Position numbers and translations under genes: made by a program. This document shows, piece after piece, positions 1-64,000 of a DNA stretch of 64,000 nucleotides. This DNA comes from Sphingomonas immobilis (GTDB lineage: Bacteria; Pseudomonadota; Alphaproteobacteria; Sphingomonadales; Sphingomonadaceae), in assembly GCF_030580995.1 (NCBI RefSeq), contig NZ_JAUQSZ010000007.1, positions 62,001 to 126,000 on the forward strand, written 5' to 3'. The notes under the pieces were generated by a model. It was given only the letters and a program-made list of their open reading frames with translations. It was not told the DNA's origin and made no database searches. Every line of letters starts with the position of its first letter. Position 1 is the stretch's first letter.

Positions 1-228
1 GCGCTGGGCAAGGTCTATCCCGGCGTGCCGATCTTCCCGAGCCAGGCGTCGGGCGCGAGCGACAGCATGTGGTTTCGCCACGCCGGTGCCGACAGCTACG
101 GCGCGAGCCCGATTTTCATCAAGGCATCGGACGAGTTCAGCCACGGCCTCAACGAGCGCACGCCGATCGCCAACATCGCGCCGGCGATCACTTATTATCT
201 CTCGCTGTTCACCGACCTGTCGAAGTGA
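1..228 (+). CDS. M20-family metallopeptidase, C-terminal fragment (5' end outside window)
   Basis: Only the last 75 codons lie in the window, open from base 1 to a TGA at 226-228. The fragment contains HGLNERTP, the late metal-ligand/catalytic region of M20/M25/M40 zinc peptidases, preceded by GASDSMWFRHAG. Such enzymes remove amino acids from peptides or acyl-amino acids. The stop codon overlaps the start of the Rieske oxygenase gene (TGATG), so the two are probably co-transcribed. Which M20 subgroup it belongs to cannot be told from the fragment. Confidence 0.75.
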   Translation, partial: ALGKVYPGVPIFPSQASGASDSMWFRHAGADSYGASPIFIKASDEFSHGLNERTPIANIAPAITYYLSLFTDLSK

Positions 229-1415
229 TGGCGGCGCGCGCCGATCCTGCGCCGGAGGTGGAACTGGATCCCGATGCCGACTGGGGCCTGCCGGGGTGGA
301 TCTATCACGACCCGGAGTTTCTCGACGTCGAGATTGCGCGCGTGCTGCGGCCATCGTGGCAGATCGTCTGCCATGAGAGCGACCTGGCGGGGGCGGGCGC
401 GTACCGGACGCTCGACTATCTCGGCGAGAGCGTTGTCGTGGTGCGCGGCGAGGACGGCGCGTTGCGCGCCTTTGCCAATGTCTGCCGCCACCGTGCGATG
501 CGGATCGTCGAGGGGCCGGAGGGCTGCGCTAGGAAGCTGGTCTGCCCCTATCATGCCTGGGTCTACGAGCTCGACGGGCGGTTGTCGGGCGTGCCGTCGC
601 GGCGTGATTATCCGGCGCTCGACATGGCGGCGCAGGGGCTGAAGCCGGTCGATATCGAGATCTGGTGCGGCTTCGTCTTCGTGCGGCTGGAGGATGATGG
701 CGGGCCTTCGGTGGCGGCGATGATGGCGCCGTATGCGGACGAGATCGCGCCCTATCGCTTCGAGGATCTGCGCACGATCAGCCCGGTGCGGGAACGGGCG
801 CGGGCGGTGAACTGGAAGAATGTCGGCGACAATTATTCGGACAACCTCCACATTCCCGTTGCGCATGACGGGCTGACGCGGCTGTTCGGCGACAGCTATG
901 CGATCGCGGCGCAGCCGTGGGTCGACAAGATGAGCGGACGGCTGGTCGAGCGGCCGTCGCGGAATCCGTGGGAGCGCTTCTACCAGACGCACCTGCCGCG
1001 CGCGCCGCATCTGCCGGAGGAGGCGCAGCGGCTGTGGCTCTATTACAAGCTGTGGCCGAACATGGCGTTCGACATCTACCCCGATCAGGTCGATTTCATG
1101 CAGTGGCTGCCGATGAGCGCGACGACATGCGTGTTGCGCGAGATGGCGTTCGCCCTGCCGGACGACGGCCGCGAGATGAAGCTGGTGCGCTATGCCAACT
1201 GGCGGATCAACCGCGTGGTCAACGCCGAGGACACCTGGCTGATCGAGCGCGTGCAGCAGGGGATGCAATCGGCCAGCTTCACCGCCGGGCCGATCGGCGC
1301 GAGCGAGGTGTGCCTGCGCAGCTTCGCGGCGAAGATCCGCGCGCGGATCCCGGAGGCACGCTTGCCGCGCGCGCCGGCAGCGGGGTGGAGCAGGCGGGTG
1401 CGGGGGCACGAATGA
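228..1415 (+). CDS. Rieske aromatic-ring-hydroxylating oxygenase, alpha subunit
   Basis: A 395-residue oxygenase large subunit. The Rieske [2Fe-2S] ligands are C86/H88 (VCRHR) and C106/H109 (VCPYH). The mononuclear-iron site is in DNYSDNLHIPVAH, with H208, H213 and the bridging D205. The ATG at 228 is chosen because it overlaps the upstream stop; the reading frame stays open further upstream, but that part overlaps the peptidase. It ends in an ATGA overlap with the flavoprotein gene. These enzymes use electrons from a separate reductase to hydroxylate or demethylate a substrate; no reductase or ferredoxin gene is visible, and the substrate is unknown. Confidence 0.88.
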   Translation: MAARADPAPEVELDPDADWGLPGWIYHDPEFLDVEIARVLRPSWQIVCHESDLAGAGAYRTLDYLGESVVVVRGEDGALRAFANVCRHRAMRIVEGPEGCARKLVCPYHAWVYELDGRLSGVPSRRDYPALDMAAQGLKPVDIEIWCGFVFVRLEDDGGPSVAAMMAPYADEIAPYRFEDLRTISPVRERARAVNWKNVGDNYSDNLHIPVAHDGLTRLFGDSYAIAAQPWVDKMSGRLVERPSRNPWERFYQTHLPRAPHLPEEAQRLWLYYKLWPNMAFDIYPDQVDFMQWLPMSATTCVLREMAFALPDDGREMKLVRYANWRINRVVNAEDTWLIERVQQGMQSASFTAGPIGASEVCLRSFAAKIRARIPEARLPRAPAAGWSRRVRGHE

Positions 1416-3019
1416 CGCGGAAATACGACGCACTCATCATCGGTGGTGGCCACAACGGGCTCGTCTGCGCCTTCTATCTCGCGCGCGCCGGGTTGAAGGT
1501 GCGCGTGCTGGAGCGGCGCGATGTGGTCGGCGGCGCGTGCGTGACCGAGGAATTCGCGCCCGGCTTCCGCAATTCGACCGCGAGCTACACCGTCAGCCTG
1601 CTGCGGCCCAAGGTGATCGCCGACATGAAGCTGCACGATCGCGGCTTTCGGATCATCGAGCGGACGATCTCGAACTTCTTCCCGTTTCCCGACACCTATC
1701 TGAAGCTCGGCGGCGGCACGGCGCGGACGCAGGCGGAATTCGCGCGCTTCTCGCAGAAGGATGCCGACGCCTATCCGGCCTATGACGCCGCGCTGGAGAA
1801 AGTGGCGCAGGTGCTGCGCGATCTTGCTCTCAAGACGCCGCCGAACGTGGGTGGGGGGCTGCGCGCGCTGATCTCCGGGGCGGGGCAGGGCTGGCCGCTG
1901 GCGAAGCTGGGGATCGAGGCGCAGCGCGATCTGCTCGACGTGTTCACCAAATCGGCGCGCGATTTCCTCGATCGCTGGTTCGAGGATGATCACGTCAAAT
2001 CGGCCTTCGCCTTCGACGCGGTGGTGGGGAATTACGCGGGCGTCTCGACGCCGGGCAGCGCCTATGTCCTGCTCCACCACGTCTTCGGCGAAGTGAACGG
2101 CAAATACGGCGCGTGGGGCCATTCGGTCGGCGGCATGGGCGCGATCACCCAAGCGATGGCGGCGGCGTGCGTCGAGGCGGGGGTGGAGATCAGCCTCGAA
2201 GCGCCGGTCGAGACGGTGCTTACGGACGGTGGCCCAGAACGGACTAGGGCGGCGGGCGTTCGGCTGGTATCGGGCGAGGAGATCGCCGCGACCGTGGTCG
2301 CCGCCAATGTCGGGCCGGCGTTGCTCTATCGCCGGATGGTCGATGCGGCCGACCTGCCGGCCGATTTCAAGCGGCGGATGGACGGGTTCAAGACCGGCTC
2401 CGGCACCTTCCGCATGAACGTCGCGCTGAGCGAGCTGCCCGATTTCACCGTGCTGCGCGGCAAGGACAAGGCCGAGCATCACACCGCCGGCATCATCATC
2501 GCGCCGGGCATGGACTATATGGACCAGGCCTTCATCGACGCGCAGCAGTTCGGCTGGTCGAAGAAGCCGATCGTCGAGATGAAGCTGCCGACGACGGTCG
2601 ACGACAGCCTCGCGCCGCCGGGGCAGCATATCGCCAGCCTGTTCTGCCAGCAGTTCGACCCCAAGGCCGATTGGGATGCGCACCGCGAAGCGGTGGCGGA
2701 CCTGATCGTCGAGACGGTCAACGATCACGCGCCCAATTTCAAAGCGTCGATCCTCGCGCGGCAAATCCATTCGCCGCTCGATCTGGAGCGCAAGTTCGGG
2801 CTGATCGGCGGCGACATCTTCCACGGCACGATGGGGCTCGACCAGCTCTGGGCGGCGCGGCCGACGCTGGGGCATGGCGACTACCGCAGCCCGATCGCGG
2901 GGCTGTATATGTGCGGATCGGGTACGCATCCCGGCGGCGGCGTGACGGGTGCGCCGGGGCATAACGCGGCGCATGAGATATTGCGGGACCGGAGTTTGCT
3001 ACGCCGGTTGTTTGGCTAG
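1412..3019 (+). CDS. FAD-dependent oxidoreductase, PYROXD2/phytoene-desaturase-like
   Basis: A 535-residue flavoprotein. Residues 5-30 form the dinucleotide-binding fold (IIGGGHNGLVCAFYLARAG) and are followed by the VLERRDVVGGACVTEEF signature of the PYROXD2/carotenoid-desaturase group. The C-terminus has the second FAD contact (GLYMCGSGTHPGGGVTGAPG). The start is the ATG at 1412, overlapping the Rieske stop; the open frame extends upstream but is antisense-like there. It probably works with the oxygenase and the peptidase on one catabolic route, but this is inferred only from operon structure. The 3' end overlaps the convergent permease gene by 21 bp. Confidence 0.85.
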   Translation: MTRKYDALIIGGGHNGLVCAFYLARAGLKVRVLERRDVVGGACVTEEFAPGFRNSTASYTVSLLRPKVIADMKLHDRGFRIIERTISNFFPFPDTYLKLGGGTARTQAEFARFSQKDADAYPAYDAALEKVAQVLRDLALKTPPNVGGGLRALISGAGQGWPLAKLGIEAQRDLLDVFTKSARDFLDRWFEDDHVKSAFAFDAVVGNYAGVSTPGSAYVLLHHVFGEVNGKYGAWGHSVGGMGAITQAMAAACVEAGVEISLEAPVETVLTDGGPERTRAAGVRLVSGEEIAATVVAANVGPALLYRRMVDAADLPADFKRRMDGFKTGSGTFRMNVALSELPDFTVLRGKDKAEHHTAGIIIAPGMDYMDQAFIDAQQFGWSKKPIVEMKLPTTVDDSLAPPGQHIASLFCQQFDPKADWDAHREAVADLIVETVNDHAPNFKASILARQIHSPLDLERKFGLIGGDIFHGTMGLDQLWAARPTLGHGDYRSPIAGLYMCGSGTHPGGGVTGAPGHNAAHEILRDRSLLRRLFG

Positions 3020-4318
3020 GCGCGGCTTCTCGACCAGCAGCACCCACAAATAGACCGGCACGCCCAGCGCGATCAGCACCAGCCCCCACGCCAGCGTCAC
3101 CAGTCCGCAGCCGTAGATCGCCCATAGCGCGAAGGCGGCGGCGAGCGGGGCGGTGAACCACAAGGCACGCTCGTGCGGGATCAGCTTCAGCGCGGCGGCG
3201 GCGCAGGCGAGATAGGCCATCAGCCCGGTCGCGATCGACACCAGCGCCATGAACTCGAACAGGTTCGACAGCGAGCGACTGAAGTTCATCAGCGTGACGA
3301 TCGTCAGCAATATGCTCGACACGATGTGCGCGCGGGCCGGCGATCCGGCGGCATTTGTGGGTGCCATCCAGCGCGGGAATACGCCGCCAACCGCCATCGC
3401 CTGCGCGACTTCGCCCTGCACCATGACGTAGCCGTTGAGCGCGCCGGCGGCGCTGATCGCGGCGAACAGCGCGACGAGGTTGCCCGCCGCCGCGCCCCAA
3501 TAGGTCGCGATGAAGGCCGCGATCGGGGCGGGCGAGGCGGCGGCCTGCGCGTGCGGCATCAGCACGGTGATCGCGGTCGAGACGAGGATATAGACCACGC
3601 CGGTGAGCACCACGCCGATCATCGTCGCGCGCGGGATGGTGCGGCGCGGGTCGCGGATCTTGGCGGCGGGGACGGTCGCCGATTCGAGACCGACGAACCC
3701 CCAGAAGCTGAGCGCCACCGCACCCGATATCGCACCGGCGGCGAGCGGGACGGGGGCGACGTTGGCGGCGATGTCGGCACCGTGCGTCAGCAGGACGACG
3801 GCCGAAATCCCGATCACCGCGAACAGCGGCAGCAGCTTGAGCAGGGTCGTCGCCATCTGCACGCGGCTCGCCGCGCCGATGCCCGCGATGTTGACGAGCG
3901 TCACCGCCCAGACGAGCGCGACCGCCAGCACGGCGGGCAATCCCGGCACCGCCGCGACGGCGGGCGCGAACACGCTGAGCGCGCTCACCACCGCGACGGC
4001 GATAGCGGCATTGCCCAGCCACACGAAGATCCAATAGGCCCAGGCGACGAAGAACGCCGCCAGATGACCGAACGCGGCGCGCGTATAGGCATAGGGACCG
4101 CCCGCCGCCGGCAGATGCGCGCAGAGCCGGGCGAAGACGTGCGCGATGCACAATGCGCCGCCGATCGTGACGACCCAGCCGATCGCGCCGTTCCACCCCA
4201 GCGGCGCGAGATTGGCGGGGAGGAGATAGATGCCCGAGCCGATGAGATTGCCGACCACCAGCGCCAGGCACGCCCAGAAGCCGATGACGCGGCCCGGTCC
4301 GCTCGTGGTCTCGTCCAT
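2999..4318 (-). CDS. APC-superfamily amino-acid permease (AdiC-like)
   Basis: A 439-residue inner-membrane transporter with about twelve hydrophobic segments. Helix 1 carries the unwound substrate motif GNLIGSGIYLLPANL, very close to the arginine/agmatine and lysine/cadaverine antiporters of the APA family. The start is the ATG at 4318, preceded by AAGGGGAAGG; the upstream in-frame extension runs into the tRNA gene and is rejected. It is likely to move a basic amino acid or polyamine, but the substrate is not determined by sequence. It converges on the flavoprotein gene. Confidence 0.82.
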   Translation of the reverse strand: MDETTSGPGRVIGFWACLALVVGNLIGSGIYLLPANLAPLGWNGAIGWVVTIGGALCIAHVFARLCAHLPAAGGPYAYTRAAFGHLAAFFVAWAYWIFVWLGNAAIAVAVVSALSVFAPAVAAVPGLPAVLAVALVWAVTLVNIAGIGAASRVQMATTLLKLLPLFAVIGISAVVLLTHGADIAANVAPVPLAAGAISGAVALSFWGFVGLESATVPAAKIRDPRRTIPRATMIGVVLTGVVYILVSTAITVLMPHAQAAASPAPIAAFIATYWGAAAGNLVALFAAISAAGALNGYVMVQGEVAQAMAVGGVFPRWMAPTNAAGSPARAHIVSSILLTIVTLMNFSRSLSNLFEFMALVSIATGLMAYLACAAAALKLIPHERALWFTAPLAAAFALWAIYGCGLVTLAWGLVLIALGVPVYLWVLLVEKPRLAKQPA

Positions 4319-4372
4319 CGCCTTCCCCTTCACCGGGCAGTCGATACGATGTGCGGTGGCTTGGCAAGCGAT

Positions 4373-4449
4373 TGGCGCGCCCGGCAGGATTCGAACCTGC
4401 AACTCCAAGCTTAGAAGGCTCGTGCTCTATCCAGTTGAACTACGGGCGC
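4373..4449 (-). tRNA. tRNA-Arg (anticodon TCT)
   Basis: A 77-nt cloverleaf read on the minus strand. The acceptor stem pairs GCGCCCG with CGGGCGC, the anticodon loop is CTTCTAA (anticodon TCT, decoding AGA), and the T-arm holds GTTCGAATC. The 3' CCA is encoded (4373-4375 on the plus strand). The gene is intact, and no integrase or direct repeat suggests use as an attachment site. Confidence 0.95.
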
Positions 4450-4529
4450 GCGCTGGGTTCCGGTTAGCGCGGTTTGCGCGGCTGCGAAACGGCGATATGT
4501 CGTCGGCCTAGCATTTCGGGGGCGGAACG

Positions 4530-5261
4530 ATGGCGCTGAACAGGGTGACGGCGGGCGAGCTGCAGGGGCGGCAGTTCCGTTATTACGACTATGTGATGGT
4601 CGCCTTTGTGGTGATCCTGCTGCTGTCGAACATCGTCGGCGCGGAGAAGCGCTCGGTCATCGATCTGCCGTGGATCGGGCTGTGGCCGTTCGGGGCGGGC
4701 ATCCTGTTCTTCCCGATCTCCTATGTGCTCGATGACGTGCTGACCGAGGTCTATGGCTATGCGCGGGCGCGGCGGGTGACGTGGGCGGCGTTCGCGGCGC
4801 TGATCTTCATGGCCGGGATGGAGTGGGTCGTCGTTCACCTGCCCGTCGCCGAAGGATGGAACGGGCAGGCGGCGTACGAGCGCGTGTTCGGCAGCGGCTG
4901 GCGGATCGTCGGCGCGAGCCTGGCGGCGTTCTGGGTCGGCGATTTCCTCAACGCCTTCGTGCTGGCGAAGATGAAGATCTGGACGCAGGGGAAGGCGCTG
5001 TGGACGCGCACGATCGGCTCGACGATCATCGGCGAGGGGGCGGACAGCCTGATCTTCTATCCGCTGGCCTTTTACGGCCTGCCCGACTGGCCGGTGCAGG
5101 CGCTGCTGATGGTGATGCTCAGCCAGTTCGTGCTGAAGGTGAGCTGGGAGGTGATCCTGACGCCCGTCACCTATGCGGTGGTCGGCTTCCTCAAGAAGCG
5201 CGAGGGCATCGACGTGTATGACGAGGGCACCAACTTCTCGCCGTTCCACACGCGGGTTTGA
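4530..5261 (+). CDS. Queuosine precursor transporter (YhhQ/VUT family)
   Basis: A 243-residue membrane protein with about six hydrophobic segments and the family signatures LLLSNIVGAEK near the N-terminus, FPISYVLDDVLTEVYGY and GEGADSLIFYPLAF. The family imports 7-deazaguanine precursors (preQ0/preQ1) for queuosine in tRNA wobble positions. The gene stands alone between the tRNA-Arg gene and a convergent purQ. The leader (4454-4529) shows no recognisable preQ1 riboswitch core. Confidence 0.85.
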   Translation: MALNRVTAGELQGRQFRYYDYVMVAFVVILLLSNIVGAEKRSVIDLPWIGLWPFGAGILFFPISYVLDDVLTEVYGYARARRVTWAAFAALIFMAGMEWVVVHLPVAEGWNGQAAYERVFGSGWRIVGASLAAFWVGDFLNAFVLAKMKIWTQGKALWTRTIGSTIIGEGADSLIFYPLAFYGLPDWPVQALLMVMLSQFVLKVSWEVILTPVTYAVVGFLKKREGIDVYDEGTNFSPFHTRV

Positions 5262-5279
5262 GCGCGGTTAGAGTGATAG

Positions 5280-5410
5280 CTCGCTTGACAGATTGACACC
5301 TGAATCGAAAATGTCAGGCGCGATCGTTTCCATTTTTGATCCAATCGGGTGGCGCAGCAGTGTCAAAGAGCGGCCGCCTAGATCGCAGATTCGCGCCGTG
5401 TAGGACAGCG
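5280..5410 (+). repeat. Copy 1 of a ~130-bp long-range inverted repeat (partner at 61093-61221)
   Basis: This stretch between the convergent yhhQ-like and purQ genes is matched in reverse complement at 61093-61221. Shared blocks, in order, are CTCGCTTG[A/T]CAGATTGACA, CCTGAATCGAAAATGT, CGATCGTTTCC[A/G]TTTTTGATCCAATC and, at the far end, TGTAGGACAGCG. The lengths are 131 and 129 bp; the middle third is diverged. It begins 2 bp beyond the purQ stop codon. Two TTGACA hexamers (5285-5290, 5293-5298) form a tandem motif in this copy; the other copy has TTGTCA and TTGACA. Confidence 0.8.
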
Positions 5411-5412
5411 GT

Positions 5413-6081
5413 TTACGCCCCCACCGTCTCCAGCAGCCCCTCGAACAGCCGCCGGCCGTCGTCGCCGCCGTGGGCGGCTTCGATGCGGCGTTCGGGGTGG
5501 GGCATCATGCCGAGGACGTTGCCGCCCGCGTTGAGGACGCCGGCGATGTCGCGCGCCGAGCCGTTGACCTGCCCGGCATAGCGGAAGGCGACGCGGCCTT
5601 CGCCTTCGATGCGGTCGAGCGTGTCCTGGTCGGCGAAGTAATTGCCGTCGTGGTGGGCGACGGGGATGACGATCTCCTCGCCCGCGGCATAGCGGCTGGT
5701 GAAGGCGCTCTGCGCATTGTCGACGGTCAGCTTCACCTCGCGGCAGACGAAGTCGAGCCCTTCGTTGCGCATCAGCGCGCCGGGGAGCAGGCCCGCCTCG
5801 GTCAGCACCTGAAAGCCGTTGCAGATGCCGAGGACGGGCAGGCCCTTGTCGGCGGCGGCGACCACCGCGCGCATGATCGCCGAGCGCGCCGCGACCGCAC
5901 CGGAGCGCAGATAATCGCCGTAGGAGAAGCCGCCGGGGAGTGCCACGAGGCCGATGCCGGCGGGCAGTTCGCTCTCGCCGTGCCAGACCATCGCGGGCTT
6001 CACGCCCGTCACCGCCTCGAGCGCGACGGCGATGTCGCGGTCGCAGTTGGAGCCCGGAAAGACGATGACGGCGGTTTTCAT
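5413..6081 (-). CDS. purQ: Phosphoribosylformylglycinamidine synthase, glutaminase subunit
   Basis: A 222-residue class-I glutamine amidotransferase of purine synthesis. It supplies ammonia from glutamine to PurL for the conversion of FGAR to FGAM. Visible motifs are the N-terminal [12 protein letters not shown], the [13 protein letters not shown] oxyanion region, the nucleophile cysteine in [10 protein letters not shown], and the C-terminal His/Glu in MMPHPER. The ATG at 6081 overlaps the purS stop (ATGA), so PurS and PurQ are translationally coupled, as expected for partners in the PurLQS complex. purL is not in the window. Confidence 0.97.
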
Positions 6082-6308
6082 ACGCGCTCGACCCGGAAAT
6101 TCTCGATGACGGTGTTGGCGAGTAGTTTCTTGCACATATCGTCGATCGCGGCGTCGTCGGTGGCGTCGGCCACGTCCATCTCGATCAGCTTGCCGGCGCG
6201 GACATCGTTGACGCCTTCGAACCCGAGGCCGCCGAGCGCCTTGTGGATCGCCTTGCCCTGCGGATCGAGGACGCCGGGTTTCAGCGTGACGAAGATGCGC
6301 AGCTTCAT
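6078..6308 (-). CDS. purS: Phosphoribosylformylglycinamidine synthase subunit PurS
   Basis: A 76-residue protein of normal PurS length, beginning [18 protein letters not shown] and containing the [13 protein letters not shown] segment. It bridges PurQ and PurL in the multisubunit FGAM synthase and helps channel ammonia. The start at 6308 fits the family; the long in-frame upstream extension runs through a palindromic repeat. It overlaps purQ by 4 bp and lies 238 bp downstream of purC. Confidence 0.95.
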
Positions 6309-6404
6309 GAGGCGAGTGTCCGGTGGTGAGTGGTTGCGCTCGCTATGGCGAGGAGGGCGAGTCGGGGCAAGGGTGCGTCTTGCTTCGTGAGGGGCAACTC
6401 GTTT

Positions 6405-6513
6405 CGTCACCCCGGACTTGTTCCGGGGTCCAACGGGCGGCAGGCGTCGCGGCCAGAGGCTCAAAGGTTCGAGCAAGCGGCTTAGTGGACCCCGGAACAA
6501 GTCCGGGGTGACG
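6405..6513. repeat. Palindromic intergenic repeat between purC and purS
   Basis: Two 28-bp arms (6405-6432 and 6486-6513) are exact reverse complements, each built around CCCCGGACTTGTTCCGGGG. They are separated by 53 bp and would form a very long hairpin in either strand. The element sits inside the purC-purS interval of a presumed operon. A related but diverged element (CCCCGG.CTTGA.CGGG) lies at 34756-34838, so this is a dispersed family. Confidence 0.9.
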
Positions 6514-6546
6514 GCGGGGGTGGGGCGACGGCGTCGCCCCAACGCC

Positions 6547-7326
6547 TTACTTCCCCAGATTCTTCCGGTGCTGTTCCAGGTCGAGCACGGCGCTGTCGGC
6601 GCCTTCGGGCAGCAGGCCGAGACGGCGCGCAACCTCCTGATAGGCCTCGACTTCGCCGCCCAAGTCCCGCCGGAAGCGGTCCTTGTCGAGCTTTTCGCCG
6701 GTGGTCATGTCCCACAAGCGGCAGCCGTCCGGGCTGATCTCGTCCGCGAGGATGATGCGGGCGTAGTCGTTATCCCAGATGCGGCCGAACTCGAGCTTGA
6801 AGTCGACGAGGCGGATGCCGATGCCGGCGAACAGGCCGCAGAGGAAATCGTTCACGCGAATCGCGAGGTCGGCGATGTCGTGCATCTCCTCCTGGCTGGC
6901 CCAGCCGAAGGCGGCGATATGCTCGTCGGTGATCATCGGATCGCCGAGCGCATCGTCCTTGTAATAATATTCGATGATCGTGCGGGGGAGCTGCGTGCCC
7001 TCCTCGATGCCGAGCCGCTTCGCGAGGCTGCCGGCGACGACGTTGCGGACGACGACCTCGACAGGCACGATCTCAACCTGGCGAATGAGTTGCTCGCGCA
7101 TGTTGAGACGGCGGATGAAGTGCGTGGGGATGCCGATATGGCCGAGCAGCGTAAAGACATGCTCCGAAATCCGGTTGTTGAGCACGCCCTTGCCATTGAT
7201 CGTGCCCTTCTTCTGGGCGTTGAAGGCGGTCGCGTCGTCCTTGAAATACTGGATGAGCGTGCCCGGTTCCGGACCCTCGTAGAGGATCTTGGCCTTGCCT
7301 TCGTAGATCTGGCGGCGGCGTGCCAT
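6547..7326 (-). CDS. purC: Phosphoribosylaminoimidazole-succinocarboxamide synthase (SAICAR synthetase)
   Basis: A 259-residue enzyme joining aspartate to CAIR with ATP hydrolysis in purine synthesis. It is full length for the bacterial family. Visible signatures are [16 protein letters not shown] (N-terminal phosphate-binding region), [24 protein letters not shown], and the catalytic LVDFKLEFG / [14 protein letters not shown] segments. It is the first gene of a minus-strand purC-purS-purQ cluster, separated from purS by a palindromic repeat. Confidence 0.97.
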
Positions 7327-7408
7327 GCTGGCATGTTCCTACAAAATGAGCGGCCCCGGCGTCGCGGGTCGCGCGGGCCGGGGCGTGGAAGGCGTGCCTA
7401 TAGCGGAT

Positions 7409-7448
7409 GCGGACGGGCGCTGCAACGAAAGCGGCAGCGCCCGTCCGC
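7409..7448 (-). terminator. 15-bp perfect stem-loop downstream of the DUF4349 gene
   Basis: GCGGACGGGCGCTGC (7409-7423) pairs perfectly with 7434-7448 around a 10-nt loop. It begins 5 bp past the stop codon of the minus-strand DUF4349 gene and 83 bp before purC. There is no T-run on either side, so it may be a barrier or RNA-stabilising structure rather than a classical intrinsic terminator. Confidence 0.55.
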
Positions 7449-7452
7449 CTCA

Positions 7453-8391
7453 TCAGACCGCCGGCGGGGTGGGCGGCGCGACATCCGGCAGCGCCCCGGT
7501 CTTGCGCGGGATGAGCGGGCGGATCGCGTAGAGCCAGAGCAGCAGGAGCAGCACGAGCAGCAGCACCGGCGCGGCCAGCACGGCGATCAGTTGCAGCACC
7601 ACCGCAAGCGTGGTCTGCGCGGAATTGATCGCGGTATCGAGCGCATTGGCGAAGGGCGAGCGGCCGTCGAAGCCGCGGATGACCGTGCCGGAATGATAGT
7701 CGAACACCATCGGCGTGGTGGCGAGGCTGTCCTTGGCGTCCTCGACATTGGCCTTGGTGGCGGCGGCCTGGCGCTGGAGCTCGGTGAGGCGGGCGGAGAG
7801 ATCGGCGCGCTCGGCGGATTTGAGGCCGGGTTTGGCGAGTTCGGCCTTGAGGCTGGCGATCTGGTCGGCGAGCGAGGCCCTGGTCTGTTCGCCGCGGGTG
7901 ATCTGCGCGCCGGCGTCGGTGCCGGTGATCTCGGCGTCGATCAGCATGCCTTCCGCCTTTTCGATGGCGGCGATGCCTTCCTTGCCGAAGTTGCGGGCGA
8001 TCGTCGGGTCGAGCTTGAAGGCGAGCATCGCCTCGACGCGGTCCTCACCGACGAGGCTGTAGCGCATGCCGGTGATGCGGCAGCGCGCGATGCCGAGCTT
8101 CTCGCAGGCTTGCGCATGGGCCTCCTGCGCGGCGGCGATCTTCGCGGGCGGCTGGCGGAAGCTGTAATGGTAGTTGAAGGCGACGCCGGGGGCGGCGGTG
8201 ACGGAGATGCCGGGGGCTCCGGCGACCATCGCGGAGGGGGAGACCGCATCGGCCGGGGGCGGTGCGCGCGATTCGGCGACGTCGTAGGTGTTGATCTTCT
8301 CGGTCTGGCGGCTGTCGTCCGGCTTGGGGCTACAGGCCCCGACGACGAGCAATCCAACGAGCGCGAAACCTGGCGCGATCCTGAAACGCAT
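7453..8391 (-). CDS. DUF4349 lipoprotein
   Basis: A 312-residue putative lipoprotein. The signal peptide ends in a lipobox at C20 (LLVVGAC), a long coiled-coil-like segment follows (about residues 155-215), and a strongly hydrophobic helix sits near the C-terminus (about 265-290) before a short Pro-rich tail. This layout matches DUF4349 proteins, whose function is not established. The RBS (GGGAGA) sits in the 3' arm of a hairpin directly upstream of the start (separate entry). Confidence 0.75.
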   Translation of the reverse strand: MRFRIAPGFALVGLLVVGACSPKPDDSRQTEKINTYDVAESRAPPPADAVSPSAMVAGAPGISVTAAPGVAFNYHYSFRQPPAKIAAAQEAHAQACEKLGIARCRITGMRYSLVGEDRVEAMLAFKLDPTIARNFGKEGIAAIEKAEGMLIDAEITGTDAGAQITRGEQTRASLADQIASLKAELAKPGLKSAERADLSARLTELQRQAAATKANVEDAKDSLATTPMVFDYHSGTVIRGFDGRSPFANALDTAINSAQTTLAVVLQLIAVLAAPVLLLVLLLLLWLYAIRPLIPRKTGALPDVAPPTPPAV

Positions 8392-8397
8392 CTCGAC

Positions 8398-8418
8398 TCT
8401 CCCGTTATTATCGGGAGA
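8398..8418 (-). promoter_or_regulatory. Hairpin enclosing the Shine-Dalgarno sequence of the DUF4349 gene
   Basis: On the minus strand TCTCCCG-ATAATAA-CGGGAGA forms a perfect 7-bp stem with a 7-nt A/T loop. The 3' arm contains GGGAGA, six bases before the ATG at 8391, an ideal Shine-Dalgarno position. When folded, the ribosome site would be paired. This suggests translational control (temperature, RNA-binding protein or upstream translation), but no regulator is identified. Confidence 0.5.
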
Positions 8419-8493
8419 ATGATATCCTATTTCATCGCTCTGTAAATACGATGAATCGTGCTTTTTCGTAGTCGAGATGCGTCTTGGGCCGGA

Positions 8494-8658
8494 TCAACGG
8501 CATGTGTTCGACTTGGTCTCGCGGCGCCACGGCGCGTCGAACTGGATCGCGTTGAGGCGCGTGAAGCCGGCCATGATATCGGCGACCAGCTTATGGATCG
8601 ATCCGCTGAAGCGGCTGTGGTTGGCGGCCCAGGCCGCGCTTTCGAAATCGTCGTGCAT
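8494..8658 (-). CDS. Small conserved-type protein divergent from a GcvA-like LysR gene
   Basis: A 54-residue ORF starting MHDDFESAAWAANHSRFS and ending near NAIQFDAPWRRETK. The start at 8658 has AGGAG nine bases upstream, and the divergent spacing to the LysR gene (114 bp) fits a shared regulatory region. I cannot assign a function. The composition (acidic N-terminus, amphipathic middle, QFDAPW motif) does not look like random antisense sequence. It may be the target gene of the neighbouring regulator. Confidence 0.55.
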   Translation of the reverse strand: MHDDFESAAWAANHSRFSGSIHKLVADIMAGFTRLNAIQFDAPWRRETKSNTCR

Positions 8659-8772
8659 CGACGTGCTCCTGATGATCGGCACCAGCGCCGATGGCATGGA
8701 TATGGCGAAATCCGTTGCGCAGGACCAACAAAGCGTTGGACAGGATCGACAAGCTGGACTTATCAATCGGCC

Positions 8773-9669
8773 ATGCGCCGCATCCCGCCTCTCTCCGCCG
8801 TTCGGGTGTTCGAAGCCGCTGCTCGGCATGAGAATTTCACGGTCGCGGCGGGCGAGCTCGGCATGACGCAGGCGGCGGTCAGCTATCAGATCAAGTTGCT
8901 CGAGGAGCGGCTCGGCGTGCCGTTGTTCCGGCGCGAGAAGAAGCGCGTGCTGCTGACCGAGGCGGGCAAGCGCGCCGCGCCGCAGATATCGGGCGCGTTC
9001 GACACGCTGGAAGCGACCTTCGCAGGGCTGCGCGCGGACGACGGCGCGGTGCTGACGATCTCGACCTCGAACACTTTCGCCAACACCTGGCTGGCGTGGC
9101 GGCTGGGGTCTTTCCAGGTCGCGCATCCCGAAATGGCGGTGCGGCTGCTGACCAGCGACAAGCTCGCCGATTTCGTGACCGACGATGTCGACGTCGGCAT
9201 CCGCATCGGCTCCGGCGGGTGGCCCGATCTCGACGAGATCCGGCTGATCGCGATCGACTATACGCCGATGTGCAGCCCCGGCTTTCTCGAACGCCACGGC
9301 CCGCTGACGCCGCGCGACCTGATGCGGCTGCCGCGCATCAGCCCGCAGGAGGATTGCTGGTCGATCTGGCTGCGCGAGGCTGGCGTCGACGTGCCCGAGG
9401 AGCGATCGCAGGGTGGCGTGCGGCTCGATTCGCAGGCCAACGAAGGGCACGCGGCGATGGCGGGGCAGGGCGTGGCGATGCTGACGCCCTTCTTCTGGCG
9501 CAACGACCTCGCCGACGGGAAGCTGGTGCGGCCGTTCGAGCAGGTATCGATGTGGGGCCCGTCCTACTGGCTGGTCTACCCGAGCGCACGGCGGAGCGTG
9601 ACCAAGGTGAAGCGCTTCCGCGAATGGTTGCTGGCGGAACTGGCGCGCGACCGGCCTTCGCCGCTGTAG
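8773..9669 (+). CDS. LysR-family transcriptional regulator (GcvA-like)
   Basis: A 298-residue regulator. Residues 1-65 form the winged helix-turn-helix (LSAVRVFEAAARHENFTVAAGELGMTQAAVS, given here as the region from L7) with the PLFRREKKRVLLTEAG wing typical of GcvA-type members. The remainder is the periplasmic-binding-fold effector domain. The ATG at 8773 is preferred over the longer upstream frame because it places the HTH at the usual distance. LysR proteins often control the divergent gene, here the 54-residue ORF. It converges on the DUF885 gene with a 3-bp gap. Confidence 0.88.
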   Translation: MRRIPPLSAVRVFEAAARHENFTVAAGELGMTQAAVSYQIKLLEERLGVPLFRREKKRVLLTEAGKRAAPQISGAFDTLEATFAGLRADDGAVLTISTSNTFANTWLAWRLGSFQVAHPEMAVRLLTSDKLADFVTDDVDVGIRIGSGGWPDLDEIRLIAIDYTPMCSPGFLERHGPLTPRDLMRLPRISPQEDCWSIWLREAGVDVPEERSQGGVRLDSQANEGHAAMAGQGVAMLTPFFWRNDLADGKLVRPFEQVSMWGPSYWLVYPSARRSVTKVKRFREWLLAELARDRPSPL

Positions 9670-9672
9670 CCC

Positions 9673-11355
9673 TTAGTCCGCGGGCGGGAACGTCTCCGCT
9701 TCGATCAGCGCCGGCGGCACGATGCCCGCCGCGATGATGCGCGACCAGGCCTGTTTCAGCGCGAAGGGGCGGTTCGCGACATCGTCCTCGTGGCCGGCGC
9801 GGGCGAGCAGATGGTCGAGCTGGAGCTTGCCGACGATGTAGCTCGGGCCGTAGCCGGGCTGGCGCAGGTAGAGGAGCTGTTCGAAGCCGACCAGCTTGCT
9901 CGCCGGATCGGAGAAGTGGCGCGGCGTCCAGCGCGCGTGGAACTGGCCTGCCTGCGCGAGATCGATCTCGTTGGCCTGCACGCGCAGCGACGCGAGCCCG
10001 CGCGCGGCGCGGTTGGCGAGCATGATCCACACCAGCTCGCGGCCGTGCGGGATGTCGTCGTAGAGGCCGGCCTGCATCACGATCTCCTCGAAGGCGGTGG
10101 CGAAGCCTTCGGAGCGGTCGGCGTAGATGTTGAACAGCGGCGGCGTGTCGCGGATCGCGCTCGGATGCGGCTCGTGCTTCAGCCGTGCGAGCTCGATCCA
10201 GTGCGAGGCGTGGCTGAGCAGCGGCAGCGGATCGAGCGCGGTGACGTGCAGGAAGAAGTTGCGATCGGCGGGCGGCGTATAATCCTGCGTCTGTCCGATC
10301 ATCGCCTCGCGGAAATAGGGCTTGTCGGAGGCGAGGCCGGTGGCGACGACGAAATCGTTGAACTTGGCGGTTTTCGCCAGCGCCATCGCGCGGAACTTCG
10401 CCGGGTCGCCGATCTCGGCGATCGGCGGGAGCGCGCGGTTGCGCGTTTCCTCCAGCCGCAGCGAGGCGAGCGAACGGTCGAGCTCGCGCTGGAGCAGCAG
10501 CACCTGATCGTCCCAGCTATAGGGGTTGAGCGTGACGTGCTGGAGATACCAGTTGTAATTGTCCTTGCCGACGCCCGAGGGGCCGGTGCGCTTCGGGGCC
10601 TCGGCCTTGACCCAGTCGGCGAAGGCGTCGGTCGCGGCCTTCGCGGCGCGGATGGCGGCGTGGAGCTTCGGGCTGGCGCCTTTCATGTCGGCGGTGCGCT
10701 TGCCGCCGAGATCGTTCATCACGAGGTGGCCGGCGTCGAGCGCGGCGAGGGCGTCGCTCTGCTCGCGGAAGGCGCGGTCGCCGTAAGCCCAGAGATCGTG
10801 CGCCTGGCTGGGGGCGAGGTTGGTCCTGGCCTGTTCGAGCAGGGCGGGGATCGCGCCGATCTGGCTGGCGAGCTTGGCGTCGTCGGCGCGGCTGAGCGGC
10901 CATGTGTAGGCGAAGAGGTCGATATTGGGCTGCGCGCTGGGGCCTTCGTGCGCGGGGACGTCGCTCATGTCCTGGAAGATCGTGGCGTAGAAGCTCGGGT
11001 CGCGCGCCCAGGGCTTGAGGACGCGCTGGAAGAAGTCGAGGCCGTTCATCTCCGCCGTGACGAGGCGGTGGTCGTTGACGTCGGCTGGGCTCCAGCCCTT
11101 GGTGTCGATCGCGGCGAGGCGGGCCTTGTAGGCTGGAAGCGCGGCGGCCTGCTTCGCCATCGCGGCGGCGCTGTAGTCTGGGAGGCCGTCCTTCACCTGC
11201 GGCTGCACGAAGCGCCGCCAGTCGGTGAAGAGGGTGACGAGATCGGCGTGGGTGGAGGCGCTGACCGCCACCGCCGGGCGAGCGAGGATCGGAGCGGACG
11301 GCGCGGCAAGAGCGAGCGCCGATGCGAGCAGCGCGAATTTGGTCGAACGGATCAT
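9673..11355 (-). CDS. DUF885-family secreted protein lacking the usual HExxPGH motif
   Basis: A 560-residue protein with a Sec signal peptide (cleavage probably after ILARPA, about residue 28), so it acts in the periplasm or is lipid-free exported. The helical body and segments such as DNYNWYLQHVTLNPYSWD and RSEGFATAFEEIVMQAGLYDD match DUF885 proteins, which are related to metallocarboxypeptidases. The zinc-binding HE..PGHH region normally found before the EG..Y.E element is replaced by HASHWIELARLKHEPHPS. It may therefore be inactive or use different ligands. Transcribed alone, divergent from parC. Confidence 0.75.
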   Translation of the reverse strand: MIRSTKFALLASALALAAPSAPILARPAVAVSASTHADLVTLFTDWRRFVQPQVKDGLPDYSAAAMAKQAAALPAYKARLAAIDTKGWSPADVNDHRLVTAEMNGLDFFQRVLKPWARDPSFYATIFQDMSDVPAHEGPSAQPNIDLFAYTWPLSRADDAKLASQIGAIPALLEQARTNLAPSQAHDLWAYGDRAFREQSDALAALDAGHLVMNDLGGKRTADMKGASPKLHAAIRAAKAATDAFADWVKAEAPKRTGPSGVGKDNYNWYLQHVTLNPYSWDDQVLLLQRELDRSLASLRLEETRNRALPPIAEIGDPAKFRAMALAKTAKFNDFVVATGLASDKPYFREAMIGQTQDYTPPADRNFFLHVTALDPLPLLSHASHWIELARLKHEPHPSAIRDTPPLFNIYADRSEGFATAFEEIVMQAGLYDDIPHGRELVWIMLANRAARGLASLRVQANEIDLAQAGQFHARWTPRHFSDPASKLVGFEQLLYLRQPGYGPSYIVGKLQLDHLLARAGHEDDVANRPFALKQAWSRIIAAGIVPPALIEAETFPPAD

Positions 11356-11472
11356 GATATGTCCCCTTTAAGCTGCGAGCGTAACAGCTTCTCCCCTCTC
11401 TCGTGAAGGGACGGGCGAGTCGGGAGCACGGCTCCACTTCCCCCCGCGCCGAAAGCGCTCTAACTCCCTCGG

Positions 11473-13734
11473 ATGGCCTCGACGACTGACGACCTTCCGC
11501 CCGCAGAACCCCCGATCGGCATTCTCGATGCGCCGTTCGACAGTGCGCTGAGCGACCGGTATCTCGTCTACGCCCTTTCCACGATCACGGCGCGGTCGCT
11601 GCCCGATGTGCGCGACGGGCTGAAACCCGTGCATCGCCGCCTGCTGTGGGCGATGCGGCTGCTGCGGCTCGATCCGGCGCAGGGTTACAAGAAGAGCGCG
11701 CGCGTCGTCGGCGACGTGATCGGCAAATATCATCCGCACGGCGACCAGTCGGTCTATGACGCGATGGTGCGGCTCGCGCAGGATTTCGCCATGCGCTACC
11801 CGCTGGTCGACGGGCAGGGCAATTTCGGCAATATCGACGGCGATAACGCCGCCGCCTATCGCTATACCGAGGCGAAGCTGACGCAGGTCGCGATCGACCT
11901 GATGGACGGGCTCGACGAGGATGCGGTCGATTACCGCCCGACCTACAACGGCGAGGACCATGAGCCCGAGCTGTTCCCCGGCGCCTTCCCGAACCTGCTG
12001 GCGAACGGCGCGGCGGGCATCGCGGTCGGCATGGCGACGAGCATCCCGCCGCACAATGTCGCCGAACTCTACGACGCGGCGATCCTGCTGGTCGATCAGC
12101 CCGAGGCGGACGACGCGGCGGTGCATGCACTGGTGACGGGGCCCGATTTCCCGACCGGCGGGCTCGTCGTCGACAATCCTGCGGCGCTGGCCGAGACCTA
12201 TCGCACCGGGCGCGGCGGCTTCCGCGTGCGGGCGCGGTGGGAGGTGGAACGCGAGAAGGGCGGCGGCTGGCAGGTGATCGTCACGCAGATTCCCTATGGC
12301 GTGCAGAAGGGGAAGCTGATCGAGCAGATCGCAGCGATCATCAACGAGAAGAAGTTGCCGATCCTCGCCGATATCCGCGACGAATCGGACAGCGAGATCC
12401 GCGTCGTCATCGAGCCGCGCAGCCGCACCGTCGATCCGGTGATGCTGATGGAATCGCTCTTCAAGATGAGCGATCTCGAATCGCGTTTCAGCCTCAATCT
12501 CAACGTGTTGGACAAGACGCGCACGCCGCGCGTGATGAGCTTGCGCGAGACGTTGCTGGCCTGGGTCGAACATCAGTTCGTCATCCTGCGCCGCAAGAGC
12601 GAGCATCGCCTGAACAAGATCGCCGACCGGATCGAACTGCTCGACGGCTATCTGATCGCATATCCCAATCTCGACCGCGTGATCGAGATCATCCGCACCG
12701 AGGATGAGCCCAAGCCGGTGATGATCGCCGAATTCGGGCTGACCGACCGCCAGGCCGAGGCGATCCTCGACATGCGGCTGCGGCGGCTGCGCAAGCTGGA
12801 AGAGATGGAGATCCGCCGGGAGCGCGACGGGCTCGACAAGGAGCGTGCCGGGTTGGAGGCGTTGCTCGGCAGCGACGCGCGGCAGCGGACGCGGCTGAAG
12901 AAGGTCTTCGGCGATCTGCAGGCGCGTTACGGCCCGGAGACTGCGCTCGGCAAGCGGCGCACCACGATCGAGGAAGCGGCGCCCGCGCGCGACATTCCGC
13001 TGGAGGCGATGATCGAGCGCGAGCCCGTCACCGTGATCCTGTCGCAGCGTGGATGGGTGCGCGCGATGAAGGGGCATCTCGACGAGGCCGGGCTGGCCGC
13101 CGTCAAGTTCAAGGAAGGCGACGGCCCGCTGTTCAGCCTGACGGCGCAGACCACCGACAAAATCCTGATCGCGGCGGAAAACGGTCGGTTCTTTACGCTT
13201 CCGGCGGACAAATTGCCCGGCGGGCGCGGCTTTGGCGAGCCGGTGCGGCTGATGATCGACCTCGACGGATCGGTCGAGATCGTCGCACTGACGCGCGCCA
13301 GCATCGCCGCGAAGTTGCTGGTCGCGGCCAGCGACGGGCGCGGCTTCATCGTGCCGACCGCCGACGTGATCGCCGAGACGCGCAAGGGCAAGACGATCGT
13401 CAATCCCAAACCCGGTGCGAAGCTGCGCATCATCCATGCGGTCGATCCGGCGGCGGATTTCGTCGCGGTGATCGGTGAGAACCGGCGGATGCTGGTATTC
13501 CCGCTTTCCGAACTGCCGGAGATGGGCCGGGGGCAGGGCGTGCAGTTGCAACGCTACCGGGATGGCGGGCTTGCCGACGCGATCACCTTCGTATTCGCCA
13601 GCGGCCTGAGCTGGGCGATGGGCGGCGATTCGGGACGGACCCGCACCGAGGCCGATCTTGCGCCGTGGCGCGCGGCGCGCGGCGCGGCGGGGCGGATGCC
13701 ACCCAACGGCTTCCCCCGCGATAATCGTTTCTAA
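11473..13734 (+). CDS. parC: DNA topoisomerase IV subunit A
   Basis: A 753-residue type IIA topoisomerase subunit that breaks and rejoins DNA to decatenate daughter chromosomes, acting with ParE. The catalytic tyrosine is Y131 in [11 protein letters not shown], and the fluoroquinolone-determining region reads [15 protein letters not shown] (Q92 and D96 at the positions of E. coli S80 and E84). The C-terminal part has GyrA-type beta-pinwheel repeats but no GyrA-box, which supports ParC over GyrA. The gene stands alone, divergent from the DUF885 gene across a 117-bp gap. Confidence 0.93.
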
Positions 13735-13823
13735 AGCGGCACAATTTTTCCGCCTACGCAGTGTTCCTGATCTCGCTCAAGGTTCAGCAGGCTTTAACGA
13801 CTTTGGCTTAGCGCGGATGGGAG

Positions 13824-15539
13824 ATGCCATTCGGTAAGCCTGTCGCGTCATCCGCTTTGAACCCTCTCGGCTTTGTCGAGCGGCTGGTGGGGCGTGCGCA
13901 GGCGACGGAGATCGCCGCACGGCTGATCGCGCTGCTGCCCATACCCGCGTTGGTGGTGCGATCGAAGCACGGCAAGATCGTGCTCGATGCGACCAACCCC
14001 GCCTTCGATGCGGCGGGTCTCAACGCCGGCCCGGACCGTCAGCCATTGCTCGACCTGATCGACACGCGCATCCACGATTTCGTGATCAGCGAGCGGATGA
14101 GCGAGGAATTTCCGCTCCAGCTCGGGCTGTCGGTCGATTGCCGCTATTATCAGGTCACGCTGTCGCGGCTCGCGAAGAACGAGGAGGGGCGTTGCATCGT
14201 CACGCTCGTCGACAATACCGCCGAGCTGCGCACCGAAAACAACCTCCGCCGCGAGATGATGACCGACAGCCTGACCGGGCTGCCCAATCGCGCGGGCTTC
14301 AGCGACCGGCTGGAGCAGTTGCTCGAATCGGCGCCGGACGGGTTCCGCTATGCGGTGATGATGCTCGATCTCAACCGGTTCAGCCGCGTCAATGCGTGCC
14401 TGGGGTCGATGTCGGGCGACGAATTGCTGATGACGGTGGCGCGGCGGTTGAAGGGCGTGCTGCGATCACACGACATTCTCGCGCGGATCGGCGGCGACGA
14501 ATTCGCGATCTTCCTGACGGTGGAAGACGGCCGCGACGACGTGGCGCACGTCACCAAGCGTATCCAGACCGCGCTGTCGACGCCGTTCCGGCTTTCGGAC
14601 TACGAGATTCGCGTGGCGTCCTCGATCGGTATCGCCTTTGGTGCAGTCGACGTCGACGATCCCGAGGAGCTGATCCGCCACGCGCAGTTCGCGGTGAAAC
14701 GCTCCAAGGCGAGCGGCCGGGCCGAGGCGTATCAGCCGCAGGCGTTCGATCTGGCGCGCGAGCAGTTCGGCATGGAGACCGCTTTGCGCCGCGCGATCGA
14801 TCGCGGCCAGCTTCGCCTGACCTATCAGCCGATCTACGATCTCGCTTCGGGCAAGCTCGTGTCGTTCGAGGCGCTGGCGCGCTGGCGCGACGAGAACGGG
14901 ACGGAGCATCAGCCGGGTGCGTTCATCCCGGTCGCCGAGGAATCGGGGCTGATCGTGCCGCTCGGCCGCTGGGCGATCGAGGAGGCCGTCCGTACGATGG
15001 CGGTGTGGGACGAGCAGTACGGCGGCGAGTGCGGCGTGAAGATCGCGGTCAACCTCTCGGCGATCCAGCTCCAGCGCGACAGCATCGCGCCGCTGCTGCA
15101 AGCGGCGCTGACGAAGCACAATCTGCCGGGATCGCGCTTCACGCTGGAGCTTACGGAAAGCGCGCTCGTCACCGACCCGGACCGGATCGCGGGCATCATG
15201 CACGCGCTGAAGGGGCTCGGCACGAACATCGCGATGGACGATTTCGGCACCGGCTATTCGAACCTCGCCTATCTCCAGAAGCTGCCGATCGACGTGCTGA
15301 AGATCGACCGCAGCTTCGTGACCGGGATGCTGGCCGACCGCGACAAGGTCGCGATCGTGCGCGCGATCCTCAGCCTCGCGCAGGCGCTGGGTATGGAGAC
15401 GACGGCGGAGGGCATCGAGACCAACGAGTTGGCGCAGACGCTGACGGCGCTGGGTTGCACCTATGGGCAGGGCTTCGCCTATGCCCGGCCGCTGGAGTTC
15501 GACGCGGCTTATGCGTTGCTGGAAAACCGCCGCCACTGA
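13824..15539 (+). CDS. PAS-like/GGDEF/EAL cyclic-di-GMP turnover protein
   Basis: A 571-residue cytoplasmic protein. Residues about 30-135 resemble a PAS sensor, 145-305 a diguanylate cyclase domain and 315-571 an EAL phosphodiesterase domain. GGDEF is intact (223-227), with an RxxD inhibitory site (RSHD, 214-217) five residues before it. The EAL motif (349-351) and later catalytic segments (VNLSAIQL, LELTES, MDDFGTGYSN, TAEGIET) are complete. Both activities could therefore be functional; which one dominates cannot be read from sequence. The 3' end overlaps convergent cca by 31 bp. Confidence 0.93.
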   Translation: MPFGKPVASSALNPLGFVERLVGRAQATEIAARLIALLPIPALVVRSKHGKIVLDATNPAFDAAGLNAGPDRQPLLDLIDTRIHDFVISERMSEEFPLQLGLSVDCRYYQVTLSRLAKNEEGRCIVTLVDNTAELRTENNLRREMMTDSLTGLPNRAGFSDRLEQLLESAPDGFRYAVMMLDLNRFSRVNACLGSMSGDELLMTVARRLKGVLRSHDILARIGGDEFAIFLTVEDGRDDVAHVTKRIQTALSTPFRLSDYEIRVASSIGIAFGAVDVDDPEELIRHAQFAVKRSKASGRAEAYQPQAFDLAREQFGMETALRRAIDRGQLRLTYQPIYDLASGKLVSFEALARWRDENGTEHQPGAFIPVAEESGLIVPLGRWAIEEAVRTMAVWDEQYGGECGVKIAVNLSAIQLQRDSIAPLLQAALTKHNLPGSRFTLELTESALVTDPDRIAGIMHALKGLGTNIAMDDFGTGYSNLAYLQKLPIDVLKIDRSFVTGMLADRDKVAIVRAILSLAQALGMETTAEGIETNELAQTLTALGCTYGQGFAYARPLEFDAAYALLENRRH

Positions 15540-16699
15540 TCGACCGCCGCGTCGGCGAGTTGAGTGACGCGCGGTTCGGCGGGGAAGCCTTCGGCGACCC
15601 AGGCGCTTTCGATCTCGCGCAGCAGCTTCGCCACTTCGGGGCCTTTCTTCACTCCGCGTTCGACCAACGCGCCGCCACCGAGCGGCAGGCGCGGGGCTTG
15701 CCAGCCGACGATGGCTTCCGCGTCGGCGACCGGGCGATCCGACAGCAGCAGCCGGTCGATCGCGAGATCGGTGCCGAGCGCGTAGGCCAGTGTTTGCGAC
15801 GGTTCGGCACTCGCCGGCGTCGCCGCGCTGACGAGACGGCGTCGGTCGTTCTTCGAGAGCTTCAGCCGTGCGCCGACATCGTCCGCGATTGCCGGATCGG
15901 GCGGTAGCAAGGCGGCGAGGCGGCGGATCGGGGCGGGGGCGATGCTTGCTTCGGCTTCGCGCTCGGCGAGCGTCGCGATGCGCGCGGCGTCGGCGATCTC
16001 GGGGAGGACCGGAAGGAAGATGCCCTGGTCGATCATCAGTGCCAGTGTCGGCACCGCGCCGGGCGCGACCACCAGCTTGAGCAGTTCCGCCGCGATGCGT
16101 TCGCGCGACAGTGCCATCAGATCGTTGGCGCGCGCGGCGCAGGCTGCGAGGCCCTCGGCATCCACCACCGCCCCGAAGCGGGCGTGAAAGCGGAAGAAAC
16201 GGAGGATGCGCAAATAATCCTCGGCGATGCGTTGCAGCGGATCGCCGATGAAGCGCACGCGCCGCGCGGCAAGATCGTCGCGTCCGCCGAAATAATCGAA
16301 CATCTCGCCCGTCAGCGGATCGGCGTAGAGCGCGTTGATCGTGAAATCGCGCCGCGCCGCATCCTCGCGCCAGTCGCCGGTGAAGGCGACCGTCGCGTGG
16401 CGGCCGTCGGTGGCGACATCACGGCGCAAGGTCGTCACCTCGATCGGGCCTTCGGGCAGGACGGCGGTGATCGTACCGTGGGCGAGGCCGGTCGGCACCG
16501 CCTTGATGCCCGCCGCGCGCAGGCGTTTCAGCACATCCTCTGGCGCCAGATCGGTCGCGAGATCGATGTCCGCGACGGGGATGCCCAGCACCGTATCGCG
16601 CACCGCACCGCCGACGAGGCGGACATGGCCAGCGTCCGCATCCAGCGCAGCGTAGAGCCCGGCCATGCCCACCCGCTCGGGTAGCTTCAGCCGCTCCAT
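15509..16699 (-). CDS. cca: CCA tRNA nucleotidyltransferase
   Basis: A 396-residue class-II nucleotidyltransferase that adds or repairs the 3' CCA end of tRNAs (or a poly(A) polymerase of the same family). Motifs are VRLVGGAVRDTVLG, the metal-binding DIDLATD, TVAFTGDWREDAARRDFTINA and RIAEDYLRILRFFRFHARFG. The start at 16699 (MERLKLPERV) gives a normal N-terminus and overlaps the nudL stop by 13 bp. It is last in a DUF1285-nudL-cca operon, an arrangement also known in other alphaproteobacteria. Confidence 0.92.
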   Translation of the reverse strand: MERLKLPERVGMAGLYAALDADAGHVRLVGGAVRDTVLGIPVADIDLATDLAPEDVLKRLRAAGIKAVPTGLAHGTITAVLPEGPIEVTTLRRDVATDGRHATVAFTGDWREDAARRDFTINALYADPLTGEMFDYFGGRDDLAARRVRFIGDPLQRIAEDYLRILRFFRFHARFGAVVDAEGLAACAARANDLMALSRERIAAELLKLVVAPGAVPTLALMIDQGIFLPVLPEIADAARIATLAEREAEASIAPAPIRRLAALLPPDPAIADDVGARLKLSKNDRRRLVSAATPASAEPSQTLAYALGTDLAIDRLLLSDRPVADAEAIVGWQAPRLPLGGGALVERGVKKGPEVAKLLREIESAWVAEGFPAEPRVTQLADAAVDQWRRFSSNA

Positions 16700-17289
16700 C
16701 GCAGCCGTCGCGAGAGGTTGACGATCATCGCCGCGGTCGCGCCCCAGATGCGCTGATTGCCCCAGAGGATTTCGTAGAGGTGGCGGTTGTGGCCCTGCCA
16801 CTCGATCACGCTTTCGAGGTGATTGCCCGAATCGAGCAGGAAGCCGAGCGGCACTTCGAACACATCGGCGACTTCGCCGGCATTGGGCGTGAAGGTGAGA
16901 TCGGGCGGGACCACGCCGATCACCGGCGTGACGCGGTAGCCCGATATCGTGCGGTATTCGTCCGCCGCGCCGACCACGGTGACGGCGCTGCGAGGGAGAG
17001 CGATCTCTTCCTCCGCCTCGCGCAGGGCAGCAGCCACGACATCGGCATCGCCCGGATCCATGCGGCCGCCGGGGAAGGCGACCTGACCGGCATGGTTGCG
17101 CATCGTATCGTTGCGGCGCGTCAGGATCACGCCGGGGTCGGCACGGTCGGTGACGGGGACGAGCACGCCCGCCTGCCGGAAATCGCCGTCGAACACGAGG
17201 TCACCGTCGATATGGTCGCCGGTCAGCAGGACGGTGTCGGTCGCATGCCCCGTCTCAAGCGCGCGGCGCAACCGCTCGACCAGGCTCAT
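16687..17289 (-). CDS. NUDIX hydrolase, coenzyme A pyrophosphatase type
   Basis: A 200-residue NUDIX enzyme. The UPF0035/NudL signature MRNHAGQVAFPGGRMDPGD is followed by the NUDIX helix REAEEEI, so a CoA/acyl-CoA diphosphatase role is likely. It hydrolyses the pyrophosphate of CoA to phosphopantetheine and 3',5'-ADP. It starts in an ATGA overlap with the DUF1285 gene and ends overlapping cca. Confidence 0.9.
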   Translation of the reverse strand: MSLVERLRRALETGHATDTVLLTGDHIDGDLVFDGDFRQAGVLVPVTDRADPGVILTRRNDTMRNHAGQVAFPGGRMDPGDADVVAAALREAEEEIALPRSAVTVVGAADEYRTISGYRVTPVIGVVPPDLTFTPNAGEVADVFEVPLGFLLDSGNHLESVIEWQGHNRHLYEILWGNQRIWGATAAMIVNLSRRLRWSG

Positions 17290-17852
17290 TCAGCGGGCTC
17301 CAGCGCGAAGAAGGCCGCGTTGCTCCACACGCCGGCGGGCTCCGCGCCGTCCTCGATCGCGATGTTGGCGATGTCGTAATAGACGCTGCGCGCGACCAGG
17401 GCCTCCATCCCGCCGCGCACGAGCAGATAGGGGCGGGGGCCGTCCTCGCCGTTTTCGAAGCGCAGGGGATGTTCGGGGCCGGCGGTGACGAGGTCGCCGG
17501 TGTTGAGGCGGAAGGCGAGGCTGCGGGCCTCGCCCACGCCCTCGGACTTCATCTCGACCGCCACGAAGGGGGCATCCTCGACCGCGATGTCGAGCTTCTC
17601 GACGGGGGTGACGAGAACATAGCCGCCATCGGGCTCGCGCCGGAGAATCGTCGAGAACAGCCGCACCATCGCTTCGCGCCCGATCGGCGAGCCCTGGTGA
17701 TACCAGGTGCCGTCGCGCGCGATGCGCATCTCGCTGTCGCCGCAATGCGTGGGATTCCAGCGTTCGATCGGCGGCAGTTTCTGCTCTTCGGCGAGGCGCG
17801 CGATTTCGGCGAGCGACAGCGCGGAGAGATCGGGCATCGGGTCCATCGGCAT
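17286..17852 (-). CDS. DUF1285 domain protein
   Basis: A 188-residue protein. The segment PPIERWNPTHCGDSEMRIARDGTW, taken as the region around residues 27-50, and the following YHQGSPIGREAMVRLFS match DUF1285, a small cytoplasmic beta-rich family without a settled role. It heads the nudL-cca operon. The start is uncertain: ATGs at 17852, 17843 and 17837 are all in frame and none has a clear Shine-Dalgarno. Confidence 0.85.
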   Translation of the reverse strand: MPMDPMPDLSALSLAEIARLAEEQKLPPIERWNPTHCGDSEMRIARDGTWYHQGSPIGREAMVRLFSTILRREPDGGYVLVTPVEKLDIAVEDAPFVAVEMKSEGVGEARSLAFRLNTGDLVTAGPEHPLRFENGEDGPRPYLLVRGGMEALVARSVYYDIANIAIEDGAEPAGVWSNAAFFALEPAE

Positions 17853-17892
17853 GAGGAGGCGGTAGGACAGGGGCGCGCTGACGTAAAGAGAA

Positions 17893-18003
17893 GGGGTTCA
17901 CGCGAAGGCGCGGAGTTTCGTTCGCGCAGGGGGCGCAGAGAACGCAGAGAGAAAACGCGCGGGGAGCGCGCTCATCTCATAACGACGTTGGAAAGGTCTC
18001 CAG
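17893..18003. repeat. Dispersed intergenic repeat (GGTTCACGCG..GGCGCGGAG family), copy 1
   Basis: The stretch begins GGGGTTCACGCGAAGGCGCG and ends AACGACGTTGGAAAGGTCTC. Both ends recur, in reverse orientation, in the cysI-DUF2849 interval (31250-31424), including CGACGTT.GAAAGGTCTCC. The interior is purine-rich, with CGCAGAG iterations. No ORF is supported in it. It occupies most of the 188-bp gap upstream of the DUF1285 gene. Confidence 0.7.
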
Positions 18004-18040
18004 GTCGCGCGGCTGGGCGCGACACCCCGAGGCAATCACT

Positions 18041-18547
18041 TCAAGCGGTCGCGACGACGCGCGGTTCCAGCATCCCCGCGTCGGCCGGGGCGGGGCCGCG
18101 TGCGAGCAGGCGGCGGCGCTCGACCGGGCCGGGCACGCGCCACGCGCCTGTCGCCGAATCGTCGAAGCCGAAGAAACGGCCGTAATATTCCGGGTCGCCG
18201 ATCAGCATCAGCGGGTCCGCGCCGGTCTCGTCGGCGACGCGAATCGCGTGCGCGGTCAGCGCCTGGCCGATGCCGCCGCGCTGGCGCGACGGCTCGACCG
18301 CGACCGGACCGACCATCACCAGCGGCGCGCTGCCGCCCGCATCGCGCGCGAGGCGGACCGGCCAGCACTGGATCGTGCCGATCAGCGCGCCGTCCTCGAC
18401 GCTCGCGAAGCTGAGCGCCGGGATGGCCTGCGTGCCCTGCCGGATCCTGCAGGCGGTGCGCGTGTGCCGGTCGGGCCCGAAGGCGCGGTCGAGCAGCTGC
18501 TCGACGGCGTCGGCGGAGACTGCGGCAATGGGCACGATCTCGATCAC
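18041..18547 (-). CDS. GNAT-family N-acetyltransferase
   Basis: A 168-residue protein starting at a GTG (18547) with GAGGA upstream; the longer in-frame ORF continues into folB antisense and is rejected. The acetyl-CoA site is VGPVAVEPSRQRGGIGQALT, followed by the MLIGDPEYYGRFFGFD element typical of YhbS-like acetyltransferases. The acceptor is unknown. It is divergent from folB, with a 153-bp promoter interval. Confidence 0.85.
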   Translation of the reverse strand: MIEIVPIAAVSADAVEQLLDRAFGPDRHTRTACRIRQGTQAIPALSFASVEDGALIGTIQCWPVRLARDAGGSAPLVMVGPVAVEPSRQRGGIGQALTAHAIRVADETGADPLMLIGDPEYYGRFFGFDDSATGAWRVPGPVERRRLLARGPAPADAGMLEPRVVATA

Positions 18548-18700
18548 GGGCGTTGGTCCTCGCGCCGGCGACGACCGCCGGGCCGCGCGATTTAGCGCCA
18601 CGCCGCTTGAACGCAAGCCGAATGCGCGCGGGCGGTGCTTCCCCTGGACGCGGCTTCTGCTATGGGCCGCCCGCATATGTGAACCCGTAAGGACGCTTTG

Positions 18701-19072
18701 TTGGACGACCGCCTGAGCCTTGAAGTACACGATCTCGAAGTCCAGGTGCTGACCGGCATCTATTCCGAGGAAACCCATCTGCCGCAGCCGCTGCGGATTT
18801 CGCTGACGGTCGATCTGGATTGCCCCGATCATTTCGCGCCCGACGCGCCGCTGCGCGCGTCGAAGAATTATCTCGACCTGAAGCATGCCGCGACGAGCGC
18901 GCTGCCGCCCGGCCAGCACTTCACGCTGATCGAGGCGGTGGCGGATCATATCGCCGAGACTTTGTTCCTGCAGGACAAGCGGGTGCAGCGCGTGCAGGTG
19001 AAGATCATCAAGCTTGCCATCGCCGAAGGCGGCGAATCGATCGGCATGACGCTGGTTCGCAACCGCCGGTGA
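18701..19072 (+). CDS. folB: Dihydroneopterin aldolase
   Basis: A 123-residue enzyme of folate synthesis that cleaves 7,8-dihydroneopterin to 6-hydroxymethyl-dihydropterin and glycolaldehyde. The FolB fold is marked by LEVQVLTGIYSEET, KNYLDLKHA, FTLIEAVADHIAETLF and the conserved lysine in VKIIKLAIAEG. There is no ATG start; two consecutive TTG codons (18698, 18701) are possible and the second has the better spacing to AAGGA. It overlaps the next gene by GTGA. Confidence 0.9.
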   Translation: MDDRLSLEVHDLEVQVLTGIYSEETHLPQPLRISLTVDLDCPDHFAPDAPLRASKNYLDLKHAATSALPPGQHFTLIEAVADHIAETLFLQDKRVQRVQVKIIKLAIAEGGESIGMTLVRNRR

Positions 19073-19449
19073 GGGAGGCCCTCGACCGGGCATTGGCGGG
19101 CGTCGCGACGATCGCGGGGCCGGACGATGCGGTCGAGGCCGTGATCGCGCGGTTGCGGAACGCCCCCGATCCCGCCGTTCTGGTGATCCTGCCCGAAGTT
19201 TCGCCGTTGGCGCGCGCGATGCTGCGCGCGGCGATCGCTCCGCTCGCCGCCGAGCGCGCGCCTGCTACCCGGATTGGGGCGGTCGAGATCGCGGGCGGCA
19301 GCGATCCGAGCGACGTGATCGCCGCGGTGCAATTCCTCGCAAATGCAGCATCGACGACGGGACAAGTCCTCGCCGTCGCACCGCCCGCGCCGTCACCTTA
19401 TGCAGGCGGTCGTCCGCAAGACCCCAGCGATTCGAGCACGAAGCGATAA
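19069..19449 (+). CDS. Rossmann-type remnant protein, SDR C-terminus-like
   Basis: A 126-residue ORF starting at a GTG that overlaps the folB stop. It lacks an N-terminal TGxxxGxG nucleotide-binding motif and a YxxxK catalytic pair. The segment AAVQFLANAASTTGQVLAVA resembles the end of FolM-type short-chain dehydrogenases. I read it as a shortened SDR-derived protein retained next to folB; whether it binds a cofactor is unclear. The 3' end overlaps the convergent gene by 52 bp. Confidence 0.6.
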   Translation: MREALDRALAGVATIAGPDDAVEAVIARLRNAPDPAVLVILPEVSPLARAMLRAAIAPLAAERAPATRIGAVEIAGGSDPSDVIAAVQFLANAASTTGQVLAVAPPAPSPYAGGRPQDPSDSSTKR

Positions 19450-20270
19450 TCCGCCCGCGCCAGTTCGGCCTCCTCGGGGGTGATCCCCGCCGTGCTCGTC
19501 TCCGGCAGGGCGGCAGGCAGCCCGCAGGCAAGGCGATACCACAGTAACGTATCGTGCGCGGGCGGCGCGGCGGCGTCGTCCACCACATCGCCGACCGCGG
19601 GGGACCAGCGCGGCGGCTGGCCCTGTTTGCGCGTGATGTTGAGCGAGATGCGGCTATCGCCCTCGGTGGTTAGGAAGATCTGGGTCTCTCCCTCGCCGGG
19701 CAGCGCGCCGGGCGTGTGGAAGGCGGTGGCGACGCCGGTAATGGCCGGTGCCGCGCCGGGCGCGACCAGTTCGGTCGCGATCCGCCGCGTCAGGGCGTCG
19801 GCCTCCGGGTTCCAGTAACGCTGGGCGTCCGTGCGCACGAGCTGGATCTGCCCCGGCGTTCGCGTCGTCCGCGCAAAGAGGAGCACGCGCAGCCGCTTGA
19901 GCTTCGGCAGGCGGCCGGCGCGATCGAGCGGGATATCGACGACGTATCCGACCAGCGGCGGCAGCGGATCGGGGCTGCGAATCAGCGCCGAAACCTCGGC
20001 CTCGACATACAATCGGGCGTAGCCCGGCTGAACGCCGCCTGAGCGCGGCGGCTCGCCCGGACCGGATTCGGGCGGCTTTACCTTCGCAGTGGAGCGAATC
20101 GTCGCATCGATCAGCACCGGCGCAGCCACCACGAGGTCCGCAAATTCGGAATAAGTAGGAGCAGGCGGGGCTGCTTCGACAGGTGCCGGAAGCTGCTGCG
20201 CCGCAGCGCAAAACGGCGCGTAAAGTGCTGCAACTGCGTAAAGAAATGTCAATTTCGGGGTGTTTCGCAT
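19398..20270 (-). CDS. Exported protein of unknown function
   Basis: A 290-residue protein with a Sec signal peptide ending at about CAAAQQ (residue 25), so periplasmic. A Pro-rich stretch follows (LPAPVEAAPPAPTYSEFADL as a region), then a beta-rich body with YARLYVEAEVSALI and QRYWNPEADALTRRIATELV. I do not recognise a catalytic motif. It is transcribed divergently from tonB across a 220-bp gap in which I see no clear Fur-type box. Confidence 0.7.
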   Translation of the reverse strand: MRNTPKLTFLYAVAALYAPFCAAAQQLPAPVEAAPPAPTYSEFADLVVAAPVLIDATIRSTAKVKPPESGPGEPPRSGGVQPGYARLYVEAEVSALIRSPDPLPPLVGYVVDIPLDRAGRLPKLKRLRVLLFARTTRTPGQIQLVRTDAQRYWNPEADALTRRIATELVAPGAAPAITGVATAFHTPGALPGEGETQIFLTTEGDSRISLNITRKQGQPPRWSPAVGDVVDDAAAPPAHDTLLWYRLACGLPAALPETSTAGITPEEAELARADYRFVLESLGSCGRPPA

Positions 20271-20490
20271 TCGCCCTGCCTACGCGATCACATGGATTCG
20301 ATACAGAAATAATTCTGCCATGCGGCCGCGATAGGAAGGGTTTCGGGGACAAAGCGTTTGCGTCACCGTTTTTGCCGCGATAGGGTTCATGCGCCTGTTT
20401 AGGATACACTAGCCCACGACAGGACGGTCACGAGCGGCTTTGCGGTTCGGCCACACCCACCGTGCCGGGATATAGGAGTTTCGTTTCTGA

Positions 20491-21144
20491 ATGGCTTACG
20501 CTGATCGCGATACAACCGGCAGCCGCGTCGTCACGATAGTCATCGTGTCGATCATGGTAGCGGCATTCGGTTACGCATTCGTAACCGGCCTCGCCTACAA
20601 ATACGTCAAGAAGGCGGCTGAGAAGCTCAACACGTTCGACGTGGCGGAGCCACCACCCCCGCCGCCGGACAAACCGCCACCCCCGCCGCCAGACCAGCCG
20701 CAGGTGCAGCCGCCGCCCGTGGTGTCGCCGCCGCCGATCGTGCAGGTCCAGTCGCCGCCGCCTATGATCCAGACGGTGCAGACGCCTCCGCCGGCCGCGC
20801 CGATGATCCCGATCGCGGCCCCGCCGCCGCCGCCGGCTCCGCCGCGCGTGTCCAAGGCAGCCGGCCTCAAGGGTAATCCGGCGCAGTTCTTCGGTCCTGA
20901 TGCTTACCCGGCGTCCGCTCTGCGTGCGGAAGCACAAGGCCGCGTCGTCGCAAAGCTGACGGTCGGCACGGATGGGCGTGTCGTCGATTGCGTGGTCACC
21001 TCGTCGAGCGGCAACGCCGATCTCGATTCGACCACCTGCAGCATCGCGAAGCGCCGCGTGAAGTTCTCGCCCGCTCAGGACGATAACGGCTCGCCGATTT
21101 CGACCACCTACACGCTGCCAGTCCGCTGGGTTCTGCCTGAATGA
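20491..21144 (+). CDS. tonB: TonB-family energy transducer
   Basis: A 217-residue protein with a single N-terminal membrane anchor (about residues 12-33), a Pro-rich periplasm-spanning region (53-118) and a C-terminal TonB domain ending in TYTLPVRWVLPE. It transmits proton-motive force from ExbBD to outer-membrane TonB-dependent receptors. It is first in tonB-exbB-exbD-exbD. The C-terminal domain is clearly related to that of the stand-alone protein at 38512-39288 (shared FGPDAYP and CTP-like motifs). Confidence 0.9.
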   Translation: MAYADRDTTGSRVVTIVIVSIMVAAFGYAFVTGLAYKYVKKAAEKLNTFDVAEPPPPPPDKPPPPPPDQPQVQPPPVVSPPPIVQVQSPPPMIQTVQTPPPAAPMIPIAAPPPPPAPPRVSKAAGLKGNPAQFFGPDAYPASALRAEAQGRVVAKLTVGTDGRVVDCVVTSSSGNADLDSTTCSIAKRRVKFSPAQDDNGSPISTTYTLPVRWVLPE

Positions 21145-21152
21145 TTGTCCGC

Positions 21153-21190
21153 CCTGGGCGCGCGCCTGACGGACGCGCCCGGGATTTTTA
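21153..21190 (+). terminator. Intercistronic stem-loop with T-run between tonB and exbB
   Basis: CCTGGGCGCG (21153-21162) pairs with CGCGCCCGGG (21174-21183) across an 11-nt loop, one pair being T-G, and is followed by ATTTTTA. This has the form of an intrinsic terminator, yet it lies 21 bp before the exbB start. It may attenuate or process the tonB-exbB transcript. Confidence 0.6.
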
Positions 21191-21210
21191 TTGAAGAGGG
21201 AAGCTACCGC

Positions 21211-22002
21211 ATGTTCACTACCATCCTCGCCGCCGGCGCACCCCCGGCAGAGAACAACTTCGGCCTCATGAACGCCCTGCAGCAGGGCGGCCCGGTCACC
21301 GCGGTCACCGCGGCGATCCTCGTCATCATGCTGTTCTTCTCGCTCTACATCCTGTTCACCAAGCTGTTCGAGCAGCAGAAGGTGATCAACCAGGGCAAGC
21401 GCGTCCGCACGACCTTCTGGTCGTCGCCGAGCCTGCGCGAAGGCGCTGCCAAGCTCGAGAAGAACTCGGCCTACAAGCAGATCGTCGACGACGGCCTGCT
21501 CGCTCAGGAGCAGCATTCGAAGCTGACCGATCCGGTCGAAGCGCATGATTGGGTCCACGGCTCGCTCGCTCGCTCGGAAGCGGTGATCAACTCGCAGCTG
21601 GGTGGCGGTCTCGCCTTCCTCGCGACGGTCGGCGCGACCGCGCCGTTCATCGGTCTGTTCGGTACGGTGCTTGGTATCTACCGCGCGCTGATCTCGATCG
21701 GCCAGGCCGGTCAGGCATCGATCGACAAGGTCGCAGGCCCGGTCGGTGAGGCGCTCATCATGACCGCCTTCGGTCTCGTCGTCGCGGTTCCGGCCGTGCT
21801 CGCCTTCAACTTCCTGCAGCGCCGCAACAAGGCGATCGCCGAGAACCTCAGCGCGTTCTCGAACGACGTGCTCGGCTACATCGCGTCGGACGGCGCCGTG
21901 AAGCCTGCCGGCGCGAAGGCCAAGGTTGCTCCGGGTGCCCCGGCTCCCAAGCCTGCCACGACCACGGCCGGCCAGGCCGGTGGCGTTCAGACCAAGGCCT
22001 GA
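21211..22002 (+). CDS. exbB: MotA/TolQ/ExbB proton channel protein
   Basis: A 263-residue inner-membrane protein with three hydrophobic segments (about 25-50, 130-155, 180-205). The MotA/TolQ/ExbB domain is shown by FLATVGATAPFIGLFGTVLG and GPVGEALIMTAFGLVVAVPA. With ExbD it forms the proton-driven motor that energises TonB. The ATG at 21211 follows GAAGAGGG. The Ala/Pro/Lys-rich C-terminal tail is longer than in E. coli ExbB. Confidence 0.93.
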   Translation: MFTTILAAGAPPAENNFGLMNALQQGGPVTAVTAAILVIMLFFSLYILFTKLFEQQKVINQGKRVRTTFWSSPSLREGAAKLEKNSAYKQIVDDGLLAQEQHSKLTDPVEAHDWVHGSLARSEAVINSQLGGGLAFLATVGATAPFIGLFGTVLGIYRALISIGQAGQASIDKVAGPVGEALIMTAFGLVVAVPAVLAFNFLQRRNKAIAENLSAFSNDVLGYIASDGAVKPAGAKAKVAPGAPAPKPATTTAGQAGGVQTKA

Positions 22003-22011
22003 AGTCAATAA

Positions 22012-22037
22012 CGGGAGCCGTCATGCGGCGGCTCCCG
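22012..22037 (+). promoter_or_regulatory. Perfect 9-bp intercistronic stem-loop between exbB and exbD
   Basis: CGGGAGCCG pairs perfectly with CGGCTCCCG around TCATGCGG, 10 bp after the exbB stop. No T-run follows, so termination is unlikely. Such hairpins commonly protect the upstream message from 3' exonucleases, which would favour ExbB over ExbD. Confidence 0.5.
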
Positions 22038-22093
22038 CCCTCGCTGCGAGCATCGGCCCGCAGTTCGAACGACAAGGAATAGGATAGCCTTTC

Positions 22094-22576
22094 ATGGCCG
22101 TGAGCACAGGCGCCCCCACCGACAGCGAAACGCCGATGTCGGACATCAACACGACGCCGCTCGTGGACGTCATGCTGGTTCTGCTGATCATCTTCCTGAT
22201 CACGGTTCCGGTGGTGGTTCAGAACGTGAAGCTGAAGCTTCCCGAGGTGAAGTACGATCCGACCACGACCAAGCCGGAGAACGTCAGCCTTTCGATCGTC
22301 GAGGACGAGGGCGGCAACTGCGCCGTCTACTGGAACCTCACGCGGGTGACGCACGAGGAACTGCTCCAGCGCGCGGTCGACAAGCTGAAGGCGGAGATCA
22401 AGCGGCTCGGCGGACCCGCCAATCTGACGCCTGAGGATCTTCCCGAGGCGCATATCCGCGGCGACGTGAACGTGCCGTACAAGTGCATCGGTGGCGCGGT
22501 CTACACGATGCAGATGGCAGGTTTCGCGAAGGTCGGCTTCATTTCGCAGCCGGCGCCCAACGTGGTGCCCGATTGA
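22094..22576 (+). CDS. exbD: ExbD/TolR biopolymer transport protein, first copy
   Basis: A 160-residue protein with one N-terminal transmembrane helix containing the proton-carrying aspartate in the motif MSDINTTPLVDVMLVLLIIF, and a periplasmic domain that is longer than usual, with two cysteines. It is a partner of ExbB. Together with the next gene it forms a tandem ExbD pair. Confidence 0.92.
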   Translation: MAVSTGAPTDSETPMSDINTTPLVDVMLVLLIIFLITVPVVVQNVKLKLPEVKYDPTTTKPENVSLSIVEDEGGNCAVYWNLTRVTHEELLQRAVDKLKAEIKRLGGPANLTPEDLPEAHIRGDVNVPYKCIGGAVYTMQMAGFAKVGFISQPAPNVVPD

Positions 22577-22613
22577 GCCCGACCCCGTTCTCGGAATTTA
22601 GGAGTATTTCTAC

Positions 22614-23042
22614 ATGGCAATGAGCTCGGGTGGCAAAGAAGGCGACCCCATGATGGATATCAACACGACGCCGTTGATCGACGTCATGTTGGTGCTCCTG
22701 ATCATGTTCATCATCACCATTCCGCCGCAGACGCACGCGGTGAAGGTCGATCTGCCGATCAACGATCCCAGCCAGCGCCAGCCGATCATCGATCCTGTGA
22801 AGAACAAGGTCGTGATCGATCCCGCCGGTGTGGTGCAGTGGAACGGCTCGCCGGTCGATCTGGTGACGCTCCAGCAGTATCTGGAGACGACCAAGACGAT
22901 GAACCCGGAACCGGAGCTGCACTTCCAGCCCGATCCCGCGGCGCGCTACGAAAAGGTCGATACCGTCCTCGCCGTGATCAAGCGCTCGGGCATCTCGAAG
23001 CTCGGCTTCATCGGCAACGAACAGTACCGGAACGACTTCTAA
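22614..23042 (+). CDS. exbD: ExbD/TolR biopolymer transport protein, second copy
   Basis: A 142-residue paralogue of the preceding ExbD with the same membrane motif (MMDINTTPLIDVMLVLLIMF) and a cysteine-free periplasmic domain. AGGAG upstream supports the ATG at 22614. Tandem exbD genes after tonB-exbB are known in xanthomonads and sphingomonads, where the second can be dispensable for iron uptake but needed for other functions. Confidence 0.92.
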   Translation: MAMSSGGKEGDPMMDINTTPLIDVMLVLLIMFIITIPPQTHAVKVDLPINDPSQRQPIIDPVKNKVVIDPAGVVQWNGSPVDLVTLQQYLETTKTMNPEPELHFQPDPAARYEKVDTVLAVIKRSGISKLGFIGNEQYRNDF

Positions 23043-23194
23043 ATCGGGGTGAGGGCGCGCGAGCCGCGCGCCGATGCGAGGCGTAGCCAAGCATCGCCCC
23101 GACCGGCCGGCGGGTCGGCGCGCAGCCCCGAACCCGGCCGACGGCTTTGCCGGCGGCGACGTAGGGTCCGAGCGCGGGAAGCGGAAAACAGACA

Positions 23195-23220
23195 GGGCGG
23201 TCCTTCGGGGCCGCCCTTTT
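23195..23220 (+). terminator. Intrinsic terminator of the tonB-exbBDD operon (UUCG tetraloop)
   Basis: GGGCGGTCC-TTCG-GGGCCGCCC forms a 9-bp stem with a stable UUCG tetraloop, followed by TTTT. It lies about 150 bp downstream of the second exbD stop. The stretch between (23043-23194) is GC-rich with short palindromes and shows no ORF I can support. Confidence 0.85.
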
Positions 23221-23301
23221 CCGTGAGGGCAGAGCACGCGGCCGCGTCCGGCCGGTCTTGTCTAGCCGTCGCCACGTGCCTCGCGTCCCGTAGGCAGCGC
23301 C

Positions 23302-23679
23302 TCAACTCGCGGCGAAGGTGAGCGCTTCGATCTTGTTGCCATCGGGATCGCGTACGAAGGCCGCGTAGTAATTGGCGTCATATTCGGGCCGCAGGCCGGG
23401 CGCGCCATCGCCCTCCGCGCCGTTAGCAAGGGCCATCGCGAAGAAGCGGTCGACGGCGGCGCGGCGCTCCACCTCGAAGGCGATATGCGTGCCGTTTCCG
23501 GCAGTCGCCTGCTCGCCGTCTGCCGGCAGATTGAGGCTGAACACGGTGATGCCCGCGCCGTATCCCACGGCGTTGTCGACATCCAGGGTTCGGCGCAGGC
23601 CCAATTCCGCCATGACCGGGTCGTAAAAGGCGCGGGCGCGAGCGAGGTCGGTGGTGCCGAGCGAGACGTGATGCAACAT
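23302..23679 (-). CDS. VOC-family (glyoxalase/bleomycin-resistance fold) protein
   Basis: A 125-residue single VOC module. It starts MLHHVSLGTTDLARARAFYDPVM and ends in YYAAFVRDPDGNKIEAL, supplying the usual His and Glu metal-ligand positions. Members include lyases, dioxygenases and resistance proteins; nothing nearby narrows the role. Transcribed alone, downstream of dcd on the same strand. Confidence 0.88.
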   Translation of the reverse strand: MLHHVSLGTTDLARARAFYDPVMAELGLRRTLDVDNAVGYGAGITVFSLNLPADGEQATAGNGTHIAFEVERRAAVDRFFAMALANGAEGDGAPGLRPEYDANYYAAFVRDPDGNKIEALTFAAS

Positions 23680-23782
23680 GCCGCAGAATCTCTCGACGCG
23701 CGAAAGTGTTCCGGGCAGCCGTTTGCGACTGTAGCGTACGGACGTCGGCCGTGGTTACGCGGCGACGCTGTCTCGACGCGCC

Positions 23783-24337
23783 CTAAAGGCGCGGCAACGT
23801 CACCCCGCGCTGACCCATATATTTGCCCGCGCGGTCGGCGTAGCTCGTCTCGCACGGTTCGTTGCCCTGCAGGAACAGGAACTGGCAGGCACCTTCGTTG
23901 GCGTAGATCTTGGCCGGCAGGGGCGTGGTATTGGAGAACTCCAAAGTCACATGCCCCTCCCAGCCGGGCTCCAGCGGGGTCACGTTCACGATGATCCCGC
24001 AGCGCGCGTAGGTCGATTTGCCGAGGCAGATGACCAGCACGTCGCGGGGAACGCGGAAATATTCCACCGTCCGCGCCAATGCGAAACTGTTGGGTGGGAT
24101 CACGCAGACGTCGGTCTTGCGATCTACGAAGCTGTTGGCGGCGAAATCCTTCGGGTCGACCGTCACGCTGTCGATGTTGGTGAAGATCTTGAACTCGTCC
24201 GAAACGCGCGCGTCATAGCCGTAGGAGGACAGGCCGTAGGAGATGCAGCCGTCGCGCTTCTGCCCATCGACGAACGGCTCGATCATGCCGGCCCCAAGCG
24301 CCTGCTCGCGGATCCAGCGGTCTGACATGACGGACAT
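23783..24337 (-). CDS. dcd: dCTP deaminase
   Basis: A 184-residue enzyme that deaminates dCTP to dUTP for thymidylate synthesis. The length and the motifs [28 protein letters not shown] and the catalytic glutamate region [19 protein letters not shown] are those of homotrimeric Dcd. The ATG at 24337 has AGGGAG upstream. The cytidine-deaminase gene lies just upstream on the same strand, so deoxycytidine handling is clustered here. Confidence 0.95.
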
Positions 24338-24419
24338 TGTTGCGCTCCCTTGGGGTGCAGCTTTTGCCGGAAACGGGGAGGGGGGCAAGGGGTAGCGAGA
24401 CGGCGGTCGCGCGGGGGCG

Positions 24420-24752
24420 TTACCCGAGACGTTCCAGCCATGCCTGCGCCTGCTTCGGCTCGCCCGGTGCCTGCGGCGATACGCGGCCGCGCGCACTCAG
24501 AAATTCCTGCTGCAGCGGAAACGAGGGCATGGCGAACTGTGCGCGCGCCTTGTCGATCGTCTCGCCGAGATAGGCGAGATGAGCCAGGACCGGCGCGACC
24601 GCGGCGCGCGCGGAGCGATCCCCGGTGTGATCGAACAGGCCCCATTTGCCCGCGGCCGTGACGCGGAGCGCCGCAATCAGCGCCTCGCGATACTCGGCCT
24701 CGAGTTCGATGCGCTGATCGTCGAGGCGGGCGAGACGATCGGCCTTCGCCAT
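24420..24752 (-). CDS. Small protein of unknown function in the cdd operon
   Basis: A 110-residue acidic/basic helical protein starting [20 protein letters not shown], with no signal peptide or cysteine motif. It begins in a one-base overlap with the cdd stop (TGATG), so it is probably translated from the cdd message. I do not recognise the family. The middle segment [20 protein letters not shown] may be a conserved core. Confidence 0.65.
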
Positions 24753-25222
24753 CAGCCTGTGATGCCGAGATCGCCCGGCCCGAAGGCGTGGGGCAGCAGT
24801 TCGGACAGGCGGTAGCGTTCGACCGCGTCGCCCTCGGCGGCGGCGCACCAGACGGTCACGTCGCGACCGCCCATCTGCGCGGCTTCGTTGATGACCTGGC
24901 GGCAGCGGCCGCACGGGCCGACCACCGCATCCCCGCGCGGGGTGCCGGCCGCGTCCATCGCGCCGCCGATCACGCCGATGGCGACGACGTCGCGCAGCCG
25001 CCCGGCGCTGCTCGCGGTCGCCAGCGCCACCGTCTCGGCGCAAAGCGAGAGGCCGTAACTGGCGTTCTCGAAATTGGCGCCCGTCACCACGCTGCCGTCC
25101 GCCAGCAGCACCGCCGCGCCGACGCCGAAGCGGGAGTAGGGTGCATGCGCCTTCAGCGCGGCCTCGCGCGCCGCCGCGATCAGGCGCGCGCCGGTCGCCT
25201 CTTCAAGAACCAGATCCGTCAT
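24752..25222 (-). CDS. cdd: Cytidine deaminase
   Basis: A 156-residue zinc enzyme converting (deoxy)cytidine to (deoxy)uridine in pyrimidine salvage. The zinc ligands and catalytic acid are C61 and E63 (CAETVAL) and C104/C107 (PCGRCRQ); the substrate-binding ANFENASYGLSL precedes them. The length matches the homotetrameric class. The ATG at 25222 overlaps the GH25 stop (ATGA). Confidence 0.93.
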   Translation of the reverse strand: MTDLVLEEATGARLIAAAREAALKAHAPYSRFGVGAAVLLADGSVVTGANFENASYGLSLCAETVALATASSAGRLRDVVAIGVIGGAMDAAGTPRGDAVVGPCGRCRQVINEAAQMGGRDVTVWCAAAEGDAVERYRLSELLPHAFGPGDLGITG

Positions 25223-25908
25223 GGCCGCACCACATCCCAATGAACCGGGCCGTCGACCCCGTCGATCCGCCGCATATCGCTCGCCTGCCACATCCGCCAC
25301 GGCCGCGCGGCATAATCGGGCGGGAAGAAATTGCCGATCGCCCAGACCGGCCGCACGATGCCCTGCGTCACCTTGTACTGCGCGTCGAAACGGCTGGTGA
25401 TGCGCAACAGCACGGGCTTGCCGGTGTGCGCCTCGACCATCGTCAGGAATTTGCGCAACTCATCGACGACCACCGCCTGTTCGGGGCGAGCGGTGCAATC
25501 GCCGGTGAAATCGAGCTCCACTGCGGCGGGCAGTGCGCCTTCGTCCTTGGGGACGGTGGTGTTGAAATTGTTCGCCTGATCGACCGCCAGATTGCAGAGC
25601 GAGTAGCGGTGGATCGCGCCGCGGCGCATCCCCGTCTTTTCGACATCGGCCCAATTCTTCTCGAAGCGCTGGTCGCGGCCGGCCGACCCGCTGGTCGCGC
25701 GCAGATAGGCGAAGTTCGCGCCCCCGCCCTTGACCGTCCACCATTCGACCGCGCCCTGCTCCTCGGAAACGTCGACGCCCTGAAAGACGTATTTGTCGGT
25801 CGGCCGCCAGCTCAGCGCGAGCGTCCACGCCGCCACGCCGATCAGCACGAGCGCGACGGCACCGGCACCGGCGATGCCGATCCACCGGCCGACGAGATTG
25901 AGCCGCAC
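25219..25908 (-). CDS. Glycoside hydrolase family 25 (lysozyme-like) membrane-anchored protein
   Basis: A 229-residue protein with an N-terminal transmembrane anchor (about 8-33) and an exported GH25 barrel. The GVDVSEEQG motif supplies the first acid (D46), and NFAYLRATSG and MRRGAIHRYSLCN follow. The catalytic pair normally written DxE on strand 4 appears as E131-L-D133 (AVELDFTGDC). GH25 enzymes cut the muramic acid-glucosamine bond of peptidoglycan; the swapped acids make activity uncertain. It lies between UPF0262 and cdd in one operon. Confidence 0.78.
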   Translation of the reverse strand: MRLNLVGRWIGIAGAGAVALVLIGVAAWTLALSWRPTDKYVFQGVDVSEEQGAVEWWTVKGGGANFAYLRATSGSAGRDQRFEKNWADVEKTGMRRGAIHRYSLCNLAVDQANNFNTTVPKDEGALPAAVELDFTGDCTARPEQAVVVDELRKFLTMVEAHTGKPVLLRITSRFDAQYKVTQGIVRPVWAIGNFFPPDYAARPWRMWQASDMRRIDGVDGPVHWDVVRP

Positions 25909-25915
25909 CTCGCCC

Positions 25916-26398
25916 TCAGCCCCGATTGTGCAGCACGCAGATCAGCGTGAACAGCCGCCGTGCGGTATCGAAATCGATCGCGATCTTGCCCTCCAGCCGC
26001 TCCTTGAGGAGGTCGGCAGCATCATTGTGAATGCCGCGCCGCGCCATGTCGATCGTCTCGATCTGCTGCGGTGTCGCGTTTCGGATCGCCTCGAAATAGC
26101 TGTCGCAGATCGCGAAATAATCTTTGATCGTGCGCCGGAAGCGCCCCATCGCCAGCACATAGGTTTCCAGATGCGATCCGTCGGCGCGGTTGATGGCGAT
26201 GGCGAGGCGGCCTTCCTCGGCGGCGAGCGCGATCTTGTATGGCCCCGCATAGCCATCGGGATAGGTGCGGACGGGGGCGAAGCTGTTGCCTTCGATCAGA
26301 TCGAAGATCGCGATCCGCCGCTCCTGCTCGATATCCGCCGAGCGCCAGGCGATCGTCGCCTCGTCGAGGCTGATGTCGATGATGCGCGGATCGCTCAT
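25916..26398 (-). CDS. UPF0262 family protein
   Basis: A 160-residue cytoplasmic protein. The motifs RIIDISLDEATIAWRSADIEQERRIAIFDLIEGNSF (residues about 5-40) and KDYFAICDSYFEAIR identify the alphaproteobacterial UPF0262 family, which has no known function. The ATG at 26398 starts the family consensus. It heads the GH25-cdd operon and is divergent from dnaB by 120 bp. Confidence 0.9.
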   Translation of the reverse strand: MSDPRIIDISLDEATIAWRSADIEQERRIAIFDLIEGNSFAPVRTYPDGYAGPYKIALAAEEGRLAIAINRADGSHLETYVLAMGRFRRTIKDYFAICDSYFEAIRNATPQQIETIDMARRGIHNDAADLLKERLEGKIAIDFDTARRLFTLICVLHNRG

Positions 26399-26518
26399 CC
26401 CGAGCGCCGTACCGGGGATGCGGGGCGGGGACAATCCGGTAGGTTATCCACGGGCTCCACACCGCCGCCCGTCGCAAGCGGCTTTGAGGCGCGCGCCCGC
26501 TCGCGTAGAAGCGGTCGG

Positions 26519-28009
26519 ATGGCCACCGCACTCGTCCCACCCGCGTCGACTCCGCCCGAAACCCAGCTTCCGCAGAACGTGGAGGCGGAGGCGGCGATGC
26601 TCGGCGCGATGATGATCGACAATCGGCTGGCTGACGACCTGATCGACAAGCTCGAGCCCGAGCATTTCTTCGAGCCGCTGCATGGTCGCATCTTCGCGGC
26701 GATCCGCACCGCGCGCGGCAACGACATGCTCGCCTCGCCGGTGACGCTGCGGCCGATGTTCGAGAGCGATCCGGCGATGAAGGAGCTCGGCGGGCCGGCC
26801 TATCTCGCGCAGCTCACCGGCAGCGGTGCCGGGCTGATCGGCGCGCGGCAGTTCGCGTCGCAGATCTACGATCTCGCCATGCTGCGCACGCTGGTGACCG
26901 TCGGGCGCGGGCTGGTCGAACGCGCGATGGACACGTCGGAGGAGGTCAATCCGCGCGGGCAGATCGAGCTGGCCGAGGAAGAGCTGTTCAAGGTCGCGGG
27001 CGACAACGCATCCGAGACCGCGGTCAAGACCTTCGCCCAGGCGACGACGGCTGCGGTGAAGATGGCGCAGCGCGCGCTCAACTCGGGCGGCAACCTGTCG
27101 GGCATCACGACGGGGCTCGACAGCGTCAACGCCAAGATCGGCGGCATGCACCATTCGGATCTGATGATCCTCGCCGGGCGTCCGGGCATGGGCAAGACAT
27201 CGCTCGCCACCAACATCGCCTTCAACGCGGCGCAGCGCTACATGCGCGACCGCGCGGACGGCATCCCGCACAGCGAGTCTGTCGGCGCGAAGGTCGCATT
27301 CTTCAGCCTGGAAATGTCGGCCGACCAGCTCGCCACGCGCATCCTTTCGGAGCAAGCGCGGATCAGTTCCGAAGCGCTGCGCATGGGCAAGATCAGCCGC
27401 GCCGAGTTCAACCAGCTCGCCGCCGCCGCCGCCGATCTGGAGAATTTGCCGCTGTTCATCGACGATACGGCTGGCCTGACGATCGCGGCGCTGCACACGC
27501 GGATGCGACGGCTGCAGCGGCGGCACAATAACGAGATCGGGCTGGTGGTGATCGATTACCTCCAGCTGCTGACCGGCTCCGCCAAATCGTCGAGCGACGG
27601 GCGCGTGCAGGAAATCTCCGAGATCTCGCGCGGGCTCAAGACGCTGGCGAAGGACATGAACGTGCCGGTGATGGCGCTCTCGCAGCTCAGCCGCGCGGTC
27701 GAGCAGCGCGAGGACAAGCGCCCGCAGCTTTCGGATCTGCGCGAATCGGGATCGATCGAGCAGGACGCCGACATCGTCATGTTCGTGTACCGCGAGGATT
27801 ATTACGTCGCCGCCAAGGAGCCCAAGCGCCCGACCGAGGGCGACAGCGCCAAGATCTTCGAGGATCACGCGCAATGGGCGACCGACATGGAGCGCGTCTT
27901 CGGCCTCGCCGAGCTGATCGTTGCCAAGCAGCGCCACGGCGCGACCGGCAAGGTGGTGCTGAAGTTCGAGCCGACGATCACGCGGTTCAGTGATTACGTG
28001 GGCTATTGA
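26519..28009 (+). CDS. dnaB: Replicative DNA helicase
   Basis: A 496-residue hexameric helicase of the replication fork. The N-terminal primase-interaction domain (about 20-125) is followed by a linker and a RecA-like motor with Walker A AGRPGMGKTS, H1a FFSLEMSADQL, Walker B VVIDYLQLLTG and motif SQLSRAVEQREDKRPQLSDLR (arginine-finger region). No intein interrupts the motor. The ATG at 26519 is chosen over a longer open frame. Confidence 0.96.
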   Translation: MATALVPPASTPPETQLPQNVEAEAAMLGAMMIDNRLADDLIDKLEPEHFFEPLHGRIFAAIRTARGNDMLASPVTLRPMFESDPAMKELGGPAYLAQLTGSGAGLIGARQFASQIYDLAMLRTLVTVGRGLVERAMDTSEEVNPRGQIELAEEELFKVAGDNASETAVKTFAQATTAAVKMAQRALNSGGNLSGITTGLDSVNAKIGGMHHSDLMILAGRPGMGKTSLATNIAFNAAQRYMRDRADGIPHSESVGAKVAFFSLEMSADQLATRILSEQARISSEALRMGKISRAEFNQLAAAAADLENLPLFIDDTAGLTIAALHTRMRRLQRRHNNEIGLVVIDYLQLLTGSAKSSSDGRVQEISEISRGLKTLAKDMNVPVMALSQLSRAVEQREDKRPQLSDLRESGSIEQDADIVMFVYREDYYVAAKEPKRPTEGDSAKIFEDHAQWATDMERVFGLAELIVAKQRHGATGKVVLKFEPTITRFSDYVGY

Positions 28010-28072
28010 GGTTCACGCGGCGTTCAGTCCGGCCCGATCATCTTCCCGCATGACGCGGGTAGGAGCGTGACG

Positions 28073-28432
28073 ATGATGCGACGTGGAGCCTGGATCGCAA
28101 TCGCCCTGATGGCGGCGCCCATGCCCGCGACGGCGCAGTTCCGGGCGCCGGTCAAGGAATGGAGCCCGGCCGCGCCGGTCTATGCGGGCAGCGCCGACAC
28201 CGCGAAGATCCGCCGCGATATCGACCACGGGCGCAACGCCGGGCAACTCTCGCGCCGCGACGCTTACCGGCAGCGGCGCGAGGCCAATCAGATCGATACG
28301 CTCTCGGATCGCTACGGCGGCGACGGCATGTCGGACGCGGAAGCGCGGGAGCTGGATACGCGGGCGCGGGTGCTCGACGCTCAGGTCGCCGCACACCGCA
28401 CGCAGGCGATCACGACCGGCAAGAAGCCCTAG
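28073..28432 (+). CDS. Small secreted basic protein of unknown function
   Basis: A 119-residue protein with a signal peptide cleaved at about PATAQF (residue 22), followed by a charged helical region rich in Arg and Asp. ATG 28073 lies 7 bp after AGGAG. I do not recognise the family; the mature part (SADTAKIRRDIDHGRNAGQL and RVLDAQVAAHRTQ) looks like a short periplasmic helical bundle. It meets convergent cysH with a 4-bp overlap. Confidence 0.65.
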   Translation: MMRRGAWIAIALMAAPMPATAQFRAPVKEWSPAAPVYAGSADTAKIRRDIDHGRNAGQLSRRDAYRQRREANQIDTLSDRYGGDGMSDAEARELDTRARVLDAQVAAHRTQAITTGKKP

Positions 28433-29187
28433 AAAACGGGTTCTTCGCCCGGCTTCTCCGGCACATGGATGCCGCATTCCACCTTTTCCCACCCGCGCCA
28501 GCGGCCCGCGCGGGGGTCTTCGCCGGGCAGGACTTTACTGGTGCAGGGCTGGCAGCCGATCGAGGGATAGCCGTCCACTTCCAGCGGATGACGCGGCAGA
28601 TGCGTTTCCGCGAAATACGCCTCCAGATCGGCCTTCACCCAATCGCCAAGCGGATTGACCTTGAGGCGGCCGTCCTCGATCTCGAAGCGGGCGATGTTCT
28701 GGCGGGTCTGCGACTGGAACGCCTTGCGCCCGGAAATCCAGCTGTCGAGCCCCGCCTTGGCGCGCTTCAACGGCTCCACCTTGCGTATCTCGCAGCAGCC
28801 GTCGGGATCGTAGGACCAGCGCAGATCGGTGCCGTCTTTGGCGGCGAGCACGACCGGATCGGGTTCTACCGTCCAGCTGTTCTCGATGCCCAGCGTCTCG
28901 ACCAGAGTATCGCGATAGGCGAGCGTCTCCGGGAACATCTTGAGCGTATCGACGAACACCACCGGCACGCTCTTGTCGGCGCGGGCGACGAGATCGAGCA
29001 GCACCGCGCTCTCGGTGCCGAACGAGGACACCACTGCGGTGCGCCCGAGGATGCCCTCGGAAAACAGAGCGCGCAGCATCGACATCGTATCGACGCCCGC
29101 GAAGCGCGCGTTGAGCGCATCCGCATCGGCCTGAGTAAAGGCGGGGCGGGAGCCGATAATGTCGATCTTGCGGGCGGGTTCACCCAT
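28429..29187 (-). CDS. cysH: Adenylyl-sulfate (APS/PAPS) reductase with [4Fe-4S] cysteines
   Basis: A 252-residue assimilatory reductase that makes sulfite from activated sulfate. Nucleotide binding is shown by SSFGTESAVLLDLV and DTLKMFPETL. Four cysteines, C131/C132 and C212/C215 (CC...CxxC), form the cluster site of the bacterial APS reductase type, and C238 in VECGIH is the catalytic thiol. It follows the DUF934 gene with an 8-bp overlap in the cobA-DUF2849-cysI-DUF934-cysH operon. Confidence 0.93.
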   Translation of the reverse strand: MGEPARKIDIIGSRPAFTQADADALNARFAGVDTMSMLRALFSEGILGRTAVVSSFGTESAVLLDLVARADKSVPVVFVDTLKMFPETLAYRDTLVETLGIENSWTVEPDPVVLAAKDGTDLRWSYDPDGCCEIRKVEPLKRAKAGLDSWISGRKAFQSQTRQNIARFEIEDGRLKVNPLGDWVKADLEAYFAETHLPRHPLEVDGYPSIGCQPCTSKVLPGEDPRAGRWRGWEKVECGIHVPEKPGEEPVF

Positions 29188-29605
29188 GTCGCAGCTTCCA
29201 TACGGGAACGGCCCCATCGGCCGCACCCTGATATACGAACTCGTATCTTTCCAACGAGGCCTTGAGCGTCGCAGAATCGATTTCAGCGCGCGGAGCAAAA
29301 CTATCAAAGCCGCAACGGCGCATCAGCGGCACCTGATCGACCAGCACGTCGCCCTCGGCGCGAAGCTCGCCCGTGTAGCCGGCCTCGCGCAGCACGCGCG
29401 CGGTGGAATAGCCGCGCCCGTCGCGATAGGCGGGAAAGGCGACCTCGACCAAGGCGATGCGGTCGAGATGCGGGAGCAGCGCGCGGGCATCCTCGCCGGG
29501 CTCGATCCGCACGGCGGTGGCGTTCGATGCCCCAAGAAAGGCGTCGAGCGTGACTGCCGGTTCCTCGTGCGCCGCATCGTCGCGGTAGCGGAGCAGATCA
29601 CCCAT
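29180..29605 (-). CDS. DUF934 protein, sulfate-assimilation operon
   Basis: A 141-residue protein. The central VEVAFPAYRDGRGYSTARVLRE (about 70-92) and GDVLVDQVPLMRRCGFDSF are the DUF934 hallmark. The family is almost always encoded next to cysI and cysH and is thought to support sulfite reductase, perhaps as an electron-transfer adaptor; the mechanism is unproven. It starts 8 bp inside the end of cysI, with an AAGGAGG Shine-Dalgarno. Confidence 0.9.
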   Translation of the reverse strand: MGDLLRYRDDAAHEEPAVTLDAFLGASNATAVRIEPGEDARALLPHLDRIALVEVAFPAYRDGRGYSTARVLREAGYTGELRAEGDVLVDQVPLMRRCGFDSFAPRAEIDSATLKASLERYEFVYQGAADGAVPVWKLRHG

Positions 29606-31229
29606 AGAGAGCCTCCTTGAACGGCTCCATGCCGACGCGGCGATAGGTGTCGAGGAAACGCTCCCCGTCCGCGCGCACGCCGAGATAGACGTTTGTGACC
29701 TTCTCGACCGCATCGACGATGCCGTCCTCGTCGAAGCCGGGGCCGGTGATCTTGCCGAGGCTGGCGTCCTCCGCGCCCGATCCGCCGAGCAGGAGCTGGT
29801 AATTCTCGGTGCCCTTCTTGTCGACGCCGAGGATGCCGATGTGGCCGGCATGGTGGTGCCCGCAGGCGTTGATGCAGCCGCTGATCTTGAGCTTCAATTC
29901 GCCGAGGTCGCGCTGGCGGCCCTGATCGGCGAAGCGGCTCGCGATCTTCTGCGCGACCGGGATCGAGCGCGCGTTGGCGAGGCTGCAATAATCGAGGCCG
30001 GGGCAGGCGATGATATCGGTGATGAGATCGAGGTTGGCGGCGGCGAGGCCGGCGGCGTCGAGCGTTCGCCACACCTCGGGCAGATCGCGCACCGCGACGT
30101 GCGGCAGGACGATGTTCTGCGCATGCGTCACGCGGAGCTCGTCGAAACTGTATTTGGTGGCGAGATCGGCCATGACGTCGATCTGATCGGCCGAGGCGTC
30201 GCCGGGGATGTCGCCGGTCTTCTTCAGGCTGATGTTGACGATGGCATAGCCCGGCTGCTTGTGCGGCTTGACGTTCTGGTCGAGCCAGACGGCGAAATCG
30301 GGATCGGTGCGGTCGATCGCGTCGCTCGCGCCCGCGTCGAAGGCGGGGGGCGCGAAGAAGGCCGTGATGCGGTCGAACTCGGCCTGCGGCGGATCGATGC
30401 CGAGCGCCTTCACGGCGACGAATTCTTCCTCGACCTGGCGGCGGTATTCGTCGGCGCCGATCTCGTGGATCAGGATCTTGATGCGCGCCTTGTAGATATT
30501 GTCGCGCCGGCCGTAGCGATTGTAGACGCGCAGGCACGCCTCGACATAGCTGAGCAGATCGTCGGCGGTGACGAAGTTCTTGATCTCGGGCGCGATCATC
30601 GGCGTGCGGCCCATGCCGCCGCCGACGAAGATGCGCCCGCCGAGCACGCCGTCCTTCTTGACGAGCTGGATGCCGATATCGTGGAGGCGCATCGCCGCGC
30701 GGTCCTCGTCGGCGGCGATCACCGCGATCTTGAACTTGCGCGGCAGGTACGTGAACTCTGGGTGGAAGGTGCTCCACTGGCGCAGCAACTCCGCCCAGGG
30801 GCGCGGATCGGCGACCTCGTCGGCGGCCGCACCGGCGTATTGGTCCGACGAAATGTTGCGGATGCAATTGCCGCTGGTCTGGATGGCGTGCATCTCGACC
30901 GTTGCCAGCTCCGCGAGGATATCGGGGCATTCGTCGAGCTTGATCCAGTTGTACTGGATGTTCTGCCGCGTGGTGAAATGGCCGTAGCCGCGATCGTATT
31001 TGCGCGCGATGTGCGCCAGCATGTGCATCTGCGGGCCGGACAGCGTGCCGTAGGGCACGGCGACGCGCAGCATATAGGCGTGGAGCTGAAGGTAGAGGCC
31101 GTTCATCAGCCTGAGCGGCTTGAACTGATCCTCGGTGATCTCGCCGGCGAGGCGACGCTTCACCTGATCGCGGAATTCCTCGACGCGGGCATCGACGATC
31201 GACTGGTCGTATTTGTCGTATTGATACAT
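29598..31229 (-). CDS. cysI: Assimilatory sulfite reductase (nitrite/sulfite reductase family)
   Basis: A 543-residue siroheme/[4Fe-4S] enzyme reducing sulfite to sulfide with six electrons. Cluster cysteines are in CPGLDYC and GCINACGHHHAGHIG, the CX5C...CX3C arrangement; the siroheme-binding TRQNIQYN and SGNCIRNI are also present. It has the two-repeat ferredoxin-like fold of the family. No separate CysJ flavoprotein is near. Its upstream neighbour DUF2849 is separated by a 193-bp palindromic repeat. Confidence 0.93.
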   Translation of the reverse strand: MYQYDKYDQSIVDARVEEFRDQVKRRLAGEITEDQFKPLRLMNGLYLQLHAYMLRVAVPYGTLSGPQMHMLAHIARKYDRGYGHFTTRQNIQYNWIKLDECPDILAELATVEMHAIQTSGNCIRNISSDQYAGAAADEVADPRPWAELLRQWSTFHPEFTYLPRKFKIAVIAADEDRAAMRLHDIGIQLVKKDGVLGGRIFVGGGMGRTPMIAPEIKNFVTADDLLSYVEACLRVYNRYGRRDNIYKARIKILIHEIGADEYRRQVEEEFVAVKALGIDPPQAEFDRITAFFAPPAFDAGASDAIDRTDPDFAVWLDQNVKPHKQPGYAIVNISLKKTGDIPGDASADQIDVMADLATKYSFDELRVTHAQNIVLPHVAVRDLPEVWRTLDAAGLAAANLDLITDIIACPGLDYCSLANARSIPVAQKIASRFADQGRQRDLGELKLKISGCINACGHHHAGHIGILGVDKKGTENYQLLLGGSGAEDASLGKITGPGFDEDGIVDAVEKVTNVYLGVRADGERFLDTYRRVGMEPFKEALYG

Positions 31230-31249
31230 CAGAAAGCCCTGATTTTTTG

Positions 31250-31424
31250 CACGCGGAGGCGCGGAGCCGCGGAGAGAAGAAGGGGGTTCGCGCAGAGGCG
31301 CAGAGGACGCCGAGGCGATGCGCTGGCGGTGCGTCCGGGAGACCTTTCGAACGTCGCGATGAAAAGAGACGCGCTGCCGCGCGCGACATCCGCTCCGCGG
31401 CTCCGCGCCTCCGCGTGAACCATC
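31250..31424. repeat. Dispersed palindromic repeat inside the cys operon, copy 2
   Basis: Perfect 25-bp inverted arms (31250-31274 and 31393-31417; CACGCGGAGGCGCGGAGCCG core) enclose about 118 bp. The right half in reverse complement matches 17893-18003 at both ends (GGTTCACGCG..GGCGCGGAG and CGACGTTCGAAAGGTCTCC). It fills nearly all of the gap between DUF2849 and cysI, which are otherwise tightly packed neighbours in related genomes, so it looks like an insertion in the operon. Confidence 0.8.
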
Positions 31425-31713
31425 ACAGCACCACCTCGGGCGAAACCTCGGGCTTGAGCGTCAGGTCCATGCGCACCGTGGGGCCGAGCGCGCGGATGCG
31501 TTCCTTGATGTGGGCGGGGCGGGGGCCATCGGGCGTCGCGGCCGCGTCGATCACATAGGCGCCGTTGACGCGGCGGGCGGCCTGTTCCACCGCGAGGATC
31601 GCTTCGCCGTCGGTGCCGGTATCGGCGGCGTCCTCGACGTGGCGCGACCAGCCGCTTCCGGTCCACCAGATCACGTCGCCGCTCGGCAAGTCGTTCCCCG
31701 TCAACAGCTTCAC
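31423..31713 (-). CDS. DUF2849 protein, sulfate-assimilation operon
   Basis: A 96-residue protein from a GTG start that overlaps the cobA stop (GTGA). KLLTGNDLPSGDVIWWTG and the C-terminal IKERIRALGPTVRMDL match DUF2849, a short alphaproteobacterial family nearly always located between a siroheme methyltransferase gene and cysI. The role is unknown but must relate to sulfite reductase or siroheme supply. Confidence 0.88.
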   Translation of the reverse strand: MKLLTGNDLPSGDVIWWTGSGWSRHVEDAADTGTDGEAILAVEQAARRVNGAYVIDAAATPDGPRPAHIKERIRALGPTVRMDLTLKPEVSPEVVL

Positions 31714-32501
31714 GCAAAAGTCCCCTCTGCAACGCTCGCCCAGCGGCCGAGCCGGTCCTCGGCATCGGACAGTTCGACGACCTCGCCTACAACGATGATC
31801 GCCGGGCTCGCCACCTTTTCGCGCGCCATCATCGGCCCGAGATCGGCAAGGAGCGTGCGCAGCGCGCGCGCGCCAGAGAGCGTGCCGCGCTCCAGCACCG
31901 CGACGGGCATGTCGGGCGTGACGCCGTCGCGCATCAGCTTGTCGGCGATGTCGGAGGCGGTCGCGACGCCCATGTAGATGACGAGCGTGCGGCCCTTGCC
32001 GGCGAGGCCCGACCAGTCCTGATCGGCCAATCCCTTGCACTGGCCCGCGACGAAGCTGACCGCGCTGCTGTGATCACGGTGAGTGAGCGGCAACATCGCC
32101 TCCGCCGCGCAGCCGAGCGCGGCCGAGACGCCAGGAATGACTTCGACTGGAAGCCCGGCGGCGCGCACCGCCTCGACCTCTTCGCCGCCGCGCCCGAAGA
32201 TGAAGGGGTCGCCACCCTTCAGCCGCACGACGATCGCGCCGGTGCGGACATGGGCGATGATGAGCGCGTTGATCGATTCCTGCGGCAGCGTGTGGCGTGC
32301 GCGCTGTTTCGCGACCGAGATGCGTTGCGCCGTCGGCGGCGCGATATCGAGGACGCGCGGATCGATCAGCCCGTCGTGGACGACGATATCGGCGGCGCGC
32401 AACGCCTCGACCGCGCGCACGGTGAGCAGACGGGGATCGCCCGGCCCCGCGCCGACAAGGATCACGCGGCCGCGTGAGGTGGGATCGAGCAGGCTAGCCA
32501 T
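31710..32501 (-). CDS. cobA: Uroporphyrinogen-III C-methyltransferase (siroheme synthesis)
   Basis: A 263-residue SAM-dependent methylase that makes precorrin-2 from uroporphyrinogen III, the first siroheme-specific step. Signatures are ILVGAGPGDPRLLTVRA, VRLKGGDPFIFGRGGEE and the substrate-loop VIPGVSAALGCAA with PLTHRDHSSAVSFVAG. It lacks the CysG N-terminal dehydrogenase/ferrochelatase domain, so another gene must complete siroheme. It heads the cysI-cysH operon. Confidence 0.92.
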   Translation of the reverse strand: MASLLDPTSRGRVILVGAGPGDPRLLTVRAVEALRAADIVVHDGLIDPRVLDIAPPTAQRISVAKQRARHTLPQESINALIIAHVRTGAIVVRLKGGDPFIFGRGGEEVEAVRAAGLPVEVIPGVSAALGCAAEAMLPLTHRDHSSAVSFVAGQCKGLADQDWSGLAGKGRTLVIYMGVATASDIADKLMRDGVTPDMPVAVLERGTLSGARALRTLLADLGPMMAREKVASPAIIVVGEVVELSDAEDRLGRWASVAEGTFA

Positions 32502-32578
32502 GATCGACCCATGAGCGAAGCCGGGGGATCGGGCAACCGGACGGATGCTTTTGCGGGGTGTAGGGAAACTTCTGGCAA

Positions 32579-32710
32579 GTATCCTCCCCCACAAGGGGGA
32601 GGTGTCGCCGCAGGCGACGAAGGGAGCGGATGCGGAACAGTCGCGAGGACGCCGCCGTCCTCCCGCTCCGTCAGGCTACGCCTGCCACCTCCCCCTGGCG
32701 GGGGGAGGTT
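32579..32710. repeat. Palindromic CCTCCCC-type intergenic repeat
   Basis: CCTCCCCCACAAGGGGGAGG at the left and CCACCTCCCCCTGGCGGGGGGAGG-type sequence at the right bracket a segment with GTCGCCGCAGGCGAC and GGCTACGCCTG mini-palindromes; AGGGAGCGG and CCGCTCCGT also face each other. It lies between cobA and the 59-residue gene. It is a compound hairpin element with no coding potential that I can support. Confidence 0.75.
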
Positions 32711-32712
32711 TT

Positions 32713-32892
32713 CTACGCCGCCTTGCCCTCCAGCTCGGCCGCGCGCTGCGACAGACGGAGCGCCTCGTCGATCAGTTCGGCGGCGAAATCGGGGGTCTTT
32801 TCGCGCACGGCGATGGTCAGGCAGTTGCCTGCCTGCTGACGGAGCTTCGCGGATCGGGTGAGGGTAGCGGTCGGCTTCTTGTCTTGGGTCAC
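32713..32892 (-). CDS. Small protein of unknown function (59 residues)
   Basis: Starts at GTG 32892, giving MTQDKKPTATLTRSAKLRQQ at the N-terminus and ending ELIDEALRLSQRAAELEGKA. It is basic at the start and helical at the end, like small nucleic-acid or complex-assembly factors, but I do not recognise it. No strong Shine-Dalgarno is visible. The stop codon abuts the palindromic repeat. Confidence 0.5.
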   Translation of the reverse strand: MTQDKKPTATLTRSAKLRQQAGNCLTIAVREKTPDFAAELIDEALRLSQRAAELEGKAA

Positions 32893-32942
32893 GCATCCGA
32901 TAATCGCCGAATCGGGGGCCAGGTTCCGCCGTTCGTCGCAAG

Positions 32943-33290
32943 TTAAGGACGTTCGCCGAAAGCCTTGCGCTGGGTCTTGCCCGCCTTGTCCCACCAGGCG
33001 CGGCGGATGACGGTGGCGATGCGTTCCGGATCTTGGCTGCCGTATCGGACGAGCAGGCCGGGCCAGTTCTCGTAGTGTTTCGTCTGCCAGAAGGTATCGG
33101 GATCGGTTTCGAGCAGCACCGCCTTTTCGTCGTGCGGGCTGGGGACGTGGAAGCTGCCCTCCTCATGTCCCTGCGAGACGAACGCCTTCTTGTTCACCTT
33201 CGGTGCGGGCTGGTTGTAGAAGCTTTCCATATAGGTGTCGGGCAGGGTGAGGGCAAAGGCGACGACATCGTCCCAGCTATCGAAAAGCAT
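32943..33290 (-). CDS. MmcQ/YjbR-family protein
   Basis: A 115-residue DUF1801/YjbR-type protein. It starts MLFDSWDDVVAFALTLPDTY and has the KVNKKAFVSQG and WQTKHYENWPGLLVRYG segments typical of MmcQ/YjbR proteins with a double-wing DNA-binding-like fold; their biochemical role is unknown. The longer upstream frame reads through a palindromic repeat and is not used. Confidence 0.82.
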   Translation of the reverse strand: MLFDSWDDVVAFALTLPDTYMESFYNQPAPKVNKKAFVSQGHEEGSFHVPSPHDEKAVLLETDPDTFWQTKHYENWPGLLVRYGSQDPERIATVIRRAWWDKAGKTQRKAFGERP

Positions 33291-33295
33291 TCCCG

Positions 33296-33388
33296 CCCCC
33301 GTTCGCCCTGAGCTTGTCGAAGGGCTGTCTTTTTTCTCTATCGTAGCAAAAGAAGTACAGGGCTTCGACAAGCTCAGCCCGAACGGGG
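33296..33388. repeat. Palindromic repeat (GCCCTGAGCTTGTCGAAGGGC family)
   Basis: Arms at 33296-33329 (GTTCGCCCTGAGCTTGTCGA..) and 33357-33388 (..TCGACAAGCTCAGCCCGAAC) are inverted copies around a 27-bp T-rich spacer. The right arm contains the last codons and stop of rarA. A fragment resembling CCTGAGC..GG.GGAAGGGC occurs within valS at 60340-60360. Confidence 0.88.
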
Positions 33389-34708
33389 AGGGGTGTCGTC
33401 CTCATTCTTCAGCTCCGCCCACCACGCCATGCGCTCGGCGATGCGCTTTTCCATGCCGCGGTCGGTGGGGGTGTAGAAGGTCTGCGGCGCCATCTCCTCG
33501 GGCCAGTAATCGGAGCCCGAGAAACCCGCATCGGTATCGTGATCATAGGCATAGCCCTTGCCGTAGCCGATCTCCTTCATCAGCTTGGTCGGCGCGTTGA
33601 GAATGTTCTGCGGCGGCATCAGCGAGCCGGTTTCCTTCGCGCTGCGCCAGGCACTTTTTTGCGCAACATAGGCGGCGTTCGATTTGGGCGCGGTGGCGCA
33701 ATAGAGGCAGGCCTGCACGATCGCGAGCTCGCCCTCCGGGCTGCCGAGGAAATCGTAGGCGTCCTTGGCGGCGAGGCACACCGTGAGCGCATTCGAGTCC
33801 GCGAGGCCGATATCCTCGCTCGCGAAACGGACGATACGGCGCAGCACGTAGAGCGGCTCCTCGCCTGCCGTCAGCATCCGCGCGAGATAATAGAGCGCCG
33901 CCTGCGGGTCGCTCCCGCGCAGCGATTTGTGCAGCGCGGAGATGAGGTTGTAATGCCCCTCACGGTCCTTGTCGTAGACGGCGACGCGGCGTTGCAGGAA
34001 CGCCGACAGACCGGCGGGATCGAGCGGTTCGGGCAGATCGACCGAGAACAATGTCTCGGCCTGGTTGAGCAGGAAGCGGCCGTCGCCGTCCGCGCTGGCG
34101 ACGATCGCCTCGCGCGCTGCCGGCGTGAGCGGGAGCGGGCGTTCCTCCAGCGCCTCGCCGCGTTCCAGCAGCAGTTCGAGCGCGGCGGCATCGAGGCGGC
34201 GCAGGATCAGCACCTGCGCGCGGCTGAGCAAGGCGGCATTGAGTTCGAAGCTCGGATTCTCGGTGGTCGCGCCGACGAGGGTGACCGTGCCGTCCTCGAC
34301 GAAGGGCAGGAAGCCGTCCTGCTGCGCGCGGTTGAAGCGGTGGATCTCGTCCACGAACAGGAGCGTGCGCTTGCCGAGCTTCGCATGTTCGCGCGCCTCG
34401 GCGAAGGCCTTCTTGAGGTCCGCCACGCCCGAGAACACCGCCGAGATCGCGACGAAGCGCAGGCCCACGGCGTCGGCGAGCAGCCGCGCGATGGTGGTCT
34501 TGCCGGTGCCGGGCGGGCCCCACAGGATCATCGACGACAGGCGTCCGGCCGCGACCATCCGCCCGATCGCGCCTTCGGCGCCGGTGAGGTGATCCTGACC
34601 GACGACATCCGACAGCGCACGCGGACGGAGGCGATCGGCAAGGGGCGCACCCTCGGGTAGCGGCGCCTCGGGCGCGGGTGGATCATAGGCTGCGAAGAGG
34701 TCGGGCAT
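33374..34708 (-). CDS. rarA: Replication-associated recombination protein A (AAA+ ATPase)
   Basis: A 444-residue MgsA/RarA ATPase acting at stalled replication forks. Walker A is WGPPGTGKTT, Walker B LLFVDEIHRFN, sensor 1 GATTENPSFELN, and the C-terminal MgsA tetramerisation domain has SLRGSDPQAALYYLARM and NAPTKLMKEIGYGKGYAYDHD. The ATG at 34708 begins MPDLFAAYDPPA. The final codons (PPRSG-stop) fall inside the right arm of a dispersed repeat, so the natural C-terminus has been rewritten by it. Confidence 0.95.
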   Translation of the reverse strand: MPDLFAAYDPPAPEAPLPEGAPLADRLRPRALSDVVGQDHLTGAEGAIGRMVAAGRLSSMILWGPPGTGKTTIARLLADAVGLRFVAISAVFSGVADLKKAFAEAREHAKLGKRTLLFVDEIHRFNRAQQDGFLPFVEDGTVTLVGATTENPSFELNAALLSRAQVLILRRLDAAALELLLERGEALEERPLPLTPAAREAIVASADGDGRFLLNQAETLFSVDLPEPLDPAGLSAFLQRRVAVYDKDREGHYNLISALHKSLRGSDPQAALYYLARMLTAGEEPLYVLRRIVRFASEDIGLADSNALTVCLAAKDAYDFLGSPEGELAIVQACLYCATAPKSNAAYVAQKSAWRSAKETGSLMPPQNILNAPTKLMKEIGYGKGYAYDHDTDAGFSGSDYWPEEMAPQTFYTPTDRGMEKRIAERMAWWAELKNEDDTPPRSG

Positions 34709-34755
34709 CGGGAACAGATAGGGACTTTCGTCGATCTCCGCCACACTTGCTCCGC

Positions 34756-34838
34756 CGTCACCCCGGCCTTGAGCGGGATCCCGCTGCCTTTCCAACGCCG
34801 CACAACAAGCGAGACCCCGGGTCAAGCCCGGAGTGACG
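34756..34838. repeat. Degenerate palindromic repeat upstream of rarA
   Basis: CGTCACCCCGGCCTTGAGCG (from 34756) faces CCCGGGTCAAGCCCGGAGTGACG (to 34838) as imperfect inverted arms, with a related design to the purC-purS element. It occupies most of the leader between rarA and the padR promoter. Confidence 0.75.
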
Positions 34839-34869
34839 AAGGGCCAATAGCGAATGATAAAAACATTCC

Positions 34870-34907
34870 AAGATATATCTTGACTCCTCTGCATTGCGAT
34901 ATATCTT
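34870..34907 (+). promoter_or_regulatory. padR promoter with two GATATATC operator-like sites
   Basis: A perfect 12-bp palindrome AAGATATATCTT (34870-34881) and a second GATATATCTT (34898-34907) overlap a candidate -35 TTGACT (34880-34885) and -10 TATCTT (34902-34907, 16-bp spacing). PadR repressors commonly bind ATAT-containing palindromes at their own promoter, so autorepression is likely. Confidence 0.6.
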
Positions 34908-34942
34908 AGTGCCATCGTAGAGACTCAGAAAGGTAACGATAG

Positions 34943-35536
34943 ATGTTTGGACACAACAAACGACATGGCCTTCGCGGCAATCATGGCCACGGCCACCCGA
35001 TGTTTGGGGGTGGTTTCGGTCGTGGCTTCGGCGGGCGTCACGGCTGGGGTGAGGGCGGCAGCCGTGAAGGCGGGCGGTCCCGCCGGATGTTCGACGGCGG
35101 CGAACTGCGGCTCGTGCTGCTCAAGCTGATCGCCGATGAACCGCGCCACGGCTACGACCTGATCCGCCAGATCGAGGAATTGACCGGCGGCGCTTATGCG
35201 CCGAGCCCGGGCGTGGTCTATCCGACCATCACCCTGCTCGACGACATGGACCTGGTCGAGGGCAAGCAGGAGGGTGCGAAGAAGCTCTTCGCCGTCACCG
35301 AGGCCGGCACCGCGCATCTTGCGGAAAATGCCGAGGCCGTCGCGGCGCTGTTCGCCCGGCTGGCGGCGGTGGGCGAGGAGCGCGCGCGCACCGATCATCG
35401 CTCGATCAAGCGGGCGATGATGAACCTCGGCATCGCTCTGAAGGATCGTCTCAGCGACCGCGATCTCGATGACGAGACGCTGCAGGCCGTCGTCGCGCTG
35501 CTTGACGAGGCGGCGCAGAAGATCGAGCGGCTGTAA
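34943..35536 (+). CDS. PadR-family transcriptional regulator
   Basis: A 197-residue repressor. Residues 1-48 are a Gly/His/Arg-rich leader, possibly metal-binding; about 50-125 form the PadR winged helix (ELRLVLLKLIADEPRHGYDLI, PGVVYPTITLLDDMDLV, KKLFAVTEAG), and a helical dimerisation tail follows. It overlaps a twin-site operator in its own promoter and is directly followed by the DUF2218 gene. The ligand is unknown; His-rich PadR proteins of this type are often linked to iron or siderophore genes. Confidence 0.9.
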   Translation: MFGHNKRHGLRGNHGHGHPMFGGGFGRGFGGRHGWGEGGSREGGRSRRMFDGGELRLVLLKLIADEPRHGYDLIRQIEELTGGAYAPSPGVVYPTITLLDDMDLVEGKQEGAKKLFAVTEAGTAHLAENAEAVAALFARLAAVGEERARTDHRSIKRAMMNLGIALKDRLSDRDLDDETLQAVVALLDEAAQKIERL

Positions 35537-35538
35537 CC

Positions 35539-35940
35539 ATGACGCGGCTCGAAAAGCTGCGCCGGCGGTTGTCCGATTGGGCAACCGCCACCCCCTATCC
35601 CCCGGAAGGATTCGAAATCGTGAGCATCAGCGCAACCGCCCAGGTTCCCACCGCGAGCGCGAGCAAATACCTCCAGCAACTCTGCAAGCACTGGCAGCAC
35701 AATCTGACCGTGTTGTTCAACGCCGAGCATGGCACCGTCATCTTCCCGAAGGACGCGCGCGGCGCGGACTGGCCGGCCGATGCGCTGGTGACGTTCGACG
35801 CGGGCGCGGAAGCGCTCGGCGTGCGGATCGACGCGAGCGTCGAGGAGCAGCTCGAAGGGCTGAAGGGTGCGGTCGCGCGCCATCTCGACCGCTTCGCGTT
35901 CCGCGAGGCGCCGCTGAGCTTCGACTGGAAGGCGGCCTGA
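35539..35940 (+). CDS. DUF2218 protein
   Basis: Starts 2 bp after padR and encodes up to 133 residues; the DUF2218 domain proper begins near SISATAQVPTASASKYLQQL, with CKHW, HGTVIFP and the end region LSFDW. A GTG start inside would shorten it. DUF2218 proteins are small cytoplasmic proteins often paired with PadR regulators or siderophore receptors; the function is not established. A 25-bp inverted repeat follows the stop. Confidence 0.8.
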   Translation: MTRLEKLRRRLSDWATATPYPPEGFEIVSISATAQVPTASASKYLQQLCKHWQHNLTVLFNAEHGTVIFPKDARGADWPADALVTFDAGAEALGVRIDASVEEQLEGLKGAVARHLDRFAFREAPLSFDWKAA

Positions 35941-35945
35941 TTAAT

Positions 35946-36033
35946 CGTCGCCCCGGCGCAGGCCGGGGCCATTGAGTTTGTGGCAAAAGTCCTGCCAAGC
36001 AACCTGGCGGCCCCGGCCTGCGCCGGGGCGACG
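35946..36033. repeat. 25-bp perfect inverted repeat between convergent genes
   Basis: CGTCGCCCCGGCGCAGGCCG.. (35946-35970) is exactly inverted at 36009-36033, with a 38-bp spacer. It fills the space between the DUF2218 stop and the stop of the convergent glycosyltransferase gene, so it could act as a two-way terminator. It belongs to the common CCCCGGC.GCC.GGGGC type of dispersed palindrome. Confidence 0.85.
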
Positions 36034-37197
36034 CTAGTTGGATTCGCGCTCGATCACGCGCAGATACGTGTCGAGCACGGTCTGGTTGATCGTGTCCCAG
36101 TCGTAGCGCGCCGCTTCCGCCACGCCCGCACGGCCTGCGCCGACGCGGAACGCCTCGTCCTCGCAGAAACGCTGCATCGCGTCGGCATAGCCCTCGACAT
36201 CGTCGGGATCGACGATCAGTCCGGTCACATTGTCCTCAAGCAGCCCGACCGCGCCGCTCGCGCGTGCCGCCACCACCGGCACGCCGGCGGCCATCGCCTC
36301 CAGCGTCACGTTGCCGAAGGTCTCGGTGACGCTGGGGTTGAAGAACACGTCCATCGAGGCGACCGCGCGGCCGAGATCGTCGCCGGTCACGAAGCCGGCG
36401 AACACCGCATCGGGAATCTCCTTCGCGAACCATGCCTCGGCAGGGCCTTCGCCTACCACCAGCACCTTGTGCCGCACGCCGCGCTTCTGCAGCGCGTGAA
36501 TCGCCTTGGCGAAGACGTCGAGGCCCTTTTCCTTCACCAGCCGGCCGAGGAAGCCGATCGCGATCTCGTCATCGGCGATGCCGAGCGCGCGCCGCCACTC
36601 CAGGCTGCGGCGCGCCGGATTGAAGCGATCGTGATCCACCCCGCGCGACCAGCGCGTGACGGGCGTCGTCACACCCCATTCCCGCAATATCTCGCCCATC
36701 ATCTGGCTGGGCGCGAGCACCTCGTCGACGCTCTGGTAGAATTTGCGCTGGATGCTGATCGCGAGCGGCTTCAGGAAGGCAAGGCCGTAGTACTGAACAT
36801 AGGTCTCGAAGCGCGTGTGGTACGACGCGACCACCGGGATGCCTTTTTCGCGCGCGTAGCGGACGGCGGCGTGATTGAGGAATTCGGGCGCGGAGACGTG
36901 GATCAGGTTGGGTGCGAACGCATCGAGATCGCGCCGCACCTCCTTCGATATGCCGAGCCCGAGCTTGTATTCGGCCCGACCGCCCGGCAGTCGCACGGAA
37001 GGCGTGCTGACGAGATCGCCGGTTGGCGCAAAGGCGGGGCGCTTGCTCGTCGGCGAATAGACGCGCACCGCCGCCCCGCGCCCGAGCAGATGCCCGACGA
37101 GCCGGTTCAGCGTCTGGTTGGCGCCGTCTCTGGTGTAGTTGTAATTGCCGCTGAACAGGGCAACACGTAATTCGGGCGCGAGCATCAGCCGCGCCAT
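36034..37197 (-). CDS. Glycosyltransferase, GT4 family
   Basis: A 387-residue GT-B enzyme. The N-terminal half has VALFSGNYNYTRDGANQTLNR (from about residue 9) and SYHTRFETYVQYYG; the donor-binding half has FLGRLVKEKGLDVF and the EX7E-like motif VTETFGNVTLEAMAAGVPVV. It resembles GDP-mannose-dependent alpha-mannosyltransferases that act on membrane glycolipids, but the acceptor is not known. ATGs at 37197 and 37185 are both possible. Confidence 0.88.
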   Translation of the reverse strand: MARLMLAPELRVALFSGNYNYTRDGANQTLNRLVGHLLGRGAAVRVYSPTSKRPAFAPTGDLVSTPSVRLPGGRAEYKLGLGISKEVRRDLDAFAPNLIHVSAPEFLNHAAVRYAREKGIPVVASYHTRFETYVQYYGLAFLKPLAISIQRKFYQSVDEVLAPSQMMGEILREWGVTTPVTRWSRGVDHDRFNPARRSLEWRRALGIADDEIAIGFLGRLVKEKGLDVFAKAIHALQKRGVRHKVLVVGEGPAEAWFAKEIPDAVFAGFVTGDDLGRAVASMDVFFNPSVTETFGNVTLEAMAAGVPVVAARASGAVGLLEDNVTGLIVDPDDVEGYADAMQRFCEDEAFRVGAGRAGVAEAARYDWDTINQTVLDTYLRVIERESN

Positions 37198-37218
37198 AGC
37201 GGGGCGGGGACGCCTTGG

Positions 37219-37710
37219 CTATTGCTCGATATCAGCGCGCTTGCCCATCGCCTTTTCCGTGACCATCGCCGCGACCTGCTGCGCCATGCCCTGCATCGTC
37301 GCGACGATGGTGCCGGACGTGAGCGCGCGCGGTTCCGGGTCGATTGCGCAGAGCGTCCCGAAGAAGCTGCCGTCCTCCAGCACGATCGGGATCGAGACAT
37401 AGCTTTCGAAGCCGTACATCATCGGCGTGTGATGCGTGCGCCAGTCGGCATCGGCGCCGACATGATCGATCACGACCAGCTTGCCGCCCTCGCGGATCTC
37501 GTCGCAGATCGTGGTCTTGAGATCGAGCTCCTCGCCCGGTTCGAGCCCGAAGCCGATCTTGTCGAGCACCTGGCACGCGATCCAGCGCGTATCGGTGACG
37601 CGCGAGACCGCGGCAAAGCCCATGCCGGTCATGTCGCAAACGGCCTTCAGGATCGCGCGGATGCGCGTGTCGTCGCCGAACGTGACCGATTGCTGCGCGA
37701 GTTCATCCAT
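37219..37710 (-). CDS. GAF-domain sensor protein
   Basis: A 163-residue stand-alone GAF domain with ICDEIREGGKLVVIDHV, YVSIPIVLEDGSFFGTLCAI and a C-terminal helix. Such domains bind small ligands or chromophores; no kinase or cyclase output is attached, so it may work with a partner encoded elsewhere or use the fold alone. It is divergent from the glutathione transferase gene and upstream of the glycosyltransferase on the same strand. Confidence 0.85.
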   Translation of the reverse strand: MDELAQQSVTFGDDTRIRAILKAVCDMTGMGFAAVSRVTDTRWIACQVLDKIGFGLEPGEELDLKTTICDEIREGGKLVVIDHVGADADWRTHHTPMMYGFESYVSIPIVLEDGSFFGTLCAIDPEPRALTSGTIVATMQGMAQQVAAMVTEKAMGKRADIEQ

Positions 37711-37762
37711 TTCTGCAGGCCCTGTTTTGCGCGAGTATCGGCGTTTTGTTAGCCGTCCGCAA

Positions 37763-37790
37763 TTGCCCGGTCTGGGCGACACCCTATCTG
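37763..37790 (+). promoter_or_regulatory. Possible promoter of the GST gene
   Basis: TTGCCC (37763-37768) and TATCTG (37785-37790) with 16-bp spacing lie 20 bp before the start. The match is partial and no start-site data are available. Confidence 0.3.
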
Positions 37791-37810
37791 TGGCGGCGAA
37801 GGAGAGCCCC

Positions 37811-38515
37811 ATGACCGATCTCGCCGACTTCCCGATCACGCAGCGCTGGCCCGCGCAGCATCCTGACCGCCTGCAGCTTTACTCGCTGCCGACGCCCAAC
37901 GGCGTGAAGGCGTCGATCATGCTGGAGGAGACGGGCCTGCCCTACGAGGTGCATGTGGTCGATTTCGGCAAGGACGATCAGCACACGCCCGAGTTCGAAT
38001 CGCTCAACCCCAATGGCAAGATCCCGGCGATCCTCGATCCGAACGGGCCGGGCGGCAAGCCGCTCGCGCTGTTCGAGAGCGGCGCGATCCTGCTGTATCT
38101 GGCGGAAAAGACAGGCAAGTTTCTGCCCACCGATCCGATCCGGCGTCTGCAGACGATCCAGTGGGTGATGTTCCAGATGGGCGGCGTCGGCCCGATGTTC
38201 GGCCAGGTCGGCTTCTTTGTGAAGTTCGCCGGCAAGGACTTCGAGGACAAGCGCCCGCGCGACCGCTACGTCGGCGAGGCGAAGCGGCTGCTCGGCGTGA
38301 TGGACAAGGCGCTGGCCGGGCGCGACTGGTTCCTGGGCGACGACTATACGATCGCCGACATCTCGATGCTGGGCTGGGTGCGCGGACTGGTCGGCTTCTA
38401 CGAGGCGGGCGATCTGGTGGGGTTCGACGGGTTCGCGAACGTGAAGGCATGGCTGGAACGCGGACTGGCGCGGCCGGCGGTGCAAAGGGGGCTGACGATA
38501 CCGGCGCGGCCCTAG
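37811..38515 (+). CDS. Glutathione S-transferase family protein (Ure2/YfcG-like)
   Basis: A 234-residue protein. The thioredoxin-like N-terminal domain (about 22-108) has the YfcG/Ure2-type signature LYSLPTPNGVKASIMLEE and the glutathione contact FESGAILLYLAEKTG; an all-helical C-terminal domain follows with ADISMLGWVRG. These enzymes show disulfide reductase activity on glutathione more often than classical transferase activity. AGGAG precedes the ATG. Confidence 0.9.
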   Translation: MTDLADFPITQRWPAQHPDRLQLYSLPTPNGVKASIMLEETGLPYEVHVVDFGKDDQHTPEFESLNPNGKIPAILDPNGPGGKPLALFESGAILLYLAEKTGKFLPTDPIRRLQTIQWVMFQMGGVGPMFGQVGFFVKFAGKDFEDKRPRDRYVGEAKRLLGVMDKALAGRDWFLGDDYTIADISMLGWVRGLVGFYEAGDLVGFDGFANVKAWLERGLARPAVQRGLTIPARP

Positions 38516-39288
38516 GGCATGACCCAGTTAACCGGCAGCAGGTAGGTCGAGGCGATGGGCTTGCCGTCTTGGCCGAGCGCAGGCTTGAAGCGGATGTGAT
38601 ACGCGGCCGTGCACGTTCCTTCGTTTAGCGCCTGAGCTGCCGAGGAGACGATTCGGCAATGCTCGACCTTGCCGTTCGCGCTGACTTGCAGGAGCGCGAT
38701 TACGCGGCCGGAGATGCCCTCACTGAACGCCGCCACAGGATAAGCATCTGGTCCGAAATAGGCCGCGGGATTGCCGGTCGGCTGCACCGCGACGGCAGCT
38801 TTGGACTCAGGGTCGACGCCCCAAGACTTCTTCATCGAATCGACGCATTCCTGCAGGATCGGCAGCGCCTTGTCCGGCCGCTTGATCGGGAAACGCGCCG
38901 CGACCGGCCTGGCGTCGACGATGAGGTCATCGCCGTCTTTGATCGTGGTGAGCAGGACGCGATCGATCGTAATCCGGGTCAGCCGCCGGTTCCTGTTGGC
39001 ATTGAAGGTCGAAAAATACCGGCCCTTGAAGGTACGATTGCTCGACGACAAAGTGACGGCCGCTTCTCCCGTCGTCGTCGAGGACTTGTCCTTCGAGATG
39101 ATCGACAATTCCATCGTGCTGAGATCGAGCAGAGGCTGGAAGACCAAAGTCGCCTCCTGCTTTCCGTCCGAGAACTTGCGCTGCAGGTAGCAGAGGTTCT
39201 CGTCGCCATTCACGACCCACGGCCCCTGCGACGTCATCGGAACGGGCGTCGCCGTAGCGGCCATCAGCAGCGCCAACATCATCGCCAT
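38512..39288 (-). CDS. Exported protein with stand-alone TonB C-terminal-type domain
   Basis: A 258-residue protein with a short signal peptide (about 1-14), a beta-rich N-terminal half and a C-terminal domain (about 170-258) that parallels the TonB encoded at 20491: NPAAYFGPDAYP, a cysteine in the VEHC/VVDC position, GTCTAAYHIRFKP and STYLLPVNWVMP. It lacks a transmembrane anchor and the Pro-rich spacer, so it cannot act as a classical energy transducer. AGGGAG precedes the ATG. Confidence 0.72.
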   Translation of the reverse strand: MAMMLALLMAATATPVPMTSQGPWVVNGDENLCYLQRKFSDGKQEATLVFQPLLDLSTMELSIISKDKSSTTTGEAAVTLSSSNRTFKGRYFSTFNANRNRRLTRITIDRVLLTTIKDGDDLIVDARPVAARFPIKRPDKALPILQECVDSMKKSWGVDPESKAAVAVQPTGNPAAYFGPDAYPVAAFSEGISGRVIALLQVSANGKVEHCRIVSSAAQALNEGTCTAAYHIRFKPALGQDGKPIASTYLLPVNWVMP

Positions 39289-39380
39289 AGTCTTCTCCCT
39301 GCACGTCCGAGCGTAACGCCGTTTTGAGGGCGGCGTCAAACCACGTTGTTCCGGTAACGTTCTTCTGTTAGGGCGCCCGC

Positions 39381-40766
39381 ATGCCCAAACCCCAGAAGCG
39401 TTATGTCTGCCAATCCTGTGGATCGGTGTCGCACCGGTGGCAGGGGCAGTGCGCCGATTGCGCGGAATGGAACACTCTGGTCGAGGAGGCGGGCGGGAAC
39501 GTCACGCCGTTTCAGGCCAAGCACAATCTGCAGGGCGGTGGGCGGATGATTTCGCTGATCGGGCTCGATACCGACGTCGAGCTGCCCGCGCGGCTTTCCA
39601 GCGGCATTGCCGAGCTCGACCGGGCACTTGGCGGCGGGTTCGTCGAGGGATCGGCGACGCTGATCGGCGGCGATCCCGGCATCGGCAAGTCGACCCTGCT
39701 GCTGCAGGCGGCGGCGAAGATGGCGCTCGCCGGCCTCTCGGTCGCGTACGTCTCGGGTGAGGAAGCGGCGGATCAGGTGCGATTGCGCGCGCGGCGGCTC
39801 GGTCTGGGCGCGGCGCCGGTGCAGCTCGCCGCCGCCACATCGACGCGCGATATCCTCACCACGCTCTCGCAGGGAACCCCGCCCGACCTATTGGTGATCG
39901 ACTCGATCCAGACGATGCACAGCGACCTGATCGAGGGCGCACCCGGCACCGTCAGCCAGGTGCGCGCCTCCGCGCAGGAGCTGATCCGCTTCGCCAAGGA
40001 GCGCGGCACGGCGGTGGTGCTGGTCGGCCATGTCACCAAGGACGGCAGCATCGCAGGGCCGCGCGTACTCGAACATATGGTCGATACGGTGCTGAGCTTC
40101 GAAGGCGAGCGCAGCCACCAGTATCGCATCCTGCGCGCGATCAAGAACCGCTTCGGCGGCACCGACGAGATCGGCGTGTTCGCGATGGTGGCGGAAGGTC
40201 TGACCGAGGTGTCGAATCCCAGCGCGCTGTTCCTGACGCAGCGCGAGGAAGGCGTGACCGGCTCGACCGTCTTTCCCGCGTTGGAAGGGACGCGGCCGGT
40301 GCTGGTCGAGATCCAGGCGCTGGTCGTGCGGCTTGCCTCCGGCGCGACGCCGCGCCGCGCGGTGGTCGGCTGGGACGGCGGCCGGCTGGCGATGATCCTC
40401 GCCGTGCTGGAGGCGCGCTGCGGGCTGAGCTTCTCGTCGTGCGAGGTCTATCTCAACATCGCCGGCGGCTACCGCGTCACCGATCCCGCCGCCGATCTGG
40501 CGGTGGCGGCGGCGCTCGTCTCGGCGCTGTCGGAGCGGCCGGTGGCGGCCGATGCGGTGGCGTTCGGCGAGATCGCTTTGTCGGGCGAGGTGAGGCCGGT
40601 CGCGCACGCGCCGCTGCGCATGAAGGAATCGGCCAAGCTCGGCTTCATGCGCGCGCTCGGCCCGTCCGCGATGGTCGGGGAAAAGGGACCGCTCACGATC
40701 AGCGGCTTCCGCACGCTGGGGCAATTGGTCGAACATCTACTGGGCAAGGAATGCGCACGAAGCTGA
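39381..40766 (+). CDS. radA: DNA repair/recombination protein RadA (Sms)
   Basis: A 461-residue branch-migration helicase. The zinc finger has C10, C13, C24 and C27; Walker A is GGDPGIGKST, and the RadA-specific KNRFG motif follows the RecA core. The C-terminal Lon-protease-like domain (about 290-455) lacks catalytic residues, as is normal. It helps process recombination intermediates. A 58-residue ORF overlaps its end by 16 bp in another frame. Confidence 0.95.
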   Translation: MPKPQKRYVCQSCGSVSHRWQGQCADCAEWNTLVEEAGGNVTPFQAKHNLQGGGRMISLIGLDTDVELPARLSSGIAELDRALGGGFVEGSATLIGGDPGIGKSTLLLQAAAKMALAGLSVAYVSGEEAADQVRLRARRLGLGAAPVQLAAATSTRDILTTLSQGTPPDLLVIDSIQTMHSDLIEGAPGTVSQVRASAQELIRFAKERGTAVVLVGHVTKDGSIAGPRVLEHMVDTVLSFEGERSHQYRILRAIKNRFGGTDEIGVFAMVAEGLTEVSNPSALFLTQREEGVTGSTVFPALEGTRPVLVEIQALVVRLASGATPRRAVVGWDGGRLAMILAVLEARCGLSFSSCEVYLNIAGGYRVTDPAADLAVAAALVSALSERPVAADAVAFGEIALSGEVRPVAHAPLRMKESAKLGFMRALGPSAMVGEKGPLTISGFRTLGQLVEHLLGKECARS

Positions 40767-40927
40767 GCGTCTGCCGCCGCAAAGCCCGCTTCGCCACCGC
40801 GCGCGAGGCGGTGCTGGGTGCGGAGGGCTGGGGCCTGCCGCTGCGGCAGTATCGCTGCGATCGCTGTTTCCAGTTCCACCTGACGAGCCGGACGAAGGGC
40901 AAGCGGGTGATGCGGGTGGTGGGGTGA
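40751..40927 (+). CDS. Small zinc-ribbon-like protein overlapping radA
   Basis: A 58-residue basic ORF from ATG 40751, out of frame with the end of radA. It contains SVCRRKARFATAREAV and, near the C-terminus, YRCDRCFQFHLTSR, giving C..CxxC..H spacing like short zinc ribbons of mobile-element or phage origin (for example YRCPxCxxWHLT proteins). No independent Shine-Dalgarno is obvious, so translation may depend on radA. Function unknown. Confidence 0.55.
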   Translation: MRTKLSVCRRKARFATAREAVLGAEGWGLPLRQYRCDRCFQFHLTSRTKGKRVMRVVG

Positions 40928-41558
40928 GGGGGCGTCGGGTTGACGAGGGCCAGTTTTATCGAACCTCCCCTTTCAACCCATAGCAGACGTCCGTGAGGTA
41001 GCGCCGAACGGCGGCTTCCGACCATTTGCGAGCCTGGTTTCTTCTCCTCACCCGCCTTCGCGGGAGGGAGCCCTAGCTTCCCCCTCCCGCCTTCGCGGGA
41101 GGGGCTGGGGGAGGGTCTTCTTCTCTCTACGGCTGCAAAAGGAAGACCCTCACCGACTACGACTAGGCCCGCATGAAGAATGCGGACCAAGTCTCCGTTG
41201 CCTCTCCCGCGAACGCGGGAGAGGATGAGTGATGTCGCCCGTCCACCCAAACCAAGACAGCGCTGTCCTACACTCACCTCTCCAAGCTATATCGCACCAT
41301 CGCTCTTTGAACTGTCGGCCCGCACGTCCCGCCATTCCGGCGAATGTGTCCTCTCGCCCACGTGCAAACCGCGCGGGGAAGGAAGGAATGGGGCAGACGT
41401 AGCGTAAACTTTCTAAACTTCCGCGCCCGAACGCGCAGGCGCGGGACCAACGCCGCAGTGTGACCTTCCGCCCGAACCGCGCCGGCATCCGCGTCCAGGT
41501 GCTCCACACCCCCAACACACTCGACAGTCCAGCGCCGCCATCGTAAGCGCGCACGATC
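40928..41558. other. 631-bp intergenic stretch without a supported gene
   Basis: Beyond the repeat at 41081-41224, the stretch holds an additional CCCGCCTTCGCGGGAGGG palindrome (about 41051-41068) and a GC-rich tail up to cvpA with no ORF having codon bias or a ribosome site. Frames there are broken or are antisense shadows. Confidence 0.6.
41081..41224 (+). repeat. ~145-bp compound repeat, copy A (copy B at 44701-44845)
   Basis: Begins CCCCTCCCGCCTTCGCGGGA, continues through GGGTCTTCTTCT, GAAGACCCTCACCGACTACG and CCAAGTCTCCGTTGCCTCTC and ends GCGGGAGAGG. Copy B has the same blocks in the same order and orientation 3.6 kb downstream. Both ends carry their own small palindromes, so the element looks like a miniature mobile or REP-type unit. 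Confidence 0.85.
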
Positions 41559-42119
41559 ATGGGTTTCTCCGCTCTCGATATCATCGTCATCCTCGCGGTC
41601 GGCGGCGCGGCGGTGCTCGGGTTGATGCGCGGCTTCGTCAGCGAGGTGCTGTCGCTGTTCGCCTGGGTCGCGATCGTGTTCGCGCTGAAGCTGTTCCACT
41701 CACCGCTGACGCACGCCTTTTCCGGCATGGTCGGCACGGTGACGGGGGCGGCAGTGCTGGCGTTCGCGGTGCTGGCCGGGCTCACCTATTTCGGCGGGCG
41801 GATCGTCGCCAACACGGTGAGCGGGCGGATCCGCGATTCGGTGATCGGCCCGGTCGACCGCGCGCTGGGCTTCGGTTTCGGCGCGCTGAAGGGCCTGATC
41901 CTGACAAGCCTCGGCTTCCTGCTCGTCGTGCTGATGACCGACACGGTCCACGGCGGCCCGTCGCATCGGCCCGAATGGCTGACGGCGTCGAAGACCTATC
42001 CGCTGCTCAACGCCACCAGCGCCGGGATCGCCGATTTCGTCGATCGCAGGCGCAAGGGCCTGCCGGTGTTCGGGCCGGCGACGCCGCCCGGCAATGCGAG
42101 CGATACGCCGCGCCCGTAA
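41559..42119 (+). CDS. cvpA: CvpA-family membrane protein
   Basis: A 186-residue inner-membrane protein with four predicted helices and the CvpA signatures LDIIVILAVGGAAVLGLMRG and SEVLSLFAWVAI. E. coli CvpA is needed for colicin V production and envelope stability; a general envelope role is likely here. In many proteobacteria it precedes purF; here it is followed by a NifU-like gene instead. Confidence 0.87.
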   Translation: MGFSALDIIVILAVGGAAVLGLMRGFVSEVLSLFAWVAIVFALKLFHSPLTHAFSGMVGTVTGAAVLAFAVLAGLTYFGGRIVANTVSGRIRDSVIGPVDRALGFGFGALKGLILTSLGFLLVVLMTDTVHGGPSHRPEWLTASKTYPLLNATSAGIADFVDRRRKGLPVFGPATPPGNASDTPRP

Positions 42120-42174
42120 CGGTCGGCCCAATGTCCGGGGTGACGAAGCGGCGCAATCGCCCTACACCCGCCTC

Positions 42175-42609
42175 ATGAACGCGCCGCTCTACAACACCGA
42201 GATTCTCCGCCTCGCCGCCACTATCCCGCATCATGAGCGGTTACCCGATCCGATGGCGACATCGGAGAAGCGGTCGCCGGTGTGCGGCAGCCGGGTGACG
42301 GTGGACGTGAACGTCGATGATGCCGGGCGCGTGAGCGCGGTCGGGTTGCTGGTGCGGGCGTGCGCGCTGGGGCAGGCGTCGTCTTCGCTGCTGGCGGCCA
42401 ATGTGATCGGGCGTAGCGCGCCCGAACTGGTGGCGGCGCGCGATGCGCTGACCGCGTGGCTGGCGGGCGAGGGGCCGTTGCCTGACTGGCCCGGCTTCGA
42501 CCTGTTCGCGCCCGCGCTGCCGCACAGCGCACGCCACGCCTCGATCCGCCTCGCCTTCGAAGCCGCCGCCGAAGCGGCCGAGGCCGCCGCCCGGGCGCGT
42601 GCCGCATGA
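42175..42609 (+). CDS. NifU-N/IscU-like iron-sulfur scaffold protein
   Basis: A 144-residue protein resembling the NifU N-terminal scaffold. Two of the three usual cluster cysteines are visible, C37 in SPVCGSR and C63 in RACALGQASSSLL; the third, near the C-terminal helix, is absent. The Ala-rich C-terminal tail is variable. It may assemble a transient [2Fe-2S] cluster with help of another ligand. It overlaps the following antiporter gene by ATGA. Confidence 0.75.
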   Translation: MNAPLYNTEILRLAATIPHHERLPDPMATSEKRSPVCGSRVTVDVNVDDAGRVSAVGLLVRACALGQASSSLLAANVIGRSAPELVAARDALTAWLAGEGPLPDWPGFDLFAPALPHSARHASIRLAFEAAAEAAEAAARARAA

Positions 42610-44363
42610 ACGAATCGCTGTTGCTCGACGGCGCGGTGCTGGGCGGGTTCGCGCTCCTCTTCGTGCTGATTTTCCGCCGGCTCGGGCTCGGCGCCACCTT
42701 GGGCTTCCTCATCGCGGGCGCGGTCGTGGGGCCGCAGGTGCTCGGGCTGGTCGGCGATCCCGAACAGAAGATCGGCGTGGCGGAACTCGGCATCACGCTG
42801 CTGCTGTTCATCGTCGGGCTGGAGCTCAACCCGGCGCGGCTCTGGTCGCTGCGCAAGGAGATATTCGGGCTGGGCCTGCTGCAGGTGCTGACCTGCGGCA
42901 TCGCGCTTACGCTCGTGGTGCGGCTGCTGGCGCATTTCTCGTGGCAGGCGTCGCTCGCGCTCGGCCTGCCGCTGGCGCTGTCGTCGACCGCGCAGGTGCT
43001 GCCGATGCTGCAATCCGCCGGCCGCCTGCGCACGCCCTTCGGGGAGCGCGCCTTCTCGATCCTGCTGTTCCAGGATCTGTCGATCGTGCCGCTCATCACG
43101 ATCGTCACGGTGCTGTCGCGCAATCCGGCCGACAAGGGCGGGCCGCCGGGCTGGCTGCTGTTCATCTACACCGTGCTGGCGGTCGCCGGGCTGGTGCTGG
43201 CCGGGCGTTTCCTGCTGCGGCCGCTGTTTCGCGTGATCGGCAATCTCGGCGAGCGCGAGATGTTCGTGTTCGCCGGGCTGTTCACGGTCGTGGCGTCGGC
43301 GGCGATCATGGAGACGCTCGGGCTGTCGACCGCGCTCGGCGCGTTCGTCGCGGGCGTGATGCTGGCCGACAGCCCGTACCGGCATGAGCTGGAGGCCGAT
43401 GTCGAGCCGTTTCGCTCGATCCTGCTCGGCCTGTTCTTCGTCGCGATCGGCATGATGCTGAACCTGCACGCCATCGCCGAGCGGCCGATGTTCGTCGTCA
43501 CGATGGCGATCGCGCTGGTCGCCACCAAGATCGTGATCCTGAGCGGGATAGCGATGGCATTCCGCATGCCGTGGCGTGCCGCGCTCGGCCTCGGGCTGTT
43601 GCTAAGCCAGGGCGGCGAGTTCGGCTTCGTCCTCTTCGCACAGGCGCAGAAGGCGTGGCTGATCGACCCCGATGCGGCGAGCCTGTTCGGCGCGGTCGTC
43701 ACGCTGTCGATGGCGACGACGCCGTTCCTGATGATGCTGGCGGCCCCCTTGCGGCGCGAGGCGATCCGGCGCGAGGAGCGCGACGGGCCCAAGGTCGACG
43801 GTGCCAACGCGCTGATCGTCGGCTACGGGCGCTTCGGCCAGACGGTCGGCCAGATGCTGATCGCGCAGGGCATCCCCGTCACGCTGATCGACACCGATAT
43901 CGAGATGATCGACATCGCGAGCGAGTTCGGCGCGAAGGTCTATTACGGCGACGGCACTCGATTGGATCTGTTGCGGCAGGCGGGCGCGGCGGATGCCGAG
44001 CTGATCCTGTTCTGCCTCGACGGAGACCAGATCACGCCCGACATCGTCGAGGGCGTGAAATCGGCCTTCCCCAAGGCCGGCATCTTCGTGCGCGCGTTCG
44101 ACCGGCGCGCACTGATCAAGCTCAAGGAGGCACCGGTCGACGGCGTCGTGCGCGAAGTGCTCGAATCGGCGGTGAAGATGGCGCGGCTGGCGATGACGAG
44201 CCTCGACATCCCCGAAGAGGAGATCGAGCGCAGCGAGCAGCATTACCGCAACCGCGACAAGGAACGGCTGAAAGTGCAGTTCGAAACCGGCGACATGCGC
44301 GCGGCGGGCGCGCGGATGATCGTGCAGGACCGCCGCGAGATGCTGGCGCCGGAGGGCAAATGA
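42606..44363 (+). CDS. Monovalent cation:proton antiporter-2 / Kef-type K+ transporter
   Basis: A 585-residue CPA2 protein. About twelve helices carry the FLIAGAVVGPQVLGLVGD and ELGITLLLFIVGLELNP signatures and the ion-path motif STALGAFVAGVMLADS. The C-terminal RCK_N domain begins ALIVGYGRFGQTVGQMLI and has IDTDIEMID for nucleotide binding. It probably exchanges K+ or Na+ for protons under redox or nucleotide control. It is coupled to the NifU-like and DUF423 genes by ATGA overlaps. Confidence 0.9.
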   Translation: MNESLLLDGAVLGGFALLFVLIFRRLGLGATLGFLIAGAVVGPQVLGLVGDPEQKIGVAELGITLLLFIVGLELNPARLWSLRKEIFGLGLLQVLTCGIALTLVVRLLAHFSWQASLALGLPLALSSTAQVLPMLQSAGRLRTPFGERAFSILLFQDLSIVPLITIVTVLSRNPADKGGPPGWLLFIYTVLAVAGLVLAGRFLLRPLFRVIGNLGEREMFVFAGLFTVVASAAIMETLGLSTALGAFVAGVMLADSPYRHELEADVEPFRSILLGLFFVAIGMMLNLHAIAERPMFVVTMAIALVATKIVILSGIAMAFRMPWRAALGLGLLLSQGGEFGFVLFAQAQKAWLIDPDAASLFGAVVTLSMATTPFLMMLAAPLRREAIRREERDGPKVDGANALIVGYGRFGQTVGQMLIAQGIPVTLIDTDIEMIDIASEFGAKVYYGDGTRLDLLRQAGAADAELILFCLDGDQITPDIVEGVKSAFPKAGIFVRAFDRRALIKLKEAPVDGVVREVLESAVKMARLAMTSLDIPEEEIERSEQHYRNRDKERLKVQFETGDMRAAGARMIVQDRREMLAPEGK

Positions 44364-44692
44364 ACTGGGTGGTGATCCTGGCGGCGCTGTCGGGCGCGAT
44401 CGCGGTCGGCGCGGGCGCTTTCGGCGCGCACGGCGCGGCGAGCGAGCAGGCGGCGGCATGGCTCAAGACCGGCGGCGAGTATCAGCTCATCCACGCGGTC
44501 GCGGCGCTGGTGGCGGCACAGATGGGGGCGAAGGGCTCGGCTTGGTTGTTCGTTGCCGGCGGCGCGGTGTTCGCGGGGACGCTGTACCTGATGGCGCTGG
44601 GGCTGCCGAAATGGCTGGGCGCGGTGACGCCGCTGGGCGGGCTGGCGCTGATCGCGGGGTGGCTGTGGCTGGCTTGGGTGGCAGCGCGGTGA
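44360..44692 (+). CDS. DUF423 small membrane protein
   Basis: A 110-residue protein with four hydrophobic helices and the family signature GAFGAHGA near residues 19-26, followed by TGGEYQLIHAVAAL. DUF423 (YgdD-type) proteins are inner-membrane proteins of unknown function. It starts in an ATGA overlap with the antiporter and is followed directly by repeat copy B. Confidence 0.88.
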   Translation: MNWVVILAALSGAIAVGAGAFGAHGAASEQAAAWLKTGGEYQLIHAVAALVAAQMGAKGSAWLFVAGGAVFAGTLYLMALGLPKWLGAVTPLGGLALIAGWLWLAWVAAR

Positions 44693-44700
44693 AGTCTTCT

Positions 44701-44845
44701 CCCCTCCCGCATTCGCGGGAGGGGTTGGGGAGGGTCTTCTTCTTATCGACCCGCGGAAAGAAGAAGGCCCTCACCGACTACGACTAAGTCCGCGCAGAAG
44801 TGCGCGAACCAAGTCTTCGTTGCCTCTCCCGCAAAGGCGGGAGAA
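44701..44845 (+). repeat. ~145-bp compound repeat, copy B (copy A at 41081-41224)
   Basis: Begins CCCCTCCCGCATTCGCGGGA and matches copy A through GGGAGGGTCTTCTTCT, CCCTCACCGACTACGACTA, GAACCAAGTCTTCGTTGCCT and the closing CTCCCGC...GCGGGAGA. The interior TCTTCTTCTT and AAGAAGAAGG pair as a further palindrome. It lies between the DUF423 stop and the convergent patatin gene. Confidence 0.85.
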
Positions 44846-44860
44846 GGTGGAAATGGGAGG

Positions 44861-45979
44861 CTAGCGCCGCTTCAACACCCCCGGTAGATCCGCCCACGCC
44901 TTGCCCGTCGCCGCCTGCTGCCGCCCCATCTCGAACAGCGCCACCATCGACGGCTGGCGGAAGTCCATCGACGATGCGGTCGCCTCGGGCGGCACCGCGG
45001 CCACGAACGTCGCCACGCCATTGTCCTCGCCGAACTTCGCGACCGTCTCCAGCGAGGTGCGCTGGGCGGCCTTGCTCGCGGTGTAGAAGCTGCGCTGAAG
45101 CAACGAAAACAGCGAGCGTTGCGTGACGGTGAATTCGCTGTCGGCCTTGCCGTTGATGAGGACGTAGATGCGCCCCCCGTTCGCGGCCCCCGGCACCGGG
45201 CGGATCAGCGCGGCGTCGGGCAGCGCGAAGAACGCGCCGACCGTGCTGCCGTCGACGTGCAGTTCGGCGGCGACATGGCTGCCCATCTGCGCCGGGATCA
45301 TCACCGGCGGGAAGACGCCGGGGATCGCGGCGGAGGCGGTCAGCACCGTCACGATCAGCGCGCGTGCCTCGGGCCCGCCGCGCGTCGCGATCGCGCCGAT
45401 GTCCCACACGATCAGCTTCTCGGTATCGAGATCGGTGGTGGCGACGAGCAGGCGGCGGCCGCGCGCGTGTTCGGCGGCGATGGCGGCGACCATATCGGGC
45501 GTGATCGTGCGATCGACCAGCGCGTAGAGCCGCTTGCCGGTGTAGACGCTGTCACGGAACAGCGGCTTGATGAAAGGGAAGGGCAGCAGGTGCGAGGTGC
45601 GCCCGTCGGTATAGGCGGCGCGGAGTTGCGCATCCCACTTCGGGCCGAGGAAGGCGTATGGGGCCATCAGCGCGCCGGTCGAGACGCCGGTGACGACGTC
45701 GAACTGCGGCCGCGTGCCCGCCTCGCTCCAGCCGCACAGCACGCCCGCGCCGAACGCGCCGTTCGCGCCGCCGCCCGACAAGGCGATCATCACCGGCGCA
45801 TGATCGGCAGGCGGTTTGTAGATCGTGCCGAGCGACGCATCGCCGGCATAGCGCACGCCGGGAAAGCCGACCGGATAGGCCGTCGCCTGTTCGGCCGCCG
45901 TGAAGGCGTCGCGCTTGATCGTGACGCAGCCGCTCGCCGTCAGCAGCATCAGCGCGGCGAGAGCGGCGCGCACCCTCAT
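44861..45979 (-). CDS. Patatin-like phospholipase, lipoprotein
   Basis: A 372-residue putative lipoprotein with a lipobox at C18 (LLTASGC). The patatin catalytic dyad is S100 (TGVSTG) and D243 (HVDGS), and the oxyanion-hole GGG is 69-71 (ALSGGGANGAFGAG). It should act as a lipid acyl hydrolase at the envelope. The ATG overlaps the aroB stop (ATGA), an odd operon partner for an aromatic-synthesis gene. Confidence 0.87.
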   Translation of the reverse strand: MRVRAALAALMLLTASGCVTIKRDAFTAAEQATAYPVGFPGVRYAGDASLGTIYKPPADHAPVMIALSGGGANGAFGAGVLCGWSEAGTRPQFDVVTGVSTGALMAPYAFLGPKWDAQLRAAYTDGRTSHLLPFPFIKPLFRDSVYTGKRLYALVDRTITPDMVAAIAAEHARGRRLLVATTDLDTEKLIVWDIGAIATRGGPEARALIVTVLTASAAIPGVFPPVMIPAQMGSHVAAELHVDGSTVGAFFALPDAALIRPVPGAANGGRIYVLINGKADSEFTVTQRSLFSLLQRSFYTASKAAQRTSLETVAKFGEDNGVATFVAAVPPEATASSMDFRQPSMVALFEMGRQQAATGKAWADLPGVLKRR

Positions 45980-47076
45980 CGTGGCTGCGCGTCGAGGAAG
46001 GCGGCGACCGCGCCGAGATCGACCTGTTTGTCGACGAACGTCTCGCCGATGCCGCGCGCGAGCAGGAAGGGGAGCGTGCCGGCGTCCATCTTCTTGTCGT
46101 GCAGCATGTGTGCGACCAGCGCCTTGCCGTCGCCCGAGACACCCGCCGCCGCGAGCCCATCGGGCAGACCGACCGAGCGCAGATGCGCCGCCACGCGATC
46201 GGCATCGCTTTCCGGCATCAGGCCCTGTGAGGCGGAGAAACCGAATGCCAGCGCCATACCTGCCGCGACCGCCTCGCCGTGCAGCAGCTTGTCGGAGAAA
46301 CCGGTGTCCGCCTCCAGCGCATGACCGAAGGTGTGGCCGAGATTGAGGAGCGCGCGCCGCCCCTTGGTCTCGCGCTCGTCCTCGCCGACGATGCGGGCCT
46401 TCGCCGCGACCGAATAGGCGATCGCCGCCTCGCGCGCTTCGGGCACGCCGGTCAGCAGCGCGGGTCCGTTGGCCTCGCACCAGGCGAAGAAGGCGGGATC
46501 GTCGATCAGTCCGTATTTTACCACTTCGGCATAGCCCGCGCGTACCTGCCGGTCGGGAAGCGTGTCTAGCACCTGCGGGTCGATCAGCACGAGCGCCGGC
46601 TGGTGGAACGCGCCGATCAGATTCTTGCCGGCGCGGGTGTTGATCGCGGTCTTGCCGCCGACGGACGAATCGACCTGTGCGAGCAGCGTGGTCGGCACCT
46701 GCACGAAGCCGCAGCCCCGCTTCAGGATGCTGCACGCGAAGCCGACGAGGTCGCCGATCACCCCACCGCCGAGCGCGATGACGTGATCGCCACGCTCGAC
46801 GCCGAGATCGAGCAGCCGATCCGACAGCGCCTCCAACTGCGCCCAGCTTTTGGTAGCTTCGCCAGGAGGCAGCACGATCGCTTCGCTGGCCACACCCGCC
46901 GCCGTCAGCGCCGCCTGCAACGTCGCGAGATGCGGCCGCACGTTCTCGTCGGTGACGATCGCCATCGTTCGTCCGCGCGACAGCGGCGCGAGCCTATCCC
47001 CGGCACGCGCGAGCAGGCCCGCCTCGATCACGACGTCATAGCTGCGCGCACCCAGCGCGACGGGAACGATGGTCAA
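45976..47076 (-). CDS. aroB: 3-dehydroquinate synthase
   Basis: A 366-residue NAD- and zinc-dependent enzyme of the shikimate pathway that converts DAHP to 3-dehydroquinate. Conserved segments are IALGGGVIGDLVGF, QVPTTLLAQVDSSVGGKTAIN, AGYAEVVKYGLI and the zinc-binding NLGHTFGHALE and HGEAVAAGM. It begins in an ATGA overlap with aroK, the usual aroK-aroB order. Confidence 0.96.
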   Translation of the reverse strand: MTIVPVALGARSYDVVIEAGLLARAGDRLAPLSRGRTMAIVTDENVRPHLATLQAALTAAGVASEAIVLPPGEATKSWAQLEALSDRLLDLGVERGDHVIALGGGVIGDLVGFACSILKRGCGFVQVPTTLLAQVDSSVGGKTAINTRAGKNLIGAFHQPALVLIDPQVLDTLPDRQVRAGYAEVVKYGLIDDPAFFAWCEANGPALLTGVPEAREAAIAYSVAAKARIVGEDERETKGRRALLNLGHTFGHALEADTGFSDKLLHGEAVAAGMALAFGFSASQGLMPESDADRVAAHLRSVGLPDGLAAAGVSGDGKALVAHMLHDKKMDAGTLPFLLARGIGETFVDKQVDLGAVAAFLDAQPR

Positions 47077-47615
47077 AGGCCGAGTTCTTTCAGGATGGCG
47101 TTGACGGTCGCGTCATGCGGCGCCGCCTGGCTGACGACGCGGATCGGCGCCTGTGCATAGACCGGGTTGCGGATTTCCGCGAGGCCCCGCAGCACCTCGA
47201 GCGGATCGCCCTGCCGCAGCAGGGGGCGGTTGTCGCGGCGTTTCACCCGCTCGACCAGCACGTCCGGGCTGGCGTCGAGCCAGATCGCGATGGCGCTTTC
47301 GAGGATCAGCGCGCGCGTCTCGTCGTTCATGAACGCGCCGCCGCCGGTGGCGATGACGCGCGGTTCGCCGTTGATGAGGCGCTGGATCACGCGCCGCTCG
47401 CCGTCGCGGAAGTGCGCCTCGCCGAAGCGAGCGAACATCTCGGTGATGGTCATGCCCGCCGCCGTTTCGATCTCGGTATCGGCATCGACGAAGGGCAGGC
47501 GCATGCGCACGGCGAGCCTGCGCCCCACGGTCGACTTGCCCGCGCCCATCAGCCCGATGAGCACGATCGGCAGCCCGGTCCAGGCCGGCAGGGGGGCGGG
47601 GCTTTGCAACATCAA
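47073..47615 (-). CDS. aroK: Shikimate kinase
   Basis: A 180-residue P-loop kinase that phosphorylates shikimate at the 3-position. Walker A is GLMGAGKSTVGRRLA, the shikimate-binding DADTEIE and FRDGER follow, then IATGGGAF and the lid region RRDNRPLL. It heads the aroK-aroB operon. ATG at 47615 or 47612 is possible. Confidence 0.95.
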   Translation of the reverse strand: MMLQSPAPLPAWTGLPIVLIGLMGAGKSTVGRRLAVRMRLPFVDADTEIETAAGMTITEMFARFGEAHFRDGERRVIQRLINGEPRVIATGGGAFMNDETRALILESAIAIWLDASPDVLVERVKRRDNRPLLRQGDPLEVLRGLAEIRNPVYAQAPIRVVSQAAPHDATVNAILKELGL

Positions 47616-47698
47616 GCGAGGGCTATACAGCGCACCCGCCGCTCGGGCAAAAGGTCGAGCCGGGCGCGTTTTGCGCGGTTGTTACAAGGTTTTCCAAG

Positions 47699-47836
47699 AT
47701 GCCCCGTTCGCTCGTCGTTCTTCTGGTCGTCGCCGTCGTTCTGGTCGGCGGGCTGTTCCTGCTGGCCGGCCGTTCGTCGGAAAAGCCCCTGACTCATGTC
47801 GAGAAGGTTGTCACGCTTGCGAATCTCCAGGGCTGA
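47699..47836 (+). CDS. 45-residue single-helix membrane protein
   Basis: A short ORF, MPRSLVVLLVVAVVLVGGLF then a polar tail ending VVTLANLQG. One hydrophobic helix spans residues 4-24. The ATG at 47699 has no strong Shine-Dalgarno, and the last 41 bp overlap the start of the next gene in another frame. The family is not recognised; the clean helix and position before the 615-residue gene suggest a real envelope microprotein. Confidence 0.5.
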   Translation: MPRSLVVLLVVAVVLVGGLFLLAGRSSEKPLTHVEKVVTLANLQG

Positions 47837-49643
47837 GCTTTCCTTTCTCGGCTTGGCGGGGCTGATCGCGCTCGGCGTGGGAATCCCCGCGCTGGGGCAG
47901 AGCTCGCCCGAATCGATCCTGCCGCCCGGTTTCGGTGAGCCCGCGCCGACCCCGACGCCGCGCGCCACCCGTAGCGGCGATGCGCCGCCCGTCGTCCGCA
48001 CGCAGACGCTGCCGCCGCCCGCGGTGTCGACGACACCGGGCCTGCCGCCCTCGATCGTCGGGCTGCCGATGCCGGGCGAGACCCCCACGCCGCTGCCGAC
48101 GCCGACCGCCACGCCGACCGGGCTGATGCCGGTGCGCTACGACATGCCGCCGTTCGCGCGCCGCTCGCTGGCGCAGGTCGGGCCGGTCGATCTCTACGAC
48201 GGCGGGCTTCCTGCAAGCGCGTTCGGCGATGCCAAGGGCCTGTATGTCGAGGCGTTGATGCGCTCGCTCGACACGCCGATCGCCTCGCGCTGGCTGTCGA
48301 TCGCGCTGCGCCGTGCGCTGCTGTCGAAGGTCGATACGCCCGCCGGCATCAACGGCGCAGATTTTGCGGCGGAGCGCGCGTGGCTGTTGCTGCGCATGGG
48401 CGAATCGGTGTCGGCGCGCGCCGTCGTGCAGAGCGTCGACAATCAGGATTACACGCCAAAGCTGTACGAGATGGCGATGCAGTCGGCGCTCGCGACCGGC
48501 GATCCGGCGGCGCTTTGCCCGGTCGTGGCGGGCGGCGTGACGCTGGGGCGCGAGCGCGGCTGGCTGCTGGCGAAGGCGATGTGCGCGGGGCTGGCGGGCA
48601 CGCCGGGCCGCGTCAATGCGCTGTTCAAGGACGCGCGCAAGCAGGGCCTCCGCGACGGCATCGACATGCTGCTCGCGCAGAAGGTCGCGGGCTCGGCCAC
48701 CGGCGGGCAGCAGGCGGTGACGATCGAATGGGCAGGCGTCGATCGGCTGACAGCATGGCGCTTCGGCCTCGCGCTCGCCTCGGGCACCGACGTGCCGCAG
48801 GAATTGCTCGACGGGACGCAGCGCTATGTCGATGCCTGGCGCGCGCTGTCGCCCAATCTGTTGACGCCTGCGCGTGCGAAGGTTGCCGAGCGGGCGGCGC
48901 TGCGCGGCGTGTTGTCGAGCACCGCGCTGGTCGATCTCTACGGCGCGATCGGCGAGGAAGGCGACAATTCGCTGCCGGAAATGGGCGTCGCCCGCGATCT
49001 TCAGACGGCCTATTCGGGCGGCGATGTCGCCGCCCGACTGTCGGCGATGAAATCGCTGTGGGACGCGCCGAAATCCCCCGACGGACGCTATGCCCGGTTG
49101 ATCCTGACGGCGCATGCCGCGGCGCGCGTGCCGGTGGGTGCGGAAGGGGCCGACGCCGATTCGATCGTCGCGGCGATGCTGTCGGCCGGCATGGACCGCA
49201 GCGCGCAGAAATGGCGCCGCGCCGTCGCCGCGACCAGCGATGCGCGCGCGATGCTGCTGCTCGCCGATCCCGATTCGCGCGGCACCACGTATGCCGCGCT
49301 CAGCAGCTATGTCGGCAATGGCGAGGCGGCGGAGCGCAAGCGCCGGATGCTGTTCGCCGGAATGGCGGGTCTGGGGCGGATGTCGAACGCCGATATCGAG
49401 GCGGGTGCGCGCGCGCTCGACGTCAAGATCGGTGCGGAAAACGCCTGGACCCGCGCGATTGCGCAGGCGGCGGAGGGCAACCAGCCCGGAACGGTCCTCC
49501 TCCTCGCGGCGGTCGGCATGCAGACGCCTGTGTGGCGCGGTGTCTCGCCCGAGGCACTGTATCACATCACCGTCGCGCTGCGCTCGGTCGGGCTCGAGGG
49601 CGAGGCGCGGATGATCGCTGCCGAGGCGATCGCACGGTTGTGA
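47796..49643 (+). CDS. Large exported protein of unknown function
   Basis: A 615-residue protein with an N-terminal hydrophobic segment (about 15-35), then a Pro/Thr-rich linker (45-115) and a long helical domain built of repeated Ala/Leu-rich units, as in alpha-solenoids. I do not recognise the family. It lies directly before a tyrosine recombinase and overlaps it by GTGA; an exported scaffold acting near the division site is possible but unproven. Confidence 0.7.
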   Translation: MSRRLSRLRISRAELSFLGLAGLIALGVGIPALGQSSPESILPPGFGEPAPTPTPRATRSGDAPPVVRTQTLPPPAVSTTPGLPPSIVGLPMPGETPTPLPTPTATPTGLMPVRYDMPPFARRSLAQVGPVDLYDGGLPASAFGDAKGLYVEALMRSLDTPIASRWLSIALRRALLSKVDTPAGINGADFAAERAWLLLRMGESVSARAVVQSVDNQDYTPKLYEMAMQSALATGDPAALCPVVAGGVTLGRERGWLLAKAMCAGLAGTPGRVNALFKDARKQGLRDGIDMLLAQKVAGSATGGQQAVTIEWAGVDRLTAWRFGLALASGTDVPQELLDGTQRYVDAWRALSPNLLTPARAKVAERAALRGVLSSTALVDLYGAIGEEGDNSLPEMGVARDLQTAYSGGDVAARLSAMKSLWDAPKSPDGRYARLILTAHAAARVPVGAEGADADSIVAAMLSAGMDRSAQKWRRAVAATSDARAMLLLADPDSRGTTYAALSSYVGNGEAAERKRRMLFAGMAGLGRMSNADIEAGARALDVKIGAENAWTRAIAQAAEGNQPGTVLLLAAVGMQTPVWRGVSPEALYHITVALRSVGLEGEARMIAAEAIARL

Positions 49644-50554
49644 ACGACCGCGGCCTCATCGACCGCTTCCTCGAAATGATGGCGGCCGAGAGCGGGGCGG
49701 CGAAGAACACCATCGCCGCCTATCGCAGCGACCTCGCGCTGGCCTCGGGCTTTCTCGAGGGAAAGCTCAGCGACGCGACGCCCGATGACCTCATCCGCCT
49801 CGCCGGCCAGTGGATCGATCTCTCGCACGCCAGCGTCGCTCGGAAGTCCGCCGCGCTGCGCCGGTTCTTCGCCTTCCTCGCGGGTGAGGGCCACCGCGCC
49901 GACGATCCCGGCGGCGCACTGCCGCGGCCCGGCGCGCGGCGGTCGCTGCCAAAGGTGCTGGGCCGCGACGACGTCGATCGCCTGTTCGCCGTCATCGCCG
50001 CAAGGCTGCAGGCCGATCCGGTCGATCTGCGCGACCTCCGCCTCTCCGCTCTGGTCGAGCTGCTTTACGGCTCCGGCCTGCGCGCGACGGAACTCGTGTC
50101 GCTCCCGCGCAGCGCCATCGCGTCCGACCGGCCGTATCTGATCCTGAAGGGCAAGGGCGGACGCGAGCGGCTGGTGCCGATCTCGGACCGCGCGCGGGCG
50201 GCGGTGGCGGCGTGGCGTCAGCATGTCGCGAGCGACCGGCTATGGTTGTTTCCCTCGGGCAAGAGCCACCTGTCGCGCGTCCGCCTTTTCCAGATCCTCC
50301 GTGCGCTGGGCGCGGAGGCCGGCATCCCGCCCGACCGCATCAGCCCCCACGTCCTGCGCCACGCCTTCGCGACGCATCTGCTGGCGGGCGGCGCGGATCT
50401 GCGCGCGCTGCAATCCATGCTCGGCCACGCCGACATTGCCACGACGGAAATCTATACGCACGTCGACGCGAGCCGCCTCGTCGCGCTGGTCAACGAGCGC
50501 CACCCGCTCGCCGAAGCACGCGCGCGCGTTGACGCGAAGCGCACACCCGCCTAA
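49640..50554 (+). CDS. Tyrosine recombinase XerC/XerD-type
   Basis: A 304-residue site-specific recombinase of chromosome-dimer resolution. The catalytic set is complete: R148 (GSGLRATEL), K172, H237 and R240 ([12 protein letters not shown]), H263 (GHADIATTE) and Y272. The length and [15 protein letters not shown] favour XerD. The GTG start overlaps the upstream stop. It is probably housekeeping: no att-like repeats or cargo surround it. Confidence 0.9.
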
Positions 50555-50567
50555 CCGAGCGCACCTT

Positions 50568-51515
50568 ATGGCAAGCTTCCTCGACTTCGAGAAACCGATC
50601 GCCGAGCTGCAAGGCCGGATCGATCAACTGCGCGAGACCGCCGCCGACGGCAGCGTCGACATCACCGCCGATGTCGGGCGGCTGCAGGCCAAGTCCGACA
50701 AACTGCTGCGCGATACCTACGCGAAGCTCACCCCGTGGCAAAAGACGCAGGTCGCCCGCCACCCGGAGCGGCCGCACTTCAAGGACTATGTCGCCGGGCT
50801 GTTCGACGAATATATGCCGCTCGCCGGAGACCGCGCCTTTGCCGACGATCAGGCGATCCTCGGCGGTTTCGCCCGCTTCCGGGGGCAGCGCGTCATCGTC
50901 ATCGGCCATGAGAAGGGCGACGACACCGCCACGCGCATCCGCCACAATTTCGGGATGGGCAAGCCGGAGGGCTATCGCAAGGCGATCCGCCTGATGCAGC
51001 TCGCCGACCGTTTCGGCCTGCCGGTCGTCACGCTGGTGGACACCTCGGGCGCCTTCCCCGGCGTGCAGGCCGAGGAGCGCGGCCAGGCGGAGGCCATTGC
51101 CCGGTCGACCGAACAATGCCTCGCGCTCGGCGTGCCGATGGTCGCGGCGGTCGTCGGGGAAGGGGGCTCGGGCGGTGCCATCGCGCTCGCGGCGGCCAGC
51201 AAGGTGCTGATGTTCGAACACGCGATCTATTCGGTGATCTCGCCCGAAGGCTGCGCCTCGATCCTGTGGCGCACCGGCGACAAGGCGGCGGACGCGGCGG
51301 AGGCGATGAAAGTCACTGCGCAGGATCTGAAAGGGCTGGGTGTTATCGACGCGATCGTGCCCGAACCGATGGGCGGCGCGCACCGCGCACCGGCCACGGC
51401 GATCGCCTCGCTCGGCGATGGTATCGCGAGCGCGCTGGGCGATCTGTCGGGGTTGAACCCCGATGCGCTGCGCAAGGCGCGGCGCGAGAAATTCCTGGCG
51501 ATGGGGCGGTTCTAG
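50568..51515 (+). CDS. accA: Acetyl-CoA carboxylase carboxyltransferase subunit alpha
   Basis: A 315-residue carboxyltransferase subunit making malonyl-CoA for fatty-acid synthesis, together with AccD. Conserved segments are [53 protein letters not shown] (region near residue 160) and [12 protein letters not shown]. Full length. It follows the recombinase by 13 bp and converges on a pilin gene. Confidence 0.96.
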
Positions 51516-51533
51516 GAAAGAACCGCCGACCGA

Positions 51534-51704
51534 TCAGCTGGCCTTCATGTTCGACTGGACGTTGCCGAAGGTTTTCTTCAGCTGGTTGCCGAGGCCCTGC
51601 ATCGCGGCGATCGCGGCGACGGCGATCAGCGCTGCGATCAGGCCATATTCGATGGCCGTCGCGCCGCGCGTCTGGCGCAGCATCGTGAACAGTTTCTTTG
51701 CCAT
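51534..51704 (-). CDS. Flp-family type IVb pilin, copy 1
   Basis: A 56-residue prepilin. The leader ends in GATAIEYGLIAALIAVAAIA, the Flp motif in which the Glu at position +5 follows the cleavage Gly. The hydrophobic helix and short amphipathic tail (KKTFGNVQSNMKAS) are nearly identical to copy 2. ATG 51704 is used; an in-frame ATG upstream (51722) is less likely. No Tad assembly genes lie in the window. Confidence 0.92.
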   Translation of the reverse strand: MAKKLFTMLRQTRGATAIEYGLIAALIAVAAIAAMQGLGNQLKKTFGNVQSNMKAS

Positions 51705-51716
51705 GCGGCACTCCCG

Positions 51717-51756
51717 AAACAAATAAGGGCGGCGAAACCCGATGATTTCGCCGCCC
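51717..51756 (-). terminator. Intrinsic terminator between Flp pilin copies 2 and 1
   Basis: On the minus strand GGGCGGCGAAA pairs perfectly with TTTCGCCGCCC (11-bp stem, 8-nt loop, 51727-51756), followed by TTATTTGTTT. It should end most transcription from copy 2, so copy 1 would be read at lower level or from its own promoter. Confidence 0.85.
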
Positions 51757-51785
51757 TCGTTTGAAGCAAGTAAGCTGTTTAGAGC

Positions 51786-51953
51786 TTACGAAGCCTTCAT
51801 GTTCGACTGGACGTTGCCGAAGGTCGCCTTCAGCTGGTTGCCCAGGCCCTGCATGGCGGCGATCGCAGCGACGGCGATCAGAGCAGCGATCAGACCGTAT
51901 TCGATTGCGGTCGCGCCCTTGCTGTTCTTGATGAACTTGCGGATGGTCTGCAT
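51786..51953 (-). CDS. Flp-family type IVb pilin, copy 2
   Basis: A 55-residue prepilin (MQTIRKFIKNSKGATAIEYG...), cleavage at SKG-ATAIEY. From the cleavage site it differs from copy 1 at a single position near the C-terminus (KATFGNVQSNMKAS against KKTFGNVQSNMKAS), showing a recent duplication or gene conversion. GGAGAAGAAATC precedes the ATG. It is the best candidate for the major pilin. Confidence 0.93.
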   Translation of the reverse strand: MQTIRKFIKNSKGATAIEYGLIAALIAVAAIAAMQGLGNQLKATFGNVQSNMKAS

Positions 51954-52100
51954 GATTTCTTCTCCAAGTGTTCGATAGCTTCAGTACCCGACTGAACCGG
52001 GTAGACCGGAGCAGCAATGTTCGTTTTAGAGAGGCACCGTTGACAAAAGTTTAAACGCAAAGATTTTTTTTCGACCTTAGTCTTAGCGCGCGCTTAACTA

Positions 52101-52277
52101 TCAGTGCGCGTTGTTCACCTTGTCGCTGATGTTGTTCCACATGCCGGTGGTGGTGGTGGCAACGCCGGCGAGCGCCGTGACCATCGTCAGCACGATGACC
52201 GCCAGGATGATGCCGTATTCGACCGCGGTCGCCCCGCGCTGGTCACGCGCAACCTTCCTGATCAGCCTAAACAGCAT
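52101..52277 (-). CDS. Flp-family type IVb pilin, copy 3 (divergent)
   Basis: A 58-residue prepilin with the Flp core RGATAVEYGIILAVIVLTMV but a different C-terminal tail (TTTTGMWNNISDKVNNAH). It is transcribed ahead of copies 2 and 1. The divergence suggests a minor or specialised pilin. The spacer to copy 2 (147 bp) may hold a separate promoter. Confidence 0.88.
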   Translation of the reverse strand: MLFRLIRKVARDQRGATAVEYGIILAVIVLTMVTALAGVATTTTGMWNNISDKVNNAH

Positions 52278-52356
52278 TCTCGCCCCGTCCCGAATGTCGC
52301 GATAAACCCCGTAAAACTTAACCGAGGAGCGTTAACGAAATGCCAAGGCGGCGCAT

Positions 52357-52770
52357 TTGACCGACATTTCCGCGCCGATGCTGGTCGTCGCCGCCGCGCT
52401 GATCGATGCGGACGCGCGGGTGCTGGTGCAGCAGCGCCCGCCGGGAAAGGCGCTTTCCGGGCTTTGGGAATATCCCGGCGGCAAGGTAGAGCCCGGCGAG
52501 ACGCCCGAGGCGGCGCTGGTGCGCGAACTGGCCGAGGAACTGGGCATCGCGGTGGCGCCCGGCGATCTCGTGCCCGTCACCTTCGCGACCGGCCCGGCGG
52601 ACGCGCGGGAAATGATCCTGCTGCTTTATGCCTGCCGCCGCTGGCAGGGCGTGCCGCAGATGCTGGATGCCGCCGCGCTCGCCTGGTGCGACGTGGCGGA
52701 ACTCAAGACGTTGCCGATGCCGCCCGCCGACGTGCGATTCGCCGAAGCGATCGCGGCGTTGTGCCTGTGA
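52357..52770 (+). CDS. mutT: (8-oxo)-dGTP diphosphatase, MutT
   Basis: A 137-residue NUDIX enzyme that removes 8-oxo-dGTP from the nucleotide pool and prevents A:T to C:G mutations. The MutT signature LWEYPGGKVEPGET is followed by the NUDIX box RELAEELGI. The TTG at 52357, with AAGG upstream, gives a standard N-terminus; ATG 52378 is an alternative. Fits the MutT length class. Confidence 0.9.
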   Translation: MTDISAPMLVVAAALIDADARVLVQQRPPGKALSGLWEYPGGKVEPGETPEAALVRELAEELGIAVAPGDLVPVTFATGPADAREMILLLYACRRWQGVPQMLDAAALAWCDVAELKTLPMPPADVRFAEAIAALCL

Positions 52771-52777
52771 GAAAAGC

Positions 52778-52851
52778 TGGAGGCCCGACCGGGAATCGAA
52801 CCCGGGTGCAAGGATTTGCAGTCCTCTGCGTCACCACTCCGCCATCGGGCC
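52778..52851 (-). tRNA. tRNA-Cys (anticodon GCA)
   Basis: A 74-nt cloverleaf on the minus strand. Acceptor GGCCCGA pairs with TCGGGCC, the anticodon loop reads CTGCAAA (GCA), the T-arm holds GTTCGATTC and CCA is encoded. Intact, with no flanking direct repeats. Confidence 0.95.
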
Positions 52852-53014
52852 CCGATCGCGTGGAGCGGGCGCAAATGCGCGGGCCGTGCCCGCAAGTCAA
52901 CACCTCGGCAAAAAACGCCTGCGTCGCTTGGCGTTGGTGATGCGGCGCGATACAAGCCGCTAGCGAATATAGTGTATTGCATGGCTAACACGGCTGTGCC
53001 ACAGAGGTGCCAGC

Positions 53015-53680
53015 ATGACGATCTCCGCTTCCCAGCCCACCCAAGTGGCGATGCGCCGCGCGATGGTGGCGAGCCAGCTGCGCACCAACGCCGTCAGCGA
53101 CCCGCGCGTCGTCGCCGCGATGGACCGTGTGCCGCGCGAGGCGTTCCTGCCGGAAAGCGTCGCTGCGATCGCTTATCGCGACACCGCCGTGCCGCTTGGT
53201 GGTGGCCGGTTCCAGAACGTGCCGATCGCGACCGGACGCCTGCTGACCGAGGCCTATCTGAAAAGCGACGACCGCGTCCTGCTGATCGGGGCGGCGGGCG
53301 GCTACACCGCTGCGGTGCTGTCCGAACTCGTTGCCTCGGTGGTCGCGGTCGAGAGCGATTCCGCGCTCGCCGCGCAGGCACGCGCCGCGCTCGCCGAGTA
53401 TCCGACCGTCACGTTGATCGAGGGGCCACTGGAAGCGGGAGCGCCCGACTCCGGCCCATATGACGTGCTGTTCGTCGACGGTGCGGTCGAACAGATCCCC
53501 GACGCCATCGTTGCGCAGGTCAAGCCGGGCGGCCGTGCCGTCGCCGGTCTGGCCGACCGCGGCGTGACGCGGCTCAGCGCGGGCCGGCGCACGGCGGGCG
53601 GCTTCGGCCTCGTCGATTTCGCCGATATCGAATGTGTGCCGCTGCCGGGTTTTGCGGCCCCCAAGACCTTCAGCTTCTGA
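53015..53680 (+). CDS. Protein-L-isoaspartate O-methyltransferase-like protein
   Basis: A 221-residue SAM-dependent methyltransferase. The PCMT fold is shown by MRRAMVASQLRTNAVSDPRV, VPREAFLP, the SAM-binding LLIGAAGGYTAAVLSELV (canonical TGSGY reads AAGGY here) and the post-motif PYDVLFVDGAVEQIP. It may repair damaged aspartates, or belong to the Sphingomonadales group of PCMT-like proteins found before tolC. It is followed 17 bp later by the TolC-like gene. Confidence 0.82.
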   Translation: MTISASQPTQVAMRRAMVASQLRTNAVSDPRVVAAMDRVPREAFLPESVAAIAYRDTAVPLGGGRFQNVPIATGRLLTEAYLKSDDRVLLIGAAGGYTAAVLSELVASVVAVESDSALAAQARAALAEYPTVTLIEGPLEAGAPDSGPYDVLFVDGAVEQIPDAIVAQVKPGGRAVAGLADRGVTRLSAGRRTAGGFGLVDFADIECVPLPGFAAPKTFSF

Positions 53681-53697
53681 AAGACCGCGCCCGCCCG

Positions 53698-55194
53698 ATG
53701 CGATATTCCTATCTTCTTGCAGGCGCGGCGCTTTCGCTTTTGGCCGGTCCGGCGGCCGCGGAGACGCTCCGCGAGGCGCTGGTCAAGGCATACAACACCA
53801 ATCCGACGCTCACCGCCGAACGCGCGAATCTGCGCGCCACGGACGAGGGCGTACCGCTTGCCCGCGCGAACGGCCTGCCGAGCGTTTCGCTGACCGGGCA
53901 ATATGCCGAGAACGTGCTGAAGGCGTCGAACAACTTCGTCTCGCCCGACCGGCAGGTGATCGTCCAGCCGCAGATCACGGTGCCGCTCTACGCCGGCGGG
54001 CGCGTGCGCAATTCGGTGCGCGCCGCGGATACCCGCGTCGAGGCGGGCCGCTACGGCCTGCGCGATACCGAGGCGAGCGTGTTTTCGTCGGTGGTCGGCG
54101 CGTATATGGACGTGATCCGCGACGAGACGATCGTCGCGCTCAACACGCAGAACGTCCATGTCCTCGACGTCAATCTGCAGGCGAGCCGCGACCGCTTCCA
54201 GGTCGGCGACCTGACCCGCACCGACGTCGCCCAGTCCGAGGCACGTCTCGCGCTGGCCCAGAGCCAGTTGCAGAATGCGCAGGCCCGGCTCATCAGCAGC
54301 CGCGAGAATTACGTCCAGCTCGTCGGTACGCCGCCGGGCACGCTCGAACAGCCGCCCGAACTGCCCAACCTGCCCGCCGATCCGACCGCGGCGGTCGATG
54401 TCGCGCTGCATGACAATCCGGCGCTGCTCGCGGCAAGCAAGAACCGCGACGCGACCGCCTATGACGTAAAGGCCGCGAACGCGAGCCGCCTGCCGCAGGT
54501 CTCCGCCGTCGCCAGCGGCAATTACTATAATTACCTGGGGTCGCTCGGCGGTGCGGGCACGACCGGGGCGCTGGTGTCGCAGAGCGGCAAGTCGGCCTAT
54601 GTCGGCGCGCAGATCAGCGTGCCGATCTTCCAGGGCGGCGCGCCGACCGCGCAGGTCCGCCAGGCACAGGCCCGCCAGGCGCAGGCGATCGAGCAGACGA
54701 CCGCGACCGAACGCAACATCATCGCACAGGCCCGCAGCGCCTATGCCGCATGGCGATCCTCGCTGCAGGTGATCGCGTCGAGCCAGGTCGCGGTCGATGC
54801 CAACAAGCTCTCGCTGGAGGGCGTGCGCGCCGAGAACAGTGTCGGCAGCCGCACGATCCTCGACATTCTCAACGCCGAGCAGGAGCTGCTCAACTCGCAG
54901 ATCACGCTCGTCTCCGCGCAGCGGGACGCCTATGTCGCGGGCTTCGCGCTGCTCGCGGCGATGGGCAAGGCAGAGGCCAAGGATCTCGGGCTCGACGGCG
55001 GGCCGCTCTACGATCCGCTGATCCATTACAAGAAGGTGCGCAACACGATCTGGGATTTCGGATCGGACCCGACGCCGGCGCCGGTCGCGACCAGCACCGC
55101 CGCCAGCCCGGCGCAGACCTCCGTAGTAACACGGCCCCTCGAGCCCGAGCTCGACACGCCGGTTGACAACAAGGCCCCGGCTCCCGCAAAATAA
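53698..55194 (+). CDS. TolC-family outer-membrane efflux protein
   Basis: A 498-residue TolC-type channel with a signal peptide (cleaved at about PAAAETL) and two repeats of beta-barrel plus helical-tunnel segments. The family motifs include LRATDEGVPLARANGLPSVS, the first-repeat RFQVGDLTRTDVAQSEARL and the second-repeat ENSVGSRTILDILNAEQEL. It should supply the outer-membrane exit for a type-I secretion or drug-efflux pump; no inner-membrane partner is adjacent. The C-terminus is long and Pro-rich. Confidence 0.93.
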   Translation: MRYSYLLAGAALSLLAGPAAAETLREALVKAYNTNPTLTAERANLRATDEGVPLARANGLPSVSLTGQYAENVLKASNNFVSPDRQVIVQPQITVPLYAGGRVRNSVRAADTRVEAGRYGLRDTEASVFSSVVGAYMDVIRDETIVALNTQNVHVLDVNLQASRDRFQVGDLTRTDVAQSEARLALAQSQLQNAQARLISSRENYVQLVGTPPGTLEQPPELPNLPADPTAAVDVALHDNPALLAASKNRDATAYDVKAANASRLPQVSAVASGNYYNYLGSLGGAGTTGALVSQSGKSAYVGAQISVPIFQGGAPTAQVRQAQARQAQAIEQTTATERNIIAQARSAYAAWRSSLQVIASSQVAVDANKLSLEGVRAENSVGSRTILDILNAEQELLNSQITLVSAQRDAYVAGFALLAAMGKAEAKDLGLDGGPLYDPLIHYKKVRNTIWDFGSDPTPAPVATSTAASPAQTSVVTRPLEPELDTPVDNKAPAPAK

Positions 55195-55246
55195 CGTGGT
55201 TAAGAGGCGCTGAATTTCGGCGTCTCAGGTCGCGAGGTTGCCGTCG

Positions 55247-55726
55247 ATGGGGGATATCAGCGCAGAGCCGTCGATGGAGGACATCCTCTCGTCGATCAAG
55301 CGGATCATCGCCGAAGAAGGCGACGTCGCCGATCGCCCGCGCCGCGCGCCGCGCCCGGTCATCAACCCAGCGCCCGAGCCGCGCGAAATCCTGGAACTGA
55401 GCGAGCCGGTCGCGACCGAGCGTCCTTTCGCCCAGGCCGAGCAGGTCGCGGCGCCGGTTGCGGCCCAGCCCGCCCGCGTTGCTCCTGCCGCTCCCGCACG
55501 TTCGGAGGCGCTCGTCTCGCAGGACGCCGTAGACGCGACGCGCGGGCCGCTCGATGCGCTCTCGCGCCTGATCGTCAAGCCGGAAACCAATGGCAGCGAC
55601 ACGCTGGAAGGCATGGTGCGCGAGATGATCCGCCCGATGCTGCGCGAATGGCTCGACGCCAAGCTGCCGGCGATGGTCGAACAGATGGTCGCGCGCGAGA
55701 TCAGCCGGATCACCGGCCAGCGCTGA
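55247..55726 (+). CDS. PopZ-family (DUF2497) polar organising protein
   Basis: A 159-residue protein. The N-terminal MEDILSSIKRIIAEE helix, an acidic Pro-rich linker and the C-terminal helical assembly region LEGMVREMIRPMLREWLDAKLP with MVEQMVAREISRITGQR are diagnostic. PopZ anchors the chromosome origin and recruits signalling proteins at cell poles in alphaproteobacteria. ATG 55247 has GAGG nine bases upstream and is preferred to the TTG at 55238. It is near valS, a common placement. Confidence 0.9.
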   Translation: MGDISAEPSMEDILSSIKRIIAEEGDVADRPRRAPRPVINPAPEPREILELSEPVATERPFAQAEQVAAPVAAQPARVAPAAPARSEALVSQDAVDATRGPLDALSRLIVKPETNGSDTLEGMVREMIRPMLREWLDAKLPAMVEQMVAREISRITGQR

Positions 55727-55773
55727 GCCGATCGCCGGTTGCGGGGGGCGGGGCGTTCTGCTTAACCCGTAAC

Positions 55774-57822
55774 ATGAGAAACATCCTGTTCGCGAGCGCC
55801 GCCGCACTCGCTTTCGTCGCTGCAGCCCCCGCCGCCGCCCGCCAGCTCACCATCGACGACGTTATCTCGCTGTCGCGCGTGTCGTCGCCCACCGTTTCGG
55901 CGGATGGGCATTGGCTTGTCTACCAGCAGCGCGAGACCGATCTGCAGATCGACGGCGGCCGCTACGATCTCTGGCGACTCGATCTGACGAAGAAGGGTGC
56001 CGCGCCGGTGAAGCTCGTCGCCGAGGCCGACGTCAACGAAACCGCGCCGCAGATTTCGGCCGACGGCAAGTCCGTCTGGTTCCAGTCCGACAAGGGCGGC
56101 GAGGACGCCGTCTGGTCGATCGGCATCGCCGGCGGCACGGCGACGAAGCTCACCGATTTCAAGGGCGGCATGGGCGGCTTCAAGGTCTCGCCCGCAGGCG
56201 ACAAGCTGCTGATCTGGGCCGATCGCAAGCCCGGCGCTCCAAGCCTCGAACTGCCGATGGTCAAGAAGGACGGCATGGCCGGCAACGCCCGCACCTACGA
56301 CCAGATGTTCGTGCGCCACTGGGCGAGCTGGGCGGACGGCAACCGCTCGCAACTGTTCGTGCTGGCGCTGACGGCAGCGGGTGCGCCCGGCAGCGGCACC
56401 GCAATCGAAAGCGGGCTGGTCGGCGACACCCCCTCCAAGCCGTTCGGCGACGGCAGCGAAGTATCATGGAGCGCGGATGGCAAGACCGTCTATTTCGCGC
56501 TGCGCGAGGCGGGCCGGATCGAGCCGCTGTCGACCAACTTCGATATCTTCGCGGCCCCGGCGGACGGCTCGGCCGCGCCGGTCAATCTGACGGCGAACAA
56601 CAAGGGCACCGACACGCTGCCGACCGTGTCGCCCGACGGCAAGTGGCTCGCCTATGTGTCGATGAAGCGCGCGGGCTATGAGGCCGACCGGCAGGTGCTG
56701 ATGCTGCGCGATCTCGCCAGCGGCACGGTCAAGCCGCTGACCGAAAGCTGGGACCGCTCGATCGGCTCGATCGCCTGGGCGCCGGACGGCAAGCGCCTGA
56801 TCGTCACCGCCGAGGACACGCAGGAGAACCCGATCTGGTCGGTCGATGCCGCCTCGGGCAAGGTCACGCGCCTCACCCAGCAAGGCAACGTCTCCGCCGT
56901 CGTGCCGACCGCCAAGGGGCTCGTCTACGCGCTCAACAGCCTGACCGCGCCCGACGATTTCTGGATGCTCTCAGGCGGCAAGCCGCAGCGCCTCACCAGC
57001 GTCAACGCGACGAAGCTCGCGGGCATCGACATCCCCACCGTCACGCGCTTCAGCTTCACCGGCGCGAACAACGACACCGTCTGGGGCTATGCGATGAAGC
57101 CGGCGGGCAGCACCGGCAAGGTGCCGGTCGCGTACATGGTCCATGGCGGGCCGCAGGGATCGAGCAACAACAGCTGGTCCTATCGCTGGAACCCGATGCT
57201 GTTCGCGGGCGCGGGCTATGGCCTTGTCGCGGTCGATTTCCACGGCTCGACCGGCTACGGCCAGGCCTTCACCGACGCGATCCGCAGCAACTGGGGCGGC
57301 TGGCCGCTCGAGGATCTGCAGAAGGGCCTCGCCGCCGCCACGACCAAATTTTCCTGGCTCGACGGCGACAATGCCTGCGCGCTCGGCGCGTCCTACGGCG
57401 GCTATATGATGAACTGGATCGAGGGCAACTGGCCCGATCGCTTCAAGTGCATCGTCCAGCACGACGGCGTGTTCGACGCCCGCGCGATGGCCTACGAGAC
57501 CGAGGAACTGTGGTTCGACGAATGGGAACATGGCGGGCACCCCTATTACGAGGCACCGGCCGAGTTCGAGAAGTGGAACCCGGTCAACCACGTTGCGAAG
57601 TGGAAGACGCCGCAACTCGTCATCACCTCCGAGGGCGACTACCGCATCCCCTATACGCAGGGCATCGCCAGCTTCACCGCGCTCCAGCGCCGCGAGATCC
57701 CCTCGCGGCTGGTCGTGTTCCCCGGCGGCAGCCACTGGGTGCTCAAGCCCAAGGAAAGCCGCCAATGGTATCATGAGGTGCTCGGCTGGCTCAACACATA
57801 TACCGGCAAGGCGGCGAAATAG
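55774..57822 (+). CDS. S9-family prolyl-oligopeptidase-like peptidase, exported
   Basis: A 682-residue enzyme with a signal peptide (about 1-22), a beta-propeller with TolB/WD-like repeats (40-420) and an alpha/beta-hydrolase domain. The catalytic triad reads S540 in GASYGG, D622 in SEGDYRIP and H654 in GSHWVLKP. It should cleave short peptides, with acylaminoacyl- or dipeptidyl-peptidase specificity. It converges on the MAPEG gene. Confidence 0.92.
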   Translation: MRNILFASAAALAFVAAAPAAARQLTIDDVISLSRVSSPTVSADGHWLVYQQRETDLQIDGGRYDLWRLDLTKKGAAPVKLVAEADVNETAPQISADGKSVWFQSDKGGEDAVWSIGIAGGTATKLTDFKGGMGGFKVSPAGDKLLIWADRKPGAPSLELPMVKKDGMAGNARTYDQMFVRHWASWADGNRSQLFVLALTAAGAPGSGTAIESGLVGDTPSKPFGDGSEVSWSADGKTVYFALREAGRIEPLSTNFDIFAAPADGSAAPVNLTANNKGTDTLPTVSPDGKWLAYVSMKRAGYEADRQVLMLRDLASGTVKPLTESWDRSIGSIAWAPDGKRLIVTAEDTQENPIWSVDAASGKVTRLTQQGNVSAVVPTAKGLVYALNSLTAPDDFWMLSGGKPQRLTSVNATKLAGIDIPTVTRFSFTGANNDTVWGYAMKPAGSTGKVPVAYMVHGGPQGSSNNSWSYRWNPMLFAGAGYGLVAVDFHGSTGYGQAFTDAIRSNWGGWPLEDLQKGLAAATTKFSWLDGDNACALGASYGGYMMNWIEGNWPDRFKCIVQHDGVFDARAMAYETEELWFDEWEHGGHPYYEAPAEFEKWNPVNHVAKWKTPQLVITSEGDYRIPYTQGIASFTALQRREIPSRLVVFPGGSHWVLKPKESRQWYHEVLGWLNTYTGKAAK

Positions 57823-57826
57823 CCGC

Positions 57827-58231
57827 CTATCCGTGTAGCGCGAACAGCAGCGGCCACAGCATGATGACGATTCCCGCAAGGCTGACCATGAACGCGGCCG
57901 AGCGCACATACTTCACGCCCCAGACGTAGAGCGGCAGATAGGCGACGCGGGCGAACAACCAGAGGTGCGCGCCGATCGCCGTCCAGTGCGTGTGGATGCC
58001 CATGATGCCGAGCCCCGCCACCGCCGCGACGACGAGCGGGAAGGTCTCGAAGAAATTCGCCTGCGCGCGCGTCAACCGGCCGACCGTCGGGTTGGGCGGC
58101 GGCATCTCCTCGTCGCGCGGGCCCGCGTTCCAGTCGCTGCCATATTGCTTCGTCCGCAGCGTCGCCGCCGCGAAGATATGGACGAGTGCGAGCACGCAGC
58201 CCCATGCGAGGACGAAGACTTCGATATGCAT
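57827..58231 (-). CDS. MAPEG-family membrane protein
   Basis: A 134-residue protein with four helices and the MAPEG signatures [20 protein letters not shown] and [17 protein letters not shown]. The superfamily includes glutathione-dependent microsomal transferases; bacterial members of this type have unknown substrates. Divergent from valS by 92 bp. Confidence 0.9.
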
Positions 58232-58323
58232 TGGCGCTCCCCCGACCGTTGACGGCAGAACTCTATCACGCCCTGCGCGGCCCGCTCTTTTATTTTGAGC
58301 GCGCGCCGGTAAACGCTGGCGCC

Positions 58324-61092
58324 ATGACCGAGCTTCCCAAAACCTTCGACCCCGCCGAGATCGAGCGCCGCTGGTACGCGCATTGGGAGGAGAACGATCT
58401 CTTCCATCCCGACCGCCCCGGCGCGGAGCCGTGGACGATCGTCAACCCGCCGCCCAACGTGACGGGCTCGCTGCACATCGGCCACGCGCTCGACAACACG
58501 CTGCAGGATATCCTTGCGCGGCACGCCCGGCTGAAGGGCAAGGATGCGCTGTGGGTGGTCGGCACCGATCACGCCGGCATCGCCACGCAGATGGTGGTCG
58601 AGCGCCAGATGGCGCTCAAGCAGCAGAAGCGCACCGATTTCTCGCGCGAACAATTCGTCGAGAAGGTCTGGGAGTGGAAGGCGGAAAGCGGCGGCGAGAT
58701 CACGTCGCAACTCCGCCGCCTCGGCTGTTCGATGGACTGGAAGAACGAACGCTTCACGATGGACAAGGGTTTTTCGAAGGCCGTCCTCAAGGTGTTCGTC
58801 GATCTCTACAACCAGGGGCTCCTGTATCGCGACAAGCGCCTCGTGAACTGGGATCCCGGCCTTGGCACCGCGATCAGCGACCTCGAGGTCGAGACGCGCG
58901 AGATCAAGGGCAGCTTCTGGCACCTGCGCTATCCGCTTGAGGACGGTAGCGGGTACATCCACGTCGCGACGACGCGACCGGAGACGATGCTCGCCGACAT
59001 GGCGGTGGCGGTGAACCCGCAGGACGAGCGCTACACCGCGCTGGTGGGGAAGAACGTGCGCCTGCCGATCACCGGGCGGCTCATTCCCATCGTTGCCGAC
59101 GAACATGCCGATCCGAGCCTTGGCTCGGGCGCGGTGAAGATCACGCCGGGGCATGATTTCAACGACTTCGAGGTCGGCAAGCGCGCCGGCATGAAGGCGG
59201 GCGAGATGCTCAACATGCTCGACGCCAAGGCGAACGTGACGCAAACGAGCGATGGGCTGATCCCGGCGGAACTGCTCGGGCTGTCGACGGCGGATGCGCG
59301 GAAAAGCGTGGTCGCGCGGCTGAAGGACGAGGGCTTCCTTGTGCCGCACGTCGACAAGGAGGGTGCCGAGCACGACGCCGAACCGCGCACGATCCAGACG
59401 CCCTACGGCGACCGCTCGGGCGTGGTGATCGAGCCGTGGCTGACCGACCAATGGTATGTCGACGCCGCGACGCTGGCGAAGCCCGCGATCGAGGCGGTGC
59501 GATCCGGCGCGGTGAAGGTCGTGCCCGCGAGCTGGGAAAAGACCTATTTCAACTGGATGGAGAACATCCAGCCGTGGTGCGTGAGCCGGCAATTGTGGTG
59601 GGGGCACCGGATTCCGGCGTGGTTCGGCGACGACGGCAAGGTCTATGTCGCGCTGACCGCCGAGGAAGCGCAGGCGCAGGCGGGGCCCTCGGTCAAGCTG
59701 GAGCAGGATCCCGACGTCCTCGACACCTGGTTCTCCTCCGCGCTGTGGCCGTTCGCGACGATGGGCTGGCCCGATGAGGCGAATCCGACGCTCCACGGCC
59801 GCTACCCCAACGACGTGCTGATCTCCGGCTTCGATATCCTGTTCTTCTGGGACGCCCGCATGATGATGCAGGGCATCCACTTCATGAAGGACGTGCCGTT
59901 CCGCACGCTCTACCTGCACGGCCTCGTCCGCGCCGCGGATGGCGCGAAGATGTCGAAGTCGAAGGGCAATGTCGTCAACCCGCTCGGCCTGATCGACCAG
60001 TACGGGGCCGACGCGCTGCGCTTCTTCATGGCGGCGATGGAGAGCCAGGGCCGCGACATCAAGATGGATGAGAAGCGCGTCGAGGGCTATCGCAACTTCG
60101 CGACCAAGCTGTGGAACGCCGCGCGCTTCTGCCAGTCGAACGGCATCGGCGCGAGCAAGACGCTCGACGCGCCGGAGGCGACGCTCGCCGTCAACAAATG
60201 GATCATCGCCGAGACGATCCAGACGGTGCAGGCGGTCGACCTCGCGCTCGCCGACTATCGTTTCGACGGCGCGGCGAACGCGATCTACCAGTTCGCCTGG
60301 AGCCGCTTCTGCGACTGGTATCTCGAACTCATCAAGCCCGTCCTGAGCAAGGTGGAAGGGCCTGTCCTATCCTCAAACCCCTCCCCTTCAGGGGAGGGGC
60401 AGGGGGTGGGGGAAGCCTCGCAGAGCGGAACGTCCGCGGCACTGCCCGGCCCCGAGGCCGACGAGACGCGCGCCGTTGCGGGCTGGGTGCTCGACCAGAT
60501 CCTCGTGCTGCTCCATCCGTTCATGCCCTTCGTCACCGAAGAACTGTGGTCGAAGCTGGGCGCGCGCGATTACGAGCTCATCGTCGCGAAATGGCCGATG
60601 GCCGATGCGCGATCGATGGATGCCGAGGCGAGCAGGGAGATCGACTGGCTGATCCGGCTGGTGAGCGAGGTGCGCGCGGCGCGCAACGAACTCGGCGTCA
60701 CGCCGGGCACGCGCATGGCCTTCCACGTCCGCGATGCCGATGACGCCACGACGGCACGGATCGATCGCCAGCGCGGCGCGATCGCGCGGCTCGCCCGTAT
60801 CGATCTCGCCGATGGCCCCGCGCCCGCGACCGGCGCGGTGCAGGTCGTGATCGACGAGGCGACCTATGTCCTCCCGCTCGAAGGCGTGATCGATCTCGAC
60901 GCCGAGCGCGCACGCCTCACCAAGGGGATCGCGGCGGCGGAGAAGGAGCGCGATGCGCTCGCGGGCCGCCTCGGCAACGCGAGCTTCGTCGAGCGCGCCA
61001 AGCCCGAGGCGGTCGAGAAGGCGCGTGCCGACCACGCCGAGAAAGCGGCCGAGGCGGAGCGGCTGGCGGCGGCGCTGGCGCGGCTGGGGTGA
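58324..61092 (+). CDS. valS: Valyl-tRNA synthetase, with an in-frame repeat insert
   Basis: A 922-residue class-I synthetase charging tRNA-Val. HIGH is at 51-54 and KMSKS at 542-546; the CP1 editing domain lies between, and the C-terminal coiled coil (about 840-920) is present. In the anticodon-binding region, between EWYLELIKP-type and [15 protein letters not shown]-type helices, residues about 673-711 are not conserved but read [11 protein letters not shown] and [13 protein letters not shown], which are translations of genomic palindromic repeats. The frame stays open through this insert. Confidence 0.95.
60340..60455 (+). repeat. Intragenic palindromic repeat inserted in valS
   Basis: CCTGAGCAAGGTGGAAGGGC resembles the family at 33296-33388, and CCCCTCCCCTTCAGGGGAGG is a second palindrome. 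Together they add about 39 codons to valS without breaking the frame. The insertion point falls between helices of the anticodon-binding domain. Confidence 0.82.
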
Positions 61093-61221
61093 CGCTGTCC
61101 TACAGGTCGCGTGTCTGTCACAGTCGGCAAGTCGCCCACCGTGTCGAGTCGCAGGATTGGATCAAAAACGGAAACGATCGAAGCTTACATTTTCGATTCA
61201 GGTGTCAATCTGACAAGCGAG
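61093..61221 (-). repeat. Copy 2 of the ~130-bp long-range inverted repeat
   Basis: Read on the minus strand it matches 5280-5410 with blocks CTCGCTTGTCAGATTGACAC, CTGAATCGAAAATGT, CGATCGTTTCCGTTTTTGAT and TGTAGGACAGCG. The plus-strand left end abuts the valS stop codon, just as copy 1 abuts the purQ stop. No terminator T-run is evident. Confidence 0.8.
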
Positions 61222-61303
61222 GTCTAACTTTCAGGCGGCACGCAAGCGCTAGCCGAATCCATTGAGCCTGCGTACCAACGCCGCAATCGAACAGGAGACC
61301 ATC

Positions 61304-62758
61304 GTGGCCATGCCACCGCAGAGCCGCGATCTCACCACCGGACCCATCGGCCGCACGCTGCTGCTGTTCGCGCTGCCCACGCTGGCGTCGAACATCCTCC
61401 AGACGCTCAACGGATCGGTCAATGCGATCTGGGTCGGGCGCTTCCTGGGCGAAAGCGCACTGGCGGCGACGTCCAACGCCACGATCATCATGTTCCTGAC
61501 GTTCAGTGCGGTGTTCGGCTTCGGCATGGCGGCGACGATCCTGATCGGCCAGTCGATGGGCCGGCACGACATCGATGCCGCCCGGCGCGCGTTCGGTTCG
61601 GCAATCGGCCTGGTGGTCGGCATCGGCATCCTCATCGCCGCGCTTGGCTGGGTGTTTGCGCCGCAGATCCTGCATGTGCTGGCGACGCCGGGGCAGGCGC
61701 AGGAGATGGCGCTCGTCTATCTGCGCGTGATCTTCATCGGGCTGCCCTTCACGATGGTCGGCGCGCTCATCCAGATGGGGCTGCGCGGCGTCGGCGACGC
61801 CATCACGCCGATGTGGTTCATGGTGCTGAGCGTGGTGATCGACGCGGGGCTCAACCCGCTGCTGATCGCCGGGATCGGGCCGTTCCCGCAGATGGGCATC
61901 GCCGGGTCCGCGACCGCCACGCTGATCGCGGCGGTGGTCTCTGCGTTCGGGCTGGTCATCTACATCTATGCCCGCGATCTGCCGATCCGGCTGCGCGGCG
62001 CGGAGCTTGCCTATCTCGCGCCCGATCCGGCGCTGGTGCGCATCATCGTCGCCAAGGGCGTGCCGATGGCGGCGCAGATGCTGGTGATGTCGATATCGGG
62101 GCTGACCATGATCGGCCTGGTCAACCGGCTCGGCGTCGACACCGCCGCCGCTTATGCCGTCTCGCAGCAATTGTGGAACTACATCCAGATGCCGGCGATG
62201 GCGATCGGCGCGGCGTGCAGCAGCATGGCGGCGCAGAATATCGGCGCGGGCCGGTGGGACCGGGTCAATCGCATCACGCGGTCGGGCATCGTCTACAACA
62301 GCATCATCACCTTGGTGGTCATCGCCGCGATCATCCTGTTCGACCGGCCGGTGATGGCGCTGTTCATCGGCGGCGAGAGCCCGGCGATTCCGATCGCGCG
62401 GCATATTCAGTTGCTCGCGAGCTGGACGTTCCTGTTGTTCGGCGCGACGATGGTGCTGTTCGCGACGGTGCGCGCCAATGGTGCGACGGTGGTGCCGCTG
62501 GTGATCCTGCTGATCGCGCTGATACCGGTTCGGCTCGGTATCGCCCTGTTCGGCCTGCCGCTGTTCGGCGGCGATGCGCTGTGGCTGGCGTTCCCGCTCA
62601 GCTCGATCGTCTCGCTCGCGCTCGCGGTCTGGTATTTCCTGCGCGGCAACTGGCGCGACATGCGCATGGCCGTGCCACCCGCCACGCACCCGAGCACGGG
62701 CGAGGAAAGCGCGCACGCCACCTCCGAACCCGCCGGGCGGTTGCACCCGACGGGTTGA
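61304..62758 (+). CDS. MATE-family efflux transporter
   Basis: A 484-residue protein with twelve hydrophobic segments and MATE motifs RTLLLFALPTLASNILQ, FGMAATILIGQSMGRHD and the second-half GVPMAAQMLVMSISGLTMIGLVN region. It should export drugs or metabolites against Na+ or H+. The GTG at 61304 follows AGGAG by six bases; ATG 61310 and TTG 61262 are alternatives. It follows the repeat after valS and precedes hemB. Confidence 0.9.
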   Translation: MAMPPQSRDLTTGPIGRTLLLFALPTLASNILQTLNGSVNAIWVGRFLGESALAATSNATIIMFLTFSAVFGFGMAATILIGQSMGRHDIDAARRAFGSAIGLVVGIGILIAALGWVFAPQILHVLATPGQAQEMALVYLRVIFIGLPFTMVGALIQMGLRGVGDAITPMWFMVLSVVIDAGLNPLLIAGIGPFPQMGIAGSATATLIAAVVSAFGLVIYIYARDLPIRLRGAELAYLAPDPALVRIIVAKGVPMAAQMLVMSISGLTMIGLVNRLGVDTAAAYAVSQQLWNYIQMPAMAIGAACSSMAAQNIGAGRWDRVNRITRSGIVYNSIITLVVIAAIILFDRPVMALFIGGESPAIPIARHIQLLASWTFLLFGATMVLFATVRANGATVVPLVILLIALIPVRLGIALFGLPLFGGDALWLAFPLSSIVSLALAVWYFLRGNWRDMRMAVPPATHPSTGEESAHATSEPAGRLHPTG

Positions 62759-62776
62759 GGGTTCAAAGGCGCGGCC

Positions 62777-63766
62777 ATGAGCCACTATCCCGCCCTCCGC
62801 CTTCGCCGCACCCGCGCCAGCGCGTGGAGCCGCCGCCTCCACGCCGAGACCGTGCTGACCCCCGCCGACCTGATCTGGCCGCTGTTCGTGAGCGAAGGGG
62901 AGGGCGTCGAGGAGCCGATCGCAAGCCTGCCGGGCGTCTCGCGCTGGTCGGTCGACAATATCGTGGCGCGGGGCAAGGAGGCGCGCGACGCAGGTATCCC
63001 GTGCATCGCTTTGTTCCCCAATACGCCGGCGGGCCTGCGCAGCGAGGATGGCCGCGAGGCGCTCAACCCCGACAATCTGATGTGCCGCGCCACCCGCGCG
63101 CTGAAGGATGCGGTGCCCGAGGTCGGCGTGCTGACCGACGTCGCGCTCGATCCCTACACGGCGCACGGCCACGACGGGCTGCTCGACGAGGCCGGTTACG
63201 TCCTCAACGACAAGACGGCCGACATGCTGGTGCAGCAGGCGCTCAACCAGGCGGCGGCTGGGGCGGACGTCATCGCACCCTCCGACATGATGGACGGCCG
63301 CATCGGCCTGATCCGCGACGCGCTGGAGGCGGAGAACCGCATCAACGTCCAGATCATGTCCTATGCGGCCAAATATGCGAGCGGCTTCTACGGCCCGTTC
63401 CGCGACGCCGTGGGCTCGCGCGGGCTGCTGAAGGGCGACAAGAAGACCTACCAGATGGATTCGGCCAATGCCGAGGAAGCGATCCGTGAGGTCGCGCTCG
63501 ATCTCGCGGAGGGTGCCGACAGCGTGATGGTCAAGCCGGGCCTGCCCTATCTCGACATCATCGTGCGGGTGAAGAGCGAGTTCGGCGTGCCGGTATTCGC
63601 CTATCAGGTGTCGGGCGAATATGCGATGATCGAGGCCGCCGTCGCCGCCGGTGCGGCCGAGCGCGACGCGGTCGTGCTGGAGACGCTGATGGCGTTCAAG
63701 CGCGCGGGCTGTTCGGGGGTACTCACCTATCACGCGCTCCACGCGGCGCGCCTGCTGGGCGCATGA
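62777..63766 (+). CDS. hemB: Porphobilinogen synthase (5-aminolevulinate dehydratase)
   Basis: A 329-residue enzyme joining two aminolevulinates to porphobilinogen for heme and siroheme. The Schiff-base lysines are K199 (YAAKYASGF) and K253 (MVKPGLPYLD). The metal-site loop reads DVALDPYTAHGHDG, with aspartate in place of the cysteines of zinc enzymes, so the Mg-dependent type is expected. It starts 18 bp after the MATE stop. Confidence 0.96.
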   Translation: MSHYPALRLRRTRASAWSRRLHAETVLTPADLIWPLFVSEGEGVEEPIASLPGVSRWSVDNIVARGKEARDAGIPCIALFPNTPAGLRSEDGREALNPDNLMCRATRALKDAVPEVGVLTDVALDPYTAHGHDGLLDEAGYVLNDKTADMLVQQALNQAAAGADVIAPSDMMDGRIGLIRDALEAENRINVQIMSYAAKYASGFYGPFRDAVGSRGLLKGDKKTYQMDSANAEEAIREVALDLAEGADSVMVKPGLPYLDIIVRVKSEFGVPVFAYQVSGEYAMIEAAVAAGAAERDAVVLETLMAFKRAGCSGVLTYHALHAARLLGA

Positions 63767-64000
63767 TCGCGACGGAGCGGCTGTTGTTGCGCGTGCCCGA
63801 GCCGCGCGACCGGGCGGCGCTGCACGCGATGTGGGCCGATCCGCTGGTGATGGCCGATCTCGGGCCGATCAAGGACGAAGCCGCCAGCGACGCCACGATC
63901 GCCAAGCATGACGGCTATCGCCACGAGGGGCTCGGCTTCCGGGTGGTGGAGCGGCGCAGCGACGGCGCGATGATCGGCTTCTGCGGGCTGAAGCGCGGCG
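63763..64000 (+). CDS. GNAT-family acetyltransferase, N-terminal part (cut by window end)
   Basis: 79 codons are visible from ATG 63763, which overlaps the hemB stop (ATGA). The N-terminus [20 protein letters not shown] and GFRVVERRSDGAMIGFCGLK match RimJ/RimL-type acetyltransferases. The rest lies beyond the window. Confidence 0.82.
   Translation, partial: MIATERLLLRVPEPRDRAALHAMWADPLVMADLGPIKDEAASDATIAKHDGYRHEGLGFRVVERRSDGAMIGFCGLKRG

Follow-up and report, generated by a model that had tools for sequence, protein, structure and literature searches.

The window, a 64,000-nucleotide stretch of Sphingomonas immobilis DNA corresponding to contig C19 62001–126000 of a 4.13 Mb genome, opens on the 3' end (1–228, + strand) of an M20 metallopeptidase gene that begins 1,175 bases before it, followed by genes for a Rieske oxygenase alpha subunit and a carotenoid-desaturase-like flavoprotein (Table 1). 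Each of the three frames is a single open gene. The overlaps of one and four bases by which the sequence-only reading had joined them are present at the tgatg and atga junctions and suggest co-transcription of the trio; a scan for promoters and terminators gave nothing above shuffled sequences. The family assignments made in that reading were borne out by Pfam and NCBIfam matches. Extension upstream recovered the rest of the M20 gene and nothing further in the same direction: 5' of it lie a short ORF that matches no Pfam family and a gene for NAD synthase, both on the opposite strand, so that the trio makes up the whole co-directional run. No reductase gene lies beside the trio, as had been noted from the sequence, and the two reductase-type (PF00970) domains in the genome are both found on contigs other than the trio's.

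Table 1. Genes and junctions at the start of the window (window coordinates unless stated).
Feature	Position	Strand	Remarks
M20 metallopeptidase gene	contig C19 60825–62228 = window −1175 to 228	+	467 aa
M20/oxygenase junction, tgatg	226–230	+	M20 stop and oxygenase start share 1 base
Rieske non-heme iron oxygenase alpha subunit	228–1415	+	395 aa counted from ATG at 228
Oxygenase/flavoprotein junction, atga	1412–1415	+	oxygenase stop and flavoprotein start share 4 bases
CrtI/PYROXD2-like FAD oxidoreductase	1412–3019	+	535 aa; ATG at 1412 inside atga
APC-family permease, AdiC-like	2999–4333	−	convergent; same conserved neighbourhood as the trio

Adjacency was scored where a flavoprotein of at least 50% identity lies on the same strand within 1.5 kb downstream of the oxygenase. 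By this rule the flavoprotein directly follows the oxygenase in 35 of 40 family loci and in 76 of the 80 named Sphingomonas/Novosphingobium-type loci, and the arrangement is not due to chance. The flavoprotein is present in 43 of the 45 family genomes that carry the oxygenase versus 25 of the 104 others (25 of 149 genomes thus have it but no oxygenase), and for four of the five family loci without an adjacent flavoprotein it is found elsewhere in the genome. Among distant relatives the adjacency is mostly gone (the rule holds in 1 of 14 loci); the order is reversed in L177, and in L178–L180 the oxygenase stands amid unrelated-looking neighbours with the flavoprotein on another contig. Divergent subfamilies have pairs of their own in L226, where an oxygenase with the canonical ECYHC motif lies 21 bases from the flavoprotein, in L227, and in L035 as a second, divergent pair. 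The suspicion that the genes might rarely be adjacent elsewhere therefore fails for the oxygenase and flavoprotein. The M20 gene is a looser member, lying within 10 kb of the oxygenase in 17/40 family and 53/80 named loci, often with the gene for a BetI-like regulator between the two in relatives; three loci that lack the oxygenase (L224, L240 and L253) also have it ahead of the flavoprotein.

In relatives the pair sits with genes for a TonB receptor, a TPR-sulfotransferase, an AdiC-like permease, a BetI-like regulator and M20, and in some of them with a Xaa-Arg/Lys/Pro dipeptidase. Across the 37 family loci with full context, the receptor is found near the oxygenase in 27, the permease in 25, the regulator in 23 and the sulfotransferase in 24, versus 0, 2, 1 and 0 of the 20 family loci that have the flavoprotein without the oxygenase, which indicates that these four go with the oxygenase. 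A general association of the flavoprotein with peptidases was rejected, since M20 is near in two of those 20 loci and the dipeptidase in none; the genes around flavoproteins away from the oxygenase look mostly unrelated (CoA-transferase, Lon, PGI, homogentisate dioxygenase). The closest solved relative of the permease is the arginine/agmatine antiporter AdiC. The regulators of L057 and L045, both from other genomes, have a BetI-type C-terminal domain and miss the two curated NCBIfam BetI cut-offs of 201.3 and 118 bits, scoring 104.5 and 99.9 bits in L057 and 96.0 bits against each in L045. The dipeptidase reached the NCBIfam Xaa-Pro dipeptidase cut-off in one of the two members tested. The eight partner clusters common to at least 15 of the 41 loci include no aldehyde dehydrogenase; L179 has one nearby. 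The full cluster was rejected for the window's own genome: single-query searches, which diverged copies may escape, gave no match to the receptor at E≤1e-60 and one weak match to the regulator (E 1.9e-6), and the dipeptidase was likewise unmatched.

The M20 protein matches Pfam Peptidase_M20 and M20_dimer and scores 573.6 bits against the curated NCBIfam PRK09133 cut-off of 349. It looks secreted from an apparent signal peptide (judged by eye), so its hydrolysis is probably extracytoplasmic cleavage of peptides. The earlier suggestion of amide or ester hydrolysis followed by oxidation fits the added neighbours, which bring further peptidases, an outer-membrane receptor and a basic-amino-acid-type permease, with the first step now read as probable peptide cleavage; the substrate we infer is given below.

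The oxygenase matches both Pfam domains, Rieske and Ring_hydroxyl_A, and contains the Rieske CxH/CxxH motifs and an iron site of His209, His214 and Asp336 (numbered on a protein copy with one extra residue before the ATG). The 2-His-1-Asp iron ligands are kept in 118 of 118 aligned rows and the Rieske ligands in 116, the remaining two having gaps there. Tyr204, present in all 118 rows, is equivalent to CntA Y203, which has a cation-binding role (PMC7948474), and is the aromatic residue looked for in group Va. At the bridging position, where the Glu of CntA is essential and E205D is inactive (PMC7948474), 117 of the 118 rows have Asp (Asp206 here). The sole Glu belongs to a distinct paralogue in L035, which is also the only one with the Cys-X-X-Cys pair that some group V members carry beside the iron. 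Having neither the bridging Glu nor the Cys pair, the oxygenase was not filed as a true group V quaternary-ammonium member, and its substrate may not be a quaternary amine. In a profile search against the PDB, the best stretch covers both domains (residues 10–350) only for two CntA sequences, while the other 18 of 20 matches end by about residue 224. Stachydrine demethylase (Z 34.8) and CntA (Z 33.9) are the structures closest to the predicted fold, with terephthalate dioxygenase not far behind (33.5).

The flavoprotein matches Amino_oxidase and CrtI/CrtO-type profiles and has an N-terminal FAD motif (GGGHNG) and a carotenoid-desaturase/amine-oxidase fold. Its fold neighbours are led by carotenoid desaturases; putrescine and monoamine oxidases are also fold relatives, and renalase and protoporphyrinogen oxidase score like these amine oxidases. 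A carotenoid-modifying enzyme was rejected, as the curated cut-offs for CrtO ketolase and CrtI desaturase were missed (238.2 of 1000 and 119.1 of 238.1). Five loci from three families (L187, L210, L211, L228 and L229) have tandem distant relatives of the flavoprotein ahead of a GcvT-like gene; L187 also has two oxygenases and a Pot-type polyamine transporter, and in the f11 loci a sister oxygenase occurs together with an ABC transporter and an amine oxidase. Among the 69 carriers in family f9, 37, spanning 13 genera, have the flavoprotein gene upstream of prmA, which encodes the L11 methyltransferase, and this was not seen in the other 32; it is probably one ancestral arrangement, and as the neighbourhood may be a single ancestral accident we keep the link as a hint. 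The first prmA contexts met (L215–L217) came from one genus only. We take human PYROXD2 to be a relative of the flavoprotein and a member of the CrtI/CrtO family; its variants track free N6-methyl-, dimethyl- and trimethyllysine in mGWAS, and also N-methylpipecolate. PYROXD2 has been associated with the levels of metabolites and, in a single reported case, with an infantile disease; in 2022 its precise function was described as little known (PMC8777681).

From the gene order, conservation, co-occurrence, predicted folds and active-site residues we infer a chemistry, an order of steps and a substrate. We tentatively favour, at somewhat short of even confidence, a reading in which the oxygenase and flavoprotein carry out the oxidative steps at the heart of a catabolic module whose substrate is a cationic, N-methylated amino acid derived from peptides, with methyllysine the best guess. 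The receptor of other genomes and secreted peptidases (M20 and, elsewhere, the Xaa-Arg/Lys/Pro dipeptidase) would provide this amino acid, which would be taken up through the AdiC-like permease. The oxygenase would place the positively charged methylammonium group above the mononuclear iron, packed against Tyr204, and oxidise a carbon beside the nitrogen, most simply an N-methyl carbon that leaves as formaldehyde, and the flavoprotein would oxidise the remaining tertiary or secondary N-methylamine to yield the unmodified amino acid. Our first guess at the substrate is Nε-trimethyl-, dimethyl- or monomethyl-lysine, the oxygenase acting on the quaternary form and the flavoprotein on the lower ones. 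The conserved pairing and co-occurrence, with a receptor, peptidases, a basic-amino-acid-type permease and a BetI-like regulator as partners, argue for N-methyl chemistry, as do the fold near Stc2 and CntA, the CntA match over both domains and the invariant Tyr; so do the divergent pairs, the GcvT-like gene loci, the putrescine and monoamine oxidase fold relatives, the PYROXD2 mGWAS and the prmA linkage. Against it stand the bridging Asp and the missing Cys pair, the lead of carotenoid desaturases among the flavoprotein folds, with renalase and protoporphyrinogen oxidase level with the amine oxidases, the contexts of L178–L180, the unrelated neighbours of lone flavoproteins and the lack of a linked reductase gene. 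We consider it doubtful that this is a dedicated bacterial pathway for free methyllysine, in which a group-V-derived Rieske oxygenase with a Glu-to-Asp bridge would convert trimethyllysine to dimethyllysine and a PYROXD2-type flavoprotein would take di- and monomethyllysine to lysine.

The same machinery might serve another cationic amino acid, such as methylarginines, proline or pipecolate betaines or N-methyl proline freed by Xaa-Arg/Xaa-Pro peptidases, which we hold to be less likely. In L181 the oxygenase lies in one run with an ADI/DDAH-like gene, which points to methylarginine and away from lysine, an M24 prolidase-type gene, the dipeptidase (44%), the permease (39%) and an OPT-type transporter gene, but a homologue of the ADI/DDAH-like gene is absent at E≤1e-10 from the rest of the called neighbourhood genes. 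The Xaa-Pro match of the Cc2672-like dipeptidase, the stachydrine demethylase fold and the N-methylpipecolate association all suit this alternative, whereas the linkage to prmA and the mGWAS associations speak for lysine. Slightly less probable is hydroxylation of an aromatic or non-methylated amino acid or peptide product, followed by desaturation or further oxidation by the flavoprotein, with N-methyl groups not involved. The bridging Asp, as in enzymes that hydroxylate aromatic rings, the nearness of terephthalate dioxygenase to CntA in fold score and the desaturase-like fold of the flavoprotein would agree with such a route; however, CntA is the only match in the PDB search whose best stretch takes in the catalytic half of the oxygenase, the cation-binding Tyr is invariant, and relatives of both enzymes cluster with GcvT and, in L187, with a polyamine-type transporter. 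Cleavage of a C–N bond as by CntA, freeing trimethylamine or dimethylamine and leaving a semialdehyde while the flavoprotein acts on a different compound, could accommodate the two-domain CntA match and the flavoproteins that lie apart from or lack an oxygenase, but is improbable given the close, mostly overlapping genes, which suggest successive steps, and the partner clusters free of aldehyde dehydrogenase despite the one nearby in L179.

The gene families are ordinary, and their combination was not found described. The sequence-only reading had recognised no such pathway, and none with this gene set is among the literature matches listed (titles and abstract openings); nor did the literature searched contain a paper joining PYROXD2 with Rieske enzymes or one on methyllysine catabolism by a Rieske oxygenase. 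In our judgement, the disposal of methylated amino acids by cells once proteins have been broken down is poorly understood. A tractable bacterial pair plausibly carrying out methyl-amino-acid chemistry would make both this disposal and the function of PYROXD2 testable, and if the methyllysine pathway were true, human PYROXD2 would gain an enzymatic activity, that of a methyllysine oxidase. The oxygenases also form an additional Rieske clade, one that has replaced the bridging residue which CntA was found to need.

The partner dipeptidase of other genomes resembles Cc2672 of Caulobacter, an 'L-arginine carboxypeptidase' or Xaa-Pro dipeptidase (352.9 bits), whereas the window's genome has no match at E≤1e-20. 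The CrtI/CrtO desaturase-ketolase family provides the best profile matches and closest fold of the flavoprotein, which nevertheless falls under both curated cut-offs and has no carotenoid gene recognised among its conserved partners. Glycine betaine monooxygenase GbcA (NF058607) is the oxygenase's best NCBIfam match, but at 132.8 bits this is far under the equivalog cut-off of 670. Stc2 (group Vb) shares the closest fold (24% identity over 353 residues) and has oxidative N-demethylation as its chemistry; unlike the oxygenase here, it carries Asn in place of the Tyr and retains both the Glu and the Cys pair. CntA, the carnitine monooxygenase of group Va, gives the best PDB sequence match over both domains (24% identity in the fold comparison) and shares the Tyr at the cation-binding position and the spacing around the iron ligands, whereas the oxygenase described here has Asp for the bridging Glu, lacks the Cys pair and, in place of a linked reductase, is accompanied by a flavoprotein.

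The trio of M20 peptidase, Rieske oxygenase and CrtI/PYROXD2-like FAD flavoprotein lies in the part of contig C19 (62001–126000) covered by the window, which belongs to a 4.13 Mb genome. The sequence-only reading had described three genes joined by one- and four-base overlaps; the genes proved to be real and open with exactly these overlaps, and their family assignments agree with family searches. The oxygenase was also correctly said to have no reductase, as none is linked and both FAD_binding_6 domains of the genome sit on other contigs; Rieske-domain matches in this genome number seven in total. The proposal that upstream extension would reveal the rest of an operon was not borne out: the next genes, a short ORF with no Pfam match and, beyond it, an NAD synthase gene, are both transcribed opposite to the M20 gene, so that extension yields only the remainder of the latter.

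Features at the trio (window coordinates)
Feature	Position	Remark
M20 peptidase gene	-1175 to 228	open frame
Rieske oxygenase gene	228-1415	open frame; 1-base overlap with M20 gene
FAD oxidoreductase gene	1412-3019	open frame; 4-base overlap with oxygenase gene
AdiC-like permease gene	2999-4333	strand opposite trio; ends within flavoprotein's last bases; long 5' end of ORF (to 4408) probably spurious
tRNA-Arg (tct)	4373-4449 (-)	at start side of permease gene
ORF	4230-4511	overlaps tRNA-Arg (tct); probably spurious

The oxygenase and the flavoprotein form a conserved pair. The oxygenase was found in 45 of 149 genomes of the window's family (E≤1e-70; weakest match 3.7e-101). Context was compared in 40 loci of this family, not counting the window, in a named set of 80 loci, for the most part Sphingomonas and Novosphingobium records, and in 14 loci of distant relatives, adjacency being defined as a flavoprotein of at least 50% identity on the same strand within 1.5 kb downstream of the oxygenase. 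By this rule the pair is adjacent in 35/40 family and 76/80 named-set loci, and in 1/14 distant ones; in another distant locus, L177, the flavoprotein lies directly upstream. The four named-set exceptions are L132 and L139, which have no flavoprotein, L157, where it lies at 1.7 kb, and a locus with less than 1.5 kb of downstream sequence. The flavoprotein (E≤1e-180) occurs in 43 of the 45 oxygenase-carrying family genomes versus 25 of the 104 oxygenase-free ones (Fisher P 2.8e-17, relatedness ignored). Four of the five non-adjacent family loci have it elsewhere in the genome (G072, G081, G110, G145), and it is absent at this threshold from the fifth, G077; in G007, the remaining carrier that misses the cut-off, a fragment lies downstream of the oxygenase (L070). 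Presence of the oxygenase therefore almost implies the flavoprotein, and the converse does not hold. Phylum-wide profile searches, with differing cut-offs, matched the oxygenase in 22/398 genomes and the flavoprotein in 34/299; the flavoprotein occurs in families f9 and f46, where no oxygenase match of that strength appears among the matches listed. In f46 (L212–L214) two large genes lie near the flavoprotein on the opposite strand, one of them, in L212, the only locus checked, a PepO-type endopeptidase by NCBIfam, under cut-off.

The usual order in relatives is M20 (+), BetI-like regulator (-), oxygenase (+), flavoprotein (+) and permease (-), followed by a TPR-sulfotransferase/TonB-receptor pair of variable orientation; the latter two genes are paired in L034, L045, L053 and many other cluster loci. 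Within 10 kb of the oxygenase, at loci flanked by 6 kb or more on each side, the flavoprotein was present in 32 of 37 family and 58 of 60 named-set loci. Corresponding counts for the partners, with those near 20 flavoprotein genes of oxygenase-free family genomes given last, were receptor 27, 38 and 0; permease 25, 55 and 2; sulfotransferase 24, 43 and 0; regulator 23, 48 and 1; M20 15, 44 and 2; and dipeptidase 14, 4 and 0. Since so few surround oxygenase-free flavoprotein genes, the partners mainly track the oxygenase. Oxygenase-free loci with M20 ahead of the flavoprotein (L224, L240, L253) or permease after it (L224, L250, L254) also occur, and L177, from family f7, has the cluster set in a different order. 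The window's genome retains M20, the pair and the permease; searches of it gave no receptor or dipeptidase match and a weak regulator match only. The regulator has a BetI-type C-terminal domain and scores under BetI cut-offs, the nearest match of the dipeptidase is Cc2672, an 'L-arginine carboxypeptidase', and that of the permease is AdiC.

The flavoprotein, which we take to be a relative of human PYROXD2, matches Pfam Amino_oxidase and, in NCBIfam, CrtO (238 bits against a cut-off of 1000) and crtI_fam (119 against 238). The structure nearest to its predicted model (mean pLDDT 80.3) is gamma-carotenoid desaturase (Z 33.0); a large number of flavoproteins score Z 20–27, including phytoene desaturases, renalase and protoporphyrinogen oxidase as well as putrescine and monoamine oxidases. 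Relatives also accompany other oxygenases (L226, L227 and a second pair in L035). In L226, 21 bases separate the flavoprotein from an oxygenase that bears the canonical ECYHC motif; the divergent second pair of L035, close to the main pair and at about 3.4–6.2 kb with the main oxygenase on the + strand, combines an oxygenase of 30% identity and the same motif with a flavoprotein of 40% identity. Two flavoprotein genes stand in tandem ahead of a GcvT-like gene in L187, L210, L211, L228 and L229; the top NCBIfam match of the GcvT-like protein, far under cut-off, is TMAO demethylase. In family f11 (L210, L211, L229) this array lies 9–10 kb from a sister oxygenase, and the interval contains genes for a class III aminotransferase, an ABC transporter and an amine oxidase. 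L187 (f14) holds a polyamine-type transporter together with two oxygenases; the transporter's ATPase scores above the potA subfamily cut-off, the other Pot models falling under theirs. These contexts give the clearest hint of N-demethylation.

From gene order, conservation, residues and predicted folds we infer, in all its steps, a scheme to which we give somewhat less than an even chance. M20 and its relatives would cut peptides outside the cytoplasm, the permease would import a cationic amino acid, a general reductase would feed the oxygenase, which would oxidise a carbon adjoining the charged nitrogen, and the flavoprotein would complete the dealkylation. Methyllysine is the leading candidate for the substrate, although we give a fairly low probability to its being so with both enzymes acting in this way; pointing to it are the PYROXD2 associations, the partners, which suit a life on peptides and basic amino acids, and the neighbourhood of prmA in f9. 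The prmA product methylates lysine of ribosomal protein L11. The flavoprotein gene lies upstream of prmA on the same strand in 37 of 69 f9 carriers (13 genera), at 140–7,561 bases (34 within 1,200), gaps too long for an operon call; no linkage was seen in the other 32, of which two lack any prmA match and many are fragmented assemblies. An M24 peptidase gene follows in L215–L217. PMC8109053 and PMC9730628 link variants of human PYROXD2 to N6-methyllysine and dimethyllysine, and a replication table adds trimethyllysine and N-methylpipecolate; in PMC7878905, the rare-variant dimethyllysine signal is not independent of common variants, and for the same locus trimethylamine and dimethylamine are reported in PMC3169529. 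Against methyllysine, the oxygenase has other neighbours in L178–L180, and these genomes carry the flavoprotein on a separate contig. In L181 an ADI/DDAH-like gene (10303–11169), which would fit methylarginine instead, lies directly upstream of a diverged oxygenase; the same run holds an M24 peptidase and a transporter of the OPT type. L179 (3890–11430) carries genes for a TauD-family oxygenase, a malate synthase and an aldehyde dehydrogenase, the nearby Rieske oxygenase having no adjacent flavoprotein.

Every family in the cluster is already known; listings of open-licence PMC papers, preprints excluded, showed no description of the combination. The pair would offer a bacterial handle on PYROXD2 chemistry.

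The best PDB match of the oxygenase is the carnitine monooxygenase CntA. With an 18-orthologue profile, the best stretch spans both domains only for two CntA sequences among the 20 listed (E≤1e-30), and stops by about residue 224 in the remaining 18. The predicted model (mean pLDDT 86.5) aligns best with stachydrine demethylase (Z 34.8, 2.9 Å, 353 residues), followed by CntA (Z 33.9, 2.5 Å, 341 residues) and terephthalate dioxygenase (Z 33.5), scores that are near ties. When residues were paired with CntA and followed through an alignment of 118 rows, the iron ligands and a Tyr at the position of CntA Y203, which makes a pi-cation contact with the quaternary ammonium according to PMC7948474, were present in 118/118. 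The Cys pair of the group, described in PMC10952381, is missing except in one paralogue; in f11 and f14 the sister oxygenases show Glu at the bridging position and neither the Cys pair nor the Tyr. Lacking the bridging Glu and the Cys pair, the oxygenase was not filed among the quaternary-amine oxygenases. It shares the Tyr position and iron ligands with CntA, but has Asp (117/118) in place of E205, and PMC7948474 reports the CntA E205D variant to be inactive. Together with the CntA and stachydrine demethylase matches, the shared residues indicate that the oxygenase derives from, or stands beside, the quaternary-amine oxygenases.
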